Assembly (NCBI RefSeq): GCF_007990505.1
Contig: NZ_AP019822.1
Span: 62,001-126,000, forward strand
Length of the DNA: 64,000 nt
Reading direction: 5' to 3'
Source of the DNA: Pseudoleptotrichia goodfellowii
GTDB lineage: Bacteria; Fusobacteriota; Fusobacteriia; Fusobacteriales; Leptotrichiaceae
Shown: positions 1 through 64,000 of the stretch, piece by piece
How the letters are laid out: each line of letters opens with the position of its first letter
Numbering within the stretch: position 1 is the stretch's first letter
Position numbers and translations under genes: made by a program
Notes under the pieces: model-generated
The model's database searches: none
The model's input: only the letters and a program-made list of their open reading frames with translations
What the model was told of the DNA's origin: nothing

Positions 1-74
1 AGTAAATAGCTAATAATCTTAATTAATTTTATAACAGGACACTTTGATTATGGAAACGTATGAAAGGTGTCTTT

Positions 75-797
75 TTACTTTTCAATCATAATTTTTTCGC
101 TCATAATTTCTCCGAACGAAAAAGAATGAAGTTCATTATTAATCAAAACTTCGATTTCCCCGTCATTATTTATATTTTGTGCAATTCCCGACTTAAGATT
201 TTTACCGCTTTTTATACTGATTTTTTTATTTTTCAGAAAATTTCTCAAATTGATTTCCGAAAGTATTTCATTCCACAGTCCGTTAATAAAATCAGCATAT
301 AAAGTTTTAAACTCTTCTACGATAAAAAGAGCTGTTTCGGTAATATTATACTGTTTTCCGGTTTTTTCCGAAAGAGATACTGCAATGTTTTTAAGGTTTT
401 CAGGTAAATGATTATTAATGTTTATGCCGATACCTATATAAAAATTATCTCCGCTTCTTTCGGACAAAATACCGCACAATTTTTTTCCGTCAAGATAAAT
501 GTCATTGGTCCATTTAAACATATAGCCAAGTTTTTCCAGCCTGTTTAGTCCCTTTATAACAGAAAGCCCTGCAATCAAAGGCAATTTTAAATATTCAGTG
601 TCATCAAAATCTCCTTCTTTTTTCACAAGAAAAGTAAAAAGAGCCATTCCCTTATCGGAAAACCAGACATTTTCACGACGAGCTTTCCCTTCTGTCTGAG
701 TTTCAGCAATTACAATATCAAAATTCCCGAATTTATCAGAATTTTTTTTCATGTATTCGTTTGTGGATGTGAGAGTTTCAAATTTATAAATTTTCAT
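75..797 (-). CDS. birA: Biotin--[carboxylase/decarboxylase carrier] ligase, monofunctional BirA
   Basis: Biotin protein ligase of 240 residues. It activates biotin with ATP and attaches it to the lysine of biotin carrier domains. Visible motifs are TSTN (residues 10-13), QTEGKARREN (34-43, the place of the usual GRGRxGR biotinyl-AMP loop), KWTNDI (95-100), the catalytic-type lysine in KKLCGIL (about 107) and YIGIGIN. There is no N-terminal helix-turn-helix, so this is the short catalytic form that does not repress transcription. The start has a good AAGGAGA site upstream. It is divergent from pckA; its likely substrate is the biotin carrier encoded at 4511-4879. The altered GRGRxGR loop is odd, but the rest of the fold signature is intact. 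Confidence 0.93.
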   Translation of the reverse strand: MKIYKFETLTSTNEYMKKNSDKFGNFDIVIAETQTEGKARRENVWFSDKGMALFTFLVKKEGDFDDTEYLKLPLIAGLSVIKGLNRLEKLGYMFKWTNDIYLDGKKLCGILSERSGDNFYIGIGININNHLPENLKNIAVSLSEKTGKQYNITETALFIVEEFKTLYADFINGLWNEILSEINLRNFLKNKKISIKSGKNLKSGIAQNINNDGEIEVLINNELHSFSFGEIMSEKIMIEK

Positions 798-881
798 ACT
801 GTTTCTCCTTTAAATTGCAGTTTTTATAATATAATTTTATATGATAACAATAAAAATTTCAATAAAAATTCGTTTTAAAAT

Positions 882-909
882 TTGCTTTTTGGAAAAATGA
901 TAGTATAAT
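882..909 (+). promoter_or_regulatory. Likely promoter of pckA
   Basis: TTGCTT (882-887) and TATAAT (904-909) are separated by 16 bases, about 95 bases upstream of the pckA start. Confidence 0.6.
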
Positions 910-1002
910 TATATAAAACAATATAGCCACTACGAACAAAAATAAATAAAATTTAATTTTATAAATAATAATTTTAAAATATTTCAAAGTGGAGGTAATA
1001 TC

Positions 1003-2586
1003 ATGAGAACATACGGACTCGAAAAATTGGGAATTATCAATACAGGAAAAGTTCATCGAAATCTGTCTTCGACCGAACTTGTTGAAATTGCCGTCAGTAA
1101 AGGAGAAGGAAAATTATCAAAGACAGGAGCTTTAGTAGTAACGACAGGAAAGTATACAGGACGTTCTCCTGAGGATAAATTTATAGTAGATACTCCGGGT
1201 ATTCACGATTCTATTGCATGGGGAAAAGTGAACAGACCTATTGAAAAAGAAAAATTTAATGCTATTTACGGAAAACTTATTTCTTATCTTCAAAACAGAG
1301 AAATTTTTATTTTTGATGGATTGGCAGGAGCCGACCCCGTTTGCAGAAAAAAATTCAGAATTATAAATGAACTCGCCAGTCAGAATCTTTTTATACATCA
1401 ATTATTAATAAGACCTACAGCTGAAGAACTTGCAAATTATCATATGCAGGACTTTACAATTATTGCGGCACCGGGCTTTAAATGTAATCCGAAAATTGAC
1501 GGAACTCATTCGGAAGCTGCCATTATTCTCGATTATGAAGCAAAAATAGGAATTATATGCGGTTCGCAATATTCAGGAGAAATCAAAAAAAGCGTATTTT
1601 GTGTAATGAATTATCTGATGCCTAAACAGGATGTTCTTCCGATGCACTGCTCGGCAAATATAGATCCTGTAACAGGGAAAACAGCTATTTTCTTCGGATT
1701 GTCCGGAACGGGTAAAACTACATTGTCTACAGATCCTAACCGAAAACTTATAGGAGATGACGAACACGGCTGGTCCAATCACGGAATTTTCAACTTTGAA
1801 GGCGGATGTTACGCAAAGTGTATAGATTTAAAGGAAAAATACGAGCCTGAAATTTTTCATGCAATAAAATTCGGAAGTCTTGTAGAAAACGTTATAATGG
1901 ATTCCAATACAAGAGAACTTGATTTTAAAGACAGAACTCTTACTGAAAATACTCGTGTAGGATATCCTATTAATTATATAGATAACGCACAAATTCCGGG
2001 TGTGGGAGGAATACCGTCGGTAGTCATATTCCTTACTGCAGATGCTTTCGGAGTGCTTCCGCCGATATCAAGACTTGATCAGAATGCGGCAATGTATCAT
2101 TTTATTACAGGATTTACTTCAAAACTTGCAGGAACAGAACGTGGTGTTACCGAGCCTCAACCTACATTCTCTACTTGCTTTGGAGAACCGTTTATGCCTT
2201 TGGATCCTTCAGTTTACGCAAAAATGCTCGGAGAAAAAATCGAAAGATACAATACCAAGGTATATTTAATCAATACAGGATGGTCAGGAGGACCTTACGG
2301 TATCGGTAAACGTATGAATCTTAAATATACAAGAGCTATGGTAACAGCTGCATTAAACGGAGAGCTTGATTCGGTAGAATATATACACGACGAAACTTTC
2401 AATGTAGATGTACCTCAATCATGTCCGGGTGTTCCGAGTGAAATCATGAATCCTGCGGACACATGGGATAATAAAGAGGCATACGATGTTTATGCTAAAA
2501 AGTTGGCTAAAATGTTTAAAGAAAACTTTGAAAATAAATATCCTAATATGCCTGAAAACATAGTAAATGCAGGACCTAAAGCATAA
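1003..2586 (+). CDS. pckA: Phosphoenolpyruvate carboxykinase (ATP)
   Basis: ATP-dependent PEP carboxykinase (527 residues, typical length), interconverting oxaloacetate + ATP and PEP + CO2 + ADP in the cytoplasm. The kinase-1a P-loop GLSGTGKTT is at 232-240 and the kinase-2 metal motif GDDEHGW at 251-257; RSPEDKFIVD near the N terminus is also characteristic. The start follows GGAGG at normal spacing. The next genes encode an oxaloacetate decarboxylase. In a fermenting anaerobe this enzyme probably runs toward oxaloacetate and ATP (inference), as known for rumen and succinate-forming bacteria. A 141-base gap with a hairpin separates it from oadA, so the two may be co-transcribed. Confidence 0.97.
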   Translation: MRTYGLEKLGIINTGKVHRNLSSTELVEIAVSKGEGKLSKTGALVVTTGKYTGRSPEDKFIVDTPGIHDSIAWGKVNRPIEKEKFNAIYGKLISYLQNREIFIFDGLAGADPVCRKKFRIINELASQNLFIHQLLIRPTAEELANYHMQDFTIIAAPGFKCNPKIDGTHSEAAIILDYEAKIGIICGSQYSGEIKKSVFCVMNYLMPKQDVLPMHCSANIDPVTGKTAIFFGLSGTGKTTLSTDPNRKLIGDDEHGWSNHGIFNFEGGCYAKCIDLKEKYEPEIFHAIKFGSLVENVIMDSNTRELDFKDRTLTENTRVGYPINYIDNAQIPGVGGIPSVVIFLTADAFGVLPPISRLDQNAAMYHFITGFTSKLAGTERGVTEPQPTFSTCFGEPFMPLDPSVYAKMLGEKIERYNTKVYLINTGWSGGPYGIGKRMNLKYTRAMVTAALNGELDSVEYIHDETFNVDVPQSCPGVPSEIMNPADTWDNKEAYDVYAKKLAKMFKENFENKYPNMPENIVNAGPKA

Positions 2587-2636
2587 TATTCATTTCAAAA
2601 ATACTGCCTGAAAAAGTAATAAAAATTTATATTGGA

Positions 2637-2665
2637 CGGTAGTTATAAATATATTATGACTACCG
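2637..2665 (+). promoter_or_regulatory. Hairpin between pckA and oadA
   Basis: CGGTAGT (2637-2643) and ACTACCG (2659-2665) form a 7-bp stem, with further A/T pairing inside. No T-run follows, so it is not a classical terminator. It could be an operator, an RNA-processing site or a weak attenuator. Confidence 0.4.
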
Positions 2666-2727
2666 CTAAAAAGAAACAGATTTAGTGAAAAAAGGAATGG
2701 ATAATATCAAATAAGGAGGCGAAAACC

Positions 2728-4110
2728 TTGGGTAAAGTAAAAATAACCGAAACATCATTAAGGGACGGGCATCAGTCATTAATGGCTACAAGACTTACAA
2801 CGGCTGAGATACTTCCGATAGTGGAAAAAATGGATAAAGCCGGTTATTATTCCCTCGAAGTATGGGGAGGAGCGACTTTTGACTCGGCGATAAGATTTTT
2901 GAACGAAGATCCTTGGGAAAGACTTAGAGAAATAAGAAAAAGAGCAAAAAATACAAAACTTCAAATGCTTTTGAGAGGACAGAATCTTTTAGGATACAGA
3001 CATTATGCCGATGACATAGTAGATAAATTTGTGGAAAAATCCATAAAAAACGGAATAGATATAATAAGAATATTCGATGCTTTAAATGATGTGAGAAATA
3101 TAAGACAGGCATCGGAAAGCACTAAAAAATACGGAGGACACAGTCAGCTTGCCATATGTTATACGATAAGTCCCGTACATACGATAGAATATTATAAAAA
3201 TCTTGCAATGGAAATGCAGGAAATGGGAGCAGATTCCATAGCGATAAAAGATATGGCGGGGATACTTCTTCCTTACAGGGCTTACGAGCTTGTAAAAGAA
3301 TTGAAAAAAGTAATAAATGTGTCGATAGAAGTTCACACTCATAATACTGCGGGATTGGGAGCTATGACCAATCTGAAATCCATAGAAGCCGGCGTGGACA
3401 TAGTTGATACGGCAATATCCCCTCTATCGGGAGGAACTTCCCAACCTACTACCGAGTCTTTAGTGAGAACTCTTGCAGGTACGGAATATGATACGGAAAT
3501 AAATCTTGAGATATTAAAAGAAATAGCCGAATATTTCAAACCGATAAGAAAAAAATATCTCGATAAAGGAACATTGAAACCGCAGGCATTGTTTACGGAG
3601 CCTAATATAGTGGAATATCAGTTGCCGGGAGGAATGCTTTCAAATATGCTTTCCCAGTTAAAAGAGCAGAAAGCGGAACATAAATACGAAGATGTATTAA
3701 GGGAAATACCTAAAGTAAGAGCGGATCTGGGATATCCTCCTCTTGTAACACCTCTAAGTCAAATGACCGGGACTCAGGCGGTGTTTAATGTGTTGACCGG
3801 AGAAAGATATAAAATGATACCTAAAGAAATAAAAGATTATGTAAGAGGAAAATACGGAAAATCTCCGGTACCTGTTTCCGAAGAAATGAAAAAGAGAATA
3901 ATCGGAGATGAAGAAGTATTTACAGGCAGACCTGCCGATCTTTTGAAAAATGAATACGAGGAAATCAAAAAAGAAGCAGAGGATCTTATCAGAAATGAAG
4001 AAGATGTACTGACTTATGCTATGTTTCCTCAGGTAGCAAGAACTTATTTTGAAAAAAGAAATAATCCCGAAAAAGAAGTAAAAGTGCAGACTATAAATGT
4101 GATATTTTAA
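2728..4110 (+). CDS. oadA: Oxaloacetate decarboxylase alpha chain, carboxyltransferase only (no biotinyl domain)
   Basis: Biotin-dependent carboxyltransferase of the OadA/PycB family (460 residues). It moves the carboxyl group of oxaloacetate onto carrier-bound biotin, releasing pyruvate. The metal site is visible: D13 in TSLRDGHQ, K174 in AIKDMAG (the lysine carbamylated in this family) and H203/H205 in VHTHNTAG. Usual OadA proteins are about 590 residues with a C-terminal biotinyl domain. Here the protein stops after the conserved PYC_OADA region and the carrier is a separate gene at 4511-4879. The start is TTG, set 8 bases after AAGGAGG. It heads a four-gene operon (alpha, gamma, carrier, beta). 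Pyruvate carboxylase subunit B is an alternative, but the beta and gamma neighbours favour the decarboxylase. Confidence 0.92.
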   Translation: MGKVKITETSLRDGHQSLMATRLTTAEILPIVEKMDKAGYYSLEVWGGATFDSAIRFLNEDPWERLREIRKRAKNTKLQMLLRGQNLLGYRHYADDIVDKFVEKSIKNGIDIIRIFDALNDVRNIRQASESTKKYGGHSQLAICYTISPVHTIEYYKNLAMEMQEMGADSIAIKDMAGILLPYRAYELVKELKKVINVSIEVHTHNTAGLGAMTNLKSIEAGVDIVDTAISPLSGGTSQPTTESLVRTLAGTEYDTEINLEILKEIAEYFKPIRKKYLDKGTLKPQALFTEPNIVEYQLPGGMLSNMLSQLKEQKAEHKYEDVLREIPKVRADLGYPPLVTPLSQMTGTQAVFNVLTGERYKMIPKEIKDYVRGKYGKSPVPVSEEMKKRIIGDEEVFTGRPADLLKNEYEEIKKEAEDLIRNEEDVLTYAMFPQVARTYFEKRNNPEKEVKVQTINVIF

Positions 4111-4126
4111 GAGAAAGGGGAAGTAA

Positions 4127-4459
4127 ATGAGAATAATATACGGAGATTCTCCTATATCATTGGGAGATTCGTTATGGATAACAATAATAAGTATGCTTAT
4201 AGTGTTTTTAGTGTTGGTTTTGATTTCTTTTATTCTGTCGTTTTTAAAATATGTGCCGTCTGAAAAAAAAGAAGTTAAAATAGAAAAATCTTCTATAGAA
4301 GATAATCCTGCCGTTTCATTGCGGGAAAGCAGAAAGTTGAAGCCTGAAGATATAAAAGATGATAAAATGCTCGCAGCAGTGAGTGTGGCAGTGATGGAAG
4401 CCGCAGGAGAAATTGAAAATGCTTATATAAGAATAAAATCCATAAGAGAAATAAGATAA
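4127..4459 (+). CDS. oadG: Oxaloacetate decarboxylase gamma chain (OadG family)
   Basis: Small membrane subunit (110 residues) with one hydrophobic helix at about residues 13-40, followed by a charged cytoplasmic tail with a second conserved-looking helix (KLAAVSVAVMEAA-like). This architecture fits OadG/GcdD subunits, which tether the soluble carboxyltransferase to the membrane beta subunit. It starts 16 bases after oadA with a GGGGA site, and is followed by the biotin carrier. Identity rests mainly on topology and operon position, because gamma subunits are poorly conserved. Confidence 0.8.
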   Translation: MRIIYGDSPISLGDSLWITIISMLIVFLVLVLISFILSFLKYVPSEKKEVKIEKSSIEDNPAVSLRESRKLKPEDIKDDKMLAAVSVAVMEAAGEIENAYIRIKSIREIR

Positions 4460-4510
4460 AAAAAATCAGACAAAGACAAAATAAAATATATTTTTACGAG
4501 GAGAATACTT

Positions 4511-4879
4511 ATGATAAAAGTGTATAAAATAAAAATCGGAGAAAAAGTTTATGAAGTTGAAGTGGAAGCTGTAAGTGAAAAAGAAGGAAAGATAGAAGCG
4601 GAGTCGGCTAAGGAAGTGAAAGAAGAAAAGCCTAAAGAAACAGTAAAACCGCAGGTATCCGAAGGAAATACCAAAGTAGAAGCACCTATGCAGGGACTTG
4701 TAGTGAGTGTTGATGTGTCTGCAGGGCAAAAAGTAAAAGCAGGAGAAACTCTCATAGTACTGGAAGCCATGAAAATGGAAAATCCTATAGTAGCACCTGT
4801 AGACGGCACAGTAGCAGGAATACATGTATCAAAAGGAGATACTGTGGAAACCGGAACATTAATGGTCAGCTTATCTTAG
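4511..4879 (+). CDS. Biotin carrier protein of the decarboxylase
   Basis: Free-standing biotinyl domain protein (122 residues). The biotinylation motif EAMKMEN places the modified lysine at K88. Residues 1-20 look like a short docking strand region, 21-55 a flexible Lys/Glu/Pro-rich linker, and 56-122 the biotinyl/lipoyl barrel starting APMQG. It carries CO2 as carboxybiotin from the carboxyltransferase (2728-4110) to the membrane beta subunit (4899-6017). Separate carriers are usual in glutaconyl-CoA and methylmalonyl-CoA decarboxylases but not in classical OadA. It is the obvious partner of the BirA encoded at 75-797. Confidence 0.93.
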
Positions 4880-4898
4880 GTAGGGAAAGGAGAAGAAA

Positions 4899-6017
4899 AT
4901 GGAGTTACTGAAAACCCTTTATAGTACAACAGGACTGTCAATGCTTACATGGCAACAGTTTATAATGATAATAGTGGCATTAGTTTTATTGTATCTGGCA
5001 ATAAAAAGAGGATACGAGCCTTATCTGCTGTTACCTATATCTTTCGGAATGCTGCTTGTAAATCTGCCGGGAGTGCCTAAGGAAGGGCTTATGGAGCCGG
5101 GAGGACTACTTTATTATTTGTATCAGGGAGTAAAATTCGGAATATATCCGCCGTTAATATTTTTGGCAATAGGTGCAAGTACGGATTTCGGACCTTTAAT
5201 AGCAAATCCTAAAAGTCTTTTGTTGGGAGCTGCGGCACAGCTCGGGATATTTTTGGCATTTACGGGAGCGATACTTCTGGGGCTTACAGGAAGAGAAGCA
5301 GCTTCCATAGGAATAATAGGAGGAGCTGACGGTCCTACGGCAATATATCTGACTACAAAACTGGCACCGGATTTATTGGGTCCTATAGCAGTGGCAGCTT
5401 ATTCATATATGGCGTTAGTACCTATTATACAGCCTCCTATAATAAAACTGCTTACTACAAAAGAAGAAAGAAAAATAAAAATGGTGCAGTTAAGAGAAGT
5501 GAGTAAAACCGAGAAAATATTATTTCCTATTGCGGTAACGATAGTAGTAACATTGCTTATACCGTCAGCAGTTCCTCTAATAGGGATGCTTATGCTGGGA
5601 AATCTTATAAAAGAATCGGGAGTAGTGGGAAACCTTGTGGAACATGTAAAAGGAGCGATGCTTTACTGTATAACAATAGTTCTCGGAACTACTGTAGGAG
5701 CCACTGCCAATGCTCAGACATTTTTAAATGTTACTACACTTAAAATATTGGCATTGGGATTATTCGCTTTTGCTTTCGGGACAGTAGGCGGTGTGCTTTT
5801 CGGAAAACTTATGTGCAGACTGTCAGGAGGAAAAGTAAATCCTATGATAGGAGCAGCAGGAGTTTCAGCCGTACCTATGGCTGCGAGAGTAGTACAAAAA
5901 GTAGGACAGGAAGAAAATCCGAGCAATTTTCTGCTTATGCATGCAATGGGACCTAATGTTGCAGGAGTAATAGGGTCTGCAGTTGCTGCAGGAGTATTAC
6001 TCATTATATTTAAGTAA
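4899..6017 (+). CDS. oadB: Sodium-pumping oxaloacetate decarboxylase beta chain
   Basis: Integral membrane subunit (372 residues, many hydrophobic helices). It decarboxylates carboxybiotin and exports Na+. Residues known to matter in Klebsiella OadB can be matched by spacing: D144 in [11 protein letters not shown] (equivalent of D203), and N314, G318, S323 and R330 in [17 protein letters not shown] (equivalents of N373, G377, S382, R389, with identical spacing). It is shorter than the 433-residue Klebsiella protein, mainly at the N terminus. It has a GGAGA site and lies 19 bases after the biotin carrier. GcdB/MmdB beta subunits are close relatives; the OadA-type alpha chain decides for oxaloacetate. 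Confidence 0.94.
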
Positions 6018-6105
6018 AAAAACTTTTAAAAACTGTTATTTTCAGATATTTTATAAATGATTATTGATTCAAATCAGTAAATTTAAGTGATTGGTAAAAA
6101 GTCCA

Positions 6106-6134
6106 TTGACTTTTAAGTCCAAGTTTAGTATAAT
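6106..6134 (+). promoter_or_regulatory. Promoter of tRNA-Ser
   Basis: TTGACT (6106-6111), 17-base spacer, TATAAT (6129-6134), about 20 bases before the mature tRNA 5' end. Confidence 0.8.
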
Positions 6135-6154
6135 AATTTTTGTGAATGTTATGC

Positions 6155-6241
6155 GGAAGTATCGCCTAATGGTAGGGCAGCAGCTTGGAAAGCTGTGGAC
6201 GGTTAAACGTCTTGTGGGTTCGAGTCCCTCTACTTCCGCCA
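6155..6241 (+). tRNA. tRNA-Ser (anticodon GGA)
   Basis: Type II tRNA of 87 bases. Acceptor GGAAGTA (6155-6161) pairs with TACTTCC (6231-6237), followed by discriminator G and an encoded CCA. The anticodon stem GCAGC/GCTGT encloses loop TTGGAAA, giving anticodon GGA. A long variable arm with GACG/CGTC pairing confirms serine. The T arm GTGGG-TTCGAGT-CCCTC has one T-T mismatch. Confidence 0.93.
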
Positions 6242-6584
6242 TTTGGAAGAATATAAAGAGTTTTATAAATAATAAAAGAGTTGTATTTTATTCAAGTTTT
6301 GTATTAATGCAGCTCTTTTAAATTTTCTCAAAATTAGTTTTCTTGCTGAAATTATTAAGTTGTACAGTCGTTATTTTAAATATAAAATAATAATATTTCT
6401 TTTGAAAATTTTCAATATACGAAAAATCTGAATATTATATAAACTATTGAAACTGTTATGTAATTATCAGCAACAATAAAAAGGCAATATAGAAAATAAT
6501 AGTATTTTATGATATAATCATAATAAAATCACAAAAGTCAAAAATGTCGGACAAATGAAAGAGTGATATTAATAAGGAGGAAAC
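6241..6584. other. Intergenic region between tRNA-Ser and pheS
   Basis: It holds the tRNA terminator (6274-6320) and, near its end, a TATAAT box (6513-6518) that probably serves pheS; no convincing -35 is seen. No open frame with a ribosome site and no T-box leader elements are visible. Confidence 0.6.
6274..6320 (+). terminator. Terminator after tRNA-Ser
   Basis: AAAAGAGTTGTATT (6274-6287) pairs with AATGCAGCTCTTTT (6306-6319) over 14 positions including G-T pairs, ending in TTTT. Confidence 0.8.
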
Positions 6585-7601
6585 ATGTTGGAGAAATTAT
6601 CCCGTTTGAAAGAAGAAGTACTGGAAACACTTAATAATGTCGGGAATCTTGAAGAATTGAATGATTTAAAAGTGAAAATTCTCGGGAAAAAAGGAGAATT
6701 TACAACTATAATGAAAGGAATGGCTGATATTGCAGCTGAAAAAAGAGCTGAATTCGGTAAAGTTACTAATGAATTGAAAACGGTTTTACAGGATAAATTT
6801 GATGAGAAATTAAATACACTTAAAGAAAAAGCGAAACAGGAAAGATTGAAAAATGAAACAATAGATATAACACTGCCGGGAAGAAAGGCCGATGAAGGTT
6901 CGCTTCATCCTTTGACGAAAACTGTTGCAGAAATAAAAGAAATAGTTTCGGATATGGGATTTGATATAGTGGACGGGCCTGAAATCGAGTATACAAAATA
7001 TAATTTTGATGCGTTGAACATACCGGAAACTCACCCTTCAAGAGAACTGTCCGATACGTTTTATATTCAAAATGATGTTCTTTTAAGAACGCAGACATCA
7101 GGAATGCAGATAAGATATATGCTTGACAGAAAACCTCCTTTCAGAATGGTTTCTATAGGGAAAGTATACAGACCTGATTATGATGTGTCGCATACGCCTA
7201 TGTTTCATCAAATGGAAGGACTTATGATCGGGGAAGATGTATCTTTTTCAAACTTTAAAGCAATTTTGGAAAATATTGTAAAAAAAATATTCGGAAAAGA
7301 AAGAAATGTAAGATTCAGACCACACTTCTTTCCGTTTACAGAGCCGTCGGCAGAAATGGACGTAGAATGCGGTGTATGTAGAGGAGCGGGCTGCAGAGTA
7401 TGTAAAGGAACAGGCTGGCTTGAAATACTCGGAAGCGGAATGGTAAATCCCAAAGTCCTTCAGGGAGTAGGAATAGATCCTCAAAAATATCAAGGATTTG
7501 CTTTCGGATTGGGACTTGAAAGAATTACAATGTTAAAATACGGAATTGACGATTTGAGAGCATTTTTTGAAAATGATGTGAGATTTTTGGATCAGTTTTA
7601 G
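6585..7601 (+). CDS. pheS: Phenylalanyl-tRNA synthetase alpha subunit
   Basis: Catalytic alpha chain (338 residues) of the alpha2-beta2 PheRS, charging tRNA-Phe. An N-terminal coiled coil (about 1-85) precedes the class II core. Class II motifs are visible: GSLHPLT, SIGKVYRPDYDVSHTPMFHQ (motif 2) and GFAFGLGLERITM (motif 3). A Cys-rich loop CGVCRGAGCRVCKGTGW sits before motif 3; such CxxC pairs occur in many bacterial PheS proteins. The start follows AAGGAGG. pheT lies 61 bases downstream, in the same operon. Confidence 0.97.
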   Translation: MLEKLSRLKEEVLETLNNVGNLEELNDLKVKILGKKGEFTTIMKGMADIAAEKRAEFGKVTNELKTVLQDKFDEKLNTLKEKAKQERLKNETIDITLPGRKADEGSLHPLTKTVAEIKEIVSDMGFDIVDGPEIEYTKYNFDALNIPETHPSRELSDTFYIQNDVLLRTQTSGMQIRYMLDRKPPFRMVSIGKVYRPDYDVSHTPMFHQMEGLMIGEDVSFSNFKAILENIVKKIFGKERNVRFRPHFFPFTEPSAEMDVECGVCRGAGCRVCKGTGWLEILGSGMVNPKVLQGVGIDPQKYQGFAFGLGLERITMLKYGIDDLRAFFENDVRFLDQF

Positions 7602-7662
7602 AAGTGTTTGAAATATAAAATTTGGTTTTAATAAATAACGGATTAAAAAACTAGGAGGAAAA

Positions 7663-10062
7663 ATGCTGATTTCTTTAAATTGGTTAAAGCAATATATAGA
7701 TTTGGAAGGAAAAGAAGTAGGAGAATTGGAAAAGGCTCTTACGATGATCGGACAGGAAGTCGAGAAAATCGAAATAAAGGGGGATAATCTTGATAATGTT
7801 GTAGTAGGACATTTAATCGAAGTAAAAAAACATCCTAATGCCGACAGTTTGACCCTTTGTAAAGTGGATAACGGAAAAGAAATACTTCAAATAGTGTGCG
7901 GTGCTACAAATCATAAGACAGGAGATAAAGTTGCACTTGCACAGGTGGGAGCTAAATTAAGAGAAGACTTTACAATAAAAAAAGGAAAAATAAGAGGAGA
8001 AGAATCAAACGGAATGCTCTGTTCGGAAGACGAACTGGGTATAGGAAGCGATAAAGACGGAATTATAATATTGCCTGAAGATGCTCCTGTGGGAACTCCT
8101 TTAAAAGAATACTTAGGAATAAATGACACAGTATTCGAGTTGGAAATAACTCCCAACAGACCTGACTGCCTGTCGCATATAGGGATAGCAAGGGAACTTG
8201 CAGCATATTACGGAAAAGAATTGAAATATCCTGAAACAGCTATAAATAAAGAAATACAGGAAAAAACATCTGATAATATAAAAGTTAAGATAGAGGACAG
8301 CGATTTATCCCGAAGATATGTAACAAGAATATTAAAAGGTGTAACAGTAAAAGAAAGTCCGAAATGGCTTAAAGAAAGAATAGAAGCTGTAGGGTTAAGA
8401 AGTATAAATAACATAGTAGATGTTTCAAACTTTATTTTAATGGAGATGAATCATCCTAATCACGTGTTTGATTTGGATAAAATCGAAGGAAATGAAATAA
8501 TTGTAAAAACTGCAAACAAAGGAGATGTACTTGTTACTCTTGACGATCAGGAAAGAAAGCTCGAAAACGAGGATATTGTAATAGCCGACAGTAAAAAAAT
8601 ACTGGCTGTAGGCGGAGTAATGGGAGGTTTTGATTCTCAGGTTACCGACAGTACAAAAAATGTATTGCTTGAAGTTGCTCATTTCAATCCTCAAAATGTG
8701 AGAAAAACTTCGAGAAGATTGACATTATTCAGTGATTCTTCGTACAGATTTGAAAGAGGAATAGACGTTGAAAATGCCGTGAATGTAATAAACAGACTGG
8801 CAAATCTGATACAGGAAGTAGCAGGAGGAGAGATTTTAAGCGGATATGCAGAGCAATATCCCGTTCCACATGAAAACAGAACTACAGGACTTAATCTTGA
8901 AAGACTTCACAGATTTGTCGGAAAAGTTATACTGAAAGAAGAAGTTATAAAAATACTTGAAGGTCTTGAAATAAAAGTAGTCGATAAAGGGGAAAATCTT
9001 GAGCTTACAGCTCCTTCTTACAGAGGAGATTTAGAACTGGAACAGGATTATTTTGAAGAAGTAATCAGAATGTACGGTTTTGACAATATAGAAAATGTTT
9101 TACCGAAAGTAAATATAAATGAAAGCTCCACTCTTGATACGACAAAACTTACAGACACTGTGAAAAATATAGCTGCAAGTACAGGATTAAAAGAAGTGAT
9201 AAATTACAGTTTTATACCTAAAGACGGGCTTGAAAAAATAAAATTTACAGGAGTTAAGGGAGATAAACTGATAGATATTTCCAACCCGATAACTGAAGAT
9301 TTTGTTACTATGAGACCGACTTTACTTTACAGTTTGATAAAAAATGTCAAAGAAAATATAAACAGAAATGTTTCGGATATAAGATTTTTCGAGGTGAGCA
9401 GAACTTTTGAAAAAGCCGAAGAATTGGCAAAAGAAGAAATAAAGTTAGGAATTATTCTTGCAGGGGAAAAAGATAAAACTTTGTGGAATCCTAAGCCTGT
9501 ACCTTATGATTTTTATGATTTGAAAGGTATTGTAGAGGAAGTATTTTCAAAATTGAAATTTAAAAATTATTCCATAAAAAGATCGGTTCAAACGGAATTT
9601 CATCCGGGAAGATCTGCAGATGTATTTGTAGGAAACGAATGTGTAGGAAGTTTCGGAGAAATTCATCCTGATGTATTGGAAAATTTTGATTTAAACAGAA
9701 AATCAGTGCTTGTAGGAGAGTTCAATATTGATTTGATTAAAAAATATATAAGAAAGCCTTTTGTTTATCAGGGGCCGGTAAAATATCCGGCTGTACCGAG
9801 AGATATAGCATTGGTTATGAATGAAAATGTTTTAGTCGGAGATGTTTTAAAAACAGTTGAAAAAATAGATAAAAAAGTCGAGAAAGTGGAATTGTTCGAC
9901 ATATACAGAGGGCTTGGAGTAGAGCCGGGTAAAAAAAGTGTAGCTATAAGTGTGCTTTTAAGAGATAATTCCAAAACTCTTGAAGAAAAAGAAATAAATG
10001 ATATTATGGAAAAAATATTGAATAAAGTCAAAAAAGATTATATGGCTGAATTAAGACAATAG
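7663..10062 (+). CDS. pheT: Phenylalanyl-tRNA synthetase beta subunit
   Basis: Beta chain (799 residues, typical). Domains in order: N-terminal strand plus EMAP-II-like tRNA-binding domain (about 40-150), B3/B4 editing domain (about 210-400), B5 (about 405-475), pseudo-catalytic core, and the C-terminal FDX-ACB anticodon-binding domain (about 705-799, starting near PAVPRDIALV). It has a GGAGG site. It is followed after 25 bases by thiN with its own ribosome site. Confidence 0.97.
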   Translation: MLISLNWLKQYIDLEGKEVGELEKALTMIGQEVEKIEIKGDNLDNVVVGHLIEVKKHPNADSLTLCKVDNGKEILQIVCGATNHKTGDKVALAQVGAKLREDFTIKKGKIRGEESNGMLCSEDELGIGSDKDGIIILPEDAPVGTPLKEYLGINDTVFELEITPNRPDCLSHIGIARELAAYYGKELKYPETAINKEIQEKTSDNIKVKIEDSDLSRRYVTRILKGVTVKESPKWLKERIEAVGLRSINNIVDVSNFILMEMNHPNHVFDLDKIEGNEIIVKTANKGDVLVTLDDQERKLENEDIVIADSKKILAVGGVMGGFDSQVTDSTKNVLLEVAHFNPQNVRKTSRRLTLFSDSSYRFERGIDVENAVNVINRLANLIQEVAGGEILSGYAEQYPVPHENRTTGLNLERLHRFVGKVILKEEVIKILEGLEIKVVDKGENLELTAPSYRGDLELEQDYFEEVIRMYGFDNIENVLPKVNINESSTLDTTKLTDTVKNIAASTGLKEVINYSFIPKDGLEKIKFTGVKGDKLIDISNPITEDFVTMRPTLLYSLIKNVKENINRNVSDIRFFEVSRTFEKAEELAKEEIKLGIILAGEKDKTLWNPKPVPYDFYDLKGIVEEVFSKLKFKNYSIKRSVQTEFHPGRSADVFVGNECVGSFGEIHPDVLENFDLNRKSVLVGEFNIDLIKKYIRKPFVYQGPVKYPAVPRDIALVMNENVLVGDVLKTVEKIDKKVEKVELFDIYRGLGVEPGKKSVAISVLLRDNSKTLEEKEINDIMEKILNKVKKDYMAELRQ

Positions 10063-10087
10063 TCACAAAAAATGAGAGGAATCCCGA

Positions 10088-10747
10088 ATGAGAAAGTGTG
10101 TAATTTTTTTGAACGGAGAGTATACATATTCACAGCAATTTATAGATGATTTATTTGATGAAAATACGATCTGTTTATGTGCAGATGGTGGAGCAAATTC
10201 TGCACATAAATACAATAAAAAGCCGTTGTATATTATCGGTGATTTAGATTCTGTAAATGCCAAAATTTTAGAGGACTATAAAAAGCAAGGTGTAAATATT
10301 GTGAAATATAATCCCGAAAAAGATTATACCGACTTTGAGCTGATTTTGCAGAAAGTCGAAGAGCTTGAAAAGGATGGCGATTTTAAATTTGATTCTATGA
10401 GTATACTCGGTGCTTTAGGAAAAAGAATTGATTTGACTCTCAATAATATTTTTCTTATGGAAAAATATAAAAATATTAAAATTTTAACTGAAAACGAAGA
10501 AATATTTTATACTGAAAGTTCTTTTTCTTTGAATAATAAAAAAGGTTACGGTTTTTCAATTATTCCCCTTGATAATATTATAGGAAATTTGACATTAAAA
10601 GGGTTTAAGTATGAACTGGATAGTGTGAATGTAGAAAGAAAATCTTCACGACTTGTGAGTAATATCATTGAAAAAGAAGTGTGCAGTGTGAGTTTTACAA
10701 GAGGGAAAATGATAGTAATTTTGAGAAAAAATGTAACTGAAGATTAA
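10088..10747 (+). CDS. thiN: Thiamine pyrophosphokinase
   Basis: TPK family protein (219 residues) converting thiamine + ATP to thiamine diphosphate. Signature segments are CADGGANSAHKY, IGDLDSV and EKDYTDFELIL in the N-terminal catalytic domain, with a C-terminal beta-sandwich binding domain (about 140-219). It starts 25 bases after pheT behind AGAGGAAT, so it is likely an operon member. No TPP riboswitch is seen; linkage to pheST probably gives constitutive expression (inference). Confidence 0.93.
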   Translation: MRKCVIFLNGEYTYSQQFIDDLFDENTICLCADGGANSAHKYNKKPLYIIGDLDSVNAKILEDYKKQGVNIVKYNPEKDYTDFELILQKVEELEKDGDFKFDSMSILGALGKRIDLTLNNIFLMEKYKNIKILTENEEIFYTESSFSLNNKKGYGFSIIPLDNIIGNLTLKGFKYELDSVNVERKSSRLVSNIIEKEVCSVSFTRGKMIVILRKNVTED

Positions 10748-10753
10748 AATAAT

Positions 10754-10876
10754 ATAAAATTTATAGTATTAGTAGTATTGTCTGTAATGATGCTAAATTC
10801 TTGCTTTGCTTTATGGTCGGCATCACAAGCAGGTACTGGTAAATATTGCGGAATAAGAAAATGTCCAAAAGAATAA
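10754..10876 (+). pseudogene. Small lipoprotein-like frame with ATA in place of the start codon
   Basis: Reading from ATA at 10754 gives a 40-residue peptide: a hydrophobic signal-like stretch (KFIVLVVLSVMMLNSC), a lipobox-like LNSC and a short tail with two more cysteines ending CPKE. It begins 6 bases after the thiN stop and has no ribosome site. The signal-peptide pattern is unlikely to be chance, but the absence of ATG/GTG/TTG at the natural start suggests a decayed gene, or non-standard ATA initiation. Confidence 0.35.
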
Positions 10877-11089
10877 TTATTTAAAAAAATAAATATTATG
10901 TTACATAGAAACAAAGATAAAAAGTTTATATTAAAAAGATTAAAAAAGAAAATGTACTAAAAAACCGAAGCTCAAATAAAAAAGAAAATAAAGAAAAAAG
11001 CGAAAAAAATAAAGGATATATTTCGTGTTTTTCATTTGCAAATGTAAAAAAGATAAAGTATAGTCATGTTGTAAAGACATGTTGAAAAG

Positions 11090-11130
11090 AACAGCTTACA
11101 TTTATTGAAAAGTTAAATGTAAGCTGTTTT
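11090..11130 (+). terminator. Strong rho-independent terminator upstream of tRNA-Gln
   Basis: AACAGCTTACATTTA (11090-11104) is perfectly complementary to TAAATGTAAGCTGTT (11114-11128), with a 9-base loop and a TTTT end. It could end the pheS-pheT-thiN transcript. Confidence 0.8.
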
Positions 11131-11222
11131 GTAATGTAGATTAATATTTGAAGTTGAATATTAAATCCGATGTTTTTTCATTTGAGCTATTTGAGTTTTA
11201 TGAAAAATTTTAATAAAAAGTC

Positions 11223-11251
11223 TTGACAAAAAAACAAAATTTATATATAAT
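11223..11251 (+). promoter_or_regulatory. Promoter of tRNA-Gln
   Basis: TTGACA (11223-11228), 17-base spacer, TATAAT (11246-11251). Confidence 0.8.
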
Positions 11252-11291
11252 ATCACTTGTCTTGATGTGAATATCAGGATAAATTTAAGAT

Positions 11292-11366
11292 TGGGCTGTC
11301 GCCAAGCGGTAAGGCACTGGACTTTGACTCCAGCATGCAATGGTTCGAATCCATTCAGCCCAGCCA
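11292..11366 (+). tRNA. tRNA-Gln (anticodon TTG)
   Basis: 75 bases. Acceptor TGGGCTG pairs with CAGCCCA, then discriminator G and encoded CCA. Anticodon stem CTGGA/TCCAG encloses loop CTTTGAC, giving TTG. The T-arm has the GGTTCGAATCC core. Confidence 0.96.
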
Positions 11367-11391
11367 CTTTAAAATTAAATGGTTATTATAT

Positions 11392-11420
11392 AAACTGCCG
11401 AATAAAAACGGCAGTTTTTT
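11392..11420 (+). terminator. Terminator after tRNA-Gln
   Basis: AAACTGCCG (11392-11400) and CGGCAGTTT (11409-11417) form a 9-bp stem with an 8-base loop, followed by a T-run. Confidence 0.88.
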
Positions 11421-11525
11421 CTATATTGTAATTTATTCAAGCTTTTGTTATAATTTTTAGTGATTAAAGGGTGAGGGAATCATTCTCATTTTGTACTTTA
11501 TTAAAGCGAAAGGAATGATAATTAT

Positions 11526-12953
11526 ATGAAGTTATCGGAATATGTTGCTGAAGATTCTTTATGTGAGAAAAAAGAGGCGGTTGAAAAAAATAAACCGAAA
11601 AGTTGGCTGAAAACGGTGAGTGCTTTTGCAAACGGGACAGGTGGAGTTTTAATTTTCGGAATTTCGGATAAAGACGAACTTAAAGGTCTGAAAGATTATA
11701 AAAAAGACGGCGAATATATCAGTGAAATTATTAAATCAAAGATAGAACCTGTTCCTGAAATAAGAATGGAAAATATTAGTGAAGAAGGTAAAAATTACAT
11801 TTTTCTTTATGTAAATGAAGGGAAAGAAACTCCGTATTATTTTGTGGACAGCGGTAATCGTATTGCATATGTAAGAATAGGAAATGAAAGTGTAACAGCC
11901 AAAAATTCTGATTTAAAGCAATTAATACTTAAAGGAATGAATATGACATATGATTCTTTAAATACGAATATAAAAATAGACAATATGTCTTTCAGTAAAT
12001 TAAGGTCCGTATATTATTTAAAAACGGGAAATGAATTTGAAGAGTCTGATTTTGTTTCATTTGGACTGCTGAATAATGACAAATCACTTACAAATGCAGG
12101 TATTCTTTTTTCGGATATGCCTTCAATCAGGCATTCCAGAGTTTTCTGTACAAGATGGAACGGATTGGATAAAGCTTCGGGACGTGACGAAGCATTGGAT
12201 GATAAAGAATTTAAGGGGAGCTTACTCTTATTGTTGGAAAATTCGATAGATTTTATAAAAAATAATTCAAAGAAAAAATGGAAAAAAGCAAAAGATACCA
12301 GAATTGAAATGCCGGACTATCCTGAAAGGGCAGTACAGGAAGCAATTGTAAATGCTTTGATTCATAGAGATTATACTGAACTTGGCAGTGAAATTCATAT
12401 TGATATGTTTGATGACAGAATGGAGATATATTCTCCCGGAGGAATGCCTGACGGAAGCACTGTTCAGAATTCCGATATTAAAAATATTCCTTCCAAAAGA
12501 AGAAATCCTGTTATTGCAGATTTATTTAACAGAATGAACCTTATGGAAAGAAGGGGAAGCGGACTTAAAAAAATATTATCAGATTATTATAATGCAGTAA
12601 ATTATTCTGAAGATAAAAATGTTGAATTTAAGTCTACAAATAAAGATTTCTGGGTAATTTTGAAGAATTTGAATTATGTCGTAAAAGATGTCGTAAAAGA
12701 TGTCGTAAAAGATGTCGTAAAAGATGTCGTAAAAGATGTCGTTAAAATAAATGACAGATATAAAAGAATTCTACGGGAAATGTCTAAGAATCCAGATATA
12801 ACTGCAAAAAAATTAAGCAATATATTGGAAGTAAGTGAAAGAACTGTTCAGAGAGATATCAATAAATTGAAATCGGATAAAAAAATTATGAGAGAAGAAG
12901 GCTTGAAAAAAGGAAAATGGAGAGTAAAAGCTGAAAAAGACAGGGAGAATTAA
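11526..12953 (+). CDS. AlbA_2/Schlafen-type ATP-binding regulator with VVKD repeat
   Basis: 475 residues. The N-terminal AlbA_2 (divergent AAA-4, Schlafen-like) domain spans about 1-125 (SFAFANGTGGVLIFGISD region). A GHKL-like ATPase module spans about 260-370 (RAVQEAIVNALIHRDY, IYSPGGMPDG, ERRGSGLKKI). The C-terminal winged helix is at about 412-470 (ITAKKLSNILEVSERTVQRDI). These proteins are usually annotated as putative transcriptional regulators or RNA-binding proteins; the function is not established. Between ATPase and winged helix lies a pure tandem repeat of VVKD coded by 12-bp units (12678-12749), which would act as a length-variable linker. The acyltransferase gene follows after 5 bases. 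Confidence 0.82.
   Translation: MKLSEYVAEDSLCEKKEAVEKNKPKSWLKTVSAFANGTGGVLIFGISDKDELKGLKDYKKDGEYISEIIKSKIEPVPEIRMENISEEGKNYIFLYVNEGKETPYYFVDSGNRIAYVRIGNESVTAKNSDLKQLILKGMNMTYDSLNTNIKIDNMSFSKLRSVYYLKTGNEFEESDFVSFGLLNNDKSLTNAGILFSDMPSIRHSRVFCTRWNGLDKASGRDEALDDKEFKGSLLLLLENSIDFIKNNSKKKWKKAKDTRIEMPDYPERAVQEAIVNALIHRDYTELGSEIHIDMFDDRMEIYSPGGMPDGSTVQNSDIKNIPSKRRNPVIADLFNRMNLMERRGSGLKKILSDYYNAVNYSEDKNVEFKSTNKDFWVILKNLNYVVKDVVKDVVKDVVKDVVKDVVKINDRYKRILREMSKNPDITAKKLSNILEVSERTVQRDINKLKSDKKIMREEGLKKGKWRVKAEKDREN
12678..12749 (+). repeat. 12-bp tandem repeat coding (VVKD)n
   Basis: Five perfect copies of GTCGTAAAAGAT (12678-12737) and one changed copy (12738-12749). The unit is a multiple of three, so copy-number change would keep the frame while changing the length of a charged linker. 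Confidence 0.95.
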
Positions 12954-12958
12954 AACAT

Positions 12959-14704
12959 ATGAAAAAAAACAGAAGAATAGAGGAAATAGATGTCTTAAGG
13001 GCTGCAGCTCTTATTATGATTTGCTTGTATCACTGGTTTACATATAAAGGAATGTATGTAGGAGTTATTATATTTTTTGCATTAAGTGGATACTTATTTA
13101 CAAGTTCGTTATTATCGAGAGATTTTTCGTGCTTTAATGTCATAAAAAGAAGAATGTCGAAAATTTATCCTGCCCTTCTTACGGTAATACTTGTTTCGAC
13201 AATAGTTTTAATCATTATGAACGGAGGTCTGGAAGAAAAGTATAAAAACAGTGCATTTTTTTCTGTAATAGGACTCAATAATATTCATCAGATAATCTCG
13301 GGAATATCGTATTTTGACAGCTATAATATAATTTTGCCGCTGACTCATATATGGGCATTATCTTTTCAAATACAAATGTATGTTTTTTTCCCTTTTATTT
13401 TGAAAGGGTTGAAAAAATTCAAGCTGAAAGATGAGCTTATAGGGATTATTTTTTTTGGAATAAGTGTTTTGTCGGCGTTATTAATGGGTTATAAATATTA
13501 TAAAGGTGCCGATATTTCGAGAATATATTACGGTACGGACACAAGAGCTTTTACTTTTTTTGTCGGAGCTGCCGTTGCAATGTTTTACAATAAAAGGGAA
13601 ATAAGCAAAGAATCCGAAAAGATAAAAGTCCTTTTGGCAGGAATGTCAGGAATTTTTCTTTCGGTGATATTTGCTTTAACTGTTGATTATAAAAATCCTC
13701 TCGGATATTACGGTTTATTATATTTTATAAGTGTTTTATCGGCATTTTCGGCAGTACTGTTTACAAAAATAAAATTGAGAAAATTACAAATTCCTTTTTT
13801 ATCAGGAATGAAGAAAGTTTTGTCGTTGCTTGGAAGACGTGAGTATCATTATTATTTATGGCAATATCCTTTGATGATATTTATGAGAGAAATTTTCAAA
13901 TGGTCAAAAGTCGGTTTTTTAAGTCAATTTATCCTTGAAATACTGATTTTAATAGTAATTTCCGAAATAAGTTATTTTATTTTTGAAAAGAAAAATTTAA
14001 AAGTGCCGAATTATGCAATGCCGGGAATTATTATAATGCTTTTGCTTTTCGCTCCTTTGTATAAAAATAAAGATTTGGAAGAAATGAAAACAGTACAGGC
14101 ACAGATAAAAGAAGAAACTGTCAAAGAAATTGAAAAAGAGACTGTAACAGAAACAGAAGAAAAAACTGAAAAGACGGATGAGAAAAAGGAAGAAAAAAAA
14201 TCGGAAGAAGAAAAGCAGAAAACGGAAAATATTGACGACAGAAATATCCTGTTTATAGGAGATTCGGTCCTTGAAATGACAAAGCCTGAACTTGAGAAGA
14301 AATATCCTAATGCGATAATTGACGTGAAAATCGGTAGGCAATTTTCAGAATTGGCGGGATTACTGACTGAATTTAAAAATTCGGGAAAACTCGGGAAAAC
14401 AGTTGTAATAGCATTGGGAACAAACGGTCCGATTTTAGATGAAGATGCAAAAAAAGCAATGGCAATACTTGAAGGACACGATGTGTATTTTGTAAATTCG
14501 GTAGTGGCACGACCTTGGGAAAAAAGAGTAAACAGAGAAATAGCCAATATTGCCAAAAACTACGGGAATGTAAAGATTATAGACTGGTATTCTTATGCTA
14601 AAGGAGAAAAAGAATATTTTTATAAAGACGGAGTACATCCTAAGCCCGCAGCTGCTAAAAAATATGTTAATCTTGTATATTCTGCAGTAAGTAAAAATAA
14701 GTAG
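12959..14704 (+). CDS. OatA-like acyltransferase 3 with SGNH esterase domain
   Basis: 581 residues. Residues 1-375 are a multi-helix acyltransferase-3 membrane domain (N-terminal RRIEEIDVLRAAALIMICLYHWF with the conserved histidine). Residues about 380-430 are a Lys/Glu-rich linker. The C-terminal SGNH domain has S436 (GDSVLE), a GTNG block and D557/H560 (DGVHP). This layout fits O-acetyltransferases such as OatA, which move acetyl groups across the membrane onto peptidoglycan or polysaccharide. The target here is unknown. It is coupled to the preceding gene (5-base gap, GGGAGA site). A poly-T/poly-A hairpin follows at about 14710-14735. Confidence 0.85.
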   Translation: MKKNRRIEEIDVLRAAALIMICLYHWFTYKGMYVGVIIFFALSGYLFTSSLLSRDFSCFNVIKRRMSKIYPALLTVILVSTIVLIIMNGGLEEKYKNSAFFSVIGLNNIHQIISGISYFDSYNIILPLTHIWALSFQIQMYVFFPFILKGLKKFKLKDELIGIIFFGISVLSALLMGYKYYKGADISRIYYGTDTRAFTFFVGAAVAMFYNKREISKESEKIKVLLAGMSGIFLSVIFALTVDYKNPLGYYGLLYFISVLSAFSAVLFTKIKLRKLQIPFLSGMKKVLSLLGRREYHYYLWQYPLMIFMREIFKWSKVGFLSQFILEILILIVISEISYFIFEKKNLKVPNYAMPGIIIMLLLFAPLYKNKDLEEMKTVQAQIKEETVKEIEKETVTETEEKTEKTDEKKEEKKSEEEKQKTENIDDRNILFIGDSVLEMTKPELEKKYPNAIIDVKIGRQFSELAGLLTEFKNSGKLGKTVVIALGTNGPILDEDAKKAMAILEGHDVYFVNSVVARPWEKRVNREIANIAKNYGNVKIIDWYSYAKGEKEYFYKDGVHPKPAAAKKYVNLVYSAVSKNK

Positions 14705-14750
14705 TTTTTATTTCCTTTTTTAATAAAAAAGGAAAGAGTTAAAGAAATAT

Positions 14751-14779
14751 TTGAAAAACACTTTTATTTTTGGTATACT
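14751..14779 (+). promoter_or_regulatory. Promoter of pgi
   Basis: TTGAAA (14751-14756), 17-base spacer, TATACT (14774-14779), preceded by TGG (extended -10). Confidence 0.78.
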
Positions 14780-14833
14780 GAATATATAGAAATATTAAAA
14801 ATAAAGATTTTATAAGAAATGGAGTTAATTATT

Positions 14834-16189
14834 ATGAAATTGAATTTTAGTTATCAGTTTGCGAAAAACTTTTTTAATGAAGCTGAACTGGATCAAATTA
14901 AACCTTATACGGAACTTGCGAACGAAGTTCTGACAAAAAAAAGCGGAGCGGGAAATGACTTTTTAGGATGGATTTCATTACCTGAAGATTATGACAAAGA
15001 AGAATTTGGAAGAATAAAAAAAGCTGCAGAAAAAATAAAAAACGACTCGGAAGTTTTAATTGTAATAGGGATAGGAGGCTCTTATTTAGGAGCAAAAGCC
15101 GCAATAGAGTTTTTATCTCACAGTTTTTATAATAATTTGCCTAAAGAAAAAAGAAAAACTCCTGAAATCTATTTTGCGGGAACAAATATGAGCAGTACAT
15201 ATTTGAATCATTTAATAGATTTATTGGGAAACAGAGATTTTTCGGTAAATGTGATTTCCAAATCGGGAACTACTACAGAGCCGGCAATAGCTTTCAGAGT
15301 GTTTAAAAAACTCCTTGAAGAAAAATATGGAAAAGAAGAAGCTGCAAAAAGAATTTACGCTACTACGGATAAATCTAAAGGAGCATTGAAAACTCTTGCA
15401 ACTACTGAAGGATATGAAACATTTACAGTACCTGACAATGTCGGAGGAAGATTTTCCGTTTTAACGGCAGTAGGATTACTTCCGATAGCTGCTGCAGGGA
15501 TAAATATAGATGAACTTATGGCGGGAGCAAAAGATGCCATGAATGACTACTCTAACGGATCTTTTGAAGAAAATCAGACTTTACAGTATGCGGCAATAAG
15601 AAATATTTTGCATAGAAAAGGAAAAGATGTGGAAATTCTTGTGAATTATGAGCCGAGATTACATTATTTTTCCGAATGGTGGAAACAGTTATTCGGTGAA
15701 TCCGAAGGAAAAGACGGAAAAGGACTTTATCCGTCATCGGTAGATTTTTCTGCTGATTTGCATTCGCTTGGACAGTATATTCAGGAAGGAAAAAGAACAA
15801 TGTTTGAAACGGTAGTTTCTATAGGGTCTCCCGAATCAGAATATACAATAGAAAGTGATAAGGACAATCTTGACGGACTTAACTTTATAGCGGGAAAAAC
15901 ATTGGATTATGTAAATAAAAAGGCGACAGACGGAGTTATATTGGCACATATTGACGGAAGTGTTCCGAATCTGACTGTAAATATACCTGAAGTTACACCT
16001 TATCATTTAGGTTATGCTTTTTATTTCTTTGAAAAAGCATGCGGAGTAAGCGGATATTTATTGGGTGTGAATCCTTTCGATCAGCCGGGAGTGGAAGCAT
16101 ATAAAAAAAATATGTTCGCTCTGTTAGGTAAACCGGGATATGAAGAAGAAGGTAAAAAACTCGAAGAAAAACTGAAAAATATGAAATAA
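14834..16189 (+). CDS. pgi: Glucose-6-phosphate isomerase
   Basis: Phosphoglucose isomerase of the short bacterial type (451 residues), interconverting glucose-6-P and fructose-6-P. Motifs: [25 protein letters not shown] (sugar-phosphate binding), [13 protein letters not shown] and [10 protein letters not shown] near the C terminus. The ATG at 14834 is chosen because GGAG at 14821-14824 sits 9 bases before it; an in-frame ATG at 14819 overlaps that ribosome site. It has its own promoter and is followed by a strong terminator. Confidence 0.97.
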
Positions 16190-16200
16190 AAATTATAAAG

Positions 16201-16273
16201 ACAAAAGGCTGTTTTAAATGGAGAAATTTTAACGGAAGATTTTCCCGTTATAAAAACAGTTCTTTTGTTTTTT
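16201..16273 (+). terminator. Terminator after pgi
   Basis: ACAAAAGGCTGTTTT (16201-16215) pairs, with a small bulge, with AAAACAGTTCTTTTGT near 16253-16268. An inner AACGG/CCGTT hairpin sits in the loop and a T-run follows. Confidence 0.75.
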
Positions 16274-16303
16274 AAATTTTCGGAATAAATCGGAAGGAGC
16301 CTG

Positions 16304-16906
16304 ATGGAAAAAGCATTAATAGAGAAAATGAATAAAGATATGACTGAAATAAAAAATCTTTGGGAAAAAGTAAGCGAAGGTAATGATCGGGAGAAAGAAA
16401 AAATTGGTTCGGAAAAGAGCCTGTTTCCAGAAAAAATAAAAGATTATGCACAAGTATATAAAGACTTCGGAACATTTTTTGCCGAGTATAATATGGGAAT
16501 TGTTACTCATGAAGATTTTATCAAAGTGAGAAATACGATTAATAAACTTTACAAAGAAGTAAAAAAAGAAATTTTTGATAAATCAGCTGTTGAAAATACG
16601 GTAAATGAATTTCAGGAAATAAGAATAACGGGAAGCGGGAAATTATCCGAGGAGATTATAAAGAAGTCGACGGAAGATTTTAAAAAACTTGAAGGAATAA
16701 TAAAAAACAAAAGTTGGGAAAAAGAAACCGAATTTATACACGAAAGACATAAACATTATAATAAAATAAAAGAATGGTTTGACGGAAATATTCTGAGAGA
16801 CTTGGAGCTTTACAGCAGTATTTTCGATACAATGGTAAACTTCGACATAAGTGTCAGACAAATGGCGAAAAATAAAGATCCTTATATATTCGTTTCGGAA
16901 GATTAG
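16304..16906 (+). CDS. Hypothetical helical cytoplasmic protein
   Basis: 200 residues, not recognised. It has no signal peptide or membrane segment and is rich in Lys/Glu with few cysteines. It is predicted mostly alpha-helical, with amphipathic stretches at about 1-35 and 115-150. The start has GGAAGGAG 5 bases upstream, so it is a real gene. It lies between the pgi terminator and the M18 peptidase gene, which has its own promoter, so it may be monocistronic. Confidence 0.75.
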   Translation: MEKALIEKMNKDMTEIKNLWEKVSEGNDREKEKIGSEKSLFPEKIKDYAQVYKDFGTFFAEYNMGIVTHEDFIKVRNTINKLYKEVKKEIFDKSAVENTVNEFQEIRITGSGKLSEEIIKKSTEDFKKLEGIIKNKSWEKETEFIHERHKHYNKIKEWFDGNILRDLELYSSIFDTMVNFDISVRQMAKNKDPYIFVSED

Positions 16907-16922
16907 TTCGGGAAAACTGTTC

Positions 16923-16951
16923 TTGAAAAATTATATAAAATGATGTAAAAT
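16923..16951 (+). promoter_or_regulatory. Likely promoter of the M18 aminopeptidase gene
   Basis: TTGAAA (16923-16928), 17-base spacer, TAAAAT (16946-16951). Confidence 0.55.
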
Positions 16952-16982
16952 GATAAACTCAAAAAGAAAGGTGAGATGTACT

Positions 16983-18356
16983 ATGACAAGGGAAAATTTA
17001 TGGAAAAGTTACAGTGAAAAAGAAAAAAAACAGATTTTTAAATTTGCCGAAGAATACAAGAGCTATCTTAATGTAGCAAAAACAGAAAGAGAATTTGTGG
17101 CAATAACGGAAAAGGAACTTATTGAGAACGGATTTACGGATATAAATAAGAAAAAGACGCTGAAAAAAGGCGATAAAGTTTATTATAACAACAGAGATAA
17201 AAATATAGTTGCGGTAATAATCGGAAAAGACATAAAAAGCGGAATTAATATGATAGTTTCACATGTGGATTCGCCAAGACTGGATTTAAAACCTAATCCT
17301 ATAAAAGAAGATGAAGAGTTTGCACTTTTGAACACTCATTATTACGGAGGAATTAAAAAATATCAATGGGCTGCCACTCCTTTGGCATTACACGGGGTAG
17401 TTTATCTGAAAGACGGCAAGAAAGTAACTCTTGCTATAGGAGAAGACGAAAATGATCCTGTATTCAGTGTTCCTGATCTGCTTCCTCATTTGGCTCATAA
17501 AATACAGGATGACAGAAAGGCAAGAGAAACTATTCAGGGAGAAGAACTCAAACTCTTATTCGGAAATATGCCTGTAAATGATAAAAATGTAAAGCAACAG
17601 ACTAAACAGATGATAATGGATAAGCTGAAAAAAGATTACGGAATAGAAGAAGACGACTTTTTCACAGCGGAACTGGAAATAGTACCTGCAGGAAAATTAA
17701 GGGATGTAGGTCTTGACAGAAGTATGATAGGCGGATATGGACAGGATGACAGAATATGTGCTTATACTTCTTTGAGAGCAATTTATGAAGTGAAAAATCC
17801 TGAAAAAACGGCAATGGTTTATCTGACTGATAAGGAAGAAGTGGGAAGTGAAGGTTCCACAAGTTTGAAAGCCACTTTGCCCGAACTTATTATAGGAAAA
17901 ATGCTTTCAATGACTGAGAAAAACTATAATGATCAGATTTTGAGAGAAACATTGTGGAACTCAAAAGCTTTGTCATCAGATGTAACTGCGGCAATGAATC
18001 CTGTGTTTAAAGCAGTTCACGACGGGGAAAATGTGGCAAGACTGTCCTACGGGCTTGCTTTTGCAAAATATACGGGAAGTCGTGGAAAAGTTTCCGCCAA
18101 TGATGCCGATGCTGAATATTTACAGGAAATAAGACAGTTATTTGAAAAAAATAAAATAAAATATCAAGCCGGCGGATTCGGTAAAGTCGATGAAGGAGGA
18201 GGAGGAACAGTAGCAAAATATCTTGCTCATTACGGTATAAAAACTGTAGATGCGGGACCTGCTGTTTTATCTATGCATTCGTTATTTGAAATATCGTCTA
18301 AGGCTGATTTATATGAAACATACAGAGCATACAGAGTATTTTTTGATTTAAAATAA
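16983..18356 (+). CDS. M18 family zinc aminopeptidase
   Basis: Cytoplasmic metallo-aminopeptidase (457 residues) of the aspartyl aminopeptidase/aminopeptidase I family, removing N-terminal residues from peptides. Metal and catalytic residues are visible: H94 (SHVDSPR), D255/D256 (GQDDR), E285/E286 (DKEEVGSEGS) and H432 (SMHSLFEIS). The ATG at 16983 is chosen because AAAGGTGAG lies 7 bases upstream; the in-frame start at 16950 has no such site and overlaps the promoter. It probably acts downstream of Opp peptide import and PepF, both encoded elsewhere in the window. Confidence 0.93.
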   Translation: MTRENLWKSYSEKEKKQIFKFAEEYKSYLNVAKTEREFVAITEKELIENGFTDINKKKTLKKGDKVYYNNRDKNIVAVIIGKDIKSGINMIVSHVDSPRLDLKPNPIKEDEEFALLNTHYYGGIKKYQWAATPLALHGVVYLKDGKKVTLAIGEDENDPVFSVPDLLPHLAHKIQDDRKARETIQGEELKLLFGNMPVNDKNVKQQTKQMIMDKLKKDYGIEEDDFFTAELEIVPAGKLRDVGLDRSMIGGYGQDDRICAYTSLRAIYEVKNPEKTAMVYLTDKEEVGSEGSTSLKATLPELIIGKMLSMTEKNYNDQILRETLWNSKALSSDVTAAMNPVFKAVHDGENVARLSYGLAFAKYTGSRGKVSANDADAEYLQEIRQLFEKNKIKYQAGGFGKVDEGGGGTVAKYLAHYGIKTVDAGPAVLSMHSLFEISSKADLYETYRAYRVFFDLK

Positions 18357-18419
18357 AGAAGAGAGTATCATAATTTTTTTCTGATTAGTGGTACTCAGGA
18401 GAGGAACAGGGAGAAAATT

Positions 18420-21400
18420 ATGAATTGCAGTATTTTAATATATAAAAATAATAAATTTTATGCAAAAAAAACGTTAAAACAGATAAAAAACGGTACATAC
18501 ATATATAAATGGAGCAATATAGAAGCAGGAAGTTATTTCTTCGAGCTGGAAGATGAAAAGGGAACTGTATATGGAATTACTTATAATCATACTGCTCCTT
18601 TTGCAACAGACTTTGAAGCGGTTGCAGAGGAAAATATTCCGCCAAAGTCCATAACGGGATTTCAAAACGGTATTGATATTCTTGTGTCATATATTCCTAA
18701 TAAAAAGCTGTTTGTGCTGTCCAAAAAGAAATTTTTCAGAATGAGACTGGATATAGGGGATTTCGGACTGGAAAAAGCCGATACAATAGAAATATCGGGA
18801 AATTTCAATGACTGGACACCTGAAGAAGAGCCTGTTCATCATATGGACGGAACAATATATGAAGTAGTTTTGGCGATTCCTGAAGGTGTCTATGAGTATA
18901 AATATCTCATTGACGGGAAATGGTATCCTGAAAATGAAAATAAAAAGCTCATAATCGGAGAAAACGGAGCTTTGTTTCATGCAGGAGATATAGGAACGGG
19001 TAAATTTTCATACGAAGCTATTGATAAAAATATCGATTTGAAAGCGATAGTTCACAATTACAAAAGCTTGAGGTATTTTAATAAACTTTCGGACAGAGAG
19101 TATGAATTTACGATAAGGACTCAGGCAAATGATGTAGAAAGAGCTTTTATAAGTATAGTACTTCATGAAGAAGACAATTACGAGATGATATACGAACTTG
19201 AAAGATTTAAGGATAATACCAACGGATTTGATTATTTTAAAAGAATAATTGATTTCGGGAGAAAAATAGAGAAAATATCGTATTTTTTCGTACTTGAAGA
19301 CGGAGGAGTAAAGGCTTATTTTAACGGCGATTTGAGTTATAAAAAGCCAAAAAGAATATCTATAAGAACATCCCGTGATGATATAGAAATATTCAGTATT
19401 CCCGAATGGTCCAAAGAAGCAGTCTGGTATAATATTTTTCCTGACAGATTTTATAACGGAAACCCTTATAATGACCCTGTTTTCAATGAGTTTGGACCGG
19501 AAGCCTATAAAATAAACGAGCTTCACGAAAACGGATTTATCGAAAAATATAAATGGAATAAAAACAACAATTTATATGGGAAATTTGACAGAAACAGATG
19601 GACTGCCGATTTCAGCAAGCAGGTTACATGGGAAAAATTAGGCGAGCAGGGAATAAACTACAGTTTGAAATATGCGAGAATGTACGGAGGAGATTTGGAA
19701 GGGATAAAGAAAAAAATTCCTTATTTAAAAGATCTGGGAATAAATGCCGTATGGCTGAATCCTGTATTTTTCTCTTACCAGAACCACAAATACGGAGCAA
19801 ATGATTTCAGACATATATCGCCTGACTTCGGAACAATAAGAACGAGCGGAGAAAAGCATGATGTTGAAATAGGCAAAAACAACAAATACGGAAATAAATC
19901 ATATATTGATGTCTTAGGAAAAAATGCTGTAAACAGCAGTGAACTGAAACTGCTTGAAGTAAATCTCAAAGGAGAAAATAAAGGAAAAAACGGTTTCGGA
20001 GAAACTGCCGATCCGTCTACATGGGTGTGGACAGAATCTGACCTTATAATGGCTGATTTAATAAAAGAGTTTCATAAAAACGGTATAAGAGTTATATTTG
20101 ACGGAGTGTTTAATCACAGTAGTGACAGACACTGGACTTTTAATATGGTAATGGCTGACGGAGAAAATTCCGAATATAAAGAATGGTATAAATTTAACGA
20201 TTTCAGTCAGTATGTTCCTGTAACCGATAGTATGTCGGACGAACAGGCTTATGAAACGATGATTGAAAATAAAAAAAGAATAAAATACAACGCTTGGGCA
20301 GGATTTAACTCTCTTCCTGAATTTAACACTTTTAATCAGCAGTATAAAGAATACATTTTCAACATAACGAGAAAATGGATGTACGGACCTGACGGAGAAA
20401 CAAAAGAAAACTGGCAGGAAGATGACGGGATAGACGGCTGGAGACTGGATGTGCCGAACTGCCTTGAAAATCAGAATTTCTGGCTCGAATGGAGAGAAGT
20501 GGTAAAAGAGAGCAAGCCTGATTCATATATTACTGCGGAATTATGGGGAAATGCTTCGGGAGATATAAACGGAGGAAATAAATTTGATACGGTAATGAAT
20601 TACGAATGGCTGAAAACGGTTATAGGATTTTTTATAAATCAGAGTAAAGAAGGCGGCGATAAATATAAGCTCAAAGCTACGGACTTTTTCAATGAATTGA
20701 GGGAAAAAAGAACATGGTATCCTTTTCAGTCATTACAGGCATCGCAGAATTTAAACGGTTCTCATGATACCGACAGACTTTATTCGAGAATAGTAAATGA
20801 CGGAATAGGAAGAAATCTCGAAGAGGGAAAACAGCTGGAGAAAGGATATAACGGGATAAGGCCCGATCTTGCATCAAATTATCATCCGAATACGACTGTA
20901 AACTGGAGAGACAGTGAGATTAAACCGAAAGATATATTAAAACTTATATCAATATTTCAGATGACGTACATAGGAGCACCGATGCTGTTTTACGGCGATG
21001 AAGTGGGAATGTGGGGAGCAACGGACCCTTATTGCAGAAAGCCTATGCTTTGGGAAGAATTTATGTACGATAATGAAAAAAATCCGTCATATATAAATCA
21101 GGGAGAGGAATATCCTCAAATACGTGATAATGACCTTTACCAATGGTATAAAAAACTGATAAAAATAAGACGGGAAAACAGAGTGCTTGTTTACGGTAAA
21201 TTTAAAGAACTTGTTGCGGATAACGAAAGAGAAATCATAGCTTATGAAAGGGCAAATGAAGGACGTTCTATAATTACGGCCATAAATAATTCTTTCAATG
21301 ACTGTGCCGGTATAGAAATACAGACCGATTACCCGAATGAAAAATATATGGATTTGATAAGAGGAAATATTGTAAAAACAAGTTCTACAGGAAAAATGAA

Positions 21401-21488
21401 AATAGAATTGAAAGCAAAACAGGGAACAATTCTAAAACGTTGGATTAACGGGAGTAATGTAAACGGAATGAAAATGTTCAGGTATTAA
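18420..21488 (+). CDS. Large cytoplasmic GH13 alpha-glycosidase (neopullulanase/cyclomaltodextrinase-like)
   Basis: 1022 residues, no signal peptide. An N-terminal domain (about 1-105) precedes a CBM48-like module (about 110-190, with ISGNFNDWTPEEE and GVYEYKYLIDGKW) and a further N-domain (about 195-320). The GH13 barrel starts near WYNIFPDRFYNGNP. The catalytic set is intact: nucleophile D677 (DGWRLDVPN), acid/base E707 (ITAELWG) and transition-state D783 (NGSHDTDR), plus FDGVFNHSS in region I. It would cut alpha-1,4/1,6 glucans or maltodextrins inside the cell. It is longer than the usual 600-residue enzyme because of the extra N-terminal domains and a barrel insertion around residues 465-535. 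A DeoR regulator follows after 23 bases. Confidence 0.88.
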   Translation: MNCSILIYKNNKFYAKKTLKQIKNGTYIYKWSNIEAGSYFFELEDEKGTVYGITYNHTAPFATDFEAVAEENIPPKSITGFQNGIDILVSYIPNKKLFVLSKKKFFRMRLDIGDFGLEKADTIEISGNFNDWTPEEEPVHHMDGTIYEVVLAIPEGVYEYKYLIDGKWYPENENKKLIIGENGALFHAGDIGTGKFSYEAIDKNIDLKAIVHNYKSLRYFNKLSDREYEFTIRTQANDVERAFISIVLHEEDNYEMIYELERFKDNTNGFDYFKRIIDFGRKIEKISYFFVLEDGGVKAYFNGDLSYKKPKRISIRTSRDDIEIFSIPEWSKEAVWYNIFPDRFYNGNPYNDPVFNEFGPEAYKINELHENGFIEKYKWNKNNNLYGKFDRNRWTADFSKQVTWEKLGEQGINYSLKYARMYGGDLEGIKKKIPYLKDLGINAVWLNPVFFSYQNHKYGANDFRHISPDFGTIRTSGEKHDVEIGKNNKYGNKSYIDVLGKNAVNSSELKLLEVNLKGENKGKNGFGETADPSTWVWTESDLIMADLIKEFHKNGIRVIFDGVFNHSSDRHWTFNMVMADGENSEYKEWYKFNDFSQYVPVTDSMSDEQAYETMIENKKRIKYNAWAGFNSLPEFNTFNQQYKEYIFNITRKWMYGPDGETKENWQEDDGIDGWRLDVPNCLENQNFWLEWREVVKESKPDSYITAELWGNASGDINGGNKFDTVMNYEWLKTVIGFFINQSKEGGDKYKLKATDFFNELREKRTWYPFQSLQASQNLNGSHDTDRLYSRIVNDGIGRNLEEGKQLEKGYNGIRPDLASNYHPNTTVNWRDSEIKPKDILKLISIFQMTYIGAPMLFYGDEVGMWGATDPYCRKPMLWEEFMYDNEKNPSYINQGEEYPQIRDNDLYQWYKKLIKIRRENRVLVYGKFKELVADNEREIIAYERANEGRSIITAINNSFNDCAGIEIQTDYPNEKYMDLIRGNIVKTSSTGKMKIELKAKQGTILKRWINGSNVNGMKMFRY

Positions 21489-21511
21489 ATTGCAAAAATG
21501 GAGAAAAAAAT

Positions 21512-22282
21512 ATGTTTTTAGATGAAAGATTGGAAAAAATACTGGAAATTTTGTCAAAGGAAAAAAAGGTAAAAGTAAATGACTTGGCTCATAAATTTAA
21601 AGTTTCCGAAGTTATTATAAGAAAAGATTTGAAAAGACTTGAAATAGAGGGAAAACTCAGAAGAACTCACGGAGGTGCAATTCTTCTTAAAGAGCTGGTT
21701 CATACTATTGCTCTTGAAGACAGAATAATAAACAGAACAAAGCAAAAAGAAAAAATAGCGGAGAAAATAATTTCGCATATAAAAGAAAAAGAAGTGATTT
21801 TTTTTGATGTTTCAAGTATTAATTATATGGCTGCAGAACGTCTTTCAAAGATAGATAAATCTCTTAAAATAATAACGAATATGCCGAGTATTGCTGCACT
21901 TTTTAATAAAAATTCCCAAATAGAAATAATTATAGCGGGAGGGGATTATCATAAGGAAATAGGCGGTATTATAGGTTCGGAAGCAATAAACAATATTTCA
22001 AGATATAATGCAGATAAGGCTTTTATCGGCTGTGCAGGAATCGATATAGATACAGGCAGAGTAATGAATTTTGATGCAAATGACGGAAATACCAAAAGGA
22101 AGATTATGGATATTTCAGGACAAAATTTTCTCGTAACGGAATCTAAAAAAATAAATGAAACAGGGAGTTTTAATTTCTCCAATCTAAAGGAATTTACAGG
22201 AATAATAACTGAAAAAAATAAAGTGGAATATTCAAATGATATAAGAAAAAAACTTTCTGAAGATGATACGGATCTATTGTAA
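21512..22282 (+). CDS. DeoR-family transcriptional regulator
   Basis: 256 residues. The N-terminal winged helix is at about 5-58 (VNDLAHKFKVSEVIIRKDLKRLEIEGKLRRTHGGA, the DeoR signature). The C-terminal sugar-phosphate sensor domain is at about 75-235 (ITNMPSIAALF, GGDYHKEIGGIIG, KAFIGCAGID). Such regulators normally sense phosphorylated sugar intermediates. It lies 23 bases after the GH13 gene and directly upstream of the PTS gene, so it may control either. The second position of the usual ETIRRDL motif is altered to VIIRKDL. Confidence 0.88.
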   Translation: MFLDERLEKILEILSKEKKVKVNDLAHKFKVSEVIIRKDLKRLEIEGKLRRTHGGAILLKELVHTIALEDRIINRTKQKEKIAEKIISHIKEKEVIFFDVSSINYMAAERLSKIDKSLKIITNMPSIAALFNKNSQIEIIIAGGDYHKEIGGIIGSEAINNISRYNADKAFIGCAGIDIDTGRVMNFDANDGNTKRKIMDISGQNFLVTESKKINETGSFNFSNLKEFTGIITEKNKVEYSNDIRKKLSEDDTDLL

Positions 22283-22309
22283 GAATTCATCGGATTTTTA
22301 AGTTATATT

Positions 22310-22363
22310 AAAGGCAAAGGCTCTATATTAAAGATAAATTAGGGCTTATTGCCTTTTTATTTT
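22310..22363 (+). terminator. Terminator after the DeoR gene
   Basis: AAAGGCAA (22310-22317) pairs with TTGCCTTT (22349-22356), followed by a T-rich run. Confidence 0.7.
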
Positions 22364-22464
22364 TTATGATTTATAAAAACTTGAAAGTATAGGTATTTAT
22401 AGATTTTAAGTATATATTTTTAAGTTCATTTTCAAAAAAAATGCAAAAAACCGCAAAAAAATAC

Positions 22465-22492
22465 TTGACTTTGCAAAAAATAGAGTTATAAT
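22465..22492 (+). promoter_or_regulatory. Promoter of the PTS IICBA gene
   Basis: TTGACT (22465-22470), 16-base spacer, TATAAT (22487-22492). Confidence 0.78.
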
Positions 22493-22509
22493 AGAATTGA
22501 AAAAATAAA

Positions 22510-22530
22510 ATGAAATGAAACGAAATAAAA
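22510..22530 (+). promoter_or_regulatory. Putative DeoR-type operator upstream of PTS
   Basis: Repeated GAAAT/GAAAC units ending ACGAAATAAAA lie just downstream of the -10 box, where bound repressor would block transcription. The core matches the site upstream of the GRE activase (27823-27841). DeoR-family operators are often built from TTTCGTTT-like repeats (family knowledge). Confidence 0.45.
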
Positions 22531-22587
22531 AATAAGTTTTGTTTTAGAAAGGTTATTTTAATATTATAATTTTATTTGGAGGTTGTT

Positions 22588-24795
22588 ATGGAAAAAATTA
22601 AAAAAGAAAGTCGAATTTTTTTAACATTACAAACAATCGGAAGAGCATTTTTTTTGCCGGTTTCAATTTTGCCGGTAGCAGGATTGCTACTGGGATTGGG
22701 AGCATCATTTACAAATGAAAAAACAATAGCTTATTATCATTTGGAAAAATTACTGGCACAGGGAACATTTTTAAATTATGTATTGACAATTATGAATAAT
22801 GTAGGATTAGCTGTATTTGCCAATCTTCCGTTAATATTTGCTATGGCAGTTGCTTTCGGAATGGCTAAAAAAGAAAGAGGAGTAGCCGTTCTTTCGGCAG
22901 GACTTTCATTTATAATAATGCATACTACAATAAAAACATTATTAGTATTTAACGGGACAATATCACCTTCGGGAGAAATTTCCGAAAAAGTATTAAACGG
23001 AGCGATAGGAACGGTTTTAGGTATTCAAACTTTAGAAATGGGAGTTTTTGGGGGAATTATAACCGGTTTGGGTGTTGCATTTTTACATAATAAATTTTAC
23101 AAAACAAAATTACCTGCAGCAATTTCATTTTTTTCAGGAGTAAGATTTGTACCTATTGTCTGTACATTTTCATATATAATTGTAGGGGCTGTTTCTTTCC
23201 TTATCTGGCCTTTTATTCAACAAGGAATATATGCAATAGGAAGTGTTGTTATGTCAACCGGTGATGTGGGAATATTCATATTCGGATTTATGGAGAGAAT
23301 ACTTATTCCTTTCGGACTGCATCATATATGGTATATTCCGTTCTGGCAGACAGGTCTGGGCGGAAGTGCAGTCGTAGACGGTGTAATGCAGTACGGAGCA
23401 CAAAATATTTTCTTTGCTGAATTGGCTTCACCGAATACAAAACATTTCAGTATAGAAGCTGCGAAATTTATGACAGGAAAATATTCGTTTATGATGGCAG
23501 GTCTTCCGGGAGCAGCACTTGCTATGTATCATTGTGCAAAACCTGAAAAAAGAAAAATTGTCGGAGGATTGCTGTTTTCGGCAGCATTAACAAGCTTTTT
23601 AACAGGAATTACAGAGCCTATAGAATTTACATTTTTATTTGTTGCTCCTTTTGTGTTTGTAATACACTGTATTTTTGCTGGACTTTCTTTTGCATTGATG
23701 AGTATTTTGAAAATAGCCATAGGAACTACATTTTCATGCGGGTTGATAGATCTTACTTTGTTCGGAATATTACCGGGCAATTCCAAAACAAACTGGCTTA
23801 TGATATTACCTGTGTTTGTATTGTACTTTGCGGTTTATTATTTCTTTTTTAAGTTTGTAATTTTGAAATGGAACTTAAAAACTCCGGGAAGAGAAGATGA
23901 TACTGAAGAAGTTAAACTTTATACGAAAAATGATTACAATACAATGAGAGATGAAAGAAAAAAAGGTGTTGTTCTTGAAGATACTGTATCTCAAGCGATT
24001 ATAAACGGTTTAGGAGGACTGGATAACTTCGGGGATGTCACATGTTGTGCGACAAGGCTGAGAATGCAGGTATATAATATGGACTTGGTAAATGACGGAA
24101 TTTTAAAACAGACAGGAGCAATGGGAATTATTAAAAAAGGCAATGGAATACAGGTCGTTTACGGTCCTACGGTATCGGTAATAAAAAGTAATCTGACAGA
24201 ATATATTGATAAAATTAAAGAACACGGTATGGAAGCTTCTTTTGCAGAAGAAAAATCAATAAAAAATGTAGATTTGAAAGTGTTAAGTCTGTGTGAAGAC
24301 TGTATTTTGGAAGATTATGAATCTTTGGAAGAAATAAATAAAATAGTTGCACCGTTTAAAGGTAAAATTTTCGATGTTGAAAATATAAACGATAAAATAT
24401 TTAATACAAAAGTTTTAGGAGACGGTTTTGCAATAGAAATAGAAGGAAATGAAATTCTTGCTCCTACAAACGGGAAAATAATAAATATTTATGATACCGA
24501 GCATGCATTTATTATAGAGGACAATTATAAACATAATATTTTAGTGCATGTAGGACTTGGTACGGTAGGATTAAACGGAAAAGGAATAAAATTATTTAAA
24601 AAAGTCGGAGATGAAGTAAAAAAAGGAGAAAAAATCGGGGAAATAGACAAAAAAATAATAACAGAATCAGGATTTTCTCTGGTTTCGCCTGTAACATTCC
24701 TGAATGTAGATAAAGCAAGATACAATATACAGGTAGAAAAAGAAGGAAATGTTGAAGCAGGGGAAGAAGCAATAATCTTCATAATAAAAAAATAA
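22588..24795 (+). CDS. PTS glucose-family transporter, fused IIC-IIB-IIA
   Basis: 735 residues. The membrane IIC domain (about 1-425) contains GLHHIWYIPFWQTG and GITEPIEFTFLF. IIB (about 455-540) has the phosphorylation-site cysteine C487 in CCATRLRMQV. IIA (about 595-735) has the phosphohistidine candidate H654 in LVHVGLGTVGLNGKG, with a second histidine in TEHAFIIED. The protein imports and phosphorylates a hexose-like sugar using PEP via EI/HPr. The start is ATG 22588 behind GGAGG; the in-frame TTG at 22576 overlaps that site. Its neighbours (GldA, FSA, GRE) suggest a sugar analogue such as 1,5-anhydroglucitol rather than plain glucose (inference). Confidence 0.92.
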   Translation: MEKIKKESRIFLTLQTIGRAFFLPVSILPVAGLLLGLGASFTNEKTIAYYHLEKLLAQGTFLNYVLTIMNNVGLAVFANLPLIFAMAVAFGMAKKERGVAVLSAGLSFIIMHTTIKTLLVFNGTISPSGEISEKVLNGAIGTVLGIQTLEMGVFGGIITGLGVAFLHNKFYKTKLPAAISFFSGVRFVPIVCTFSYIIVGAVSFLIWPFIQQGIYAIGSVVMSTGDVGIFIFGFMERILIPFGLHHIWYIPFWQTGLGGSAVVDGVMQYGAQNIFFAELASPNTKHFSIEAAKFMTGKYSFMMAGLPGAALAMYHCAKPEKRKIVGGLLFSAALTSFLTGITEPIEFTFLFVAPFVFVIHCIFAGLSFALMSILKIAIGTTFSCGLIDLTLFGILPGNSKTNWLMILPVFVLYFAVYYFFFKFVILKWNLKTPGREDDTEEVKLYTKNDYNTMRDERKKGVVLEDTVSQAIINGLGGLDNFGDVTCCATRLRMQVYNMDLVNDGILKQTGAMGIIKKGNGIQVVYGPTVSVIKSNLTEYIDKIKEHGMEASFAEEKSIKNVDLKVLSLCEDCILEDYESLEEINKIVAPFKGKIFDVENINDKIFNTKVLGDGFAIEIEGNEILAPTNGKIINIYDTEHAFIIEDNYKHNILVHVGLGTVGLNGKGIKLFKKVGDEVKKGEKIGEIDKKIITESGFSLVSPVTFLNVDKARYNIQVEKEGNVEAGEEAIIFIIKK

Positions 24796-24796
24796 C

Positions 24797-24824
24797 TTGC
24801 TAAATTTGAAAATAGTGATATAAT
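24797..24824 (+). promoter_or_regulatory. Likely promoter of gldA
   Basis: TTGCTA (24797-24802), 16-base spacer, TATAAT (24819-24824). An A-rich tract at 24826-24850 (AACGCAAAAGCAAAATAAAA) resembles the operator motifs at 22510 and 27823. Confidence 0.6.
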
Positions 24825-24872
24825 TAAAACGCAAAAGCAAAATAAAAAAATAACAAGAGGAGAGTGATTTGT

Positions 24873-25958
24873 GTGAGTAAAATTATTAATTCCCCCGGGA
24901 AATATATCCAAGGGGCGAAAGAACTGGAAAATTTGGCAAAATACTATAAAATAAAAGGAGATAAGGTTGCTTATATTCTTGTGGATAAATTTGTATTTGA
25001 CAATTTCAAAAACAAAATTACGGAAAGTTTTGAAAAAGAAAATATTCCTTATCATATAGAAGTTTTCGGCGGAGAATGTTCCCAAAATGAAATAGACAGA
25101 AATATTAAAATATTGAAAGAAAAAAATTGTGATGTAATGCTCGGAATCGGAGGAGGAAAAACTCTGGATGCGGCAAAAGCTATATCATATTATGAAAATA
25201 TTCCTGTACTTATAGTTCCTACAATAGCATCAACTGATGCACCGTGCAGTGCTTTATCCGTAATATACACACCTGCGGGAGAATTTGAAAAATACTTATT
25301 TTTAAAATCAAATCCGGATATGGTTATAATGGATACGGAAGTAATAGTAAACGCACCTGTAAGATTGCTCGTAGCAGGGATAGGAGATGCACTTTCGACA
25401 TATTTTGAGGCTAAAGCCTGTGTAGATTCAAATGCTACTTCTATTGCAGGAGGAAAAGCTACAAAAGCGGCACTTGCCATAGCGGAATTATGTTTAAATA
25501 CACTGTTTGAGGACGGATTGAAAGCCAAAATAGCAGTAGAGAATAAAGTATGTTCCAAAGCAGTAGAAAATATAATAGAAGCAAATACATATTTAAGCGG
25601 AATAGGATTTGAAAGTGGAGGACTTGCAGGAGCACATGCTATACATAACGGTCTTACAATATTGGAAGAAGGTCATCACATGTATCATGGAGAAAAAGTG
25701 GCATTCGGAACTATTGTTCAGCTGGTTTTGGAAAACAGATCTCTTGAAGAAATAAATGAAGTGGTAGAGTTGTGTAAAAGTGTGGGATTGCCTACAACAT
25801 TGAAAGAACTCGGACTTGAAAATGTTTCAATTGAAAGACTTTATAAAGTTGCCGAAGCTGCAACAGTACCGGGTGAAACAATACACAATATGCCTTTTGA
25901 AGTAACGGCTGACGATGTTTATGCGGCTATATTGGTTGCAGATAAATTGGGAAAATGA
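24873..25958 (+). CDS. gldA: GldA-type glycerol/1,2-propanediol dehydrogenase
   Basis: Iron-containing-alcohol-dehydrogenase family, GldA group (361 residues). GIGGGKTLDAAKA binds NAD, PTIASTDAPCSA is the GldA substrate/cofactor loop, and metal ligands are the Asp in IGDALSTYFEA and the His residues in GGLAGAHAIHNG and MYHGEKVAFG. It oxidises glycerol or reduces hydroxyacetone to 1,2-propanediol with NADH. The start is GTG at 24873, giving MSKIINSPGKYIQG as in homologues; the GTG at 24864 is too close to the AGGAGAG ribosome site. Next to FSA and a glycyl radical enzyme, hydroxyacetone reduction is the likelier job (inference). Confidence 0.93.
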   Translation: MSKIINSPGKYIQGAKELENLAKYYKIKGDKVAYILVDKFVFDNFKNKITESFEKENIPYHIEVFGGECSQNEIDRNIKILKEKNCDVMLGIGGGKTLDAAKAISYYENIPVLIVPTIASTDAPCSALSVIYTPAGEFEKYLFLKSNPDMVIMDTEVIVNAPVRLLVAGIGDALSTYFEAKACVDSNATSIAGGKATKAALAIAELCLNTLFEDGLKAKIAVENKVCSKAVENIIEANTYLSGIGFESGGLAGAHAIHNGLTILEEGHHMYHGEKVAFGTIVQLVLENRSLEEINEVVELCKSVGLPTTLKELGLENVSIERLYKVAEAATVPGETIHNMPFEVTADDVYAAILVADKLGK

Positions 25959-25999
25959 TATAATCCTTTTGAAAATTTGTTTTAAGTAAGGATGATAGA

Positions 26000-26749
26000 A
26001 TGCTCAAAAAAGAAAGACAGGATTTAATTTTAATGAAATTAAATAATAAAGGCAAAGTTGTAGTAGGCGAGTTGGCTGTTGATTTAGGAGTTTCCGAAGA
26101 TACTATAAGAAGAGATTTAACGGAAATGGATAACAGACTGTTGCTGAAAAAAGTTTTCGGAGGAGCTTTACCTTTAAACAGATATGCTTTAAATTATACC
26201 GAAAGAGAAAATTTTGAACCTGAATTAAAGTATGAACTGGCATTAAAAGGAGTAAATTTACTGAAAAACGGTCAATTGGTAGCAATAGACGGAAGTACAA
26301 CTAATTTACAGTTAGCCAGAGCTATTCCCGTAAATTTAAAATTAACAGTAATCACAAACAGTTTGTCTATAGCAGGTGAGCTTTGTAATCATAAAAATAT
26401 AGAAGTCGTGATGATAGGAGGAAATCTTTTCAGAAAAATTATGACTAATGTAGGTGATTCGGCAGTTCAGCAGTTAAAAGAATATTATCCTGATATTTGT
26501 TTTATGGGAGCTTACGCAATTCATCCTTTAATGGGAGTAACGAGTCCTTATGAAAAGGAAATAAGTGTAAAACGTCAATTTATAAAATCTTCAGGCAGAG
26601 TTGTAACACTTATTATACCGAACAAATTTAATGTGATTATGCCGTATAAGGTATGTGATATGAAAGATATTACGACTATTATAACAGATAAAAGAGTATC
26701 TTCCGGAATATTGGAGGAATATGAAAAGATAGGAATAGAATGTATATAA
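26000..26749 (+). CDS. DeoR-family transcriptional regulator
   Basis: 249 residues. The winged helix is at about 4-57 (VVGELAVDLGVSEDTIRRDLTEM, standard DeoR motif, then KVFGGALP). The sensor domain is at about 75-235 with AIDGSTTNLQLARAI, VITNSLSIAGEL, MIGGNLFRK and MGAYAIHPLMGVTSPYEKE. It starts 41 bases after gldA behind AAGGA, so it is probably co-transcribed with it. It is the best candidate for the repressor that binds the shared motifs upstream of the PTS, gldA, FSA and GRE units. Confidence 0.9.
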   Translation: MLKKERQDLILMKLNNKGKVVVGELAVDLGVSEDTIRRDLTEMDNRLLLKKVFGGALPLNRYALNYTERENFEPELKYELALKGVNLLKNGQLVAIDGSTTNLQLARAIPVNLKLTVITNSLSIAGELCNHKNIEVVMIGGNLFRKIMTNVGDSAVQQLKEYYPDICFMGAYAIHPLMGVTSPYEKEISVKRQFIKSSGRVVTLIIPNKFNVIMPYKVCDMKDITTIITDKRVSSGILEEYEKIGIECI

Positions 26750-26770
26750 AAAAATTATAAGCATTTAAAC

Positions 26771-26816
26771 AGGCTGCTTCAAATAGAAGAAATTTCTAAT
26801 TTGAGACAGCCTTTTT
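26771..26816. terminator. Terminator between convergent DeoR and FSA genes
   Basis: AGGCTGCTTCAAAT (26771-26784) pairs with ATTTGAGACAGCCT (26799-26812), followed by TTTTT on the plus strand. It is less U-rich on the minus strand, so it chiefly ends the gldA-DeoR transcript. Confidence 0.8.
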
Positions 26817-26839
26817 GAAATTCTTATTAAAATATTGAT

Positions 26840-27556
26840 TTATAGTAAATCGAGTAAATTTTTATTACCGTATATTTCTTCCCAGTCGGAATTAAATTTA
26901 TCCATGCTCCAATCGGTATAAGGATGGTATATAAGTCTTTCAAATACATCGGGAGAAACAGTTACGGATTTTGCTCCTGCCAGCATTGTTTCATGTACCT
27001 GTCTTACATTTTTAAAGGAAGCTCCCAATATTTTCGGTTCAAATATTCTTTTATATTTTTTTAAACATTCTTCTTCGCTTTTTTTATTAATTGTAAGTAT
27101 TCTGTAGGCATCTTTAACTATTTCTATACCGCTTTCCCCTATATCATCCGATCTGTTTATATAAGGTGCCATATACTCCGCTCCGGCTTCAGCAGCCATT
27201 ATTATCTGTTGAGAAGAAAGAATACCTGTTGCTGTTATTTTATGCCCGTCTTTTGATAATGTTTTCATTGCTTTTATTCCTTCGGGAGTAACCGGAATTT
27301 TCGTATAAAAGTTTTCTCCGAATAAATCTCTTAAACGGTTAACTTCTTTTATAATAATATCTGCTGTATTTCCCGCAACCTGTGCATGAAGTATTTTATC
27401 TTTTCCTATAATATCATAAATATCATTTATAATGAGTTTAAAATCTCTCTTTTCCTTTGCTATAATTGACGGATTTGTAGTTACTCCCGCTATAGGGAAA
27501 ATTTCATTGATTTTCTTAATTTTATTTATATCGGCTGTGTCTAAAAAATATTCCAT
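26840..27556 (-). CDS. fsa: Fructose-6-phosphate aldolase (FSA/TalC type)
   Basis: Class I aldolase of the small transaldolase family (238 residues). The N terminus MEYFLDTADINKI, AGVTTNPSIIAKE and the Schiff-base lysine K86 in YTKIPVTPEG (E. coli FsaA K85), then APYINR and ILGASFKN, closely follow FsaA. FSA cleaves fructose-6-P or 1-deoxyfructose-6-P into glyceraldehyde-3-P plus dihydroxyacetone or hydroxyacetone. It is about 18 residues longer than FsaA, mostly an insertion before the ILGASFKN strand. It is transcribed divergently from the GRE activase, with a shared 312-base control region. Transaldolase activity cannot be excluded from sequence alone. Confidence 0.93.
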   Translation of the reverse strand: MEYFLDTADINKIKKINEIFPIAGVTTNPSIIAKEKRDFKLIINDIYDIIGKDKILHAQVAGNTADIIIKEVNRLRDLFGENFYTKIPVTPEGIKAMKTLSKDGHKITATGILSSQQIIMAAEAGAEYMAPYINRSDDIGESGIEIVKDAYRILTINKKSEEECLKKYKRIFEPKILGASFKNVRQVHETMLAGAKSVTVSPDVFERLIYHPYTDWSMDKFNSDWEEIYGNKNLLDLL

Positions 27557-27675
27557 AATTTAATTTAAAGAGTTGTCTTTATTTTTATTTTAAGTCAGCT
27601 CTTTTCTCCTTTCCTGAAATATGTGTTTAATTTAAAAACTGTATGATGTTTTAAAATGAAAAAATAAAATGAATA

Positions 27676-27704
27676 ATTTTGTTTTCGTATTGTTTTGTTT
27701 TTTT
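27676..27704 (-). promoter_or_regulatory. Putative operator for the FSA gene
   Basis: Read on the minus strand, AAAACAATACGAAAACAAAA lies just after the -10 box and resembles the ACGAAATAAAA tracts upstream of the activase and PTS genes. Confidence 0.4.
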
Positions 27705-27783
27705 ATAAATTGATTTTATCATATTTTTACTGAAAAGTCTAATAAAATATTTCAAATTTTTGAGTAAAAAATAAAAAAATATA

Positions 27784-27810
27784 TTGACAATTACATAAAA
27801 ATGATATAAT
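27784..27810 (+). promoter_or_regulatory. Promoter of the GRE activase/GRE operon
   Basis: TTGACA (27784-27789) and TATAAT (27805-27810) have a 15-base spacer; TAATAT at 27807-27812 would give 17. Confidence 0.7.
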
Positions 27811-27822
27811 ATGAAATATATA

Positions 27823-27841
27823 GAAACAAAACGAAATAAAA
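27823..27841 (+). promoter_or_regulatory. Putative DeoR-type operator of the GRE operon
   Basis: GAAACAAAACGAAATAAAA sits just downstream of the -10 box. It shares ACGAAATAAAA with the PTS upstream tract at 22510-22530. Confidence 0.45.
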
Positions 27842-27868
27842 TTGAATCGAAAAATAAATAGGAGAGAA

Positions 27869-28666
27869 ATGATTGCTATGGAGGCTCTTGTTACTGCAAT
27901 AGAGAGATGTGCTACATTTGACGGTCCCGGAATAAGAACCGTCGTTTATTTTAAAGGTTGTCCTCTAAGATGTAAATGGTGTTCAAATCCTGAAACACAA
28001 AAAATTGAAAATGAAGTTTTCTATAATGAAAAGGAAATTTCACCTATTACGGGAGAATACCCTAAAGTAGCCAAGCTGATGACATTAAATGAAATTTTTG
28101 ATATTGTTATGAAAGATGAAAAATTTTATCGTAATTCCGGTGGCGGTGTAACCTTAAGCGGTGGAGAAATACTTGTAAATGTAGAATTTGCTATAAAATT
28201 GTTTGAAAAATTAAAAGAAGAATATATAAATACAGCAATAGAAACCACAGGATACGGAAATTATAAAGAATTTGAAAAATTGGCAAAGCTGACTGATACG
28301 GTTTTGTTTGATATAAAGCATATGAATAGTCAAAAGCACAAAGAATACACTGCCGTTTCAAATGAACTGATACTGGAAAATTTGGAAAAATTATCCAAAT
28401 GGCACAAAAATATAATTATGCGGTTTCCGTTGATTAAAGGAGTAAATGACGATGATGTTAATGTTGAAGAAACAGCAAAGTTTTTAAAAAAAATAAATTT
28501 AATAGATGTAGATGTTCTTCCTTACCATACGATGGGAGTTGAAAAATACAGAAAATTAAGAAGACCTTATCCTATGAAGACTTTAGAAAAGCATACAAAA
28601 GAAGAGTTGGAGCATGTAATAGAACTTATGAGAGGTGTGGGAATAAGAGCCAGAATAAATAATTAA
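27869..28666 (+). CDS. Glycyl radical enzyme activase (radical SAM)
   Basis: Radical-SAM activase (265 residues from ATG 27869). The CX3CX2C cluster motif GCPLRCKWC gives C31, C35 and C38. FDGPGIRTVVYFKGC, NSGGGVTLSGGE and DVLPYHTMGVEKYR are typical of PflA/PflC-type enzymes. It makes the glycyl radical on the enzyme encoded 37 bases downstream. No other cysteines follow the cluster, so the extra ferredoxin clusters found in many activases of this group are absent. ATG 27869 is preferred (AGGAG 4 bases upstream); ATG 27878 and the weak upstream TTG at 27842 are alternatives. Confidence 0.93.
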   Translation: MIAMEALVTAIERCATFDGPGIRTVVYFKGCPLRCKWCSNPETQKIENEVFYNEKEISPITGEYPKVAKLMTLNEIFDIVMKDEKFYRNSGGGVTLSGGEILVNVEFAIKLFEKLKEEYINTAIETTGYGNYKEFEKLAKLTDTVLFDIKHMNSQKHKEYTAVSNELILENLEKLSKWHKNIIMRFPLIKGVNDDDVNVEETAKFLKKINLIDVDVLPYHTMGVEKYRKLRRPYPMKTLEKHTKEELEHVIELMRGVGIRARINN

Positions 28667-28703
28667 TAAAAAATTCAAATAAAATTTAGAGGAGGAAAGG
28701 CAT

Positions 28704-31109
28704 ATGAAAGAATATGTTTTAAAAAGTGAAAGAGTAAAGAAACTTAGAGAATCTGCATTATCAAAGTTTCCGGGTGTAAGTGTGGAAAGGGGAAGACTGT
28801 TGACTAAAGCATATAAAGAACATGCAGGAAAATCCAAATATATTGTGAGAGCTTATGCAGTAAAAGAAATACTGGAAAATATGACTATATACATTAAAGA
28901 CGGTGAACTGATTGTCGGAAATCAGTCCGTAGATGAAAGAACTGCACCGTTTTTTCCTGAATATGCAGTAGACTGGATTGCAGATGAATTGAAAGAAAAA
29001 GGAAATTTTGATTCAAGGGACGGAGATAAATTTCGTATACCTGAAGAAGAAATCCCGGAAATGCTTGAAATATGTGAATGGTGGAAAGGTAAAACATTAA
29101 AAGATAAAGCCCATGCTCAAATGCCTAAAGAAATTAAAGAGGCGGGAACTGTAAAAATAATCCACGGAGAAGGAAATATGACATCAGGGGACGGGCATAT
29201 AGTACCTTCATTTGAAAAAGTTTTGGAAAAAGGATTAAGAGGAATAATAGAAGAAGCAAGAGAATCCAGAGAAAAAGTGGATATAACAGTATACGGAGGA
29301 TATAATAAAGTTGATTTTCTGAAATCGGTTGAAATTGTTGCAGAAGCGGTAATAAATTTTGCTCATAGATATGCGGACTTGGCATTAAAATTGGCTCAAA
29401 CTGAAAAAGACGACACAAGAAAAAAAGAATTACTTCAAATATATGAAAATTGTATGAATGTACCTGAAAATCCTGCGAAAACATTTTGGGAAGGGGTACA
29501 GGCAATATGGTTCGTTCATTTGGTAATACAAATTGAAAGTAACGGGCATTCTGCATCTTTGGGAAGAGTAGACCAGTATTTATATTCTTTGTATAAAAAA
29601 GATGTTCTTGAAGGAAATACAGATAGAGAATTTGCAAAAGAAATGCTGCAATGCTTATGGGTAAAACTTTATTCTGTAATAAAAGTGAGATCAACTTCCC
29701 ATTCAGGCTATGGAGCAGGTTATCCGACTTATCAGAATGTTACTTTGGGAGGTTCCAAACCTAACGGAAAAGACTGTACAAATGAATTGAGTTATCTGAT
29801 TCTTGAAAGTGTGGGAGAAAACAAACTTACACAACCTAATCTGGCAGTCAGATACCATGCAAATTCTCCTGAAAAATTTATAAGAGAATGTGCTTCTGTA
29901 GCAGCTACAGGATTCGGAATGCCTGCAATGCATACTGATGAAATAATTATACCTGCATTATTAAATAAAGGAGTGGATTTTAGAGATGCCTATAATTATA
30001 CAATGGTGGGATGTGTAGAAGTAGCTGTTCCGGGAAAATGGGGTTACAGATGTACAGGAATGACATTTTTAAATCTTGTAAAAGCAACAGAACTTGTTTT
30101 AAATGACGGTTATGATAACAGAACAGGATTGCAAATGCTTAAAGGACAAGGAAAACTTACAGATTTTGAAACTTATGACGACTTGTGGAAAGCTTGGGAA
30201 AATCATATTAAACATTATACAAAGCTTACTGTTGCACTTGATGCACTTGCCGATACTCATTTAGAAGAATTTCCGGATATATTGTTATCAAGCCTGGTTG
30301 ATTCATGTATAGAAAGAGGACTTACTGCAAAAGAAGGAGGAGCTGTTTACGATATAGTTTCAGGATTGCAGGTAGGTATTGCAAATGCTGCAAATTCATT
30401 GTATGCTTTAAAAACTGTAGTGTATGATAACAAAATATTGACAAGGGAAGAAGTTTATAATGCGTTGCAAAACGATTACGCAGGGGAAGAAGGGGAAAGA
30501 ATAAGAAAAATATTATTGGAAGTACCTAAATACGGAAATGATATAGATGAAGTGGATGAGTTTGCCGAAAAAGTTTACTGGTCATACATTAATGAAATAC
30601 AGAAATATCATAATACAAGATATGGAAGAGGACCGAAAAACGGAGGTTACGGAGTTTCTACTTCGGGAATATCTTCAAATGTACCGATGGGAACTGTGAG
30701 CGGTGCTACACCTGACGGAAGAAAGGCATATACTCCTGCAGCTGAAGGAGGTTCCCCTACACAAGGAACTGATACAAACGGACCTACAGCAGTATTAAAT
30801 TCTGTAAATAAATTACCGACTATGATGATTACAGGAGGGCAATTATTAAATCAGAAATATTCTCCTGAATTGGTACGAACTCCTGTACAGTTTGAAAAGT
30901 TTGTTGATGTAATAAAATCCTTTATTGCTTCAAAAGGATGGCATATTCAGTTTAATATTATTTCAAGTGATACTTTAAAAGAAGCACAGGTAGAGCCTGA
31001 AAAACATAGAGATATAATTGTAAGAGTTGCAGGTTATTGTGCACAATTTGTAACACTTGATAAAACTACACAATGCGATATTATTTCCAGAACAGAGCAA
31101 AGATTATAA
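28704..31109 (+). CDS. Glycyl radical enzyme (PflD/YbiW-like C-O lyase candidate)
   Basis: 801 residues. The active-site thiyl cysteine is C437 in MVGCVEVAVPGKWGYRCTG, with E439 two residues on. The glycyl radical site is G777 in RVAGYCAQF, 25 residues before the end. GCVE followed by a VPGK-type segment points to the dehydratase/C-O-lyase branch rather than pyruvate formate-lyase. The context (PTS, GldA, FSA, activase) matches the E. coli PflD/YbiW group, reported to open 1,5-anhydrohexitol-6-phosphates to 1-deoxyfructose-6-P. Glycerol or propanediol dehydratase are alternatives, but no microcompartment or propanediol genes are present. The start has GGAGG and the gene ends at a strong terminator. 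Confidence 0.9.
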   Translation: MKEYVLKSERVKKLRESALSKFPGVSVERGRLLTKAYKEHAGKSKYIVRAYAVKEILENMTIYIKDGELIVGNQSVDERTAPFFPEYAVDWIADELKEKGNFDSRDGDKFRIPEEEIPEMLEICEWWKGKTLKDKAHAQMPKEIKEAGTVKIIHGEGNMTSGDGHIVPSFEKVLEKGLRGIIEEARESREKVDITVYGGYNKVDFLKSVEIVAEAVINFAHRYADLALKLAQTEKDDTRKKELLQIYENCMNVPENPAKTFWEGVQAIWFVHLVIQIESNGHSASLGRVDQYLYSLYKKDVLEGNTDREFAKEMLQCLWVKLYSVIKVRSTSHSGYGAGYPTYQNVTLGGSKPNGKDCTNELSYLILESVGENKLTQPNLAVRYHANSPEKFIRECASVAATGFGMPAMHTDEIIIPALLNKGVDFRDAYNYTMVGCVEVAVPGKWGYRCTGMTFLNLVKATELVLNDGYDNRTGLQMLKGQGKLTDFETYDDLWKAWENHIKHYTKLTVALDALADTHLEEFPDILLSSLVDSCIERGLTAKEGGAVYDIVSGLQVGIANAANSLYALKTVVYDNKILTREEVYNALQNDYAGEEGERIRKILLEVPKYGNDIDEVDEFAEKVYWSYINEIQKYHNTRYGRGPKNGGYGVSTSGISSNVPMGTVSGATPDGRKAYTPAAEGGSPTQGTDTNGPTAVLNSVNKLPTMMITGGQLLNQKYSPELVRTPVQFEKFVDVIKSFIASKGWHIQFNIISSDTLKEAQVEPEKHRDIIVRVAGYCAQFVTLDKTTQCDIISRTEQRL

Positions 31110-31177
31110 TAATATTTAAGATTGATTTGTAAAATTGTAGTAATAGTGAAGATATATTAAAGTAATTTAAAAATTTC

Positions 31178-31226
31178 AGAACATATACTAAAAAACTGAA
31201 AAGTTTGAAAGTATATGTTCTTTTGT
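31178..31226 (+). terminator. Terminator after the glycyl radical enzyme gene
   Basis: AGAACATATACT (31178-31189) and AGTATATGTTCT (31210-31221) form a perfect 12-bp stem, followed by TTTT. Confidence 0.85.
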
Positions 31227-31279
31227 TTGCAGTTCTGATTGTTTTGTATCTGTAAACTTCCCAAAATTTCAAATATATC

Positions 31280-31308
31280 TTGAAAATACACTTAAACAGT
31301 GATATAAT
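31280..31308 (+). promoter_or_regulatory. Promoter of pgk
   Basis: TTGAAA (31280-31285), 17-base spacer, TATAAT (31303-31308). Confidence 0.8.
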
Positions 31309-31351
31309 TTAACAAATAGAGAAAAAAATAATTTTATTTTAGGAGGAAGCA

Positions 31352-32575
31352 ATGGCTAAAAAAACATTAAAAGATTTGGATGTAAAAGGTAAAAAAGTAT
31401 TGGTAAGAGTAGATTTTAACGTACCTATAAAAGACGGAGTAATCACTGATGATAACAGAATTATCGCAGCATTACCGACTTTAAAGTACATTTTGGAAAA
31501 CGGAGGAAAAGTTATTGCATTTTCGCATTTGGGAAAAGTTAAAGCCGAAGAAGATAAAGTGTCAAAAACTTTGGCACCTGTTGCGAAAAGACTTGAAGAA
31601 GTTTTAGGAAAACCTGTAAAATTCATTCCTGAAACAAGAGGGGCAAAATTGGAAGCTGCAATTAACGAATTAAAAGACGGGGAAATTTTAATGTTTGAAA
31701 ACACAAGATTTGAAGATCTTGACGGTAAAAAAGAATCTAAAAATGATCCTGAATTAGGAAAATACTGGGCATCTTTAGGAGATGTATTTGTAAATGATGC
31801 ATTCGGTACTGCACACAGAGCACATGCTTCAAATGTAGGAATTGCTTCAAACCTTAAAGAATCCGCAGTAGGATTTTTAGTTGAAAAAGAAATAGACTTT
31901 ATCGGAGGGGCTGTAGATAATCCTGTAAGACCTTTGGTTGCTATTTTGGGAGGAGCAAAAGTTTCCGATAAAATAGGAGTAATCGAAAACTTGTTGGATA
32001 AAGCCGACAAAGTAATAATCGGTGGAGGAATGATGTTTACTTTCCTTAAAGCACAAGGAAAAAATACAGGAGCTTCATTGCTTGAAGAAGATAAAGTGGA
32101 ACTTGCAAAATCGTTGATTGAAAAAGCGAAAACAAAAGGCGTGGAACTTGTATTGCCTATAGATACAGTTGTAGCGAAAGAATTTAAAAATGATACTGAA
32201 TTTAAAACAGTTTCAGTAGATGATATTGAAGACGGATGGATGGGACTTGATATAGGAGAAAAATCTATCGCATTATTTAAAGAAAAATTAAACGGAGCAA
32301 AAACAGTAGTATGGAACGGGCCTATGGGAGTATTTGAAATGCCTAACTTTGCTAAAGGAACAATCGGTGTTTGTGAAGCAATAGCAAATTTAAGCGATGC
32401 AAAAACAATAATCGGAGGAGGAGATTCGGCAGCTGCAGCAATTCAGTTAGGGTATGCTGAAAAATTCTCTCATATTTCTACAGGAGGAGGAGCTTCTCTT
32501 GAGTATCTTGAAGGAAAAGAATTACCGGGAGTAGCTGCAATATCCGAGAAAAAATCATGCTGCTGCGGGCATTAA
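31352..32575 (+). CDS. pgk: Phosphoglycerate kinase
   Basis: Glycolytic enzyme (407 residues) making ATP from 1,3-bisphosphoglycerate. The N-terminal domain has [12 protein letters not shown] and the basic patch around FSHLGK. The C-terminal domain has [23 protein letters not shown] and [10 protein letters not shown] with [18 protein letters not shown]. The start follows AGGAGG. The normal end near LPGVAAIS is extended by EKKSCCCGH, a cysteine-rich tail not expected in a standard Pgk. It is transcribed alone from its own strong promoter. Confidence 0.97.
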
Positions 32576-32620
32576 AATAAAAATATAAAAATTTTTTCTG
32601 GCTTTTTTAAAAAATCAAGG

Positions 32621-32626
32621 TATACT
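32621..32626 (+). promoter_or_regulatory. -10 box of the 5'-nucleotidase gene
   Basis: TATACT at 32621-32626, about 60 bases before the start. No clear -35 is seen. Confidence 0.4.
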
Positions 32627-32685
32627 TAATAATAAGAAATGACAAAAAATTAACAGTCATTAATATGCAATTTTAAGGAGGAACT

Positions 32686-34464
32686 ATGAAAAAATTACTT
32701 GTGATAGGGCTTATCGCAGCTATGAGTCTTACCGCTAATGCAAAAGCTGTAAAGAAAGGAGCTGTCCAAAAATCAAGACCTCTTGAAGTGAATATTATTC
32801 ACATAAACGATCACCATTCTCATTTGGAAGAAGAAAAAATGGATTTGGTTTTGGACGGTAAAAAAACAACGGTTCATATCGGAGGATTTCCAAGAATAAA
32901 CCAGAGAATAAACGAACTTATGAAAACAGGTAAAAATAACCTTGTATTGCATGGCGGAGATGCTTTGTCAGGAACATTGTATTATACTTTGTTTAAAGGA
33001 AAAGCCGATGCAGCACTTATGAATGCGGGAAAATTTGATTTATTTACATTGGGAAATCATGAATTTGATGACGGAAATAAAGTGCTTAAAGATTTCCTTG
33101 ATGAATTGAAAATACCTACAATTTCTGCAAATGTAGTGCCTGATAAAGGAAGTATCCTTGAAGGTAAATGGGTACCTTATGTAATCAAAAAAATCGGAGG
33201 ACAGGACGTTGCTATCGTAGGAATAGACGTAGTAGGAAAAACTGTAAGATCTTCAAGTCCGGGAAAAGATATTAAATTTTTGGATGAAATAGAAACTGCC
33301 AAAAAAGTAGTTGAAGAACTTCAGGCAAAAGGAATCAATAAAATTATATTCCTGTCTCATGCAGGGTATGAAAGAAACCTTGAAATGGCTGAAAAAGTTT
33401 CAGGAATCGACGTTATAATAACAGGAGATACTCACTATCTTTTAGGAGAAGAGTTTAAAGAATACGGCTTAAAACCTGTTGCTGAATATCCTAAAAAAAT
33501 AATGTCGCCTGCAGGAGAGCCTGTTTATGTAGCTGAAGCATGGAGTTATTCTTATCTTGTAGGAAACTTGAAAGCAAAATTCGATGAAAAAGGTGTAATT
33601 ACAGAATTAAAAGCAAATCCTACAATCATAATAGGAGACGACCTTTTTGAAAGAAAAAATGATAAAGGTGAAGTTTACAAACTTGAAGGAAAAGAAAAAG
33701 AAGATGTTATAAAATATGTAAACAGCAGAAAAGATATCAAATTTGTAAAAGAAGAAGCTAATTCCAAAAAAGTTCTTGAAAGATATAAAGCTGAGAAAAA
33801 TGCTTTAGGTAAAAAAATGATAGGTAAAATTAAAGAGGAAATACCGGGAGGATCTGCAAACAGAATACCTAATGATAAAAATCCTCAAGGATCTATAGCT
33901 ACAAGACTTGTTTCCGAAACAGTTTTACATAAATTGAGAAATATGGGTACAGGAGAAATCGACCTTGTAATATTAAATTCAGGAGGAATAAGAATGAATT
34001 TAAGTCCGGGAGACTTCTCTTATGACAATGCTTACACATTATTACCGTTTACTTCCAATACTATTTATATATTGAATATGAGTGGTGCGGAAATCAAACA
34101 GGTTATAGAAGATTCGTTAGACTTTGCTCTTAGCGGAGGATCTTCGGGAGCATTCCCTTACGGTGCAGGTATCAGATTTGAAGCTACTAAAGTCGGACAA
34201 TTGGGAACAAGAGTTAAAAAAGTCGAAGTATTTGACGTAAAAGCAAATAAATGGGTACCGATAGACATGAAAAAAATGTATAATGTAGGAACAAACTCAT
34301 ATGTAGCAAAAGGAAAAGACGGATATACTACATTCGGAAAAGTAAACGAACAAAGACCGGGTGTTGATACTCACTTAGGTGTGGAAACAGCATTTATAGA
34401 ATACTTGAAAGAAAAAGGAGAAATAGCAAAACCTGATTCTTCAAATGTAATCTTTAAATACTAA
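32686..34464 (+). CDS. Secreted 5'-nucleotidase / 2',3'-cyclic phosphodiesterase family protein
   Basis: 592 residues with a signal peptide (MKKLLVIGLIAAMSLTANA, cleaved about residue 19), so periplasmic or surface-exposed. The metallophosphatase domain shows IIHINDHHSH, LHGGDALSGT, LGNHEFDDG, LSHAGYERN and ITGDTHYL, the five metal-binding blocks of the UshA/YfkN family. The C-terminal nucleotide-specificity domain shows NSGGIRMNLSPGDFSYDNAYTLLPF split over residues about 425-450. It probably removes phosphate from nucleotides for nucleoside and phosphate salvage. GGAGG precedes the start. No LPxTG or other anchor is seen at the C terminus. Confidence 0.93.
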   Translation: MKKLLVIGLIAAMSLTANAKAVKKGAVQKSRPLEVNIIHINDHHSHLEEEKMDLVLDGKKTTVHIGGFPRINQRINELMKTGKNNLVLHGGDALSGTLYYTLFKGKADAALMNAGKFDLFTLGNHEFDDGNKVLKDFLDELKIPTISANVVPDKGSILEGKWVPYVIKKIGGQDVAIVGIDVVGKTVRSSSPGKDIKFLDEIETAKKVVEELQAKGINKIIFLSHAGYERNLEMAEKVSGIDVIITGDTHYLLGEEFKEYGLKPVAEYPKKIMSPAGEPVYVAEAWSYSYLVGNLKAKFDEKGVITELKANPTIIIGDDLFERKNDKGEVYKLEGKEKEDVIKYVNSRKDIKFVKEEANSKKVLERYKAEKNALGKKMIGKIKEEIPGGSANRIPNDKNPQGSIATRLVSETVLHKLRNMGTGEIDLVILNSGGIRMNLSPGDFSYDNAYTLLPFTSNTIYILNMSGAEIKQVIEDSLDFALSGGSSGAFPYGAGIRFEATKVGQLGTRVKKVEVFDVKANKWVPIDMKKMYNVGTNSYVAKGKDGYTTFGKVNEQRPGVDTHLGVETAFIEYLKEKGEIAKPDSSNVIFKY

Positions 34465-34822
34465 TTTGAAATTTGTAAATATAAAAAGAACATTCAAAAT
34501 AATATATTGATTTTTTGACTTTATGAAAAACAGAAGGGGAAATTTCAAAAAGAATGATAATAAACTTTGAATTACCGTTATTGCAGTCTGTATTTTTGTA
34601 TGAGCTGTAATATTCGGGAAGTTTTTGAAATATTATTTCTATAATGAAACGGACTCTTCTGCTTTTCTGTTTTTACTTTTGTAAATAAAAGTACAGATGT
34701 AGAAAGTTCTCATAAATTTTTTACTGATAATTATATATTATTTTAAAGGAAATTTTAAAGAATAGGATGTAAAATACACATCGTGAAATGACAAATATTT
34801 TTAAATAAAGGAGATGATATAT
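34465..34822. other. Intergenic region after the 5'-nucleotidase gene
   Basis: No gene is seen. AAAAACAGAA (near 34527) pairs with TTCTGTTTTT (near 34666), and inside it ATTTCAAAAA pairs with TTTTTGAAAT, forming a long interrupted stem. It is followed by a TACTTTT/AAAAGTA hairpin near 34675. It may be a structured terminator or a small repeat element. Confidence 0.4.
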
Positions 34823-35227
34823 TTGTCCGAAAAAAAAGAATTGAAAGAAGATATGACAATAAAAGAATTTCAGTTTTTAATAAAACATATAGAACAGGGA
34901 AGTTTGAAAGATGAAGAGATCGGAAAAAATCCCGAAGATAAAAAAGAAAACAGTCGAAGACTTATATTAAAATTAATTGAGGAATTTGGGGAACTTGCGG
35001 AAAATGTAAGAAAAAATATCCGATATGACGGGGGAAATATAAAAGGTACTATAGAAGAAGAACTTTTTGATATTTTTTATTATATTGCCGCAATAGCAAA
35101 TGATTACGGTATTGATTTGGAAGATATTTTTTATATTAAAGACAAAGTAAATATAGTTAAATATAAAAGAGAATTTACAATAGAAGAAGGCAGAGAAAAA
35201 TATAGAAAAATAAAAGAAAAAGTTTAA
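34823..35227 (+). CDS. MazG-like nucleotide pyrophosphohydrolase
   Basis: 134 residues, all-alpha NTP pyrophosphatase family. The acidic metal-binding pattern is LIEEFGELAENVRKN, then IEEELFDIFYYIAAIANDYGID, the EExxE...ExxD arrangement of MazG domains. It probably hydrolyses non-canonical or excess NTPs to NMP + PPi; the substrate cannot be told. The start is TTG 34823, 9 bases after AAAGGAG; the in-frame ATG 34814 directly abuts that site. It is followed by a secreted protein gene after 56 bases. Confidence 0.82.
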   Translation: MSEKKELKEDMTIKEFQFLIKHIEQGSLKDEEIGKNPEDKKENSRRLILKLIEEFGELAENVRKNIRYDGGNIKGTIEEELFDIFYYIAAIANDYGIDLEDIFYIKDKVNIVKYKREFTIEEGREKYRKIKEKV

Positions 35228-35283
35228 CATTCTGATTATAAATACCGAATTTTGAAATAAAATTTTATGAGGAGAAAAAGAAA

Positions 35284-35853
35284 ATGAGGAAAAAGGGAGC
35301 AGTTTTTTTACTGTTAATGCTGTCTGCAGTAACAGGATACGGGGCAACGGTAAAAAAAACGGTCGTAAAAGTTTTGCCTAAAGTAGAAATAGAGGGAAAA
35401 TTTAACGAAGAAAAGGCCATTCTGAATTATTTGAAAAAAGAAGGATACACACAAAAATCCAACATGAGAAAAACTACCGATAAAACAATGGAAGAAGAAG
35501 TAAAAGAAATAGAAGCCGAAAAAAACGGGGTAACTTATACGCTTTATCTAAAGGCGGATGAAGCAAGCGGAATAGTTGTAACTGTTGATTCTTCTGTAAG
35601 GGAATATTATGATATTTTAGAGAGTGTAAGAAAAGAACATAACAGAGTATTAAGTATTGAAGCGGCAACTTATGCCAGAGGAATAGATATAAATCTCTAT
35701 CCGAGAGAACATATATCACCTGATGAAATAAGAACAATAGGAACAAAAATTGCAAATAAAATAAGGTCGGTAAATCCTTCACCGGGGAAATTGACATTGA
35801 TAATTTATGATGTCTATGATCACAGCAGAATTTTATATAAAGACAATTTTTAA
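35284..35853 (+). CDS. Hypothetical secreted protein
   Basis: 189 residues with a clear signal peptide (MRKKGAVFLLLMLSAVTGYGA, cleavage about 21-22), hence periplasmic or exported. The mature part is charged, lacks cysteines and alternates strands and helices; no family is recognised. The start follows GAGGAGA. It lies between a MazG-like gene and an MliC-type lipoprotein gene, so it may belong to a small envelope-related set. There is a 154-base gap to the next gene. Confidence 0.78.
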   Translation: MRKKGAVFLLLMLSAVTGYGATVKKTVVKVLPKVEIEGKFNEEKAILNYLKKEGYTQKSNMRKTTDKTMEEEVKEIEAEKNGVTYTLYLKADEASGIVVTVDSSVREYYDILESVRKEHNRVLSIEAATYARGIDINLYPREHISPDEIRTIGTKIANKIRSVNPSPGKLTLIIYDVYDHSRILYKDNF

Positions 35854-36007
35854 GAAGAAATTTAATAATATTTTTTAATTTCTCTTCAAACTAAATTTTT
35901 TATAAGAGAAGTTTATAAAATATATATGAAAATACAAAAATAGAAAAAAGAAAAAAAAGATATAAATTATCTGTTGAAAAAATTTATGAGAAGAGGTGAT
36001 TTTGATT

Positions 36008-36469
36008 ATGAAAATAAACAAAAAAGTTATGGCGGGAATAATCGGAGCTTTATTGGCAGTGAGCTGTGCTTCAGGAGGAAGCAATAAAACAGCGGCAACT
36101 ATGGATAAAGAAAGTTCTGTACCTGTAACTGTGAGTGAAAGTACTGTATCTTCTGATATGACTGCGAATAAAAGTACAGACACAAACATGATGCAAAATG
36201 ATACAATGACTTCGGAAACACAGACAACAGCTGACAGTAATAAAAAAACTTTTACTTGCGGGAAAGAAACTGTAATGGTGGAATATAATTCGGCTACTGA
36301 TTCAGTGAGTTTAACTAACAGCAAAGGAACTTACGAATTGAAAAGAGCCAAAGCTGCAAGCGGTGAGCTTTATAAAGATGCTAAAGGGCTTTCTATCCAC
36401 ATGAAAGGAGATGAAGCTGTTTATAAAACATCTGCCAAAGCAAAAGACGTAAGTTGTAAAGCGGAATAA
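36008..36469 (+). CDS. mliC: MliC-family lipoprotein (lysozyme inhibitor-like)
   Basis: 153 residues. A lipoprotein signal peptide ends at LLAVSC, with the lipidated cysteine at C20. A Ser/Thr-rich spacer (about 21-80) follows. The C-terminal MliC/PliC domain (about 82-153, FTCGKETVMVEYN ... ISHMKGDEAVYK-type region ... VSCKAE) has the two cysteines that form the conserved disulphide. It should sit on the outer membrane and inhibit C-type lysozyme, protecting the wall in a host. The start is ATG 36008 behind AGAGGTGAT; the in-frame GTG at 35996 overlaps that site. It is convergent with cysE. Confidence 0.85.
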   Translation: MKINKKVMAGIIGALLAVSCASGGSNKTAATMDKESSVPVTVSESTVSSDMTANKSTDTNMMQNDTMTSETQTTADSNKKTFTCGKETVMVEYNSATDSVSLTNSKGTYELKRAKAASGELYKDAKGLSIHMKGDEAVYKTSAKAKDVSCKAE

Positions 36470-36487
36470 TAATATAAATAAAAAATA

Positions 36488-36600
36488 CGGAGTTATCTTA
36501 AAATCCAAAGGCAGAGAAAATAATTATTTTTTGCCTTTCCTGTAGATGATACAGGATTTAGAAAAATATTTTTTGTTTTAAGATAATTCCGATTTTTTAT
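36488..36600. terminator. Cloverleaf-like structured terminator between mliC and cysE
   Basis: Outer stem CGGAGTTATCTTAAAA (36488-36503) with TTTTAAGATAATTCCG (36576-36591), followed by a T-run. Two inner hairpins: AAAGGCA/TGCCTTT (36507-36513, 36532-36538) and TCCTGTA/TACAGGA (36538-36544, 36550-36556). Confidence 0.6.
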
Positions 36601-36627
36601 TGTTTTAAATATGCCACATAAAATAAT

Positions 36628-37152
36628 CTACAGAGTCCTTTTTTTAACTCGGGCAGGCATTCCCACAGCAACGGCGTTATCGGGAATGTCTTTTAACACG
36701 ACTGAATTTGCTCCTATTTTTACATTTTCTCCGATAGTGATATTCCCGAGGATTTTTGCTCCTGTTCCTACAATGACATTATTTTTCAATGTGGGATGCC
36801 TTTTTGTCTTTGAGGAATTTACTCCGCCCAGAGTAACACCGTGAAAAATAACACAGTCATTTCCTATAATTGCAGTTTCTCCTATGACTATTCCCATACC
36901 GTGATCGAAAAAAATTCTTTCTCCCAAAGTTGCTCCCGAATGTATTTCAATACCCGTGAAAAATCGTGAAGACTGGGAAATAAACCTTGCTAAAAAAAAC
37001 AGCTTTTTTCTGTATAAAAAATTACTTATTCTATGATTTATAACTGCGTAAAAAGAAGGATAAAGCAGTACTTCAATTTTACTTTTCACAGCAGGATCTT
37101 TTTCCTTTATATTATTAATTTCGCTTTTCAGCCATTTAAATATTTTACTCAT
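36628..37152 (-). CDS. cysE: Serine O-acetyltransferase
   Basis: 174 residues, the short CysE type. It acetylates serine with acetyl-CoA, the first step of cysteine synthesis. A left-handed beta-helix of hexapeptide repeats is visible: [26 protein letters not shown]..., ending VGMPARVKK, with the catalytic-type DHG and HGVTLGG. It lacks the long N-terminal helical domain of the E. coli enzyme. The start is ATG 37152, with GGAG 12 bases upstream; the in-frame TTG at 37170 overlaps that site. It lies 28 bases after cysK in one operon. Confidence 0.94.
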
Positions 37153-37180
37153 TCTGATGTATTTCTCCAATTAATTGTTA

Positions 37181-38092
37181 CTATTTATAAAGTGCTACCG
37201 AAAGATATTTTTCTCCTCCGTCAGGGGCAACAGCAAGAACTTTTTTATCTTTTCCGAGTTGTTTTGCCACTTTATATGCTGCCGCTATAGCCGCTCCCGA
37301 AGAGATTCCAAGGAAAAGTCCGTCTTCTCTGGAAGCTCTCAATCCGTATTCCAATACCTCTTCGTCTGTAACCTGAATTATCTCGTCAACAACACTTCCG
37401 TCATAGTTTTTAGGAATAAATCCAGCTCCGATTCCCTGAATAACGTGTTTTCCCGGCTCTCCTCCAAAAATTACAGGAGATTTTACAGGCTCGACACCGA
37501 ATATTTTTGTGTTGGGTCTTTCTTCTTTCAGTTTTTTTGCTACTCCGACCAAAGTTCCTGCAGTACCTATTCCTGCGACGAAAGCATCTAACACAGGAAA
37601 GTCCGCTAAAATCTCATTTGCAGTAGTATCATAGTGTTTTTGAGGATTTGCAGGATTTTCAAACTGTTGCGGTAGGAAATATCCCGGATTTTCTGCGACT
37701 ATTCTTTCAGCTTCAGCGATAGAGCCTTTCATTCCTTTAGCCCCGTCAGTCAGAATAAGTTCCGCTCCGAGTGCTTTGATAATGTCTCTTCTTTCCACAC
37801 TTGCAGTATCAGGCATTATAATAATGACTTTGTATCCTTTGAGTTTTCCTATCAGTGCAAGAGGAATCCCCGTGTTTCCCGAAGTAGGCTCTACAATGGT
37901 TCCGCCTTTTTGCAATTTACCGTCTTTTTCAGCCGCTTCTATTATCCCCAATGCAGCACGGTCTTTTACACTCCCTCCGAGATTGTATTTTTCAAGTTTG
38001 ATGTACACATCTGCAATATTTTCTTCTTTCTCAAGATTGAGTTTTACTACAGGTGTATTTCCGATAAGCTCCAAAATGTTTTCATAAATCAT
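37181..38092 (-). CDS. cysK: Cysteine synthase (O-acetylserine sulfhydrylase)
   Basis: PLP enzyme (303 residues) making cysteine from O-acetylserine and sulphide. The PLP lysine is K43 in NLGGSVKDR; PTSGNTGIPLAL is the substrate loop, GIGTAGTLVGVAKKL binds the PLP phosphate and ISSGAA closes the site. It pairs with cysE downstream to complete the two-step pathway. A ribosome site (GGAGG read on the minus strand) is directly upstream. Confidence 0.96.
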   Translation of the reverse strand: MIYENILELIGNTPVVKLNLEKEENIADVYIKLEKYNLGGSVKDRAALGIIEAAEKDGKLQKGGTIVEPTSGNTGIPLALIGKLKGYKVIIIMPDTASVERRDIIKALGAELILTDGAKGMKGSIAEAERIVAENPGYFLPQQFENPANPQKHYDTTANEILADFPVLDAFVAGIGTAGTLVGVAKKLKEERPNTKIFGVEPVKSPVIFGGEPGKHVIQGIGAGFIPKNYDGSVVDEIIQVTDEEVLEYGLRASREDGLFLGISSGAAIAAAYKVAKQLGKDKKVLAVAPDGGEKYLSVALYK

Positions 38093-38220
38093 TTGACTTC
38101 CTCCTTGTAAAATAAAATTTTATGTTAATCTGTTACAATTATTTGTATGAAAAATTGTATCATTAAAAATTTTAAAATACAAGTGTAATAAATATTCAAA
38201 ATATAGATAAGGAGTATATG

Positions 38221-38604
38221 TCAGAGTAATTCTTTCTTCTTTAATTTTAATGCTTCTTTTTTATCAAGCAGCATAACATTTTCGCCTCTTTCACGTCTTA
38301 ATTTAATATTTTCTCTGCCCCAATAGCACATAGCATAGAGAATTTCCGAAAAAGTATTTCCGTATTCTGTCAGATAATATTCCACTTTTGGCGGCATTTC
38401 ATCATAAGTACGTCTTTCTATAATGCCGTCTTTTTCCAGTTCCCGAAGCTGCTCAATGAGAACTTTCTGAGAAATACCGGGAATCAGTCGCTGTAATTCT
38501 CCCGTTCTTTTAGTTCCGAGCATAAGCATATAGACAATAAGAGCTTTCCATTTTCCGCCGAATATTTCAATAGTTGCTTCAATGCCTAAAATATACTGTT
38601 TCAT
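38221..38604 (-). CDS. HxlR-family transcriptional regulator
   Basis: 127 residues, single winged-helix domain of the HxlR/YodB type: IEIFGGKWKALIVYMLMLGTKRTGELQRLIPGISQKVLIEQLRELEKDGII, with the conserved GGKW and ISQKVL motifs (quoted here by key residues). One cysteine (in MCYWG) lies near the C terminus; some HxlR members sense electrophiles by cysteine oxidation. It is divergent from the quinone-reductase-like gene at 38773, with a palindromic site between them, so it probably represses that gene and itself in response to redox or electrophile stress (inference). Confidence 0.9.
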   Translation of the reverse strand: MKQYILGIEATIEIFGGKWKALIVYMLMLGTKRTGELQRLIPGISQKVLIEQLRELEKDGIIERRTYDEMPPKVEYYLTEYGNTFSEILYAMCYWGRENIKLRRERGENVMLLDKKEALKLKKKELL

Positions 38605-38668
38605 AGTTTATCTCCTGTAATAATTGAATTTATAAACATTATTACATATATTATTTATTAAGTCCAGT

Positions 38669-38697
38669 AGTTACCTTGAGGTAAGTATATGGTAACT
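38669..38697. promoter_or_regulatory. Palindromic operator, probably for the HxlR regulator
   Basis: TTACCTTGAGGTAA (38671-38684) is a 14-bp palindrome, and a third half-site GGTAACT (38691-38697) pairs with AGTTACC (38669-38675). It lies in the divergent promoter region. Confidence 0.65.
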
Positions 38698-38772
38698 TTA
38701 TTGTGTGTATTTACAAAGAAAAATTTTAAGTTTATAATGATTTATAAAAATTTTGAAGAAAGGAAAATGATT

Positions 38773-39321
38773 ATGAAAACATTGGTAATTTTAGTACATC
38801 CGGATATGGAAAACTCCAAAGCAAACAAAAGATGGAAAGAGGAGCTTTTAAAATATCCCGATGAAATAGAAATTCATGAGCTGTATAAAGAATATCCCGA
38901 TTGGAATATAAATGTGAAAAAAGAGCAGGAGCTGATTGAAAAATATGATCATATTATTTTTCAGTTTCCTTTGTACTGGTTCAGTTGTCCTCCGTTATTA
39001 AAAAAATGGTTTGATGATGTTTTTGAATATAACTGGGCATACGGTCCTGAAGGAAATAAACTGAAAGGCAAGAAAATGGGGTTAGCCGTAACTACAGGAG
39101 GAAGAAAAGAATATTATACTCACGGAGGAGAAAATAAATTTACTCTTGATGAGTTGTTTATACCTTTCGAGGCTGCGATAAATTATGCAAAAGCTGAATA
39201 TTTGCCATGTTTCAGTGTTTTTGCAGTATCTCCTAACGTGAAAGGTCCTACTGAAGAAGAAATAGAGAAAAACGTAAAAGAATATATTGCACATATTCAA
39301 AAAACAGGAAATCGGAAATAA
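38773..39321 (+). CDS. NAD(P)H-dependent flavin oxidoreductase (YwrO/KefF-type quinone reductase)
   Basis: 182 residues, flavodoxin-like fold. The N terminus MKTLVILVHPDMENSKANKRW is the FMN phosphate loop. FQFPLYWFSCPPLLKKWFDDVF and LKGKKMGLAVTTGG are typical of the Flavodoxin_2/MdaB/YwrO group. It reduces quinones or electrophiles by two-electron transfer. The start is ATG 38773 behind AAAGGA; the long upstream in-frame extension from 38689 runs over the operator and promoter region and is rejected. It is adjacent to and probably controlled by the HxlR regulator. A YciI gene follows 12 bases later. Confidence 0.9.
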   Translation: MKTLVILVHPDMENSKANKRWKEELLKYPDEIEIHELYKEYPDWNINVKKEQELIEKYDHIIFQFPLYWFSCPPLLKKWFDDVFEYNWAYGPEGNKLKGKKMGLAVTTGGRKEYYTHGGENKFTLDELFIPFEAAINYAKAEYLPCFSVFAVSPNVKGPTEEEIEKNVKEYIAHIQKTGNRK

Positions 39322-39333
39322 AAGGAGATAGAT

Positions 39334-39630
39334 ATGTTTATAGCAAATTTAAAATATAAAAAGTCTTTGGAAGAAGTAAATAAAGTATTGGAAAGTCATC
39401 TTGAATATCTGGATAAATACTATAAAAAAGGAAAATTTATCTGTTCGGGACGTAGGTTTTTTCCCGAGATGGGAGGAATAATATTATTCAACTCCGACAA
39501 TCTTGAAGAAGCAAAGAAAATTATGTATGAAGATCCTTTTTATACAGAAGAAATAGCAGACTATGAAATAATAGAATTTGAAGCAAAAATATATGATGAA
39601 AAGTTTTCTGATTTTTTGATTTCAAAATAA
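39334..39630 (+). CDS. YciI-like protein
   Basis: 98 residues, dimeric ferredoxin-like alpha+beta fold. MFIANLKYKKSLEEVNKVLESHLEYLDKYYKKGKFICSGRR matches the YciI pattern, with a conserved histidine (in ESHLEYL) and the GG in EMGGIILF. YciI proteins may be small hydrolases or dehalogenases; the function is unproven. It sits 12 bases after the oxidoreductase in one operon and so probably shares HxlR control. A strong terminator follows. Confidence 0.87.
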   Translation: MFIANLKYKKSLEEVNKVLESHLEYLDKYYKKGKFICSGRRFFPEMGGIILFNSDNLEEAKKIMYEDPFYTEEIADYEIIEFEAKIYDEKFSDFLISK

Positions 39631-39631
39631 A

Positions 39632-39686
39632 AAGGACTGTATCAGGGACTATTTCAAAAAAATTACTTTTTGAGACAGTCCCTTTT
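39632..39686. terminator. Two-way terminator between YciI and M20 genes
   Basis: AGGGACT (39644-39650) with TTTCAAAAA continues into a stem with TTTTTGAGACAGTCCCT (ending 39683), then TTTT. On the minus strand the stem is followed by a T-rich stretch as well. Confidence 0.8.
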
Positions 39687-39711
39687 ACTGTCCTTATATA
39701 TCCAAATATTC

Positions 39712-40884
39712 TTATTTCAAAAATTCCGAAACGTATTCAGTCATAACTGCTATTCCTCTGTCAAGGTAATCTTCGTCTATGGCAAATCTCGGATTGTGAT
39801 GAGGCCAGACTTTACCGTCAATTTCAAGAGGATTATGAAGGAAGAAAAAAGTACCCGGTATTTTTTTCAGATACCACGCAAAGTCTTCTCCTCCCATTAC
39901 AGGGGCTTTCATTTCTTTTACAGTCCCGGGATACAGTTTTTTCGCAACTTCCATAACTTTTATTGTTACATTTTCGTCATTGATTAGTGGCGGAGGCTGA
40001 TAAAAAAACTCGTATTCCGTTTCACATCTGAAAGCAGCTGCAATATTTGAAGCTATTTCGCCGATTCTTTTGTGGAGATATTCTCTTGTTTCATTGTTAA
40101 CGGCTCTTGCTGTTCCTGTAAGTTCTACAGTTTCAGGAATAATGTTAAAGGCACTTCCTCCGTGAATAGTACCTATTGTTACAACGGCAGGCTCGACGGG
40201 ATTGATTTCTCTACCGAGTATTTCCTGAATCCCTGCAACTATATGGCTTGCGGTAACTACAGGATCTTTGGATAAATTCGGATAAGCACCGTGAGATCCC
40301 TGTCCTTTGACTTTAATAATGAACTTGTCCATAGATGCCATCATCGGTCCCTTTTTAAATACCAGATTGCCTTTTGCACCTTCGGGATAAATGTTCCCTA
40401 CGTGAAGACCTATAATTTCATCGACATTGTCCAAAACACCTTTTTCAATAATTCCTATGGCTCCTGTACCGATTTCTTCGGCAGGCTGGAATATGAACTT
40501 TACTGATCCGTTCAGTTCGTTTTCTCTTTCTTTTAATAATTTACATACACCCAGTAATCCCGCAGTATGAGCATCATGACCGCAAGCGTGCATATTATCG
40601 TTTTCCGAGCTGAACTCAAGATTTGTAATCTCTTTTACAGGCAGAGCATCCATATCCGCTCTGAGTGCGATACATTTACCGCTTTTTCCCTTATTAATAT
40701 GGGCTATAATCGAACATTTACTTCCGACGTTCGTTTCGTATTCGATTCCCATTTCATCCAGTTTTTCACAAACAAAACGAACTGTATTTTCGAGGTCAAA
40801 ACCTGTTTCGGGATGTCTGTGGAGATATCTTCTCCACTCAACGACATCTTTCATTATATTATTTACCGAATTTTTAGTTTCCAT
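39712..40884 (-). CDS. M20 family amidohydrolase (N-acyl-amino-acid / hippurate hydrolase type)
   Basis: 390 residues. Metal-binding motifs are MRADMDALP, HACGHDAHTAGLLG, FQPAEEIGTGA and MGGEDFAWYL; a lid domain (about 180-290) contains QGSHGAYPN. These enzymes deacylate N-acyl amino acids or related peptides in the cytoplasm. It starts 14 bases after the M3 peptidase stop, so the two are co-transcribed and probably work on imported peptide products. Confidence 0.93.
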   Translation of the reverse strand: METKNSVNNIMKDVVEWRRYLHRHPETGFDLENTVRFVCEKLDEMGIEYETNVGSKCSIIAHINKGKSGKCIALRADMDALPVKEITNLEFSSENDNMHACGHDAHTAGLLGVCKLLKERENELNGSVKFIFQPAEEIGTGAIGIIEKGVLDNVDEIIGLHVGNIYPEGAKGNLVFKKGPMMASMDKFIIKVKGQGSHGAYPNLSKDPVVTASHIVAGIQEILGREINPVEPAVVTIGTIHGGSAFNIIPETVELTGTARAVNNETREYLHKRIGEIASNIAAAFRCETEYEFFYQPPPLINDENVTIKVMEVAKKLYPGTVKEMKAPVMGGEDFAWYLKKIPGTFFFLHNPLEIDGKVWPHHNPRFAIDEDYLDRGIAVMTEYVSEFLK

Positions 40885-40898
40885 TTTTATCTCCTTAA

Positions 40899-42593
40899 TT
40901 ACATTTCCGTATCATTAAAACCATTTAAAATTTCCCTGATTTTAGGAATAACCGAAGATAAAGTTCCTTCAGTGAAAGGATTTTTCAAGTTTGCAGCTTT
41001 CATTAATTCAAAGAAAGGTTTGCTTCCTCCGAGTCTACATAGTGCCAAGTATTCTTTCCAAGCGTTTTCTCTGTCTTCTACTGATTTTATCAAAAATTGG
41101 AAAGCACATACCTGAGCAAGAGTATAGTCTATGTAATAGAAAGGACTCGCAAAAATATGTCCTTGTCTGAACCAGAAAATACCTTCTTTCAGCTCGTCGA
41201 TTTCTCCGTAATCTCTTGTAGGCAAGTATTTTTTCTCGATTTCAATCCATTGATTTCTTCTTTGTTCAGGAGTAGCTTCAGGATTTTCATATACCCAATG
41301 TTGAAATTCGTCTACTGTAACTCCGTAAGGAATGAATAAAAGCGATTCGGAAAGATGAATGAATTTGTATTTATCCGTATCATTTTCAAAGAACAGTTTC
41401 ATCCAAGGCCATGTTAAAAACTCCATACTCATAGAGTGAATTTCACAAGCCTCGTAAGACGGCCATAAATATTCAGGTACTTCGTATTTTCTGCTTTCAT
41501 AAACCTGAAAAGCGTGCCCTGCTTCGTGAGTAAGGACGTCCACGTCATGGGCTGTTCCGTTAAAGTTTGCAAATATAAACGGAGATTTATAATCAGGAAT
41601 ATATGTGCAGTATCCTCCGCTCATTTTTCCTTTTTTGGAAAGCAGATCCAGAAGATTGTTTTCAGTCATAAAAGTGAAAAATTCGTCTGTTTCTTTGGAA
41701 AGTTCATGATACATTGTTTTTCCATGATTTAAAATCCATTCAGGCTCACCGTGAGGATCTGCATTTCCCGAGTTGAATTTTATAGGTTCGTCATAAAATG
41801 TTAATTTATCAAGACCGAGTCTTTTTGCCTGTCTTTTTCTCAATTCCGAATGAACGGGAACGATATTTTCAAGAACCTGTTTTCTGTATCCTGCTACGTC
41901 GGCAGCATTGTATTCAAGTCTCGACATTAAAGCATATGCCAGTTCAATGTAGTTTTTAAAGCCTAATTTGTGAGCAATTCCGTTTCTCACTTTTACCAGT
42001 TTATCGTAAATATCGTCAAATTCGTTTTTGTTTTCACTGAAAAATTGAGCCACTTTTTTAGCTGCATCTTTTCTTATGTTTCTGTCTTTTGATTGGGCAT
42101 AAGGCACCATTTCCGAAAGATTTTTTTCTCCTCCGTCAAATTCAATTTTTGCACTTGCTATTAATTTTTGATATTTGCTGACAAGTTTGTTTTCTTCCTG
42201 CAAATCAGGAATAACTTTTTCGTCAAATGTTTTCAGTGAACATTCAGCCAAGTCAAACAGGAATTTCCCGTATTTTTCTTCCAATTCTTTTCTGAATTTT
42301 GAAGTAGTCAAAGCTTTGTAAAAATCCATTACGAAACTTTGTAAAACAGGACCGTTTTCATCGTAATAGTCATTTTCTTTGTCATAAAATTCATCTACAG
42401 TGTCTATGCTGTGACGAACTGAAACAAGAGTAGACATAGTTTCCACGTGATTTCTGAGTTTGATGATTTCGTCCATGTATTTACACTGTTCTTCAACATT
42501 TGAAGCATTTGTAAACTTTCCGATCAAACTTCCGAACTGTTCTTTTGTAGTGTCAATATTGACACGCTCATATTTGTAATCATTAAAATTCAT
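40899..42593 (-). CDS. pepF: Oligoendopeptidase F, M3 family
   Basis: Zinc metallopeptidase (564 residues), cutting medium-length peptides in the cytoplasm. The zinc motif is HEAGH at 356-360 in VLTHEAGHAFQVYES, with the downstream glutamate in EACEIHSMSMEFL. The start is ATG 42593, giving MNFNDYKYERVN, as usual for the family. The 26-codon upstream extension begins with TTGACA, which looks like a -35 box. No clear ribosome site precedes the ATG; a TAAGGG/CCCTTA hairpin lies about 40 bases upstream. Confidence 0.93.
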   Translation of the reverse strand: MNFNDYKYERVNIDTTKEQFGSLIGKFTNASNVEEQCKYMDEIIKLRNHVETMSTLVSVRHSIDTVDEFYDKENDYYDENGPVLQSFVMDFYKALTTSKFRKELEEKYGKFLFDLAECSLKTFDEKVIPDLQEENKLVSKYQKLIASAKIEFDGGEKNLSEMVPYAQSKDRNIRKDAAKKVAQFFSENKNEFDDIYDKLVKVRNGIAHKLGFKNYIELAYALMSRLEYNAADVAGYRKQVLENIVPVHSELRKRQAKRLGLDKLTFYDEPIKFNSGNADPHGEPEWILNHGKTMYHELSKETDEFFTFMTENNLLDLLSKKGKMSGGYCTYIPDYKSPFIFANFNGTAHDVDVLTHEAGHAFQVYESRKYEVPEYLWPSYEACEIHSMSMEFLTWPWMKLFFENDTDKYKFIHLSESLLFIPYGVTVDEFQHWVYENPEATPEQRRNQWIEIEKKYLPTRDYGEIDELKEGIFWFRQGHIFASPFYYIDYTLAQVCAFQFLIKSVEDRENAWKEYLALCRLGGSKPFFELMKAANLKNPFTEGTLSSVIPKIREILNGFNDTEM

Positions 42594-42768
42594 AAAATAT
42601 ATACAAAGATGTCTTTTGTAAGGGTGTATCGCCCTTATATTTCCATTATCTGCGACCTTTTTTTGTGTCAACTTCGATAATACGGGAATAAAAAGTATCT
42701 TTGTGTCTCCTTTCTGTCATTATTTAACTTCATTATACATAATTTACAGGGATATTACAATGTGAAAT

Positions 42769-44454
42769 TTATGAGTTTTCTTTTAGTCTGTATATTTTGT
42801 AAAAAAAAGATTTTTTCTCAATAAGCTCATTAAAAGTACCTTTTTCAACGATACAGCCTTCATTCAATACTATAATCTCATCAAAATTTGTAAGAGTTTC
42901 TTCAAATAATCTGTGAGTTACGGAAATCAAAGTAATATTTTTCAAATTCAATAATTCTTTTTCTATCTTTAATGCAGTTTCGTTATCAAGGTTGGAGAGT
43001 ATTTCATCAGCTACAAGTATATCCGTTTCTCTTATTAATGCTCTTGCTATGGAAATCCGCTGCTTTTCTCCGCCTGAAAGATTTACTCCGTTTTCTCCTA
43101 CAAAATCGGGATTATCCATTTCTTTTGTAAATTTTTCCAATCCGACTTTTTTCAGAATATTTTCTACTTTTTCTTTGGGATAATCATTGTATAAAGTAAC
43201 ATTATCGAAAATACTTCCCTTAAATAAAAATACATTTTGACTTATGTAGGAATAAAGGCTTAAGATAGAATCTTCGGATAAATCGTTTATATTTGTATTG
43301 TCAATGGTTATATTTCCTGATGTTGCCTTTGTTTTTCCCGATAAAAGTTTTAAAATCGTCGATTTTCCCGAACCTGAAAGACCCACGATTGCATATTTTT
43401 TGTTTTTTTCAAAAGTGTAGCTGATATTTTTTAAAATTTCTTTATTTTCATAGGAAAAATTTACTGATTTCAGATTTATATTTTCTTTTAAATTTTTACA
43501 TATTTTATTTACATTTATATTTTTTTCAAAACCTGAAGAAAGATTTTCGATTTTTTCCAATATTTTTGATACCGATTTAAAAGAACTCAGTCTGTCCACA
43601 AAAGTATAAACAGGGTTTGTAATATGATTTGTAAGCTGAATGCACACGACCATCGTTCCTAAGGAAATAATCCCTTTTGCAGCGAGATATCCTCCGAGCA
43701 GAAATCCGCCCATAAATGTAAGGCTTCCGAGAAATATGGAAACGGCTCTTACAAAATTATAATGTTTTTCGTAAATAGTTCCTGTTTTTACTATATTATC
43801 CGCATTATTAAAGAATATATTTTTTACAGTTTCAGTTATGTTAAAAGACTTTATAGTATCAAATCCGTTCAAATATTCGGAAATTCTCGCAGTGTATTCA
43901 GATTGGGCATCTGAATATTCCTTTTTGTAGGAACTTAACTTCCTTTCAAAAAATTTAGGCAGGAAAAATGAAATCAGTGTCAATGTTAAAAGAAAAATAC
44001 CTATCTGATAAGATTTTATAAAAACAGTCATTATAGAAAAAATAAATAAAATTACAGATCTTACTACAAGAACAATACTTTGAAAATAGTCTTTTTCTAA
44101 AATTGACATATCATTTGTCAACAAAGAGATTTTGTTCCCCGTTTCCTCTTTAAAAAACTGATTAATACTCATATTCTGAATATCCGAAAAAACTTTGGTT
44201 TTTGTATCTCTTACCATTAAATAGATAAATTTTTTCATATAAACCTGATATAACCAGAATATTATAACAACACCTATTGTAAAAATTAAAGTTTTAATAA
44301 TCAAAAAAGTCATAACGGAAAGATTTCTGGAACTTGCACTGTCTATTATCTGACCGAATAATATTGCCGTATAAATCTCTCCGAATATGTCCAATAATAA
44401 AAATACCGATAAAATAAGAATGTCTTTTATATGTTTTTTCCAAACGGTTTTCAT
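42769..44454 (-). CDS. ABC exporter, fused permease and ATPase
   Basis: 561 residues. A six-helix ABC membrane domain (about 10-290) is followed by the ATPase with Walker A GLSGSGKST (358-366), signature LSGGEKQR (459-466) and Walker B DILVADE (about 478-484). It is a half-transporter, so it should work as a dimer. The substrate is unknown. The membrane domain is closest in layout to lipid/peptide/drug exporters. No partner ABC gene is adjacent; a homodimer or a distant partner is possible. Confidence 0.9.
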   Translation of the reverse strand: MKTVWKKHIKDILILSVFLLLDIFGEIYTAILFGQIIDSASSRNLSVMTFLIIKTLIFTIGVVIIFWLYQVYMKKFIYLMVRDTKTKVFSDIQNMSINQFFKEETGNKISLLTNDMSILEKDYFQSIVLVVRSVILFIFSIMTVFIKSYQIGIFLLTLTLISFFLPKFFERKLSSYKKEYSDAQSEYTARISEYLNGFDTIKSFNITETVKNIFFNNADNIVKTGTIYEKHYNFVRAVSIFLGSLTFMGGFLLGGYLAAKGIISLGTMVVCIQLTNHITNPVYTFVDRLSSFKSVSKILEKIENLSSGFEKNINVNKICKNLKENINLKSVNFSYENKEILKNISYTFEKNKKYAIVGLSGSGKSTILKLLSGKTKATSGNITIDNTNINDLSEDSILSLYSYISQNVFLFKGSIFDNVTLYNDYPKEKVENILKKVGLEKFTKEMDNPDFVGENGVNLSGGEKQRISIARALIRETDILVADEILSNLDNETALKIEKELLNLKNITLISVTHRLFEETLTNFDEIIVLNEGCIVEKGTFNELIEKKSFFYKIYRLKENS

Positions 44455-44589
44455 ATGGATCAGAATCCTTTCGTGTTTAATTCCGAAGCTTTTTCTTCGG
44501 CGAGTTTTATGTTTTTAAAGTTTATTTAATAATACCTCATATTGTTGAAATTATCAAGAGATTATTTCGAATAAAGTGTGCTAAGACAA

Positions 44590-45798
44590 TTATACTTTTT
44601 GAAATATATAAATATGGCTGTCGTATATCCCGTTAAATTCTATAAAAATTACAAAAATATTGTCTTCATATTTGCATTCGTTGGTGTTTTCAAGGTTAAT
44701 AATAAATTCATTATAAAAGGGAATAAAGTTTTTAATCAGTTTATCACTTTTTCGATTTATAAAATCAAGAGTTTCTTCCAAAACAGGTCCGATATCTGAA
44801 AGATGAAGGAATCGGGAATCTTTTAAAATTTGAAAGAAAGTTTCCCGCAAATGTTGAGTATTTTTAAAAACTTTGTCCAGAAAAAAGATTAATTTATAGT
44901 CATTTTTAAGTTTATTTTTAAATCTTCTGCTAAAATAATCATATTTCATGCTTTCTATAAGAAACAGATCAAATTTATTTTTAGAGTGAAGTTTTGAATA
45001 ATAAATGTTTTTCTTTACATAATCAATACCTTTTAACTGAATATATTTTTTTAAAAATTTCTGAATTTCATAGTAATTTTGTACATTGGTTTCAATTTCT
45101 TTCATAAGGATTTGTGCCTGCTCATGAATTTGGATATCAAGTTTATCTTTTGTGAAAAGCCGTAATCCGATAATTTTGCCATTTTCTCTGATTTTGAGTT
45201 TTTCATATTGAATTTTAATGTTTTGAATATAATTTATTTCTTTAATTACAGGAATGAGAATATATTTTTCAAAATCATAAAAACGTGAATAATTATTTTC
45301 AATTTCCAAAATATTTTTAAGTTCTTCGAGAGAAATATCGAGGAAATTATTTATAATATCTTTTTGAATAAGCATCATAAAAAAATTTCTTTTAACAACA
45401 CTGTCAAATTGCAGTAAAGAATTAAATTTATAAGTCTTGAAATCGTTAAAATCTTTATTGAAAATATTGAAAAAATCTTCGGAAAAAGAAATAACGAATC
45501 TTTCGTCTATAATTTTATAAGAGGAAATAATGTATAAATGTCCTTCGATTTTTACAAAATTGAATTTATTGTATTTATATATAATTTTTTTCTTCATAAA
45601 GTTCTCAAAGAAATTTTTTATATTGTTGTCCTGATCAAGTTTTAAAAGAGTATTGAGTTTTTTAAAAGAAAGTTCAATATACGAAATATTGTTTGAAATA
45701 ATATGTTCTGCAAAAAGCTTGAAAATAATATTTTCATTTTTGCTGAGTTGCTTGTTAAAAGACAGAAATATCTGATTTTTATCAAAAATTTTTTCCAT
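44590..45798 (-). CDS. Rep_3-type replication initiator-like protein (plasmid RepB/RepA family)
   Basis: 402 residues from ATG 45798, which has AAAGGA upstream; the 63-codon upstream extension has no ribosome site. Two winged-helix halves typical of Rep_3 initiators can be read. WH1 begins with LSKNENIIFKLFAEHI. WH2 contains LDISLEELKNILEI, then FYDFEKYILIPVIKEINY and IKIQYEKLKIRENGKIIGLRL, the pattern found in plasmid initiators. A helical C-terminal extension (about 240-402) has no recognised domain. No iterons, partition or mobilisation genes are seen nearby, so this may be a relic of an integrated plasmid or a domesticated DNA-binding protein. Confidence 0.72.
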   Translation of the reverse strand: MEKIFDKNQIFLSFNKQLSKNENIIFKLFAEHIISNNISYIELSFKKLNTLLKLDQDNNIKNFFENFMKKKIIYKYNKFNFVKIEGHLYIISSYKIIDERFVISFSEDFFNIFNKDFNDFKTYKFNSLLQFDSVVKRNFFMMLIQKDIINNFLDISLEELKNILEIENNYSRFYDFEKYILIPVIKEINYIQNIKIQYEKLKIRENGKIIGLRLFTKDKLDIQIHEQAQILMKEIETNVQNYYEIQKFLKKYIQLKGIDYVKKNIYYSKLHSKNKFDLFLIESMKYDYFSRRFKNKLKNDYKLIFFLDKVFKNTQHLRETFFQILKDSRFLHLSDIGPVLEETLDFINRKSDKLIKNFIPFYNEFIINLENTNECKYEDNIFVIFIEFNGIYDSHIYIFQKV

Positions 45799-45948
45799 GT
45801 ACACTTTTCCTTTCTTATACAAAATAAAAATCGCTAACGAAAAAATTGAATGATTTTTAGAAGACCTGCTTTTAATATACCATATAATAAGGAAAAAGGA
45901 TATACGGAAATTTGAATTTAAAATCTGCTGACGAAAATTCTTAAAAAT

Positions 45949-45977
45949 TTGACATAGAAGAAAATACAGGGGATACT
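45949..45977 (+). promoter_or_regulatory. Promoter of the mannose-family PTS operon
   Basis: TTGACA (45949-45954), 17-base spacer, GATACT (45972-45977). Confidence 0.75.
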
Positions 45978-46011
45978 GTAATAACAAAAAACTGAAAGGA
46001 GCAATAAGAAA

Positions 46012-46497
46012 ATGGGATTGAATATATTATTAACAAGGATTGACAATAGACTTGTTCACGGGCAGGTAGGCATAACATGGACTAAAAGTACAGGAGCCAA
46101 TCTGATAGTAGTTGTAGATGATGAAGCTGCAAATGATGATGTACAGCAACAACTGATGAAAATGACTGCGGAAAGTTCGGGAGCGGATATAAGATTTTTT
46201 ACTGTTGAAAAAACAATATCCGTAATTCATAAGGCTTCGGATCGGCAAAAAATATTTATAGTTTGCAAAACACCTGAAATTGTGAGAAAACTCGTTGACG
46301 GAGGAGTTCCTGTAGATAAGCTGAATGTGGGAAATATGCATTCATCGCCGGGAAAAAGACAAATAACAAAAAAAGTATATGTTGATGATAAAGATATGGA
46401 AGATTTGAAATATTTAAAAGAAAAAGGAATTGATATTTTTATTCAGGATGTTCCTGATGATACGAAAATACCGATAGATAACTTTATAAATTCATAA
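46012..46497 (+). CDS. PTS mannose-family IIB component
   Basis: 161 residues, cytoplasmic. The phosphorylated histidine is H16 in RIDNRLVHGQVG; the rest follows the IIB-Man/Aga fold, with LIVVVDDEAANDDVQQ and INVGNMHSSPGK-like segments. It passes phosphate from a IIA protein to the incoming sugar at IIC/IID. It is the first gene of a IIB-IIC-IID operon with its own promoter and a GAAAGGAG-type ribosome site. The closest relatives by pattern are N-acetylgalactosamine/sorbose-type systems; the substrate is unproven. Confidence 0.93.
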   Translation: MGLNILLTRIDNRLVHGQVGITWTKSTGANLIVVVDDEAANDDVQQQLMKMTAESSGADIRFFTVEKTISVIHKASDRQKIFIVCKTPEIVRKLVDGGVPVDKLNVGNMHSSPGKRQITKKVYVDDKDMEDLKYLKEKGIDIFIQDVPDDTKIPIDNFINS

Positions 46498-46518
46498 TAA
46501 TGACAGGAGGAATGAAAA

Positions 46519-47316
46519 ATGCATCAAATTACTTTGGTTCAGGGATTATTACTGGCAATTATGGCGATCATAGTAGGAGTCGACTTTTATCTGGAAGTGC
46601 TTTTCATATTCAGACCTATTATTGTCGGAACATTGTCGGGGATAATTTTGGGAGATATAAAAACGGGAGTTTTGGCTGCAGGTTTGGTAGAATTGGCTTT
46701 TGCAGGATTAACTCCTGCAGGGGGAACTCAGCCGCCTAACCCTATTTTAGCGGCAATTATGACAGTAGTGCTGTCTTACACAACAGGAGCTGACGTTAAA
46801 ACGACGATAGGATTGTCGTTGCCGTTCAGTTTTTTAATGCAGTATATTATTCTGTTTTATTATTCCACATTTTCACTTTTTGTTGCTAAATTTGATAAAT
46901 ATGCAGCTGAAGCCGATATAAAATCATACAGAAAGTTGTCAATGATTACAATATCAATAGTAGCATTATCATACGGAATAATAGTGTTTTTATGTGCTTA
47001 TATGGCACAGGAGCCTATGAGAATATTGGTAAATTCTATGCCTGAATGGCTTGCTCACGGATTTGAAATAGCGGGAGGAATTTTACCTGCAATAGGATTC
47101 GGAATGTTGTTAAAAATAATGTTCAAAATAGAATATTTCCCTTATTTAATAATCGGATTTCTTGTAGCAACTTTTCTGAATTTCTCAAATTTACTTCCTG
47201 TAGCATTAATAGGTCTTGCAATAGCAGGATATAAATTTTTTGAAGAAAAACAGAACGAAGAAAAAATGAAAGCATTTAAAATGGTAGAAAGGGAGGAAGA
47301 GGAAGATGGAATCTAA
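46519..47316 (+). CDS. PTS mannose-family IIC component
   Basis: 265 residues, membrane channel subunit with about 7-8 hydrophobic helices. Family features are VDFYLEVLFIFRPIIVGTLSGIILGDIKTG in the N-terminal half and GLVELAFAGLTPAGGTQPPNP. It forms the sugar pathway with IID. It starts 21 bases after IIB, and its 3' end overlaps the IID start by 11 bases, indicating translational coupling. Confidence 0.94.
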   Translation: MHQITLVQGLLLAIMAIIVGVDFYLEVLFIFRPIIVGTLSGIILGDIKTGVLAAGLVELAFAGLTPAGGTQPPNPILAAIMTVVLSYTTGADVKTTIGLSLPFSFLMQYIILFYYSTFSLFVAKFDKYAAEADIKSYRKLSMITISIVALSYGIIVFLCAYMAQEPMRILVNSMPEWLAHGFEIAGGILPAIGFGMLLKIMFKIEYFPYLIIGFLVATFLNFSNLLPVALIGLAIAGYKFFEEKQNEEKMKAFKMVEREEEEDGI

Positions 47317-48103
47317 AAGAATATTGACTAACGATGATTTGAAAAAACTCGCATTTCATTCGAGTTTACTCCAATCGGCGTTTAATTATGAGAGAATGCA
47401 GGGAATAGGGTGGACACATTCAATGCTTCCTGCATTGGAAAAAATTTATAAAAATGACAAAGAAGGTTTGGCAAAAGCAATGGTGGATAATTCCACATTT
47501 ATAAACACTTCGCCGCCGATTGTTACGTTTTTGATGGGATTGTTATTGTCATTGGAAGAAAAGAAAGAAGACAGAAATCTGATAAACGGATTGAAAGTGG
47601 CACTTTTCGGACCTTTGGCAGGAATAGGAGATGCACTTTTCTGGTTTACTATATTGCCTATAGTCGGAGGAATATCGGCATCTATAGCTTCTCAGGGAAG
47701 TATAATCGGACCTGTATTGTTTTTTATAGTGTATATTCTGATTTTTTTATCCAGACTTTATACAGTAAAATTAGGTTATCATACAGGAGTTAAGGCTATA
47801 AGTACATTAAAAGATGTAACAAGACTCATTACAAAATCTTCGACTATATTGGGAATGACGGTTATAGGCGGACTGATAGCTTCTTATGTTCATATTGAAG
47901 TTTTAACTAAAATACCTATAAACAAAGAACATTCCATATCCTTACAGCAGGATTTCTTTGATAAAATAATTCCTAATTTATTGCCTTTGTGTTATACATT
48001 TTTAATGTTTTATCTGATGAGATATAAAAAAATAAATCCTGTTACATTAATAGTAATCACTTTTGTATTGACAATAGTAAGTTCGTTTTTCGGGATTTTA
48101 TAA
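47306..48103 (+). CDS. PTS mannose-family IID component
   Basis: 265 residues. The N-terminal soluble part reads LAFHSSLLQSAFNYERMQGIGW, the IID signature; GPLAGIGDALFWFTILPIVGGI is the conserved membrane-entry motif, and the C-terminal half is a membrane domain. Together with IIC it makes the translocator. No IIA gene follows; instead a terminator ends the operon, so the IIA must come from elsewhere in the genome. Confidence 0.94.
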   Translation: MESKRILTNDDLKKLAFHSSLLQSAFNYERMQGIGWTHSMLPALEKIYKNDKEGLAKAMVDNSTFINTSPPIVTFLMGLLLSLEEKKEDRNLINGLKVALFGPLAGIGDALFWFTILPIVGGISASIASQGSIIGPVLFFIVYILIFLSRLYTVKLGYHTGVKAISTLKDVTRLITKSSTILGMTVIGGLIASYVHIEVLTKIPINKEHSISLQQDFFDKIIPNLLPLCYTFLMFYLMRYKKINPVTLIVITFVLTIVSSFFGIL

Positions 48104-48117
48104 TAAACAGTAATTGA

Positions 48118-48160
48118 ATATGTACTGAAAGAAAAATTTTTTCGGTACATATTTTTTATT
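48118..48160 (+). terminator. Terminator after the mannose-family PTS operon
   Basis: ATGTACTGAAAGAAAAA pairs with TTTTTTCGGTACAT, closing at about 48119-48150, followed by a long T-run. Confidence 0.85.
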
Positions 48161-48296
48161 GGAGCATAATTTTTGAATACCCTTTCTGTATCTTTAAATT
48201 ATCAGTTACTTAGATATTTTAAAATGTCCGAATTTTAAAAATTATATTTAATATATACAATTATAATAAAAATATATACAAATGTTCTCTAATAAC

Positions 48297-48326
48297 TTGC
48301 AAAAATGAACAAAATAGTAATATAAT
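48297..48326 (+). promoter_or_regulatory. Likely promoter of the opp operon
   Basis: TTGCAA (48297-48302), 18-base spacer, TATAAT (48321-48326); a second TATAAT lies at 48329-48334. Confidence 0.6.
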
Positions 48327-48362
48327 AATATAATATGAGATTAAACACGGAAAGGGAAAAAA

Positions 48363-49343
48363 ATGAATAATGTTTTAAAATTTTTAGTAAATAGAATATT
48401 AATGGGACTTGTTACATTATGGCTTGTAATAACTATAACATTTTTTTTACTTCATTTGCTGCCGGGAGATCCGTTTCAGAGTGAAAAAGAAGTTTCACCT
48501 CAGATTAAAGAAAACCTTATGGCAAAATATCACCTGGATAAGCCGTTGGGAGTTCAGTATGTGGAATATTTAAAAAATGTTACAAAAGGAGATCTCGGAC
48601 TGTCCATGAAAGAAAGAGGAAGAACTGTTAATGAAATTATAGCCGACAGTTTTCCTACATCTGCCGATTTGGGAATGAGAGCTGTATTATTTGCATTGAT
48701 TACAGGAATACCTTTAGGAATAATCGCCGCTTTAAACAGAGGAAAATATCAGGACAAGTTGGCAATGATAATAGCTGTCATCGGAATATCCGTACCCAGC
48801 TTTGTAATGGCGGGACTGATGCAGAGATATTTTGTGGACATTCATAATAATGTTCTCATTGAAAACAGATTTTTACCCGAATTTTTAAGAATTAAAATAT
48901 CGGGATGGGACGAGCCGAGTAAAAGGATATTACCTGTAGTAGCTTTGGGGCTTTATACAGTAGCCTTGATAGCAAGACTTTTAAGAGAAAAAATGATAGA
49001 AGTAATGGGGCAGGATTATATAAGACTTGCAGTGGCAAAAGGCGTAAAACCGTCAAATATAGTGTGGAAACACGCTTTGAGAAATGCCATACTTCCTGTA
49101 GTTACTGTAATGGGTCCGACTATTGCTGCGGTTTTGACAGGTTCTTTTGTAATTGAAAATATGTTTACTATACCGGGACTCGGCAAATATTATATAGACA
49201 GTATAAATGAGAGAGATTATACAATGGTATTGGGAGTAACTATCTTTTATGCGGCATTTTTAATATTAATGATGATAATAACAGATATAGTTTATGTGTT
49301 GGTAGATCCTAAAATAAAACTCGGGAAAGGAGCGGAAGTATAA
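48363..49343 (+). CDS. oppB: Peptide ABC transporter permease OppB/DppB
   Basis: 326 residues, six membrane helices. The N terminus matches the OppB/DppB type (VNRILMGLVTLWLVITITFFLLHLLPGDPF by key residues RIL, FFLL, LPGDPF), and the EAA loop is at EVMGQDYIRLAVAKGVKPSNIVWKHALRNA. It forms the translocation pore with OppC for import of oligopeptides. The stop and the oppC start overlap by one base. Confidence 0.94.
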   Translation: MNNVLKFLVNRILMGLVTLWLVITITFFLLHLLPGDPFQSEKEVSPQIKENLMAKYHLDKPLGVQYVEYLKNVTKGDLGLSMKERGRTVNEIIADSFPTSADLGMRAVLFALITGIPLGIIAALNRGKYQDKLAMIIAVIGISVPSFVMAGLMQRYFVDIHNNVLIENRFLPEFLRIKISGWDEPSKRILPVVALGLYTVALIARLLREKMIEVMGQDYIRLAVAKGVKPSNIVWKHALRNAILPVVTVMGPTIAAVLTGSFVIENMFTIPGLGKYYIDSINERDYTMVLGVTIFYAAFLILMMIITDIVYVLVDPKIKLGKGAEV

Positions 49344-50326
49344 TGGAAAATACTCAATTTGAAAAAGATACGGTATTAAAAAATGATATTGAAAATACCG
49401 GCTTTATTCCTGCATCGGAGTTTCAAATAGTGGGAGCTGACACCGCTCAAAGCGAAGTAATTTATAAGCCGAGTTTGACTTTTTGGCAGGACGGTTGGAG
49501 AAGATTTAAAAAAAATAAACTGGCTTTGACATTTTTGGGAATAATGTTAATCTTTATATTTTTGGCTATATTCGGTCAAAAAATGACAAAGTTTTTATAC
49601 AGTGATCAGAATTTACCCGAAAAATTTTTAAATCCTTTTCAGGGATTTAAAAAAGGGCATTATCTCGGGACCGATGCTTTGGGAAGAGATTTATTTGCGA
49701 GGCTTTCTCAAGGTATAAGAGTTTCTGTGGAATTATCAGTAATAACTGCTATAATATGCGTAATTTTCGGAACAATTTACGGTGCAATATCAGGGTACTT
49801 AGGCGGAATAGTTGACGTGATAATGACAAGAATAGTGGAAGTTATAATGACTATACCTTCAATGATTTATATTATACTGCTTATGGTTGTTATGGGAAAC
49901 AGCATAAAAACTATTATAATAGCAATGTCTTTAACGAGATGGCTGAATTATTCACTTCTTGTGAGAGGAGAAGTTCTTAAAATAAAGCAGAATGAATTTG
50001 TTCTGGCATCAAAATCTCTCGGAGGAAATTTTGTGTGGATTACGCTGAAGCACTTGATTCCCAATACATTGAGTGTGATAATAATAAGACTTACAACGGA
50101 TATACCCAATATTATATTTACAGAGGCATTTTTAAGTTTTATAGGTCTTGGAGTTCCTATTCCTCAGGCATCTTTAGGAAATCTTGTATACGACGGTAAT
50201 GCCAATATGGTGTCTTATCCGTATCTGTTTATTATACCGGCTGTAGTTATTTCCCTCATAACTTTGTCGTTTAATATAGTGGGAGATGCTATTAATGATG
50301 CGTTAAATCCTAAGTTGAGATCTTAA
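49343..50326 (+). CDS. oppC: Peptide ABC transporter permease OppC/DppC
   Basis: 327 residues. The cytoplasmic N-terminal arm includes LTFWQDGWRRFKKNKLALTFLG, the OppC_N signature; HYLGTDALGRDLFARLSQGIRVS is the hallmark loop of OppC/DppC. The EAA motif is near ASKSLGGNFVWITLKHLIPN. Partner of OppB; translation is coupled by the overlapping ATG at 49343. Confidence 0.95.
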   Translation: MENTQFEKDTVLKNDIENTGFIPASEFQIVGADTAQSEVIYKPSLTFWQDGWRRFKKNKLALTFLGIMLIFIFLAIFGQKMTKFLYSDQNLPEKFLNPFQGFKKGHYLGTDALGRDLFARLSQGIRVSVELSVITAIICVIFGTIYGAISGYLGGIVDVIMTRIVEVIMTIPSMIYIILLMVVMGNSIKTIIIAMSLTRWLNYSLLVRGEVLKIKQNEFVLASKSLGGNFVWITLKHLIPNTLSVIIIRLTTDIPNIIFTEAFLSFIGLGVPIPQASLGNLVYDGNANMVSYPYLFIIPAVVISLITLSFNIVGDAINDALNPKLRS

Positions 50327-50383
50327 AAAATTAATCCGGAAAATAAATTTATTTAATTTAAAATCGAATCGGGAGAAAAATAA

Positions 50384-51406
50384 ATGAATGAAAAAATATT
50401 GGAAGTAAAAGATTTAAGCGTTTCTTTTAATACATATGCAGGAGAAGTAAAAGCATTGAGAAATATAAGCTTTTCAGTGAGCAGAGGGGAAACCCTCGCG
50501 ATAGTGGGAGAATCAGGATCGGGAAAATCCGTTACGGTTCAGACTGTTATGAGGCTCATACCTATGCCGCCGGGAGAAATAAAAAGCGGTGAGATATTAT
50601 TTGACGGAGAGGATCTCGTAAAAGTTTCCGACGAGAGAATGAGACAGTTGAGAGGGGGAAAAATAGGAATGATATTTCAGGATCCTATGACTTCTCTGAA
50701 TCCTTCAATAAGAGTCGGAAAGCAGATAATGGAGGGCATTCTCATTCATAAAAAAGTGAGTAAAAAGGAAGCTGAAAAACAGGCTGTGGAAATGTTGAGA
50801 AAAGTAGGAATACCTAAACCTGAAGAAAGATTTAAGCAGTATCCTCACGAGTATTCGGGAGGGATGCGGCAAAGAGCGGTCATTGCTATTGCTTTGTCAT
50901 GTGAGCCTGATTTACTCATATGTGACGAGCCTACAACGGCACTTGATGTTACGATACAGGCACAAATACTGGATTTGATAAATGAATTGAAAAAAGAATT
51001 AAATATAGGTGTAATACTTATTACACACGATTTGGGAGTAGTTGCCGAAACTTCCGACAGAGTTGTAGTTATGTATGCGGGAGAAAAGCTGGAAGAAGCA
51101 CCTGTAAAAGAGCTGTTTAAAAATCCTAAACATCCTTATACATGGGGACTGTTAAAATCGTTGCCGAGGCTGGATATGGCAAGTAACGAAAGACTTTCCT
51201 CAATACCGGGAACACCTCCCGATTTATTAAATCCTCCTGTGGGAGATCCTTTTGCACCGAGATCCGAATATGCGATGAAAATAGATTATGAGAAAAAGCC
51301 GCCTATGATAGACTTGGGAAATGGACATTTTGTGAAATCATGGCTTTATGTAAAAGGAGCTCCTGAAATAAAATCTCCTTTTGAAAAAGAAAAAGGAGGA
51401 AAATAG
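50384..51406 (+). CDS. oppD: Peptide ABC transporter ATPase OppD
   Basis: 340 residues. Walker A GESGSGKS (42-49), Q-loop FQDPMTSLNP, signature YSGGMRQR, Walker B LLICDEPTTALD and the C-terminal oligo_HPY segment with HPYTWGLLKSLPRL and PGTPPDLLNPPVGDPFAPR split across about residues 255-300. One of the four conserved cysteines often found in OppD tails is absent in that segment, so it may lack the Fe-S motif. It energises peptide import with OppF. Confidence 0.95.
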   Translation: MNEKILEVKDLSVSFNTYAGEVKALRNISFSVSRGETLAIVGESGSGKSVTVQTVMRLIPMPPGEIKSGEILFDGEDLVKVSDERMRQLRGGKIGMIFQDPMTSLNPSIRVGKQIMEGILIHKKVSKKEAEKQAVEMLRKVGIPKPEERFKQYPHEYSGGMRQRAVIAIALSCEPDLLICDEPTTALDVTIQAQILDLINELKKELNIGVILITHDLGVVAETSDRVVVMYAGEKLEEAPVKELFKNPKHPYTWGLLKSLPRLDMASNERLSSIPGTPPDLLNPPVGDPFAPRSEYAMKIDYEKKPPMIDLGNGHFVKSWLYVKGAPEIKSPFEKEKGGK

Positions 51407-51407
51407 T

Positions 51408-52349
51408 ATGTCAAATACCAAAGAAAAAATGATAGAAATAATAAATCTGAAAAAATATTTTCCGATGAAAAAAAGGCAAGTTCTTAAAGCGGTAGACAAT
51501 GTAACTATGGATGTTTATAAAGGAGAAGTTCTAAGTCTGGTAGGAGAATCAGGATCGGGAAAAACAACTCTCGGAAGAACGTTAAGTATACTTTATCCTA
51601 AAACTGCGGGGAAAATAATACTGGACGGAAGATCGACCGATGATTATAAAACAAAGGAGTTTACAAAAAAAGTACAGATGATATTTCAGGATCCTCAGGC
51701 TTCTCTAAATCCGAGAATGACTGTAGGAGATATTATTGCCGAGGGAATAGACATACATAAACTGGCATCATCAAAAAAAGAAAGAATGGAAAAAGTTTAT
51801 AATTTACTGGAAATAGTAGGACTTAACAGGGAGCATGCAAGCAGATTTCCCCATGAATTTTCGGGGGGACAAAGACAAAGGATAGGAATAGCGAGGGCTT
51901 TGGCTGTAGACCCTGAAGTTCTTATATGCGACGAGCCGATTTCGGCCCTTGATGTGTCTATTCAGGCACAGGTTGTAAATCTTTTAAAAGATTTGCAAAA
52001 AGAAAGAAATTTGACACTGTTATTCATCGCACATGATCTGTCTATGGTTAAATATATTTCCGACAGAGTAGCTGTAATGTATAGAGGGAAAGTAGTGGAA
52101 CTGGGAGAGCCTGATGCAGTTTACAATGATCCGATACACAGTTACACAAAATCATTACTGTCGGCGGTGCCTGTAGCCGACCCTACATACAATAAAAGAG
52201 AAAAAGTCGTAATGGAAGAGGATTACTTAAGAGATCCTGTAGGAGACATATCGGATATAAATAAAATACCTGAAAAACCCGAACTTACAGAATACAAGCC
52301 GGGACATTTTGTGGAAACTTCTTTTTTGGAAGAACATAAGTTAATATAA
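51408..52349 (+). CDS. oppF: Peptide ABC transporter ATPase OppF
   Basis: 313 residues. Walker A GESGSGKT (46-53), FQDPQASLNPRMTV, signature FSGGQRQRIGIARAL, Walker B VLICDEPISALD and a C-terminal oligo_HPY region (HSYTKSLLSAVPVADP). The start is ATG 51408, with AAGGAGG 8 bases upstream and one base after the oppD stop; the in-frame upstream ATG 51381 lies inside oppD without a ribosome site. Confidence 0.95.
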   Translation: MSNTKEKMIEIINLKKYFPMKKRQVLKAVDNVTMDVYKGEVLSLVGESGSGKTTLGRTLSILYPKTAGKIILDGRSTDDYKTKEFTKKVQMIFQDPQASLNPRMTVGDIIAEGIDIHKLASSKKERMEKVYNLLEIVGLNREHASRFPHEFSGGQRQRIGIARALAVDPEVLICDEPISALDVSIQAQVVNLLKDLQKERNLTLLFIAHDLSMVKYISDRVAVMYRGKVVELGEPDAVYNDPIHSYTKSLLSAVPVADPTYNKREKVVMEEDYLRDPVGDISDINKIPEKPELTEYKPGHFVETSFLEEHKLI

Positions 52350-52359
52350 ATAATAAAAA

Positions 52360-52390
52360 AAGGGCTGTCTTGGAAATTGGTACAGCCCTT
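52360..52390. terminator. Two-way terminator between oppF and the minus-strand membrane gene
   Basis: AAGGGCTGT (52360-52368) and ACAGCCCTT (52382-52390) form a 9-bp stem. The minus strand has a seven-T run after the stem; the plus side is weaker. Confidence 0.85.
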
Positions 52391-52450
52391 AAAAATATGA
52401 TCATATTTAATAATATCATTGTGTAAATTATAGAATGCTGATTTACAGTT

Positions 52451-52828
52451 TCAGTTATCTTTTATTTCATATCCGTTTTCCTTTAATTCTTTCTTAAATC
52501 TTTTAAATTCATCGTCTATATTGTGAGTAATCATAATTCCTGCCGTTTTATTGTGAATCGTTGTAATCCGAATGATATATTTTCTTCCGCGGAAAATCGA
52601 ATAATCAATCTTTATATTTTTAATTTCTGATATGAAAATTTTTTTGGAAATAATCTCATGTGTGTAAAGAAAACCGTTTTCAATGTGAAAAGCTCCGTTT
52701 GTTTTCTTTCTAATATTCTGTTTAATCAGCAAAATAATCGCAATAATTCCGGGGGTTAAGCAAGTACTGAATAACAGTGTGAAAACGATACAGCTATAGA
52801 AAAAAGGGTTATTTATTAACTGTTTCAT
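52451..52828 (-). CDS. Small membrane protein with PH-like domain
   Basis: About 125 residues. A hydrophobic hairpin (about 8-35) is followed by a compact soluble domain rich in short strands (FHIENGFLYTHEII ... IFISEIKNIKIDYSIFRGRKY), resembling bacterial PH-like domains. The function is unknown. The ATG at 52840 directly abuts the AAAGGA site; ATG 52828 leaves 12 bases and is slightly preferred. It lies 49 bases after the DUF4097-like gene on the same strand, so the two probably form an envelope-stress or membrane-related pair (inference). Confidence 0.65.
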   Translation of the reverse strand: MKQLINNPFFYSCIVFTLLFSTCLTPGIIAIILLIKQNIRKKTNGAFHIENGFLYTHEIISKKIFISEIKNIKIDYSIFRGRKYIIRITTIHNKTAGIMITHNIDDEFKRFKKELKENGYEIKDN

Positions 52829-52877
52829 TGTGCTTTTCATTCCTTTCCGGATGTTAAATTCATTATTTGCCTGTACT

Positions 52878-53711
52878 CTACTTTATTTTAATATCTCCTG
52901 ATGAATTACTGTTAATGTTGATATTTGCTTTTCCTTTTTTGTTTTTAATTATTAACTCATTATTACTGTTTTTAATATTATAGGAGCTTAGACTTTTGAT
53001 AAAGCCCTTATTAACATGTATATCTCCAATCTTTGTGTTTGCAGTCAGATTGATATCAGGATCTTTCGGAAGTGTTAGAGAAATATCTCCCATGTCGCTT
53101 TTAATGTTATAGATTCCTTCAGATATTTTTAAAAGTTTTATATCTATATCACCGGTATTTCCTGAAATATCAAAAGAATCCGCACTGAAGTCTCCTGAAA
53201 TATCGCCTAAATCACTTTGCAGTACAACAGAAGTATAATTTCCTTTCACAGACATAGTACCTACATTATTTACAGTATTCAAATTTTGGTAGTTTCCATC
53301 TATTTCAATGCTTCCGACATCATTTTTTACTTTCAGATTTCCTTTAAAACTTACAGGACAATATACTTTCATATAGACATTTTGAGAGTTATTCTGTTTA
53401 GACAAAGTTTCTATCTTTAATTCGGTTAAAGAATTTTCCTCAACACTGAATTTTGAATTTTTATAAGCATAATATTCAATATAAAAATTTTCTTTGTTAT
53501 GCTTTTTAATATGTAAATTTGCAACATCGGTATTTATTGATAAATTTTTGATTTCATTTGAGTTTATCTCTTTAGTAAAAGTTTTTCTGCTACGTGTATC
53601 GGATGTAAAAATATTTTTCTTAAAAATAAATATCGGAGTTAAAATTACCGCTGAAAATAATGTGATTACTATCAATACAAGTATTAAAATATTCAATCTC
53701 TTTTTGAACAT
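52878..53711 (-). CDS. DUF4097-family membrane-anchored beta-repeat protein
   Basis: 277 residues. One N-terminal membrane helix (about 7-30) is followed by a long exported domain of repeated short strands with Asn/Gly/Asp turns (GSIEIDGNYQNLNTVNNVGTMSVKGN, GDISGDFSADSFDISGNTGDI by key residues). This is the right-handed beta-solenoid-like pattern of DUF4097/DUF2807 proteins, often near envelope-stress regulators. The biochemical role is unknown. It has a good ribosome site on the minus strand and is the first gene of a two-gene unit. Confidence 0.78.
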   Translation of the reverse strand: MFKKRLNILILVLIVITLFSAVILTPIFIFKKNIFTSDTRSRKTFTKEINSNEIKNLSINTDVANLHIKKHNKENFYIEYYAYKNSKFSVEENSLTELKIETLSKQNNSQNVYMKVYCPVSFKGNLKVKNDVGSIEIDGNYQNLNTVNNVGTMSVKGNYTSVVLQSDLGDISGDFSADSFDISGNTGDIDIKLLKISEGIYNIKSDMGDISLTLPKDPDINLTANTKIGDIHVNKGFIKSLSSYNIKNSNNELIIKNKKGKANININSNSSGDIKIK

Positions 53712-53831
53712 GGTTTCTCCTTTTAAGCTTATATCATTGCATGCTAGATAAGAAAATCCTTGCTTTTTCTGTACTATAATCGATATGAGCCATTATATAT
53801 TTACTCCAAGAGACGCCTCATAAAATTGATT

Positions 53832-54482
53832 TTATTTAAATTTAACAGAATAAATAACGTTTTTAGCCTGTCCCAAATCATCAACTTGAGCTATTCCTAT
53901 TCCTGTAACTCTCGCTTTAAAAGGCTTGAAAGTATATTTTGAAACAAAAGCATCTATTTTAGCCGGATCTTCAGGAGTAAGCAAAGTTATATGAGGATCA
54001 AAACTTGTGAAAACATTGGGAGAACCGTATAAATTAAATGATTTTACTTTTTCCGGTATGGATTTTGCCCAGTCGGGAACGTGTGCATCTTTTGCACGAT
54101 ATTTGTTAAGACTTACAGTTATTTCATCTGCCAAGCCCTGTATAGTGTCATTGTTTTCAGCATCAAGCATAAACCAGTTTCCGCCTGTTTTTCTAAGTCT
54201 GTAAAAATTTACGTCAAAAGGTCTTGTTTCTTTTCCTATTTTATTTACAATTTCTTTTATTTTTTTCAAAGCTTCAGGTTTGTATTCAGTCAGATAAAGG
54301 GTCATATGAATGACATAACCTTTGGAATAAAGACTGTCTATCCCTTCGTTTTTAAGTCCTGCAGAAATACTTTCCACATTTTGTTTTGCAGCATTGTCCA
54401 ATGTCACAAAAACGTTGTAATTTACATTGGCAAAGATATTTAAACCTAATGTCATGAAAATTAACAATAAAAATTTTTTCAT
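53832..54482 (-). CDS. Secreted 2H phosphoesterase family protein
   Basis: 216 residues. A signal peptide (MKKFLLLIFMTLGLNIFA, cleaved about 18) directs it out of the cytoplasm. The mature protein has two HxT motifs, H59-M-T61 (VIHMTLYL) and H164-I-T166 (DPHITLLTP), the signature of 2H phosphoesterases (RNA ligase/cyclic phosphodiesterase, LigT-like). Such enzymes cleave 2',3'-cyclic or 2'-5' phosphodiesters. A periplasmic location is unusual, since most are cytoplasmic RNA-processing enzymes. The substrate is unknown; extracellular nucleotide or RNA salvage fits with the secreted 5'-nucleotidase at 32686-34464 (inference). AGGAGG precedes the start. Confidence 0.75.
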   Translation of the reverse strand: MKKFLLLIFMTLGLNIFANVNYNVFVTLDNAAKQNVESISAGLKNEGIDSLYSKGYVIHMTLYLTEYKPEALKKIKEIVNKIGKETRPFDVNFYRLRKTGGNWFMLDAENNDTIQGLADEITVSLNKYRAKDAHVPDWAKSIPEKVKSFNLYGSPNVFTSFDPHITLLTPEDPAKIDAFVSKYTFKPFKARVTGIGIAQVDDLGQAKNVIYSVKFK

Positions 54483-54584
54483 AAAAACCTCCTAAAATTG
54501 ATTATTTTTTTGATTATTAATATTATACCTCAAAAAATGAAAAATAAAAGAATAAATTTGATAGAAATTTATTCAAATATAGAG

Positions 54585-54590
54585 TATAAT
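54585..54590 (+). promoter_or_regulatory. -10 box upstream of oppA
   Basis: TATAAT (54585-54590), about 34 bases before the start. A well-spaced -35 is not clear. Confidence 0.45.
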
Positions 54591-54623
54591 AAAACATAAA
54601 AATAAAAAGTGAAGGAGAGAATT

Positions 54624-56216
54624 ATGAAAAAAATATTGTTAATATTGACAATAGTAATATTTGTTCTGTCTTGCGGGGGAAGTAAGACGGGAAAAGGAAG
54701 TACACTTGTTTTAAATTCAGGATCTTCGCCTGATTCTATAGATCCTCAGTTGACAACAGGAATTTCAGGTGGAACGGTAGACGACCTTATAATGCAGGGG
54801 TTACTGAGAAAAGACAAAGACGGAAAATCCGTAGAAGGATTAGCTGAAAAATGGGATGTCAGTCCTGACGGTTTGAAATGGACTTTTCATTTGAGAAAAG
54901 GTTTAAAATGGTCAAACGGAGATCCGATTACTGCTAATGATTTCAGAGCAGGATGGATAAGAGCGTTGGACCCTAAAACAGCTGCAGGAAATGCAAACAT
55001 GCTGTTTATGATAAAAAATGCCGAAGAATTTAACGGAGGAAAAGCAACTGCCGATCAGGTGGGTATAAAAGTTATTGATAATGAAACATTGGAAGTGGAA
55101 TTGAGCAAGCCTACTCCTTATTTTGATGATTTGCTTACATTTAAAGCGTACATGCCTTTAAATGAGAAATTTTACAAGGAAACAGGGGAAAAATACTTTA
55201 CTGAAGCTGATAAAACAATATCTTCAGGGCCTTATATCTTGAAATCGTGGAAATCTGGAAAAGATGCCGTATTGGAAAAAAATCCTGATTATTGGGATGC
55301 GGCTAATGTAAAAGTTGATAAAATAGTATTGAAATTTACCGAAGATACGAACGCTTCATTCAGTGCATTCAAAAACAAAGAGTTGGATGTTACAAAGATA
55401 ACTTATCAACAAGTAAAAGAAATGAACAATGATCCGAGACTGGTAAGTGCCAATGACGGAGGAGTGTGGTATTTACTGTTCAATACTAAAGTAAAACCTT
55501 TAAATAATGCGAAAATAAGAAAAGCAATCGTTATGGCAATAAACAGAAAAGAACTTGTAGAAAATATTTTGGAAAATTCCGAAAGATATACGGAAAAATT
55601 TGTTCCGGCAGGAATAGGAATAAAAGGACTTGAAAAAGACTTTTCCGAAGAAGTGCCTACAGTTGCTCCTGCGTTCAATGTCGAAGAAGCTAAAAAACTG
55701 TTAGCTGAAGGACTTAAAGAAGAAGGACTTTCAAAATTTCCTGATACGGAAATAATATTCGGAGACAGTGGAAACGTAAAATTAATTGCCGAATATATAC
55801 AGGAAAGTTTAAGAAAAAATCTCGGAGTAGAGTTTAAACTAAGCGGAATGACAGGAAAAGAAAGAGTTGCAAGATCTAAAAAAAGAGATTACGCTATAAC
55901 AATACATAACTGGACAGGAGATTTTTTGGATCCTATAACTTATCTTGATTTGTTTGACAGTAAAAATCCGAACAATCGTGGAGATTTTACCAATGCAAAA
56001 TATGATGCACTTGTGAACATAGCTAAAAGCACTGCAGATCCTAAAGTAAGAATACCTGCTATGATAGAAATGGAAAAAATAATTTCCGAAGAAGTACCTG
56101 TGGGAATATTATTCCAAAGAAAGAAAACATACCTTGTGGATCCTAAAGTAAAAGGATTGGGATTTGTTGCTATAGGCGGAGAATTTAACTTTAACAATTT
56201 GGTAATAGAAAAATAA
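54624..56216 (+). CDS. oppA: Oligopeptide-binding lipoprotein OppA
   Basis: 530 residues. A lipoprotein signal peptide ends at FVLSC, lipidated cysteine C17. The SBP_bac_5 domain includes SSPDSIDPQLTTGISGG, VEGLAEKWDVSPDGLKWTFHLRKGLKWSNGDP (key blocks EGLAEKW, WTFHLRKGLKWSNGDPI), SGPYILKSWKSG and the peptide-binding YLDLFDSKNPNNRGDF region. It captures peptides for OppBCDF. The start is ATG 54624 with GGAG 7 bases upstream; the in-frame GTG 54609 overlaps that site. It is separated from oppBCDF by three minus-strand genes. Confidence 0.95.
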   Translation: MKKILLILTIVIFVLSCGGSKTGKGSTLVLNSGSSPDSIDPQLTTGISGGTVDDLIMQGLLRKDKDGKSVEGLAEKWDVSPDGLKWTFHLRKGLKWSNGDPITANDFRAGWIRALDPKTAAGNANMLFMIKNAEEFNGGKATADQVGIKVIDNETLEVELSKPTPYFDDLLTFKAYMPLNEKFYKETGEKYFTEADKTISSGPYILKSWKSGKDAVLEKNPDYWDAANVKVDKIVLKFTEDTNASFSAFKNKELDVTKITYQQVKEMNNDPRLVSANDGGVWYLLFNTKVKPLNNAKIRKAIVMAINRKELVENILENSERYTEKFVPAGIGIKGLEKDFSEEVPTVAPAFNVEEAKKLLAEGLKEEGLSKFPDTEIIFGDSGNVKLIAEYIQESLRKNLGVEFKLSGMTGKERVARSKKRDYAITIHNWTGDFLDPITYLDLFDSKNPNNRGDFTNAKYDALVNIAKSTADPKVRIPAMIEMEKIISEEVPVGILFQRKKTYLVDPKVKGLGFVAIGGEFNFNNLVIEK

Positions 56217-56250
56217 AAAATAATTTTAAGCAGAGATTCGGGAGGCAAAA

Positions 56251-56913
56251 ATGAAAGAGAAAAACAAAGAAATATTGGAAGCATTTAATTACAGATATGC
56301 CTGTAAAAAATTCAATAAAGATAAAAAAGTAAGCGATGAGGATTTTGCAACTATTATAGAATCGGCAAGACTGTCGCCGAGTTCTTTCGGACTGGAGCCT
56401 TGGAAATTTTTATTGTTGAAAAACGAAAAAATGAAAGAAGATTTTAAAGAATTTGCATGGGGGGGCATAAACAGCCTGAACGGAGCAAGTCATATAGTGA
56501 TAGTGTTGGCAAAAAAAGGAGTTACTGCAGACAGTAAACATATGGCACATATGCTGAGAGATGTAAAAAAAGTTTCCGGAGAAGTCGAAAATATTATAAA
56601 AGAGGAATTTCATGACTTTCAGAAAAATCAATTTAAACTTCTTGAAAATGAAAGAGTATTATTTGACTGGGCTTCAAAACAGACTTATATAGCTCTCGGC
56701 AATATGATGACTACTGCTGCCTTTTTGGGAATAGACAGTTGTGCTATCGAAGGATTTGAAAAAGATAAGGCTGAGAAATATTTAAGTGAAAAAGGACTTT
56801 TAAATACTGATGAATACGGAATGTCCTATATGGTAAGTTTCGGATATCGTGATGAAGAGCAGCCTGTAAAAATAAGACAGCAACTTTCAGAAGTGTTTGA
56901 AGTTATTGAATAA
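56251..56913 (+). CDS. Nitroreductase-family NAD(P)H oxidoreductase
   Basis: 220 residues, FMN-dependent fold. NYRYACKKFNKDKKVSDEDFATIIESARLSPSSFGLEPWKFLLL (key residues YACKKF, SPSSFGLEPW) is the N-terminal FMN-binding signature of the NfnB/YdgI type, and the C-terminal half has FGYRDEEQP. It reduces nitro compounds or quinones; a physiological role in redox balance is likely but unproven. It starts 34 bases after oppA with GGGAGG, so it may be read through from oppA. Confidence 0.92.
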   Translation: MKEKNKEILEAFNYRYACKKFNKDKKVSDEDFATIIESARLSPSSFGLEPWKFLLLKNEKMKEDFKEFAWGGINSLNGASHIVIVLAKKGVTADSKHMAHMLRDVKKVSGEVENIIKEEFHDFQKNQFKLLENERVLFDWASKQTYIALGNMMTTAAFLGIDSCAIEGFEKDKAEKYLSEKGLLNTDEYGMSYMVSFGYRDEEQPVKIRQQLSEVFEVIE

Positions 56914-56937
56914 AAAACAGAGAATGATAAAATCAGC

Positions 56938-56980
56938 AAGGAACTGTAAACCGAATAAAAGGTTGCAGTTCCTTATTTTT
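56938..56980 (+). terminator. Terminator after the nitroreductase gene
   Basis: AAGGAACTG with TAAACC (56938-56952) pairs with GGTTGCAGTTCCTT (56961-56974), followed by a T-rich run. Confidence 0.85.
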
Positions 56981-56982
56981 AA

Positions 56983-57011
56983 TTGAAAAAAAACGATTAA
57001 TACTGTATAAT
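56983..57011 (+). promoter_or_regulatory. Promoter of mnmG
   Basis: TTGAAA (56983-56988), 17-base spacer, TATAAT (57006-57011). Confidence 0.78.
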
Positions 57012-57053
57012 ATAAAAGACAAAAACTGTAATAAATTAAGGAGAAAAAAGCAA

Positions 57054-58940
57054 ATGAGAGAGTACGACGTTATTGTAATAGGAGCAGGACACGCAGGAAT
57101 AGAGGCTTCACTTGCTTCGGCGAGATTGGGTATGAAAACGGCTGTTTTTACAATAACTCTTGATAATATAGGCGTAATGTCGTGCAATCCTTCAGTAGGA
57201 GGACCGGCAAAAAGCCATTTGGTAAAAGAAGTAGACGCACTCGGCGGTGAAATGGGACGTAATATGGATAAAAGTTTTGTCCAGATGAGAATATTAAATA
57301 CAAAAAAAGGACCGGCAGTAAGATCTTTAAGAGCTCAGTCCGACAGGAAAATATATGCAAAAGAAATGAAAAAAACTCTTGAAAATCAGGAGAACCTGGA
57401 TATAATACAGGACATAGTAACGGAATTTACAGTCGAAAACGGAGAAATAAAAGGAATAAAGACGAAAACAGGACTTGAATTTAAAGCGAAAGCTGTAATT
57501 ACTGCGACAGGAACATTTTTAAGAGGACTTATGTATATAGGGGAAAAAAGAATAAAAGGCGGAAGAATGGGAGAGTTTTCTTCTGAAGAGTTGACAGATT
57601 CTTTGAAAAGTCTGGGATTTAAAATGGACAGATTTAAAACGGGAACACCTCCGAGAATAGATATAAGAACGCTTGACGTGTCAAAACTTGAAGAGCAGCC
57701 CGGAGAAAAGGGAGTTCCTTTGAAATTTTCCATGAGGACGCCTGATGAAGAGGTGCTTGAAAAACCTCAATTATCATGTTATCTGACGAGAACAAATTTA
57801 AAAGCACATAAAATAATACTTGATAATCTTGATAAAGCCCCTATGTATAACGGGAGTATAAGCAGTACCGGACCTAGATATTGCCCGTCCATAGAAGACA
57901 AAGTGGTGAAGTTCCATGAAAAGGACAGTCATCATCTGTTTTTGGAGCCTGAGGGCTTTGATACAGCGGAAGTGTATATAAGCGGACTGTCTACGAGCTA
58001 TCCTGCCGAATATCAGCAAAAAATAGTAAATACAATAGAAGGGCTTGAAAATGCTCATATAATGCGATACGGGTATGCTGTAGAATATGATATTGTAGAT
58101 CCGGGAGAGCTTGATTATACCCTTGAAACAAAAAAAGTAAAAGGTCTGTATCTTGCAGGGCAGATAAACGGAACGAGCGGTTATGAAGAAGCTGCCGCTC
58201 AGGGAATAATAGCGGGAATAAATGCTGCCTTGAAAATAAAAGAAGAAGCCCCCTTTATTCTTGACAGAGAAAGCTCTTATATAGGTACGATGATTGATGA
58301 CCTTATAAATAAAGAGCTGATAGAACCTTACAGAATGTTTACGGCAAGGTCTGAATTCAGACTTATTTTAAGAGAGGACAATGCCGATATAAGATTGTCG
58401 GAAAAAGCCTATAAAATAGGACTTTTAGATAAAAAATATTATGATAAAATAGAAGAAAAAAAGAAAAATGTTTCGGAAACTATAGAAAAGCTTGAAAATA
58501 TAAAGCTCGGAACGAGTAATGGAAGATTGGTTGAAATACTTGATAAATATTACGAATCGCTGAAAAGCGGTACGACATTGAAAGAAATATTAAGACGTCC
58601 GAAAGTAACTTATCAGGATATAAAATATATTGCCGAAATTATAGAAAATGTGTCGAATCTTTCTTTTGACGAAGAAACCGAATATCAGATAGAAGTTCAG
58701 GTAAAATACGAGGGCTATATAGCAAAAGCAAAACAGATAATGGACAGACAGAAAAAGCTCGATGATAAAAAAATACCGAAGAATTTTGATTACGGTGTTA
58801 TGAAAGGGATTACACGTGAAGCAAAACAGAGATTGGAAGAAAAGAGACCTTATAACGTCGGTCAGGCTTCAAGAATATCGGGAGTAACGCCTGCAGATAT
58901 TTCGGTACTGCTTATGTATCTTGAGGGAGTTTTGAAATAG
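57054..58940 (+). CDS. mnmG: tRNA uridine-5-carboxymethylaminomethyl modification enzyme MnmG
   Basis: FAD enzyme (628 residues, typical), which with MnmE adds the carboxymethylaminomethyl group to the wobble uridine of some tRNAs. The FAD loop GAGHAG is at 10-15; [23 protein letters not shown] and [12 protein letters not shown] are family signatures, the latter region being DGP-like catalytic motifs. The C-terminal helical domain ends [32 protein letters not shown] (key block [15 protein letters not shown]). It has its own promoter and a GGAG site. Confidence 0.97.
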
Positions 58941-59056
58941 GATTCCACACGAAAGTTTATTGACGTTTTTTATGTAAAAATGTCGGAATTTTGAATTTGC
59001 AGTACAGAATAACTTGTAAAATTGAAAAAAGAAATATGAATTTATGGAGAAATGAT

Positions 59057-59443
59057 ATGAAATATAATGATTTAATACCCGAGATGGTAGTATCCGATAT
59101 TGAGAAATCTAAAGAATTCTATATAAATCATTTAGGATTTAAAATAGAGTATGAAAGAGAAGAGGATAAATTTGTTTTTTTATCATTGAATGAAATTCAG
59201 TTAATGTTGGAACAAGGTACAGATGAGGAATTGAGCATGATGAAATATCCATTCGGAAACGGAGTGAATTTTTCATTCGGTGTGGAAAATGTCGAAAAAA
59301 TATATAAAAAACTGAAAGAAAAAAATTATCCTATTAAGAGAGATATTGAAAAAAGATATTTCAGAGTAAACGATCAGATATTAACCCCTACAGAATTTTC
59401 AATATTGGATCCGGACGGATATTATATCAGAATTACCGACTAG
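59057..59443 (+). CDS. VOC-superfamily (glyoxalase/bleomycin-resistance-like) protein
   Basis: 128 residues, a single VOC fold: IPEMVVSDIEKSKEFYINHLGFKIEY, then LSLNEIQLMLEQG and FSILDPDGYYIRITD, the paired beta-alpha-beta-beta-beta modules. The function is open (metal-dependent lyase, dioxygenase or sequestration protein). The start is ATG 59057, with GGAG 7 bases upstream; the in-frame ATG 58991 has no ribosome site. It lies between mnmG and rsmG, which are usually adjacent, and so looks like an insertion into that conserved pair. Confidence 0.88.
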   Translation: MKYNDLIPEMVVSDIEKSKEFYINHLGFKIEYEREEDKFVFLSLNEIQLMLEQGTDEELSMMKYPFGNGVNFSFGVENVEKIYKKLKEKNYPIKRDIEKRYFRVNDQILTPTEFSILDPDGYYIRITD

Positions 59444-59501
59444 ATTACAGTCATGTAGATGAGAATGCTCTGTAAAACTTAATAAATGGAGAAAAATACA
59501 A

Positions 59502-60206
59502 ATGAAAGAAATAAAAGATCATTTCGAAAATTTGCTTGCAGAAACTGAAATTGAAGCAGAAGAGGATAAAATCGAAAAAATGCTTCGATTTTTAGAGTTT
59601 TTATATGAAAAAAATAAAGTTATGAATTTGACAGCAATCAGAGATAAAAAAGAAATTATGGAAAAACATTTTATTGACAGCCTGCTATTGACAAAAATAA
59701 TAAAAGAAGATGAAAAAAAATTTATAGATGTAGGAACCGGAGCGGGATTTCCGGGACTTGTTCTTTCCATATATTATCCTGAAAAAGAATTTTTACTTGT
59801 GGACTCTGTCAGAAAAAAAGTTGAATTTATAAATGAAGTTATAGAAAAGCTATATTTAAAAAATGTAAAAACCAGCTCTGAAAGAGCCGAAGAACTTATA
59901 AAAAATAAAAGAGAAAGTTTTGATACGGCTCTTTGCAGAGGGGTCGCCAATTTGAGAATTATTCTTGAATATATGATACCTTTTCTGAAAATAAACGGGA
60001 GGTTTTTACCTCAAAAACAAAACTTAAACGAAATTGAAGAAGCTGGAAATGCTCTAAAAGTATTAAACGCACAGTTGGAAAATGTATATAAATTCAATCT
60101 TCCGGAGAGCAATGACGATAGAATAATACTCGAAATTAAAAAAATGAAAAAGACAGATGGGAAGTATCCTAGAAAGACAGGGGTGCCTGCTAAAAAGCCT
60201 TTGTGA
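59502..60206 (+). CDS. rsmG: 16S rRNA (guanine527-N7)-methyltransferase RsmG
   Basis: 234 residues. The SAM-binding motif GTGAGFPG is at 78-85 in IDVGTGAGFPGLVLSI; MNLTAIRDKKEIMEKHFIDSLLL is the family N-terminal signature, and CRGVANLRIILEY the conserved helix. It ends with the typical KYPRKTGVPAKKPL tail. It methylates G527 of 16S rRNA. Its stop codon directly abuts the palindromic element at 60208-60430. Confidence 0.96.
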   Translation: MKEIKDHFENLLAETEIEAEEDKIEKMLRFLEFLYEKNKVMNLTAIRDKKEIMEKHFIDSLLLTKIIKEDEKKFIDVGTGAGFPGLVLSIYYPEKEFLLVDSVRKKVEFINEVIEKLYLKNVKTSSERAEELIKNKRESFDTALCRGVANLRIILEYMIPFLKINGRFLPQKQNLNEIEEAGNALKVLNAQLENVYKFNLPESNDDRIILEIKKMKKTDGKYPRKTGVPAKKPL

Positions 60207-60207
60207 C

Positions 60208-60430
60208 CTACTTTTTTCAAAAAAAGTAGCAAAAAATATTCGACTAAAATTTTAACGTCGAGAAAAGGCAAAGATATATTATTGCAACATTCATATTTTA
60301 CAATGTGAAAAATGCGTTAGTGAGCGTAAAATGAAAACAACTATTTTGTTTTCATAGCGAACGTGCATTTTTGAATATGTAAAATATGAGTTGCTAAATT
60401 TTTTCGCTTCCTTTTTTTTAAAAAAGGAAG
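60208..60430. repeat. Palindromic intergenic element (MITE/REP-like)
   Basis: The core is a long imperfect inverted repeat: 60284-60340 (GCAAC ... AAAACAA) against 60346-60394 (TTGTTTT ... GTTGC), loop about 5 bases. It is flanked by hairpins CTACTTTTTT/AAAAAGTAG (60208-60229), TCGAC/GTCGA (60240-60261) and CTTCC-T/A-GGAAG (60407-60430). No protein is coded. It may double as a terminator for mnmG-rsmG. Confidence 0.7.
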
Positions 60431-60446
60431 ACAGAATAGGAGTAAA

Positions 60447-61304
60447 ATGAAACTACTGAAATTACCCATAAACAAAATAATAACAAATCCCAATCAGCCG
60501 AGAAAATACTTCGATGATGAAAAAATGGAAGAGTTAAAAGAATCTATAAAAAATAACGGTTTGATACAGCCTATTGTCGTAAGAAAACTTGAGTCGGGAA
60601 AATATGAAATAATCGCAGGTGAGCGTCGTTTTCGTGCATGCAGAGAACTCGGTCTGGAAAGTATAGAAGTTTTGGAGATTAATGCAGGAAATTCCAAAAG
60701 CTATGAATTTTCCGTTCTTGAAAATATTCAAAGAGAAAATCTTAATCCTGTAGAAGAAGCCGAATCGTATATTATGCTTATGGAAGTATATGGCTACACT
60801 CAGGAAAAACTGGCTGAAAAACTTGGAAAAACAAGATCATCCATTTCAAACAAGACAAGAATTTTAAAACTTCCCGAAAAAGTAAAAGAAATGGTAAAAA
60901 AAGGAGAACTTTCCTACGGACACGCCAGAACACTTTTAGGAATAAACGATACCAAAGAAATAACCGATCTGGCGAAAAAAATAATCGATAAAAAATATTC
61001 TGTAAGGGAAGTTGAAAAAATTGTAAAAAAATATTCGGAAAAAATTGAGAAAAAGTCTGAAAAAAAAGAAAAAAATAATGAAAATGTTGTAAAATTAAAT
61101 GACAAAGAAGTTACTGAAAATTATGATAAATATGATGAAAATAATGATGAAAAAGTGTTTATCGAAGAAAAATTAAGAGAATTTTTTGAAACAAAAGTTT
61201 CTATAAAGGGAGATCTGCAGAAACAAGGAAAAATAGAAATAGATTTTTTTGATTATGAGGATCTTTCGAGAATAATAAGCCTTTTAAATATAGAATTTGA
61301 ATAA
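60447..61304 (+). CDS. parB: ParB/Noc-family chromosome partitioning protein
   Basis: 285 residues. The N-terminal CTP-binding ParB domain has NPNQPRKYFDDEKMEELKESIKNNGLIQPIVV and GERRFRA (58-64, C-box), then ENIQRENLNPVEEAE. The helix-turn-helix is in the centre (YTQEKLAEKLGKTRSSISNKTRILKLP; LSYGHARTLLGI). A Lys/Glu/Asn-rich linker leads to a C-terminal dimerisation region. ParB binds parS near the origin and spreads on DNA. Position after mnmG-rsmG is classic for the origin region. No ParA gene accompanies it and no parS-like 16-mer was seen here. Confidence 0.93.
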   Translation: MKLLKLPINKIITNPNQPRKYFDDEKMEELKESIKNNGLIQPIVVRKLESGKYEIIAGERRFRACRELGLESIEVLEINAGNSKSYEFSVLENIQRENLNPVEEAESYIMLMEVYGYTQEKLAEKLGKTRSSISNKTRILKLPEKVKEMVKKGELSYGHARTLLGINDTKEITDLAKKIIDKKYSVREVEKIVKKYSEKIEKKSEKKEKNNENVVKLNDKEVTENYDKYDENNDEKVFIEEKLREFFETKVSIKGDLQKQGKIEIDFFDYEDLSRIISLLNIEFE

Positions 61305-61328
61305 AAAACAGAAATGGAGGGATAGCGG

Positions 61329-64000
61329 ATGAATAATTATTTGAAAAGAACTTTGACAGTATTTGTACCGCTTTTAATGTCTCTGTTTTTAATAAAAGGC
61401 TATATTTCTACGAATAATTTTAAAGATAATCTGGGAAAAATTTTGAAAAGTACCGGATTAAATGTAGAATTTGATAAAGTGAGACTCAAAGGACTCAGTA
61501 AAATAGAAATTGACAATCTTGTAGTAAAAGATCAGTCGGGAAATGCCGTGATTAAAGCAAAAAAAGCCACTGCAACTGTAAATCTTCTTCTTCCGTCGAG
61601 GTTGGCGAGAGTAGATGCTTATGACGGAGAAGTTTTTTTGGAAAGATATAAAAATAATAAATTTAATATGTTTAATATTTTACCTCCGTCGGATCCCAAT
61701 AAAAAGACTGTAGACAGAGCGAGCAGAATAGGCAAAATTTATGTGCATAATGCTGTTTTACACTATAGTGATACGAGTTTTGAGCAGAAAATAAGTAAAG
61801 ATTTAACCGAAGTTTCGGGATTTCTGGACGTTTCCAAGTCGAGAGGGTTTTCTTTGGAGGCGGCAGGAAAAGGAGATGGACAGGAAAAAATATCGATAAA
61901 ATTGGGGCAGCTTGTAAATAATTTTGAATCTTTAAAATCATTGTTCGATACGAAAAAAAATACAGATAAAAGCAAAAAAGAATTTAATTTGGGCTTTGTA
62001 TTTGAAAATGTGAATATAAATGAGCAGTTGGGACAATATGTCCCGTTGGATATGATAAAAGCAAAAAAAGGACTGCTCAACGGAACTCTTAACCTGAGTG
62101 ACGGAAATCCTGAAAAAAAAATAAGAGCCACAGGAAGGCTCACAGTAAAAAACGGGACACTTTCTTATGATGATTATGAGGGATATATTGAAAATGCAGA
62201 CGCTGTAATTGATATGAAAGGAAATGTTATAACTGTAGATGCCGTGAAAATGTTTAATAATGATCCTTTGACTTTTAAACTGAATGCCGATATTGACGAA
62301 GGAAAATTAAACATAAAACTGAATGCCGTAAATACTCCTTTTGAAGAAATTTCAAGATACAAACTTCTGAAAGATGTAAAAGCTACAGGAAATGTAACGG
62401 GAAATCTGAATGCCGATGTAAATACAAAAACAAAAGAAACAACATTGGACGGTAAATTTTTATCTCCCGGTATAAAACTGGGAGGATATAATTTCAGAGA
62501 TATTAAAACCGGAATTACAATGAATAAAGATCAGATTTTAACAGTTGAAAATACAAGTTTTAATTTTGACGAAACTATAGGCGGCTTTAAAATAAAAGAT
62601 TATGTAAGCAGCAAAAAATTCGTGTATAATGTAAAAGAAAAAAACGGCAACGGAGATTATACTATCTCAAACAGAGGTTCCGATTATGAAATTGCCGAAA
62701 TAAACGGGACGGCAAAAATAGATAAAAACAATACAATAACAGGAAATTTCAATTCTAACAAAATAGACGGAAATTTTGTAATAGAGCCTTCCAAAAAACT
62801 GATGACTGTAAATGCCGACGGAAAAGATTATGTTGCGGTAAAATATGGAGGACAGACATACGAAGTAAATCCCGATGTAAAAAATCTTGTGCTTAATTTC
62901 GGAGAAAAAAATATACTGGAATCGGGAATGATAAATGCAAAACTTAAAGGCGGACAAAATAAATATTTTGACAGCATAAATGCAAAAATAGATATAAATA
63001 AAGGAGCATACAACGTAAATGCCGATATAAATACAGGCGGACAGACGATACATGCCAAAGGTACAACTACAAAGGAAATGTATCATTCATATACGATTAC
63101 ATCTGCAGGAAAATCGACTTTTGATGCAGCAAAATTATTAAGACAATACGGATATGATCTGAAAGGTCTTGATACAGCCAAACTGCCTATAGTGTTGAAT
63201 GCACATATAAGCGGAAAAACCGACAGCTTGGGTGGGACATATAATATATACAGCCCTTTCGGTCGTTATATTGTAGAGTATGAAAAATTGCACGCTAAGG
63301 GAAAAATAAGAAATTTGCTAAGTCTAAACTTAGACGTAAATGCTACAATGGAAGAACTGTGGTTAGGATACCAGAGATTTAAAAATGTTACAGGAGAGCT
63401 GGATATAAGAAATAATATTTTAAATATTGTCGATGTTCATAACGGAAAATTAAATGCAAAAGGACAATATAATTTAAAAACAGGAAAAATGAATATAAAT
63501 TCCGATTTAAATGATTATGTTCTTTACAATACTTCCAAACCTGAAGTCAATGTCTATGTAGACAGTATGACAATGAATCTTGACGGAAAACTTGACAATC
63601 TTTCGGGAAATATAACTTTAAATCCTGCAAAAACAACTATAAATTCTCAATATATAGGCAATACAAAAGGTATTATAGATATAAAAAACAGTGTTCTCAG
63701 TTTCAGAGATTTCGGATTGAGAGAAAACAGTGTTCAGGGGACATACGATTTGAAAACGGGACTTGCTGATATATCTCTTAATTTAAATGAACCTGATGTA
63801 CCTAAACTCTTTGAATTTAAAGATCTGACATTCGGAACTTTTTCGGTTTTAAATTTAAAAGGGGATTTGAACAAATTTGATTTGACCGGAAAGATAATTT
63901 TTGATAATATAAGTTATAAGGGATTCAAATTACCTCAAGTTGCAACTCAAATGGAATATTCTGACGGAAATGTAGACAAACTCTTTAAATACGGTACATT
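61329..64000 (+). CDS. TamB/AsmA-like large envelope protein, partial (runs off the window)
   Basis: The open frame from ATG 61329 (GGAGGG 8 bases upstream) continues to the end of the window without a stop: 890 codons seen. One N-terminal membrane helix (about 7-24, TLTVFVPLLMSLFLIKGY) acts as an uncleaved anchor. The rest is long runs of short amphipathic strands with Asn/Gly/Lys turns (repeated D-Y-x-V-N-A-D-I and L-N-A-x-I patterns), as in TamB/YdbH/AsmA-like proteins that bridge inner and outer membranes. In Fusobacteriota such proteins are thought to move lipids or help outer-membrane assembly (inference). The C-terminal TamB domain is not in the window. Confidence 0.82.
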   Translation, partial: MNNYLKRTLTVFVPLLMSLFLIKGYISTNNFKDNLGKILKSTGLNVEFDKVRLKGLSKIEIDNLVVKDQSGNAVIKAKKATATVNLLLPSRLARVDAYDGEVFLERYKNNKFNMFNILPPSDPNKKTVDRASRIGKIYVHNAVLHYSDTSFEQKISKDLTEVSGFLDVSKSRGFSLEAAGKGDGQEKISIKLGQLVNNFESLKSLFDTKKNTDKSKKEFNLGFVFENVNINEQLGQYVPLDMIKAKKGLLNGTLNLSDGNPEKKIRATGRLTVKNGTLSYDDYEGYIENADAVIDMKGNVITVDAVKMFNNDPLTFKLNADIDEGKLNIKLNAVNTPFEEISRYKLLKDVKATGNVTGNLNADVNTKTKETTLDGKFLSPGIKLGGYNFRDIKTGITMNKDQILTVENTSFNFDETIGGFKIKDYVSSKKFVYNVKEKNGNGDYTISNRGSDYEIAEINGTAKIDKNNTITGNFNSNKIDGNFVIEPSKKLMTVNADGKDYVAVKYGGQTYEVNPDVKNLVLNFGEKNILESGMINAKLKGGQNKYFDSINAKIDINKGAYNVNADINTGGQTIHAKGTTTKEMYHSYTITSAGKSTFDAAKLLRQYGYDLKGLDTAKLPIVLNAHISGKTDSLGGTYNIYSPFGRYIVEYEKLHAKGKIRNLLSLNLDVNATMEELWLGYQRFKNVTGELDIRNNILNIVDVHNGKLNAKGQYNLKTGKMNINSDLNDYVLYNTSKPEVNVYVDSMTMNLDGKLDNLSGNITLNPAKTTINSQYIGNTKGIIDIKNSVLSFRDFGLRENSVQGTYDLKTGLADISLNLNEPDVPKLFEFKDLTFGTFSVLNLKGDLNKFDLTGKIIFDNISYKGFKLPQVATQMEYSDGNVDKLFKYGT

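Follow-up and report, generated by a model that had tools for sequence, protein, structure and literature searches.

In Escherichia coli, anhydroglycolysis is said to include steps catalysed by fructose-6-phosphate aldolase (FSA) and by the dehydrogenase GldA. According to the summary of Ma et al. 2024 (JACS 146:26187) given in a clinical review (PMC12441222), the polyol is phosphorylated by a phosphotransferase system (PTS), and the glycyl radical enzymes (GREs) YbiW and PflD convert 1,5-anhydroglucitol-6-phosphate (AG6P) and 1,5-anhydromannitol-6-phosphate (AM6P), respectively, to 1-deoxyfructose-6-phosphate. By their PDB titles, entries 8id7 and 8id0 are YbiW with AG6P and a streptococcal PflD with AM6P. 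What the initial annotation of the locus described here says about YbiW and PflD is borne out by this summary and by the ligands of the two structures. The chemistry is not new, since the E. coli route was published in 2024; what appears to go beyond it is the taxonomic home in Leptotrichiaceae, a clade sister to YbiW, and a paired cassette for 1,5-anhydromannitol (AM).

Two E. coli loci serve as references. The YbiW/YbiY/FsaA locus resembles the one studied here in its GRE, which has the same active-site motifs, and in the adjacent activase and FSA; it differs in having no PTS, GldA or DeoR genes there, and YbiY carries a Cys-rich insert lacking in the activase described below. The pflD-pflC-frwBCD/ptsA-fsaB-gldA locus, acting on AM6P, likewise brings together a GRE, an activase, an FSA, GldA and a PTS, but its GRE is of the PflD type and its PTS of the fructose type, and its counterpart is a second locus of the organism rather than the present one.

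The window, that is the whole 64,000-nucleotide stretch analysed, covers positions 62001-126000 of the complete single-contig genome (2.29 Mb) of Pseudoleptotrichia goodfellowii, an anaerobe related to the oral genus Leptotrichia. The five gene types that had been reported to lie together (PTS IICBA, GldA, FSA, activase and GRE) are each present and intact. Of the two DeoR regulators claimed with them, one lies inside the interval from the PTS gene to the GRE gene and the other just outside it. The FSA-like gene is transcribed from the minus strand and diverges from the activase gene, an orientation that the earlier description leaves out. The features, in window coordinates, are as follows:

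21512-22282, plus strand: DeoR-family regulator 1, 256 aa (PF00455 and PF08220), 5' of the main cluster
22465-22492, plus strand: promoter-like site for the PTS-GldA-DeoR2 transcript, TTGACT-16-TATAAT (11/12 consensus matches)
22518-22530, plus strand: operator-like AAACGAAATAAAA, copy 1, within a run of GAAA repeats directly 3' of the -10 site
22588-24795, plus strand: PTS IICBA of the glucose family, 735 aa (PF02378, PF00367, PF00358)
24864-25958, plus strand: GldA-type glycerol/1,2-propanediol dehydrogenase, 364 aa (57% identity to E. coli GldA; NF006941)
26000-26749, plus strand: DeoR-family regulator 2, 249 aa (PF00455 and PF08220)
26840-27556, minus strand: fructose-6-phosphate aldolase-like enzyme, 238 aa (36-38% identity to FsaA/FsaB)
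27784-27812, plus strand: promoter-like site for activase-GRE, TTGACA-17-TAATAT (10/12 consensus matches)
27829-27841, plus strand: operator-like AAACGAAATAAAA, exact copy 2
27869-28666, plus strand: GRE activase, radical SAM, about 265 aa (TIGR02494), without the Cys-rich [4Fe-4S] insert
28704-31109, plus strand: YbiW-type GRE, 801 aa, with C437, E439 and G777 (type assigned from the tree and class-specific residues)

A GH13 alpha-amylase/neopullulanase-like protein of 1022 aa with a starch-binding-like domain is encoded directly upstream of the cluster (18420-21488). Neither this gene nor the neighbouring pgk showed conserved linkage to the cluster in relatives, and both were treated as unrelated.

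The GRE contains domains PF02901 and PF01228 and scores 873 bits against TIGR01774, the PFL2/glycerol dehydratase family (cut-off 678). Residues C437, E439 and G777, singled out in the initial annotation, are invariant across 17 aligned relatives; with these domains, the catalytic Cys and Glu and the radical Gly, the protein is a PFL2-3 (TIGR01774) glycyl radical enzyme. It is 46% identical to YbiW over the full length and 36% to PflD, and its best matches among PDB sequences are an Enterobacter YbiW-like protein (765 bits) and YbiW (764); the dehydratases for glycerol (B12-independent, 604) and propanediol (585) score lower, as does PflD (493). Its close named relatives, at 94, 87 and 86% identity, are all from Leptotrichiaceae. 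The profile search of the GRE returned no curated YbiW equivalog model. A structure model built with 17 sequences has a mean pLDDT of 73.7 and low confidence at the active-site loops; several GRE families came within tie range of YbiW, or above it, so that fold comparison cannot choose the substrate.

In a maximum-likelihood tree of 34 GREs, from which the PflB outgroup was left out, the clade of the window GRE is sister to the YbiW clade (support 94/93), with PflD and the diol dehydratases forming a separate group (98/96). An earlier tree that included the distant PflB row had a long branch and no support for the backbone order, which was resolved once PflB was removed. Both clades are supported at 100/100; the window clade comprises Leptotrichiaceae, Sebaldella, Clostridium and Propionispora, and the YbiW clade comprises E. 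coli, Klebsiella, spirochaetes, enterococci and one Leptotrichiaceae genome, G065. Grouping with glycerol or propanediol dehydratases had been named beforehand as a result that would speak against an anhydroglycolysis enzyme, and the tree places the GRE with YbiW instead. The proposal of a YbiW/PflD-type enzyme thus holds in its YbiW part but not in its PflD part, the PflD-type enzyme being found at the second locus.

The active-site motifs GKWGYRCTG, EGNMTSGD and ESNGHS and the RxGxGPxxGxY insert of the window GRE are as in YbiW. Sixty-one alignment columns are conserved and equal in the window and YbiW clades and different in the PflD clade, and five are common to the window clade and PflD against YbiW. 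In the dehydratases and PflD the catalytic Cys-x-Glu is followed by a His-Asp pair, which in the C. butyricum dehydratase includes D447; YbiW and the window GRE have Thr-Gly in its place (T451-G452 in the latter, inside GKWGYRCTG).

AG6P is our best guess for the exact substrate and stays conditional because the window clade is separate from that of YbiW, at an identity that leaves room for another compound. The distinction between 1,5-anhydroglucitol (AG) and AM lies at C2; taken with that between YbiW and PflD at the His-Asp/Thr-Gly position, it would suggest that the window GRE handles the gluco form, AG6P rather than AM6P. The best-surviving alternative, to which we give a small share of our confidence, retains the chemistry and changes the sugar: the window clade would be a distinct ring-opening family, here with a minimal activase, that is not specific to AG and converts some other phosphorylated anhydro- or deoxy-sugar, such as another anhydrohexitol or related deoxy-sugar 6-phosphate, into an FSA substrate. 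The separateness of the two clades favours this idea, as do 31 columns that are conserved within each clade yet differ between them, some of which adjoin active-site motifs (e.g., SGYGAGYPT vs SKASAGSPL and TSGISSN vs TSSISAN). The class-defining motifs, however, agree with YbiW and not with PflD or the dehydratases, and G065, whose GRE belongs to the YbiW clade, has a PTS of the same IICBA type together with DeoR, activase and FSA.

That the window GRE opens AM6P, the function of PflD, is very unlikely in our judgement. Product and downstream enzymes would be identical, and the initial annotation had left the choice between AG6P and AM6P open; but the enzyme scores 606.5 bits against the PflD equivalog model (PRK09983/NF007437), whose cut-off is 1109, it has no LHD motif as found in PflD, and a true PflD ortholog is encoded elsewhere in the same genome. 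The latter lies in a second cassette at about 592-601 kb (G000:C1:591991-600329; L007:3992-12329), outside the window and absent from the earlier note. Its genes encode a GatZ/KbaZ-like protein, EIIA and EIIC of a fructose-type PTS, a DeoR regulator, a PflD-type GRE, an activase and an FSA. At 60% identity to PflD, this GRE also clears the equivalog cut-off for that enzyme (1286 vs 1109 bits); the EIIC passes PRK10478, the FrwC model, and the FSA is 85% identical to the FSA-like protein of the window. Ascorbate-type UlaG and UlaA genes come after this cassette. Given this gene content, with its PflD ortholog and FrwC-type PTS, the organism most likely has both E. coli branches, that for AG in the window and that for AM at the second locus, and the two cassettes perhaps share the single GldA.

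Harder still to credit is that the GRE dehydrates glycerol or 1,2-propanediol and has GldA as its partner oxidoreductase. The adjoining GldA gene, the name of the TIGR01774 family and the common fold would fit such an enzyme, but the Thr-Gly in place of the His-Asp pair and the separate position in the tree argue against it; moreover, neither substrate would call for a PTS or an aldolase, and genes for a microcompartment are absent beside the GRE. The old annotation name of the family, formate C-acetyltransferase, would fit an enzyme of the pyruvate formate-lyase type; this or another known GRE (HypD, CutC, IslA, sulfopropanediol dehydratase) is just as improbable, because the protein falls at least 400 bits short of every such equivalog cut-off returned and the genome has a separate PflB-like enzyme.

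The activase of the cluster scores 266.8 bits against TIGR02494 (cut-off 174) and has an intact radical-SAM motif, CKWCSN. Its start is most likely the ATG at 27869, giving 265 aa, rather than the TTG at 27842, because AGGAG precedes the former and the latter abuts the operator-like motif. The accessory ferredoxin-like Cys-rich insert present in YbiY, PflC and clostridial homologues is deleted, as it is in the activases of G085, L010 and the second locus (L007:10832-11611); some Leptotrichia keep it, and it is absent from the Enterococcus and G082 homologues. Intermediate, partly eroded inserts occur in activases of relatives, and the insert seems to have been lost more than once. Pyruvate formate-lyase activase functions without the insert, so its loss is no argument against activity.

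In FsaA, Lys85 is the Schiff-base residue and is accompanied by Tyr131 and a set of pocket residues. The FSA-like protein retains K86 (=K85), Y132 (=Y131) and A130 (=A129), as well as D6, T26, N28, Q59, T110, R135 and S180, so that the residues on the phosphate side are kept too. The A129S exchange in FsaA improves the use of fructose-6-phosphate, and FSAs take hydroxyacetone as a donor (PMC7767278). The protein scores 202.9 bits against the curated equivalog TIGR00875, below its cut-off of 245.95, and is therefore termed FSA-like, of family PF00923.

The genome has a single GldA gene, that at 24864-25958; its product exceeds the cut-off of subfamily NF006941 (545 > 336 bits) and stays below that of equivalog NF047954 (529.5 < 700). 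In most Leptotrichia the GldA gene is not linked to the cassette, so the enzyme may serve other routes. The PTS combines EIIC, EIIB and EIIA domains, all of the glucose superfamily, and falls short of the glucose equivalog TIGR02002 (497 < 592). An IICBA fusion adjoins the GRE in several other genomes too, with 77-82% identity in the g1/g6 genomes and 48% in G065, and the full-length fused form was matched only by PTSs adjoining the GRE. The IICB part of the window PTS is equally near a paralogue encoded elsewhere in its own genome (50%) and the G065 PTS (49%), which makes the PTS weaker as evidence on the substrate.

Regulation of the two transcripts may be linked. The 13-mer AAACGAAATAAAA, starting at 22518 and 27829, is common to the PTS and activase-GRE promoters and in both sits just 3' of the promoter-like site, these sites being consensus matches and no proof of a promoter. 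Two exact copies occur in 64 kb against 0.06 expected, and none of 100 shuffles contained two, a count that serves as a guide and not as a strict test since the motif was chosen after inspection of both promoters. In relatives, too, the activase gene is preceded by a TTGACA-type promoter with GAAA repeats behind it. Leptotrichia and Sebaldella-type genomes encode homologues of regulator 1 (58-64% identity) close to the GRE, and in relatives a homologue of regulator 2 (82-88%) stands beside GldA or the PTS. The 13-mer and GAAA repeats fit candidate DeoR-type operators, and the two promoters are probably co-regulated by DeoR-type repressors. A search for an operator common to the window GRE locus and the second cassette revealed no notable shared motif.

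Among 98 Fusobacteriota genomes, only those of Leptotrichiaceae encode GREs closely related to that of the window (73-94%), so that in this sample the trait is limited to the one family. Within Leptotrichiaceae (n=33) an FSA is encoded in 22/22 genomes with a YbiW- or PflD-type GRE and in 0/11 others (Fisher p=5e-9, kinship ignored); the match holds inside two genera in which some species have neither gene, both being present in 10/13 and 2/4. GldA occurs in 20/22 of the GRE-bearing genomes versus 3/11 of the others (p=4e-4, kinship ignored). Loci with GRE, activase and FSA, in most cases joined by DeoR and often by a PTS, are seen in varied gene orders among Leptotrichiaceae and clostridia. 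On this comparative evidence the clustering is not due to chance, and a gene set that stays constant while its arrangement changes from genus to genus speaks for a functional link rather than for simple inheritance.

Loci from other bacteria share parts of the arrangement. In Clostridium and Propionispora the GRE belongs to the window clade (65-70% identity) and many loci have the order DeoR-activase-GRE-FSA, but no GldA or IICBA PTS adjoins in the loci examined and the activase keeps the insert. In spirochaetes, Enterococcus and G065 the GRE is often accompanied by DeoR and activase, and in G065 also by an IICBA PTS and FSA, but it is of the YbiW clade (48-54% to YbiW) and not of the window clade; the stretches examined from Enterococcus contained no match to FSA. 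The G065 cassette (L085:8532-15646), in which the YbiW-clade GRE stands with an activase, IICBA PTS, DeoR and a divergent FSA (32%), suggests that the GRE type was replaced or transferred.

Several other GRE genes were observed. The Sebaldella-type genome G090 has two more (L066:9367-11730 and L067:9404-11764), which form their own clade (100/100), share 39-42% identity with YbiW and with the window GRE, and are each accompanied by an activase and DeoR with no adjoining FSA; they are possibly an uncharacterised GRE type. Propionispora encodes a 523-residue protein (L029:15101-16672), shorter than normal GREs, with a weak GRE match (24-25%) and an adjoining activase-like gene. In G067 a PflD-type GRE (G067:C83:81342-83408) has an in-frame TAA stop and is perhaps part of a decaying second cassette.

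Taken together, the YbiW-sister GRE with its catalytic residues, the co-occurrence with FSA and the shared promoter motif support the anhydroglycolysis reading, and the cluster is likely to be a cassette for AG. From these genes we infer the following reactions and energetics. The PTS IICBA would import AG as AG6P. The activase would generate the glycyl radical of the GRE at Gly777; once passed on to Cys437, the radical would let this residue take a hydrogen from AG6P, whereupon the ring C-O bond would open and 1-deoxyfructose-6-phosphate would form. With Lys86 forming a Schiff base, the FSA-like enzyme would split this product into glyceraldehyde-3-phosphate and hydroxyacetone, and GldA would reduce hydroxyacetone to 1,2-propanediol, balancing the NADH of lower glycolysis. 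The net conversion would be of AG to pyruvate and 1,2-propanediol with about 1 ATP; as AG (C6H12O5) equals the sum of these products by formula, the route would be redox balanced. A search for a GH31 alpha-glucan lyase that could supply anhydrofructose inside the cell gave no convincing candidate, the genome containing one weak GH31 match (30.9 bits).

AG, a sugar alcohol resembling glucose, occurs in human blood and saliva, where it is used or proposed as a marker of glycaemia (PMC4870767, PMC11560458), and microbes that remove AG have been discussed, with doubt, in a clinical review (PMC12441222). The window clade provides a well-defined sister group of YbiW for testing the residues that govern substrate choice. 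If the proposed reading is true, Leptotrichiaceae, to which some bacteria of the mouth belong, have parallel cassettes for two sugar alcohols that are metabolically inert, AG and AM, and bacteria consuming AG in the mouth could alter salivary readings of this marker.
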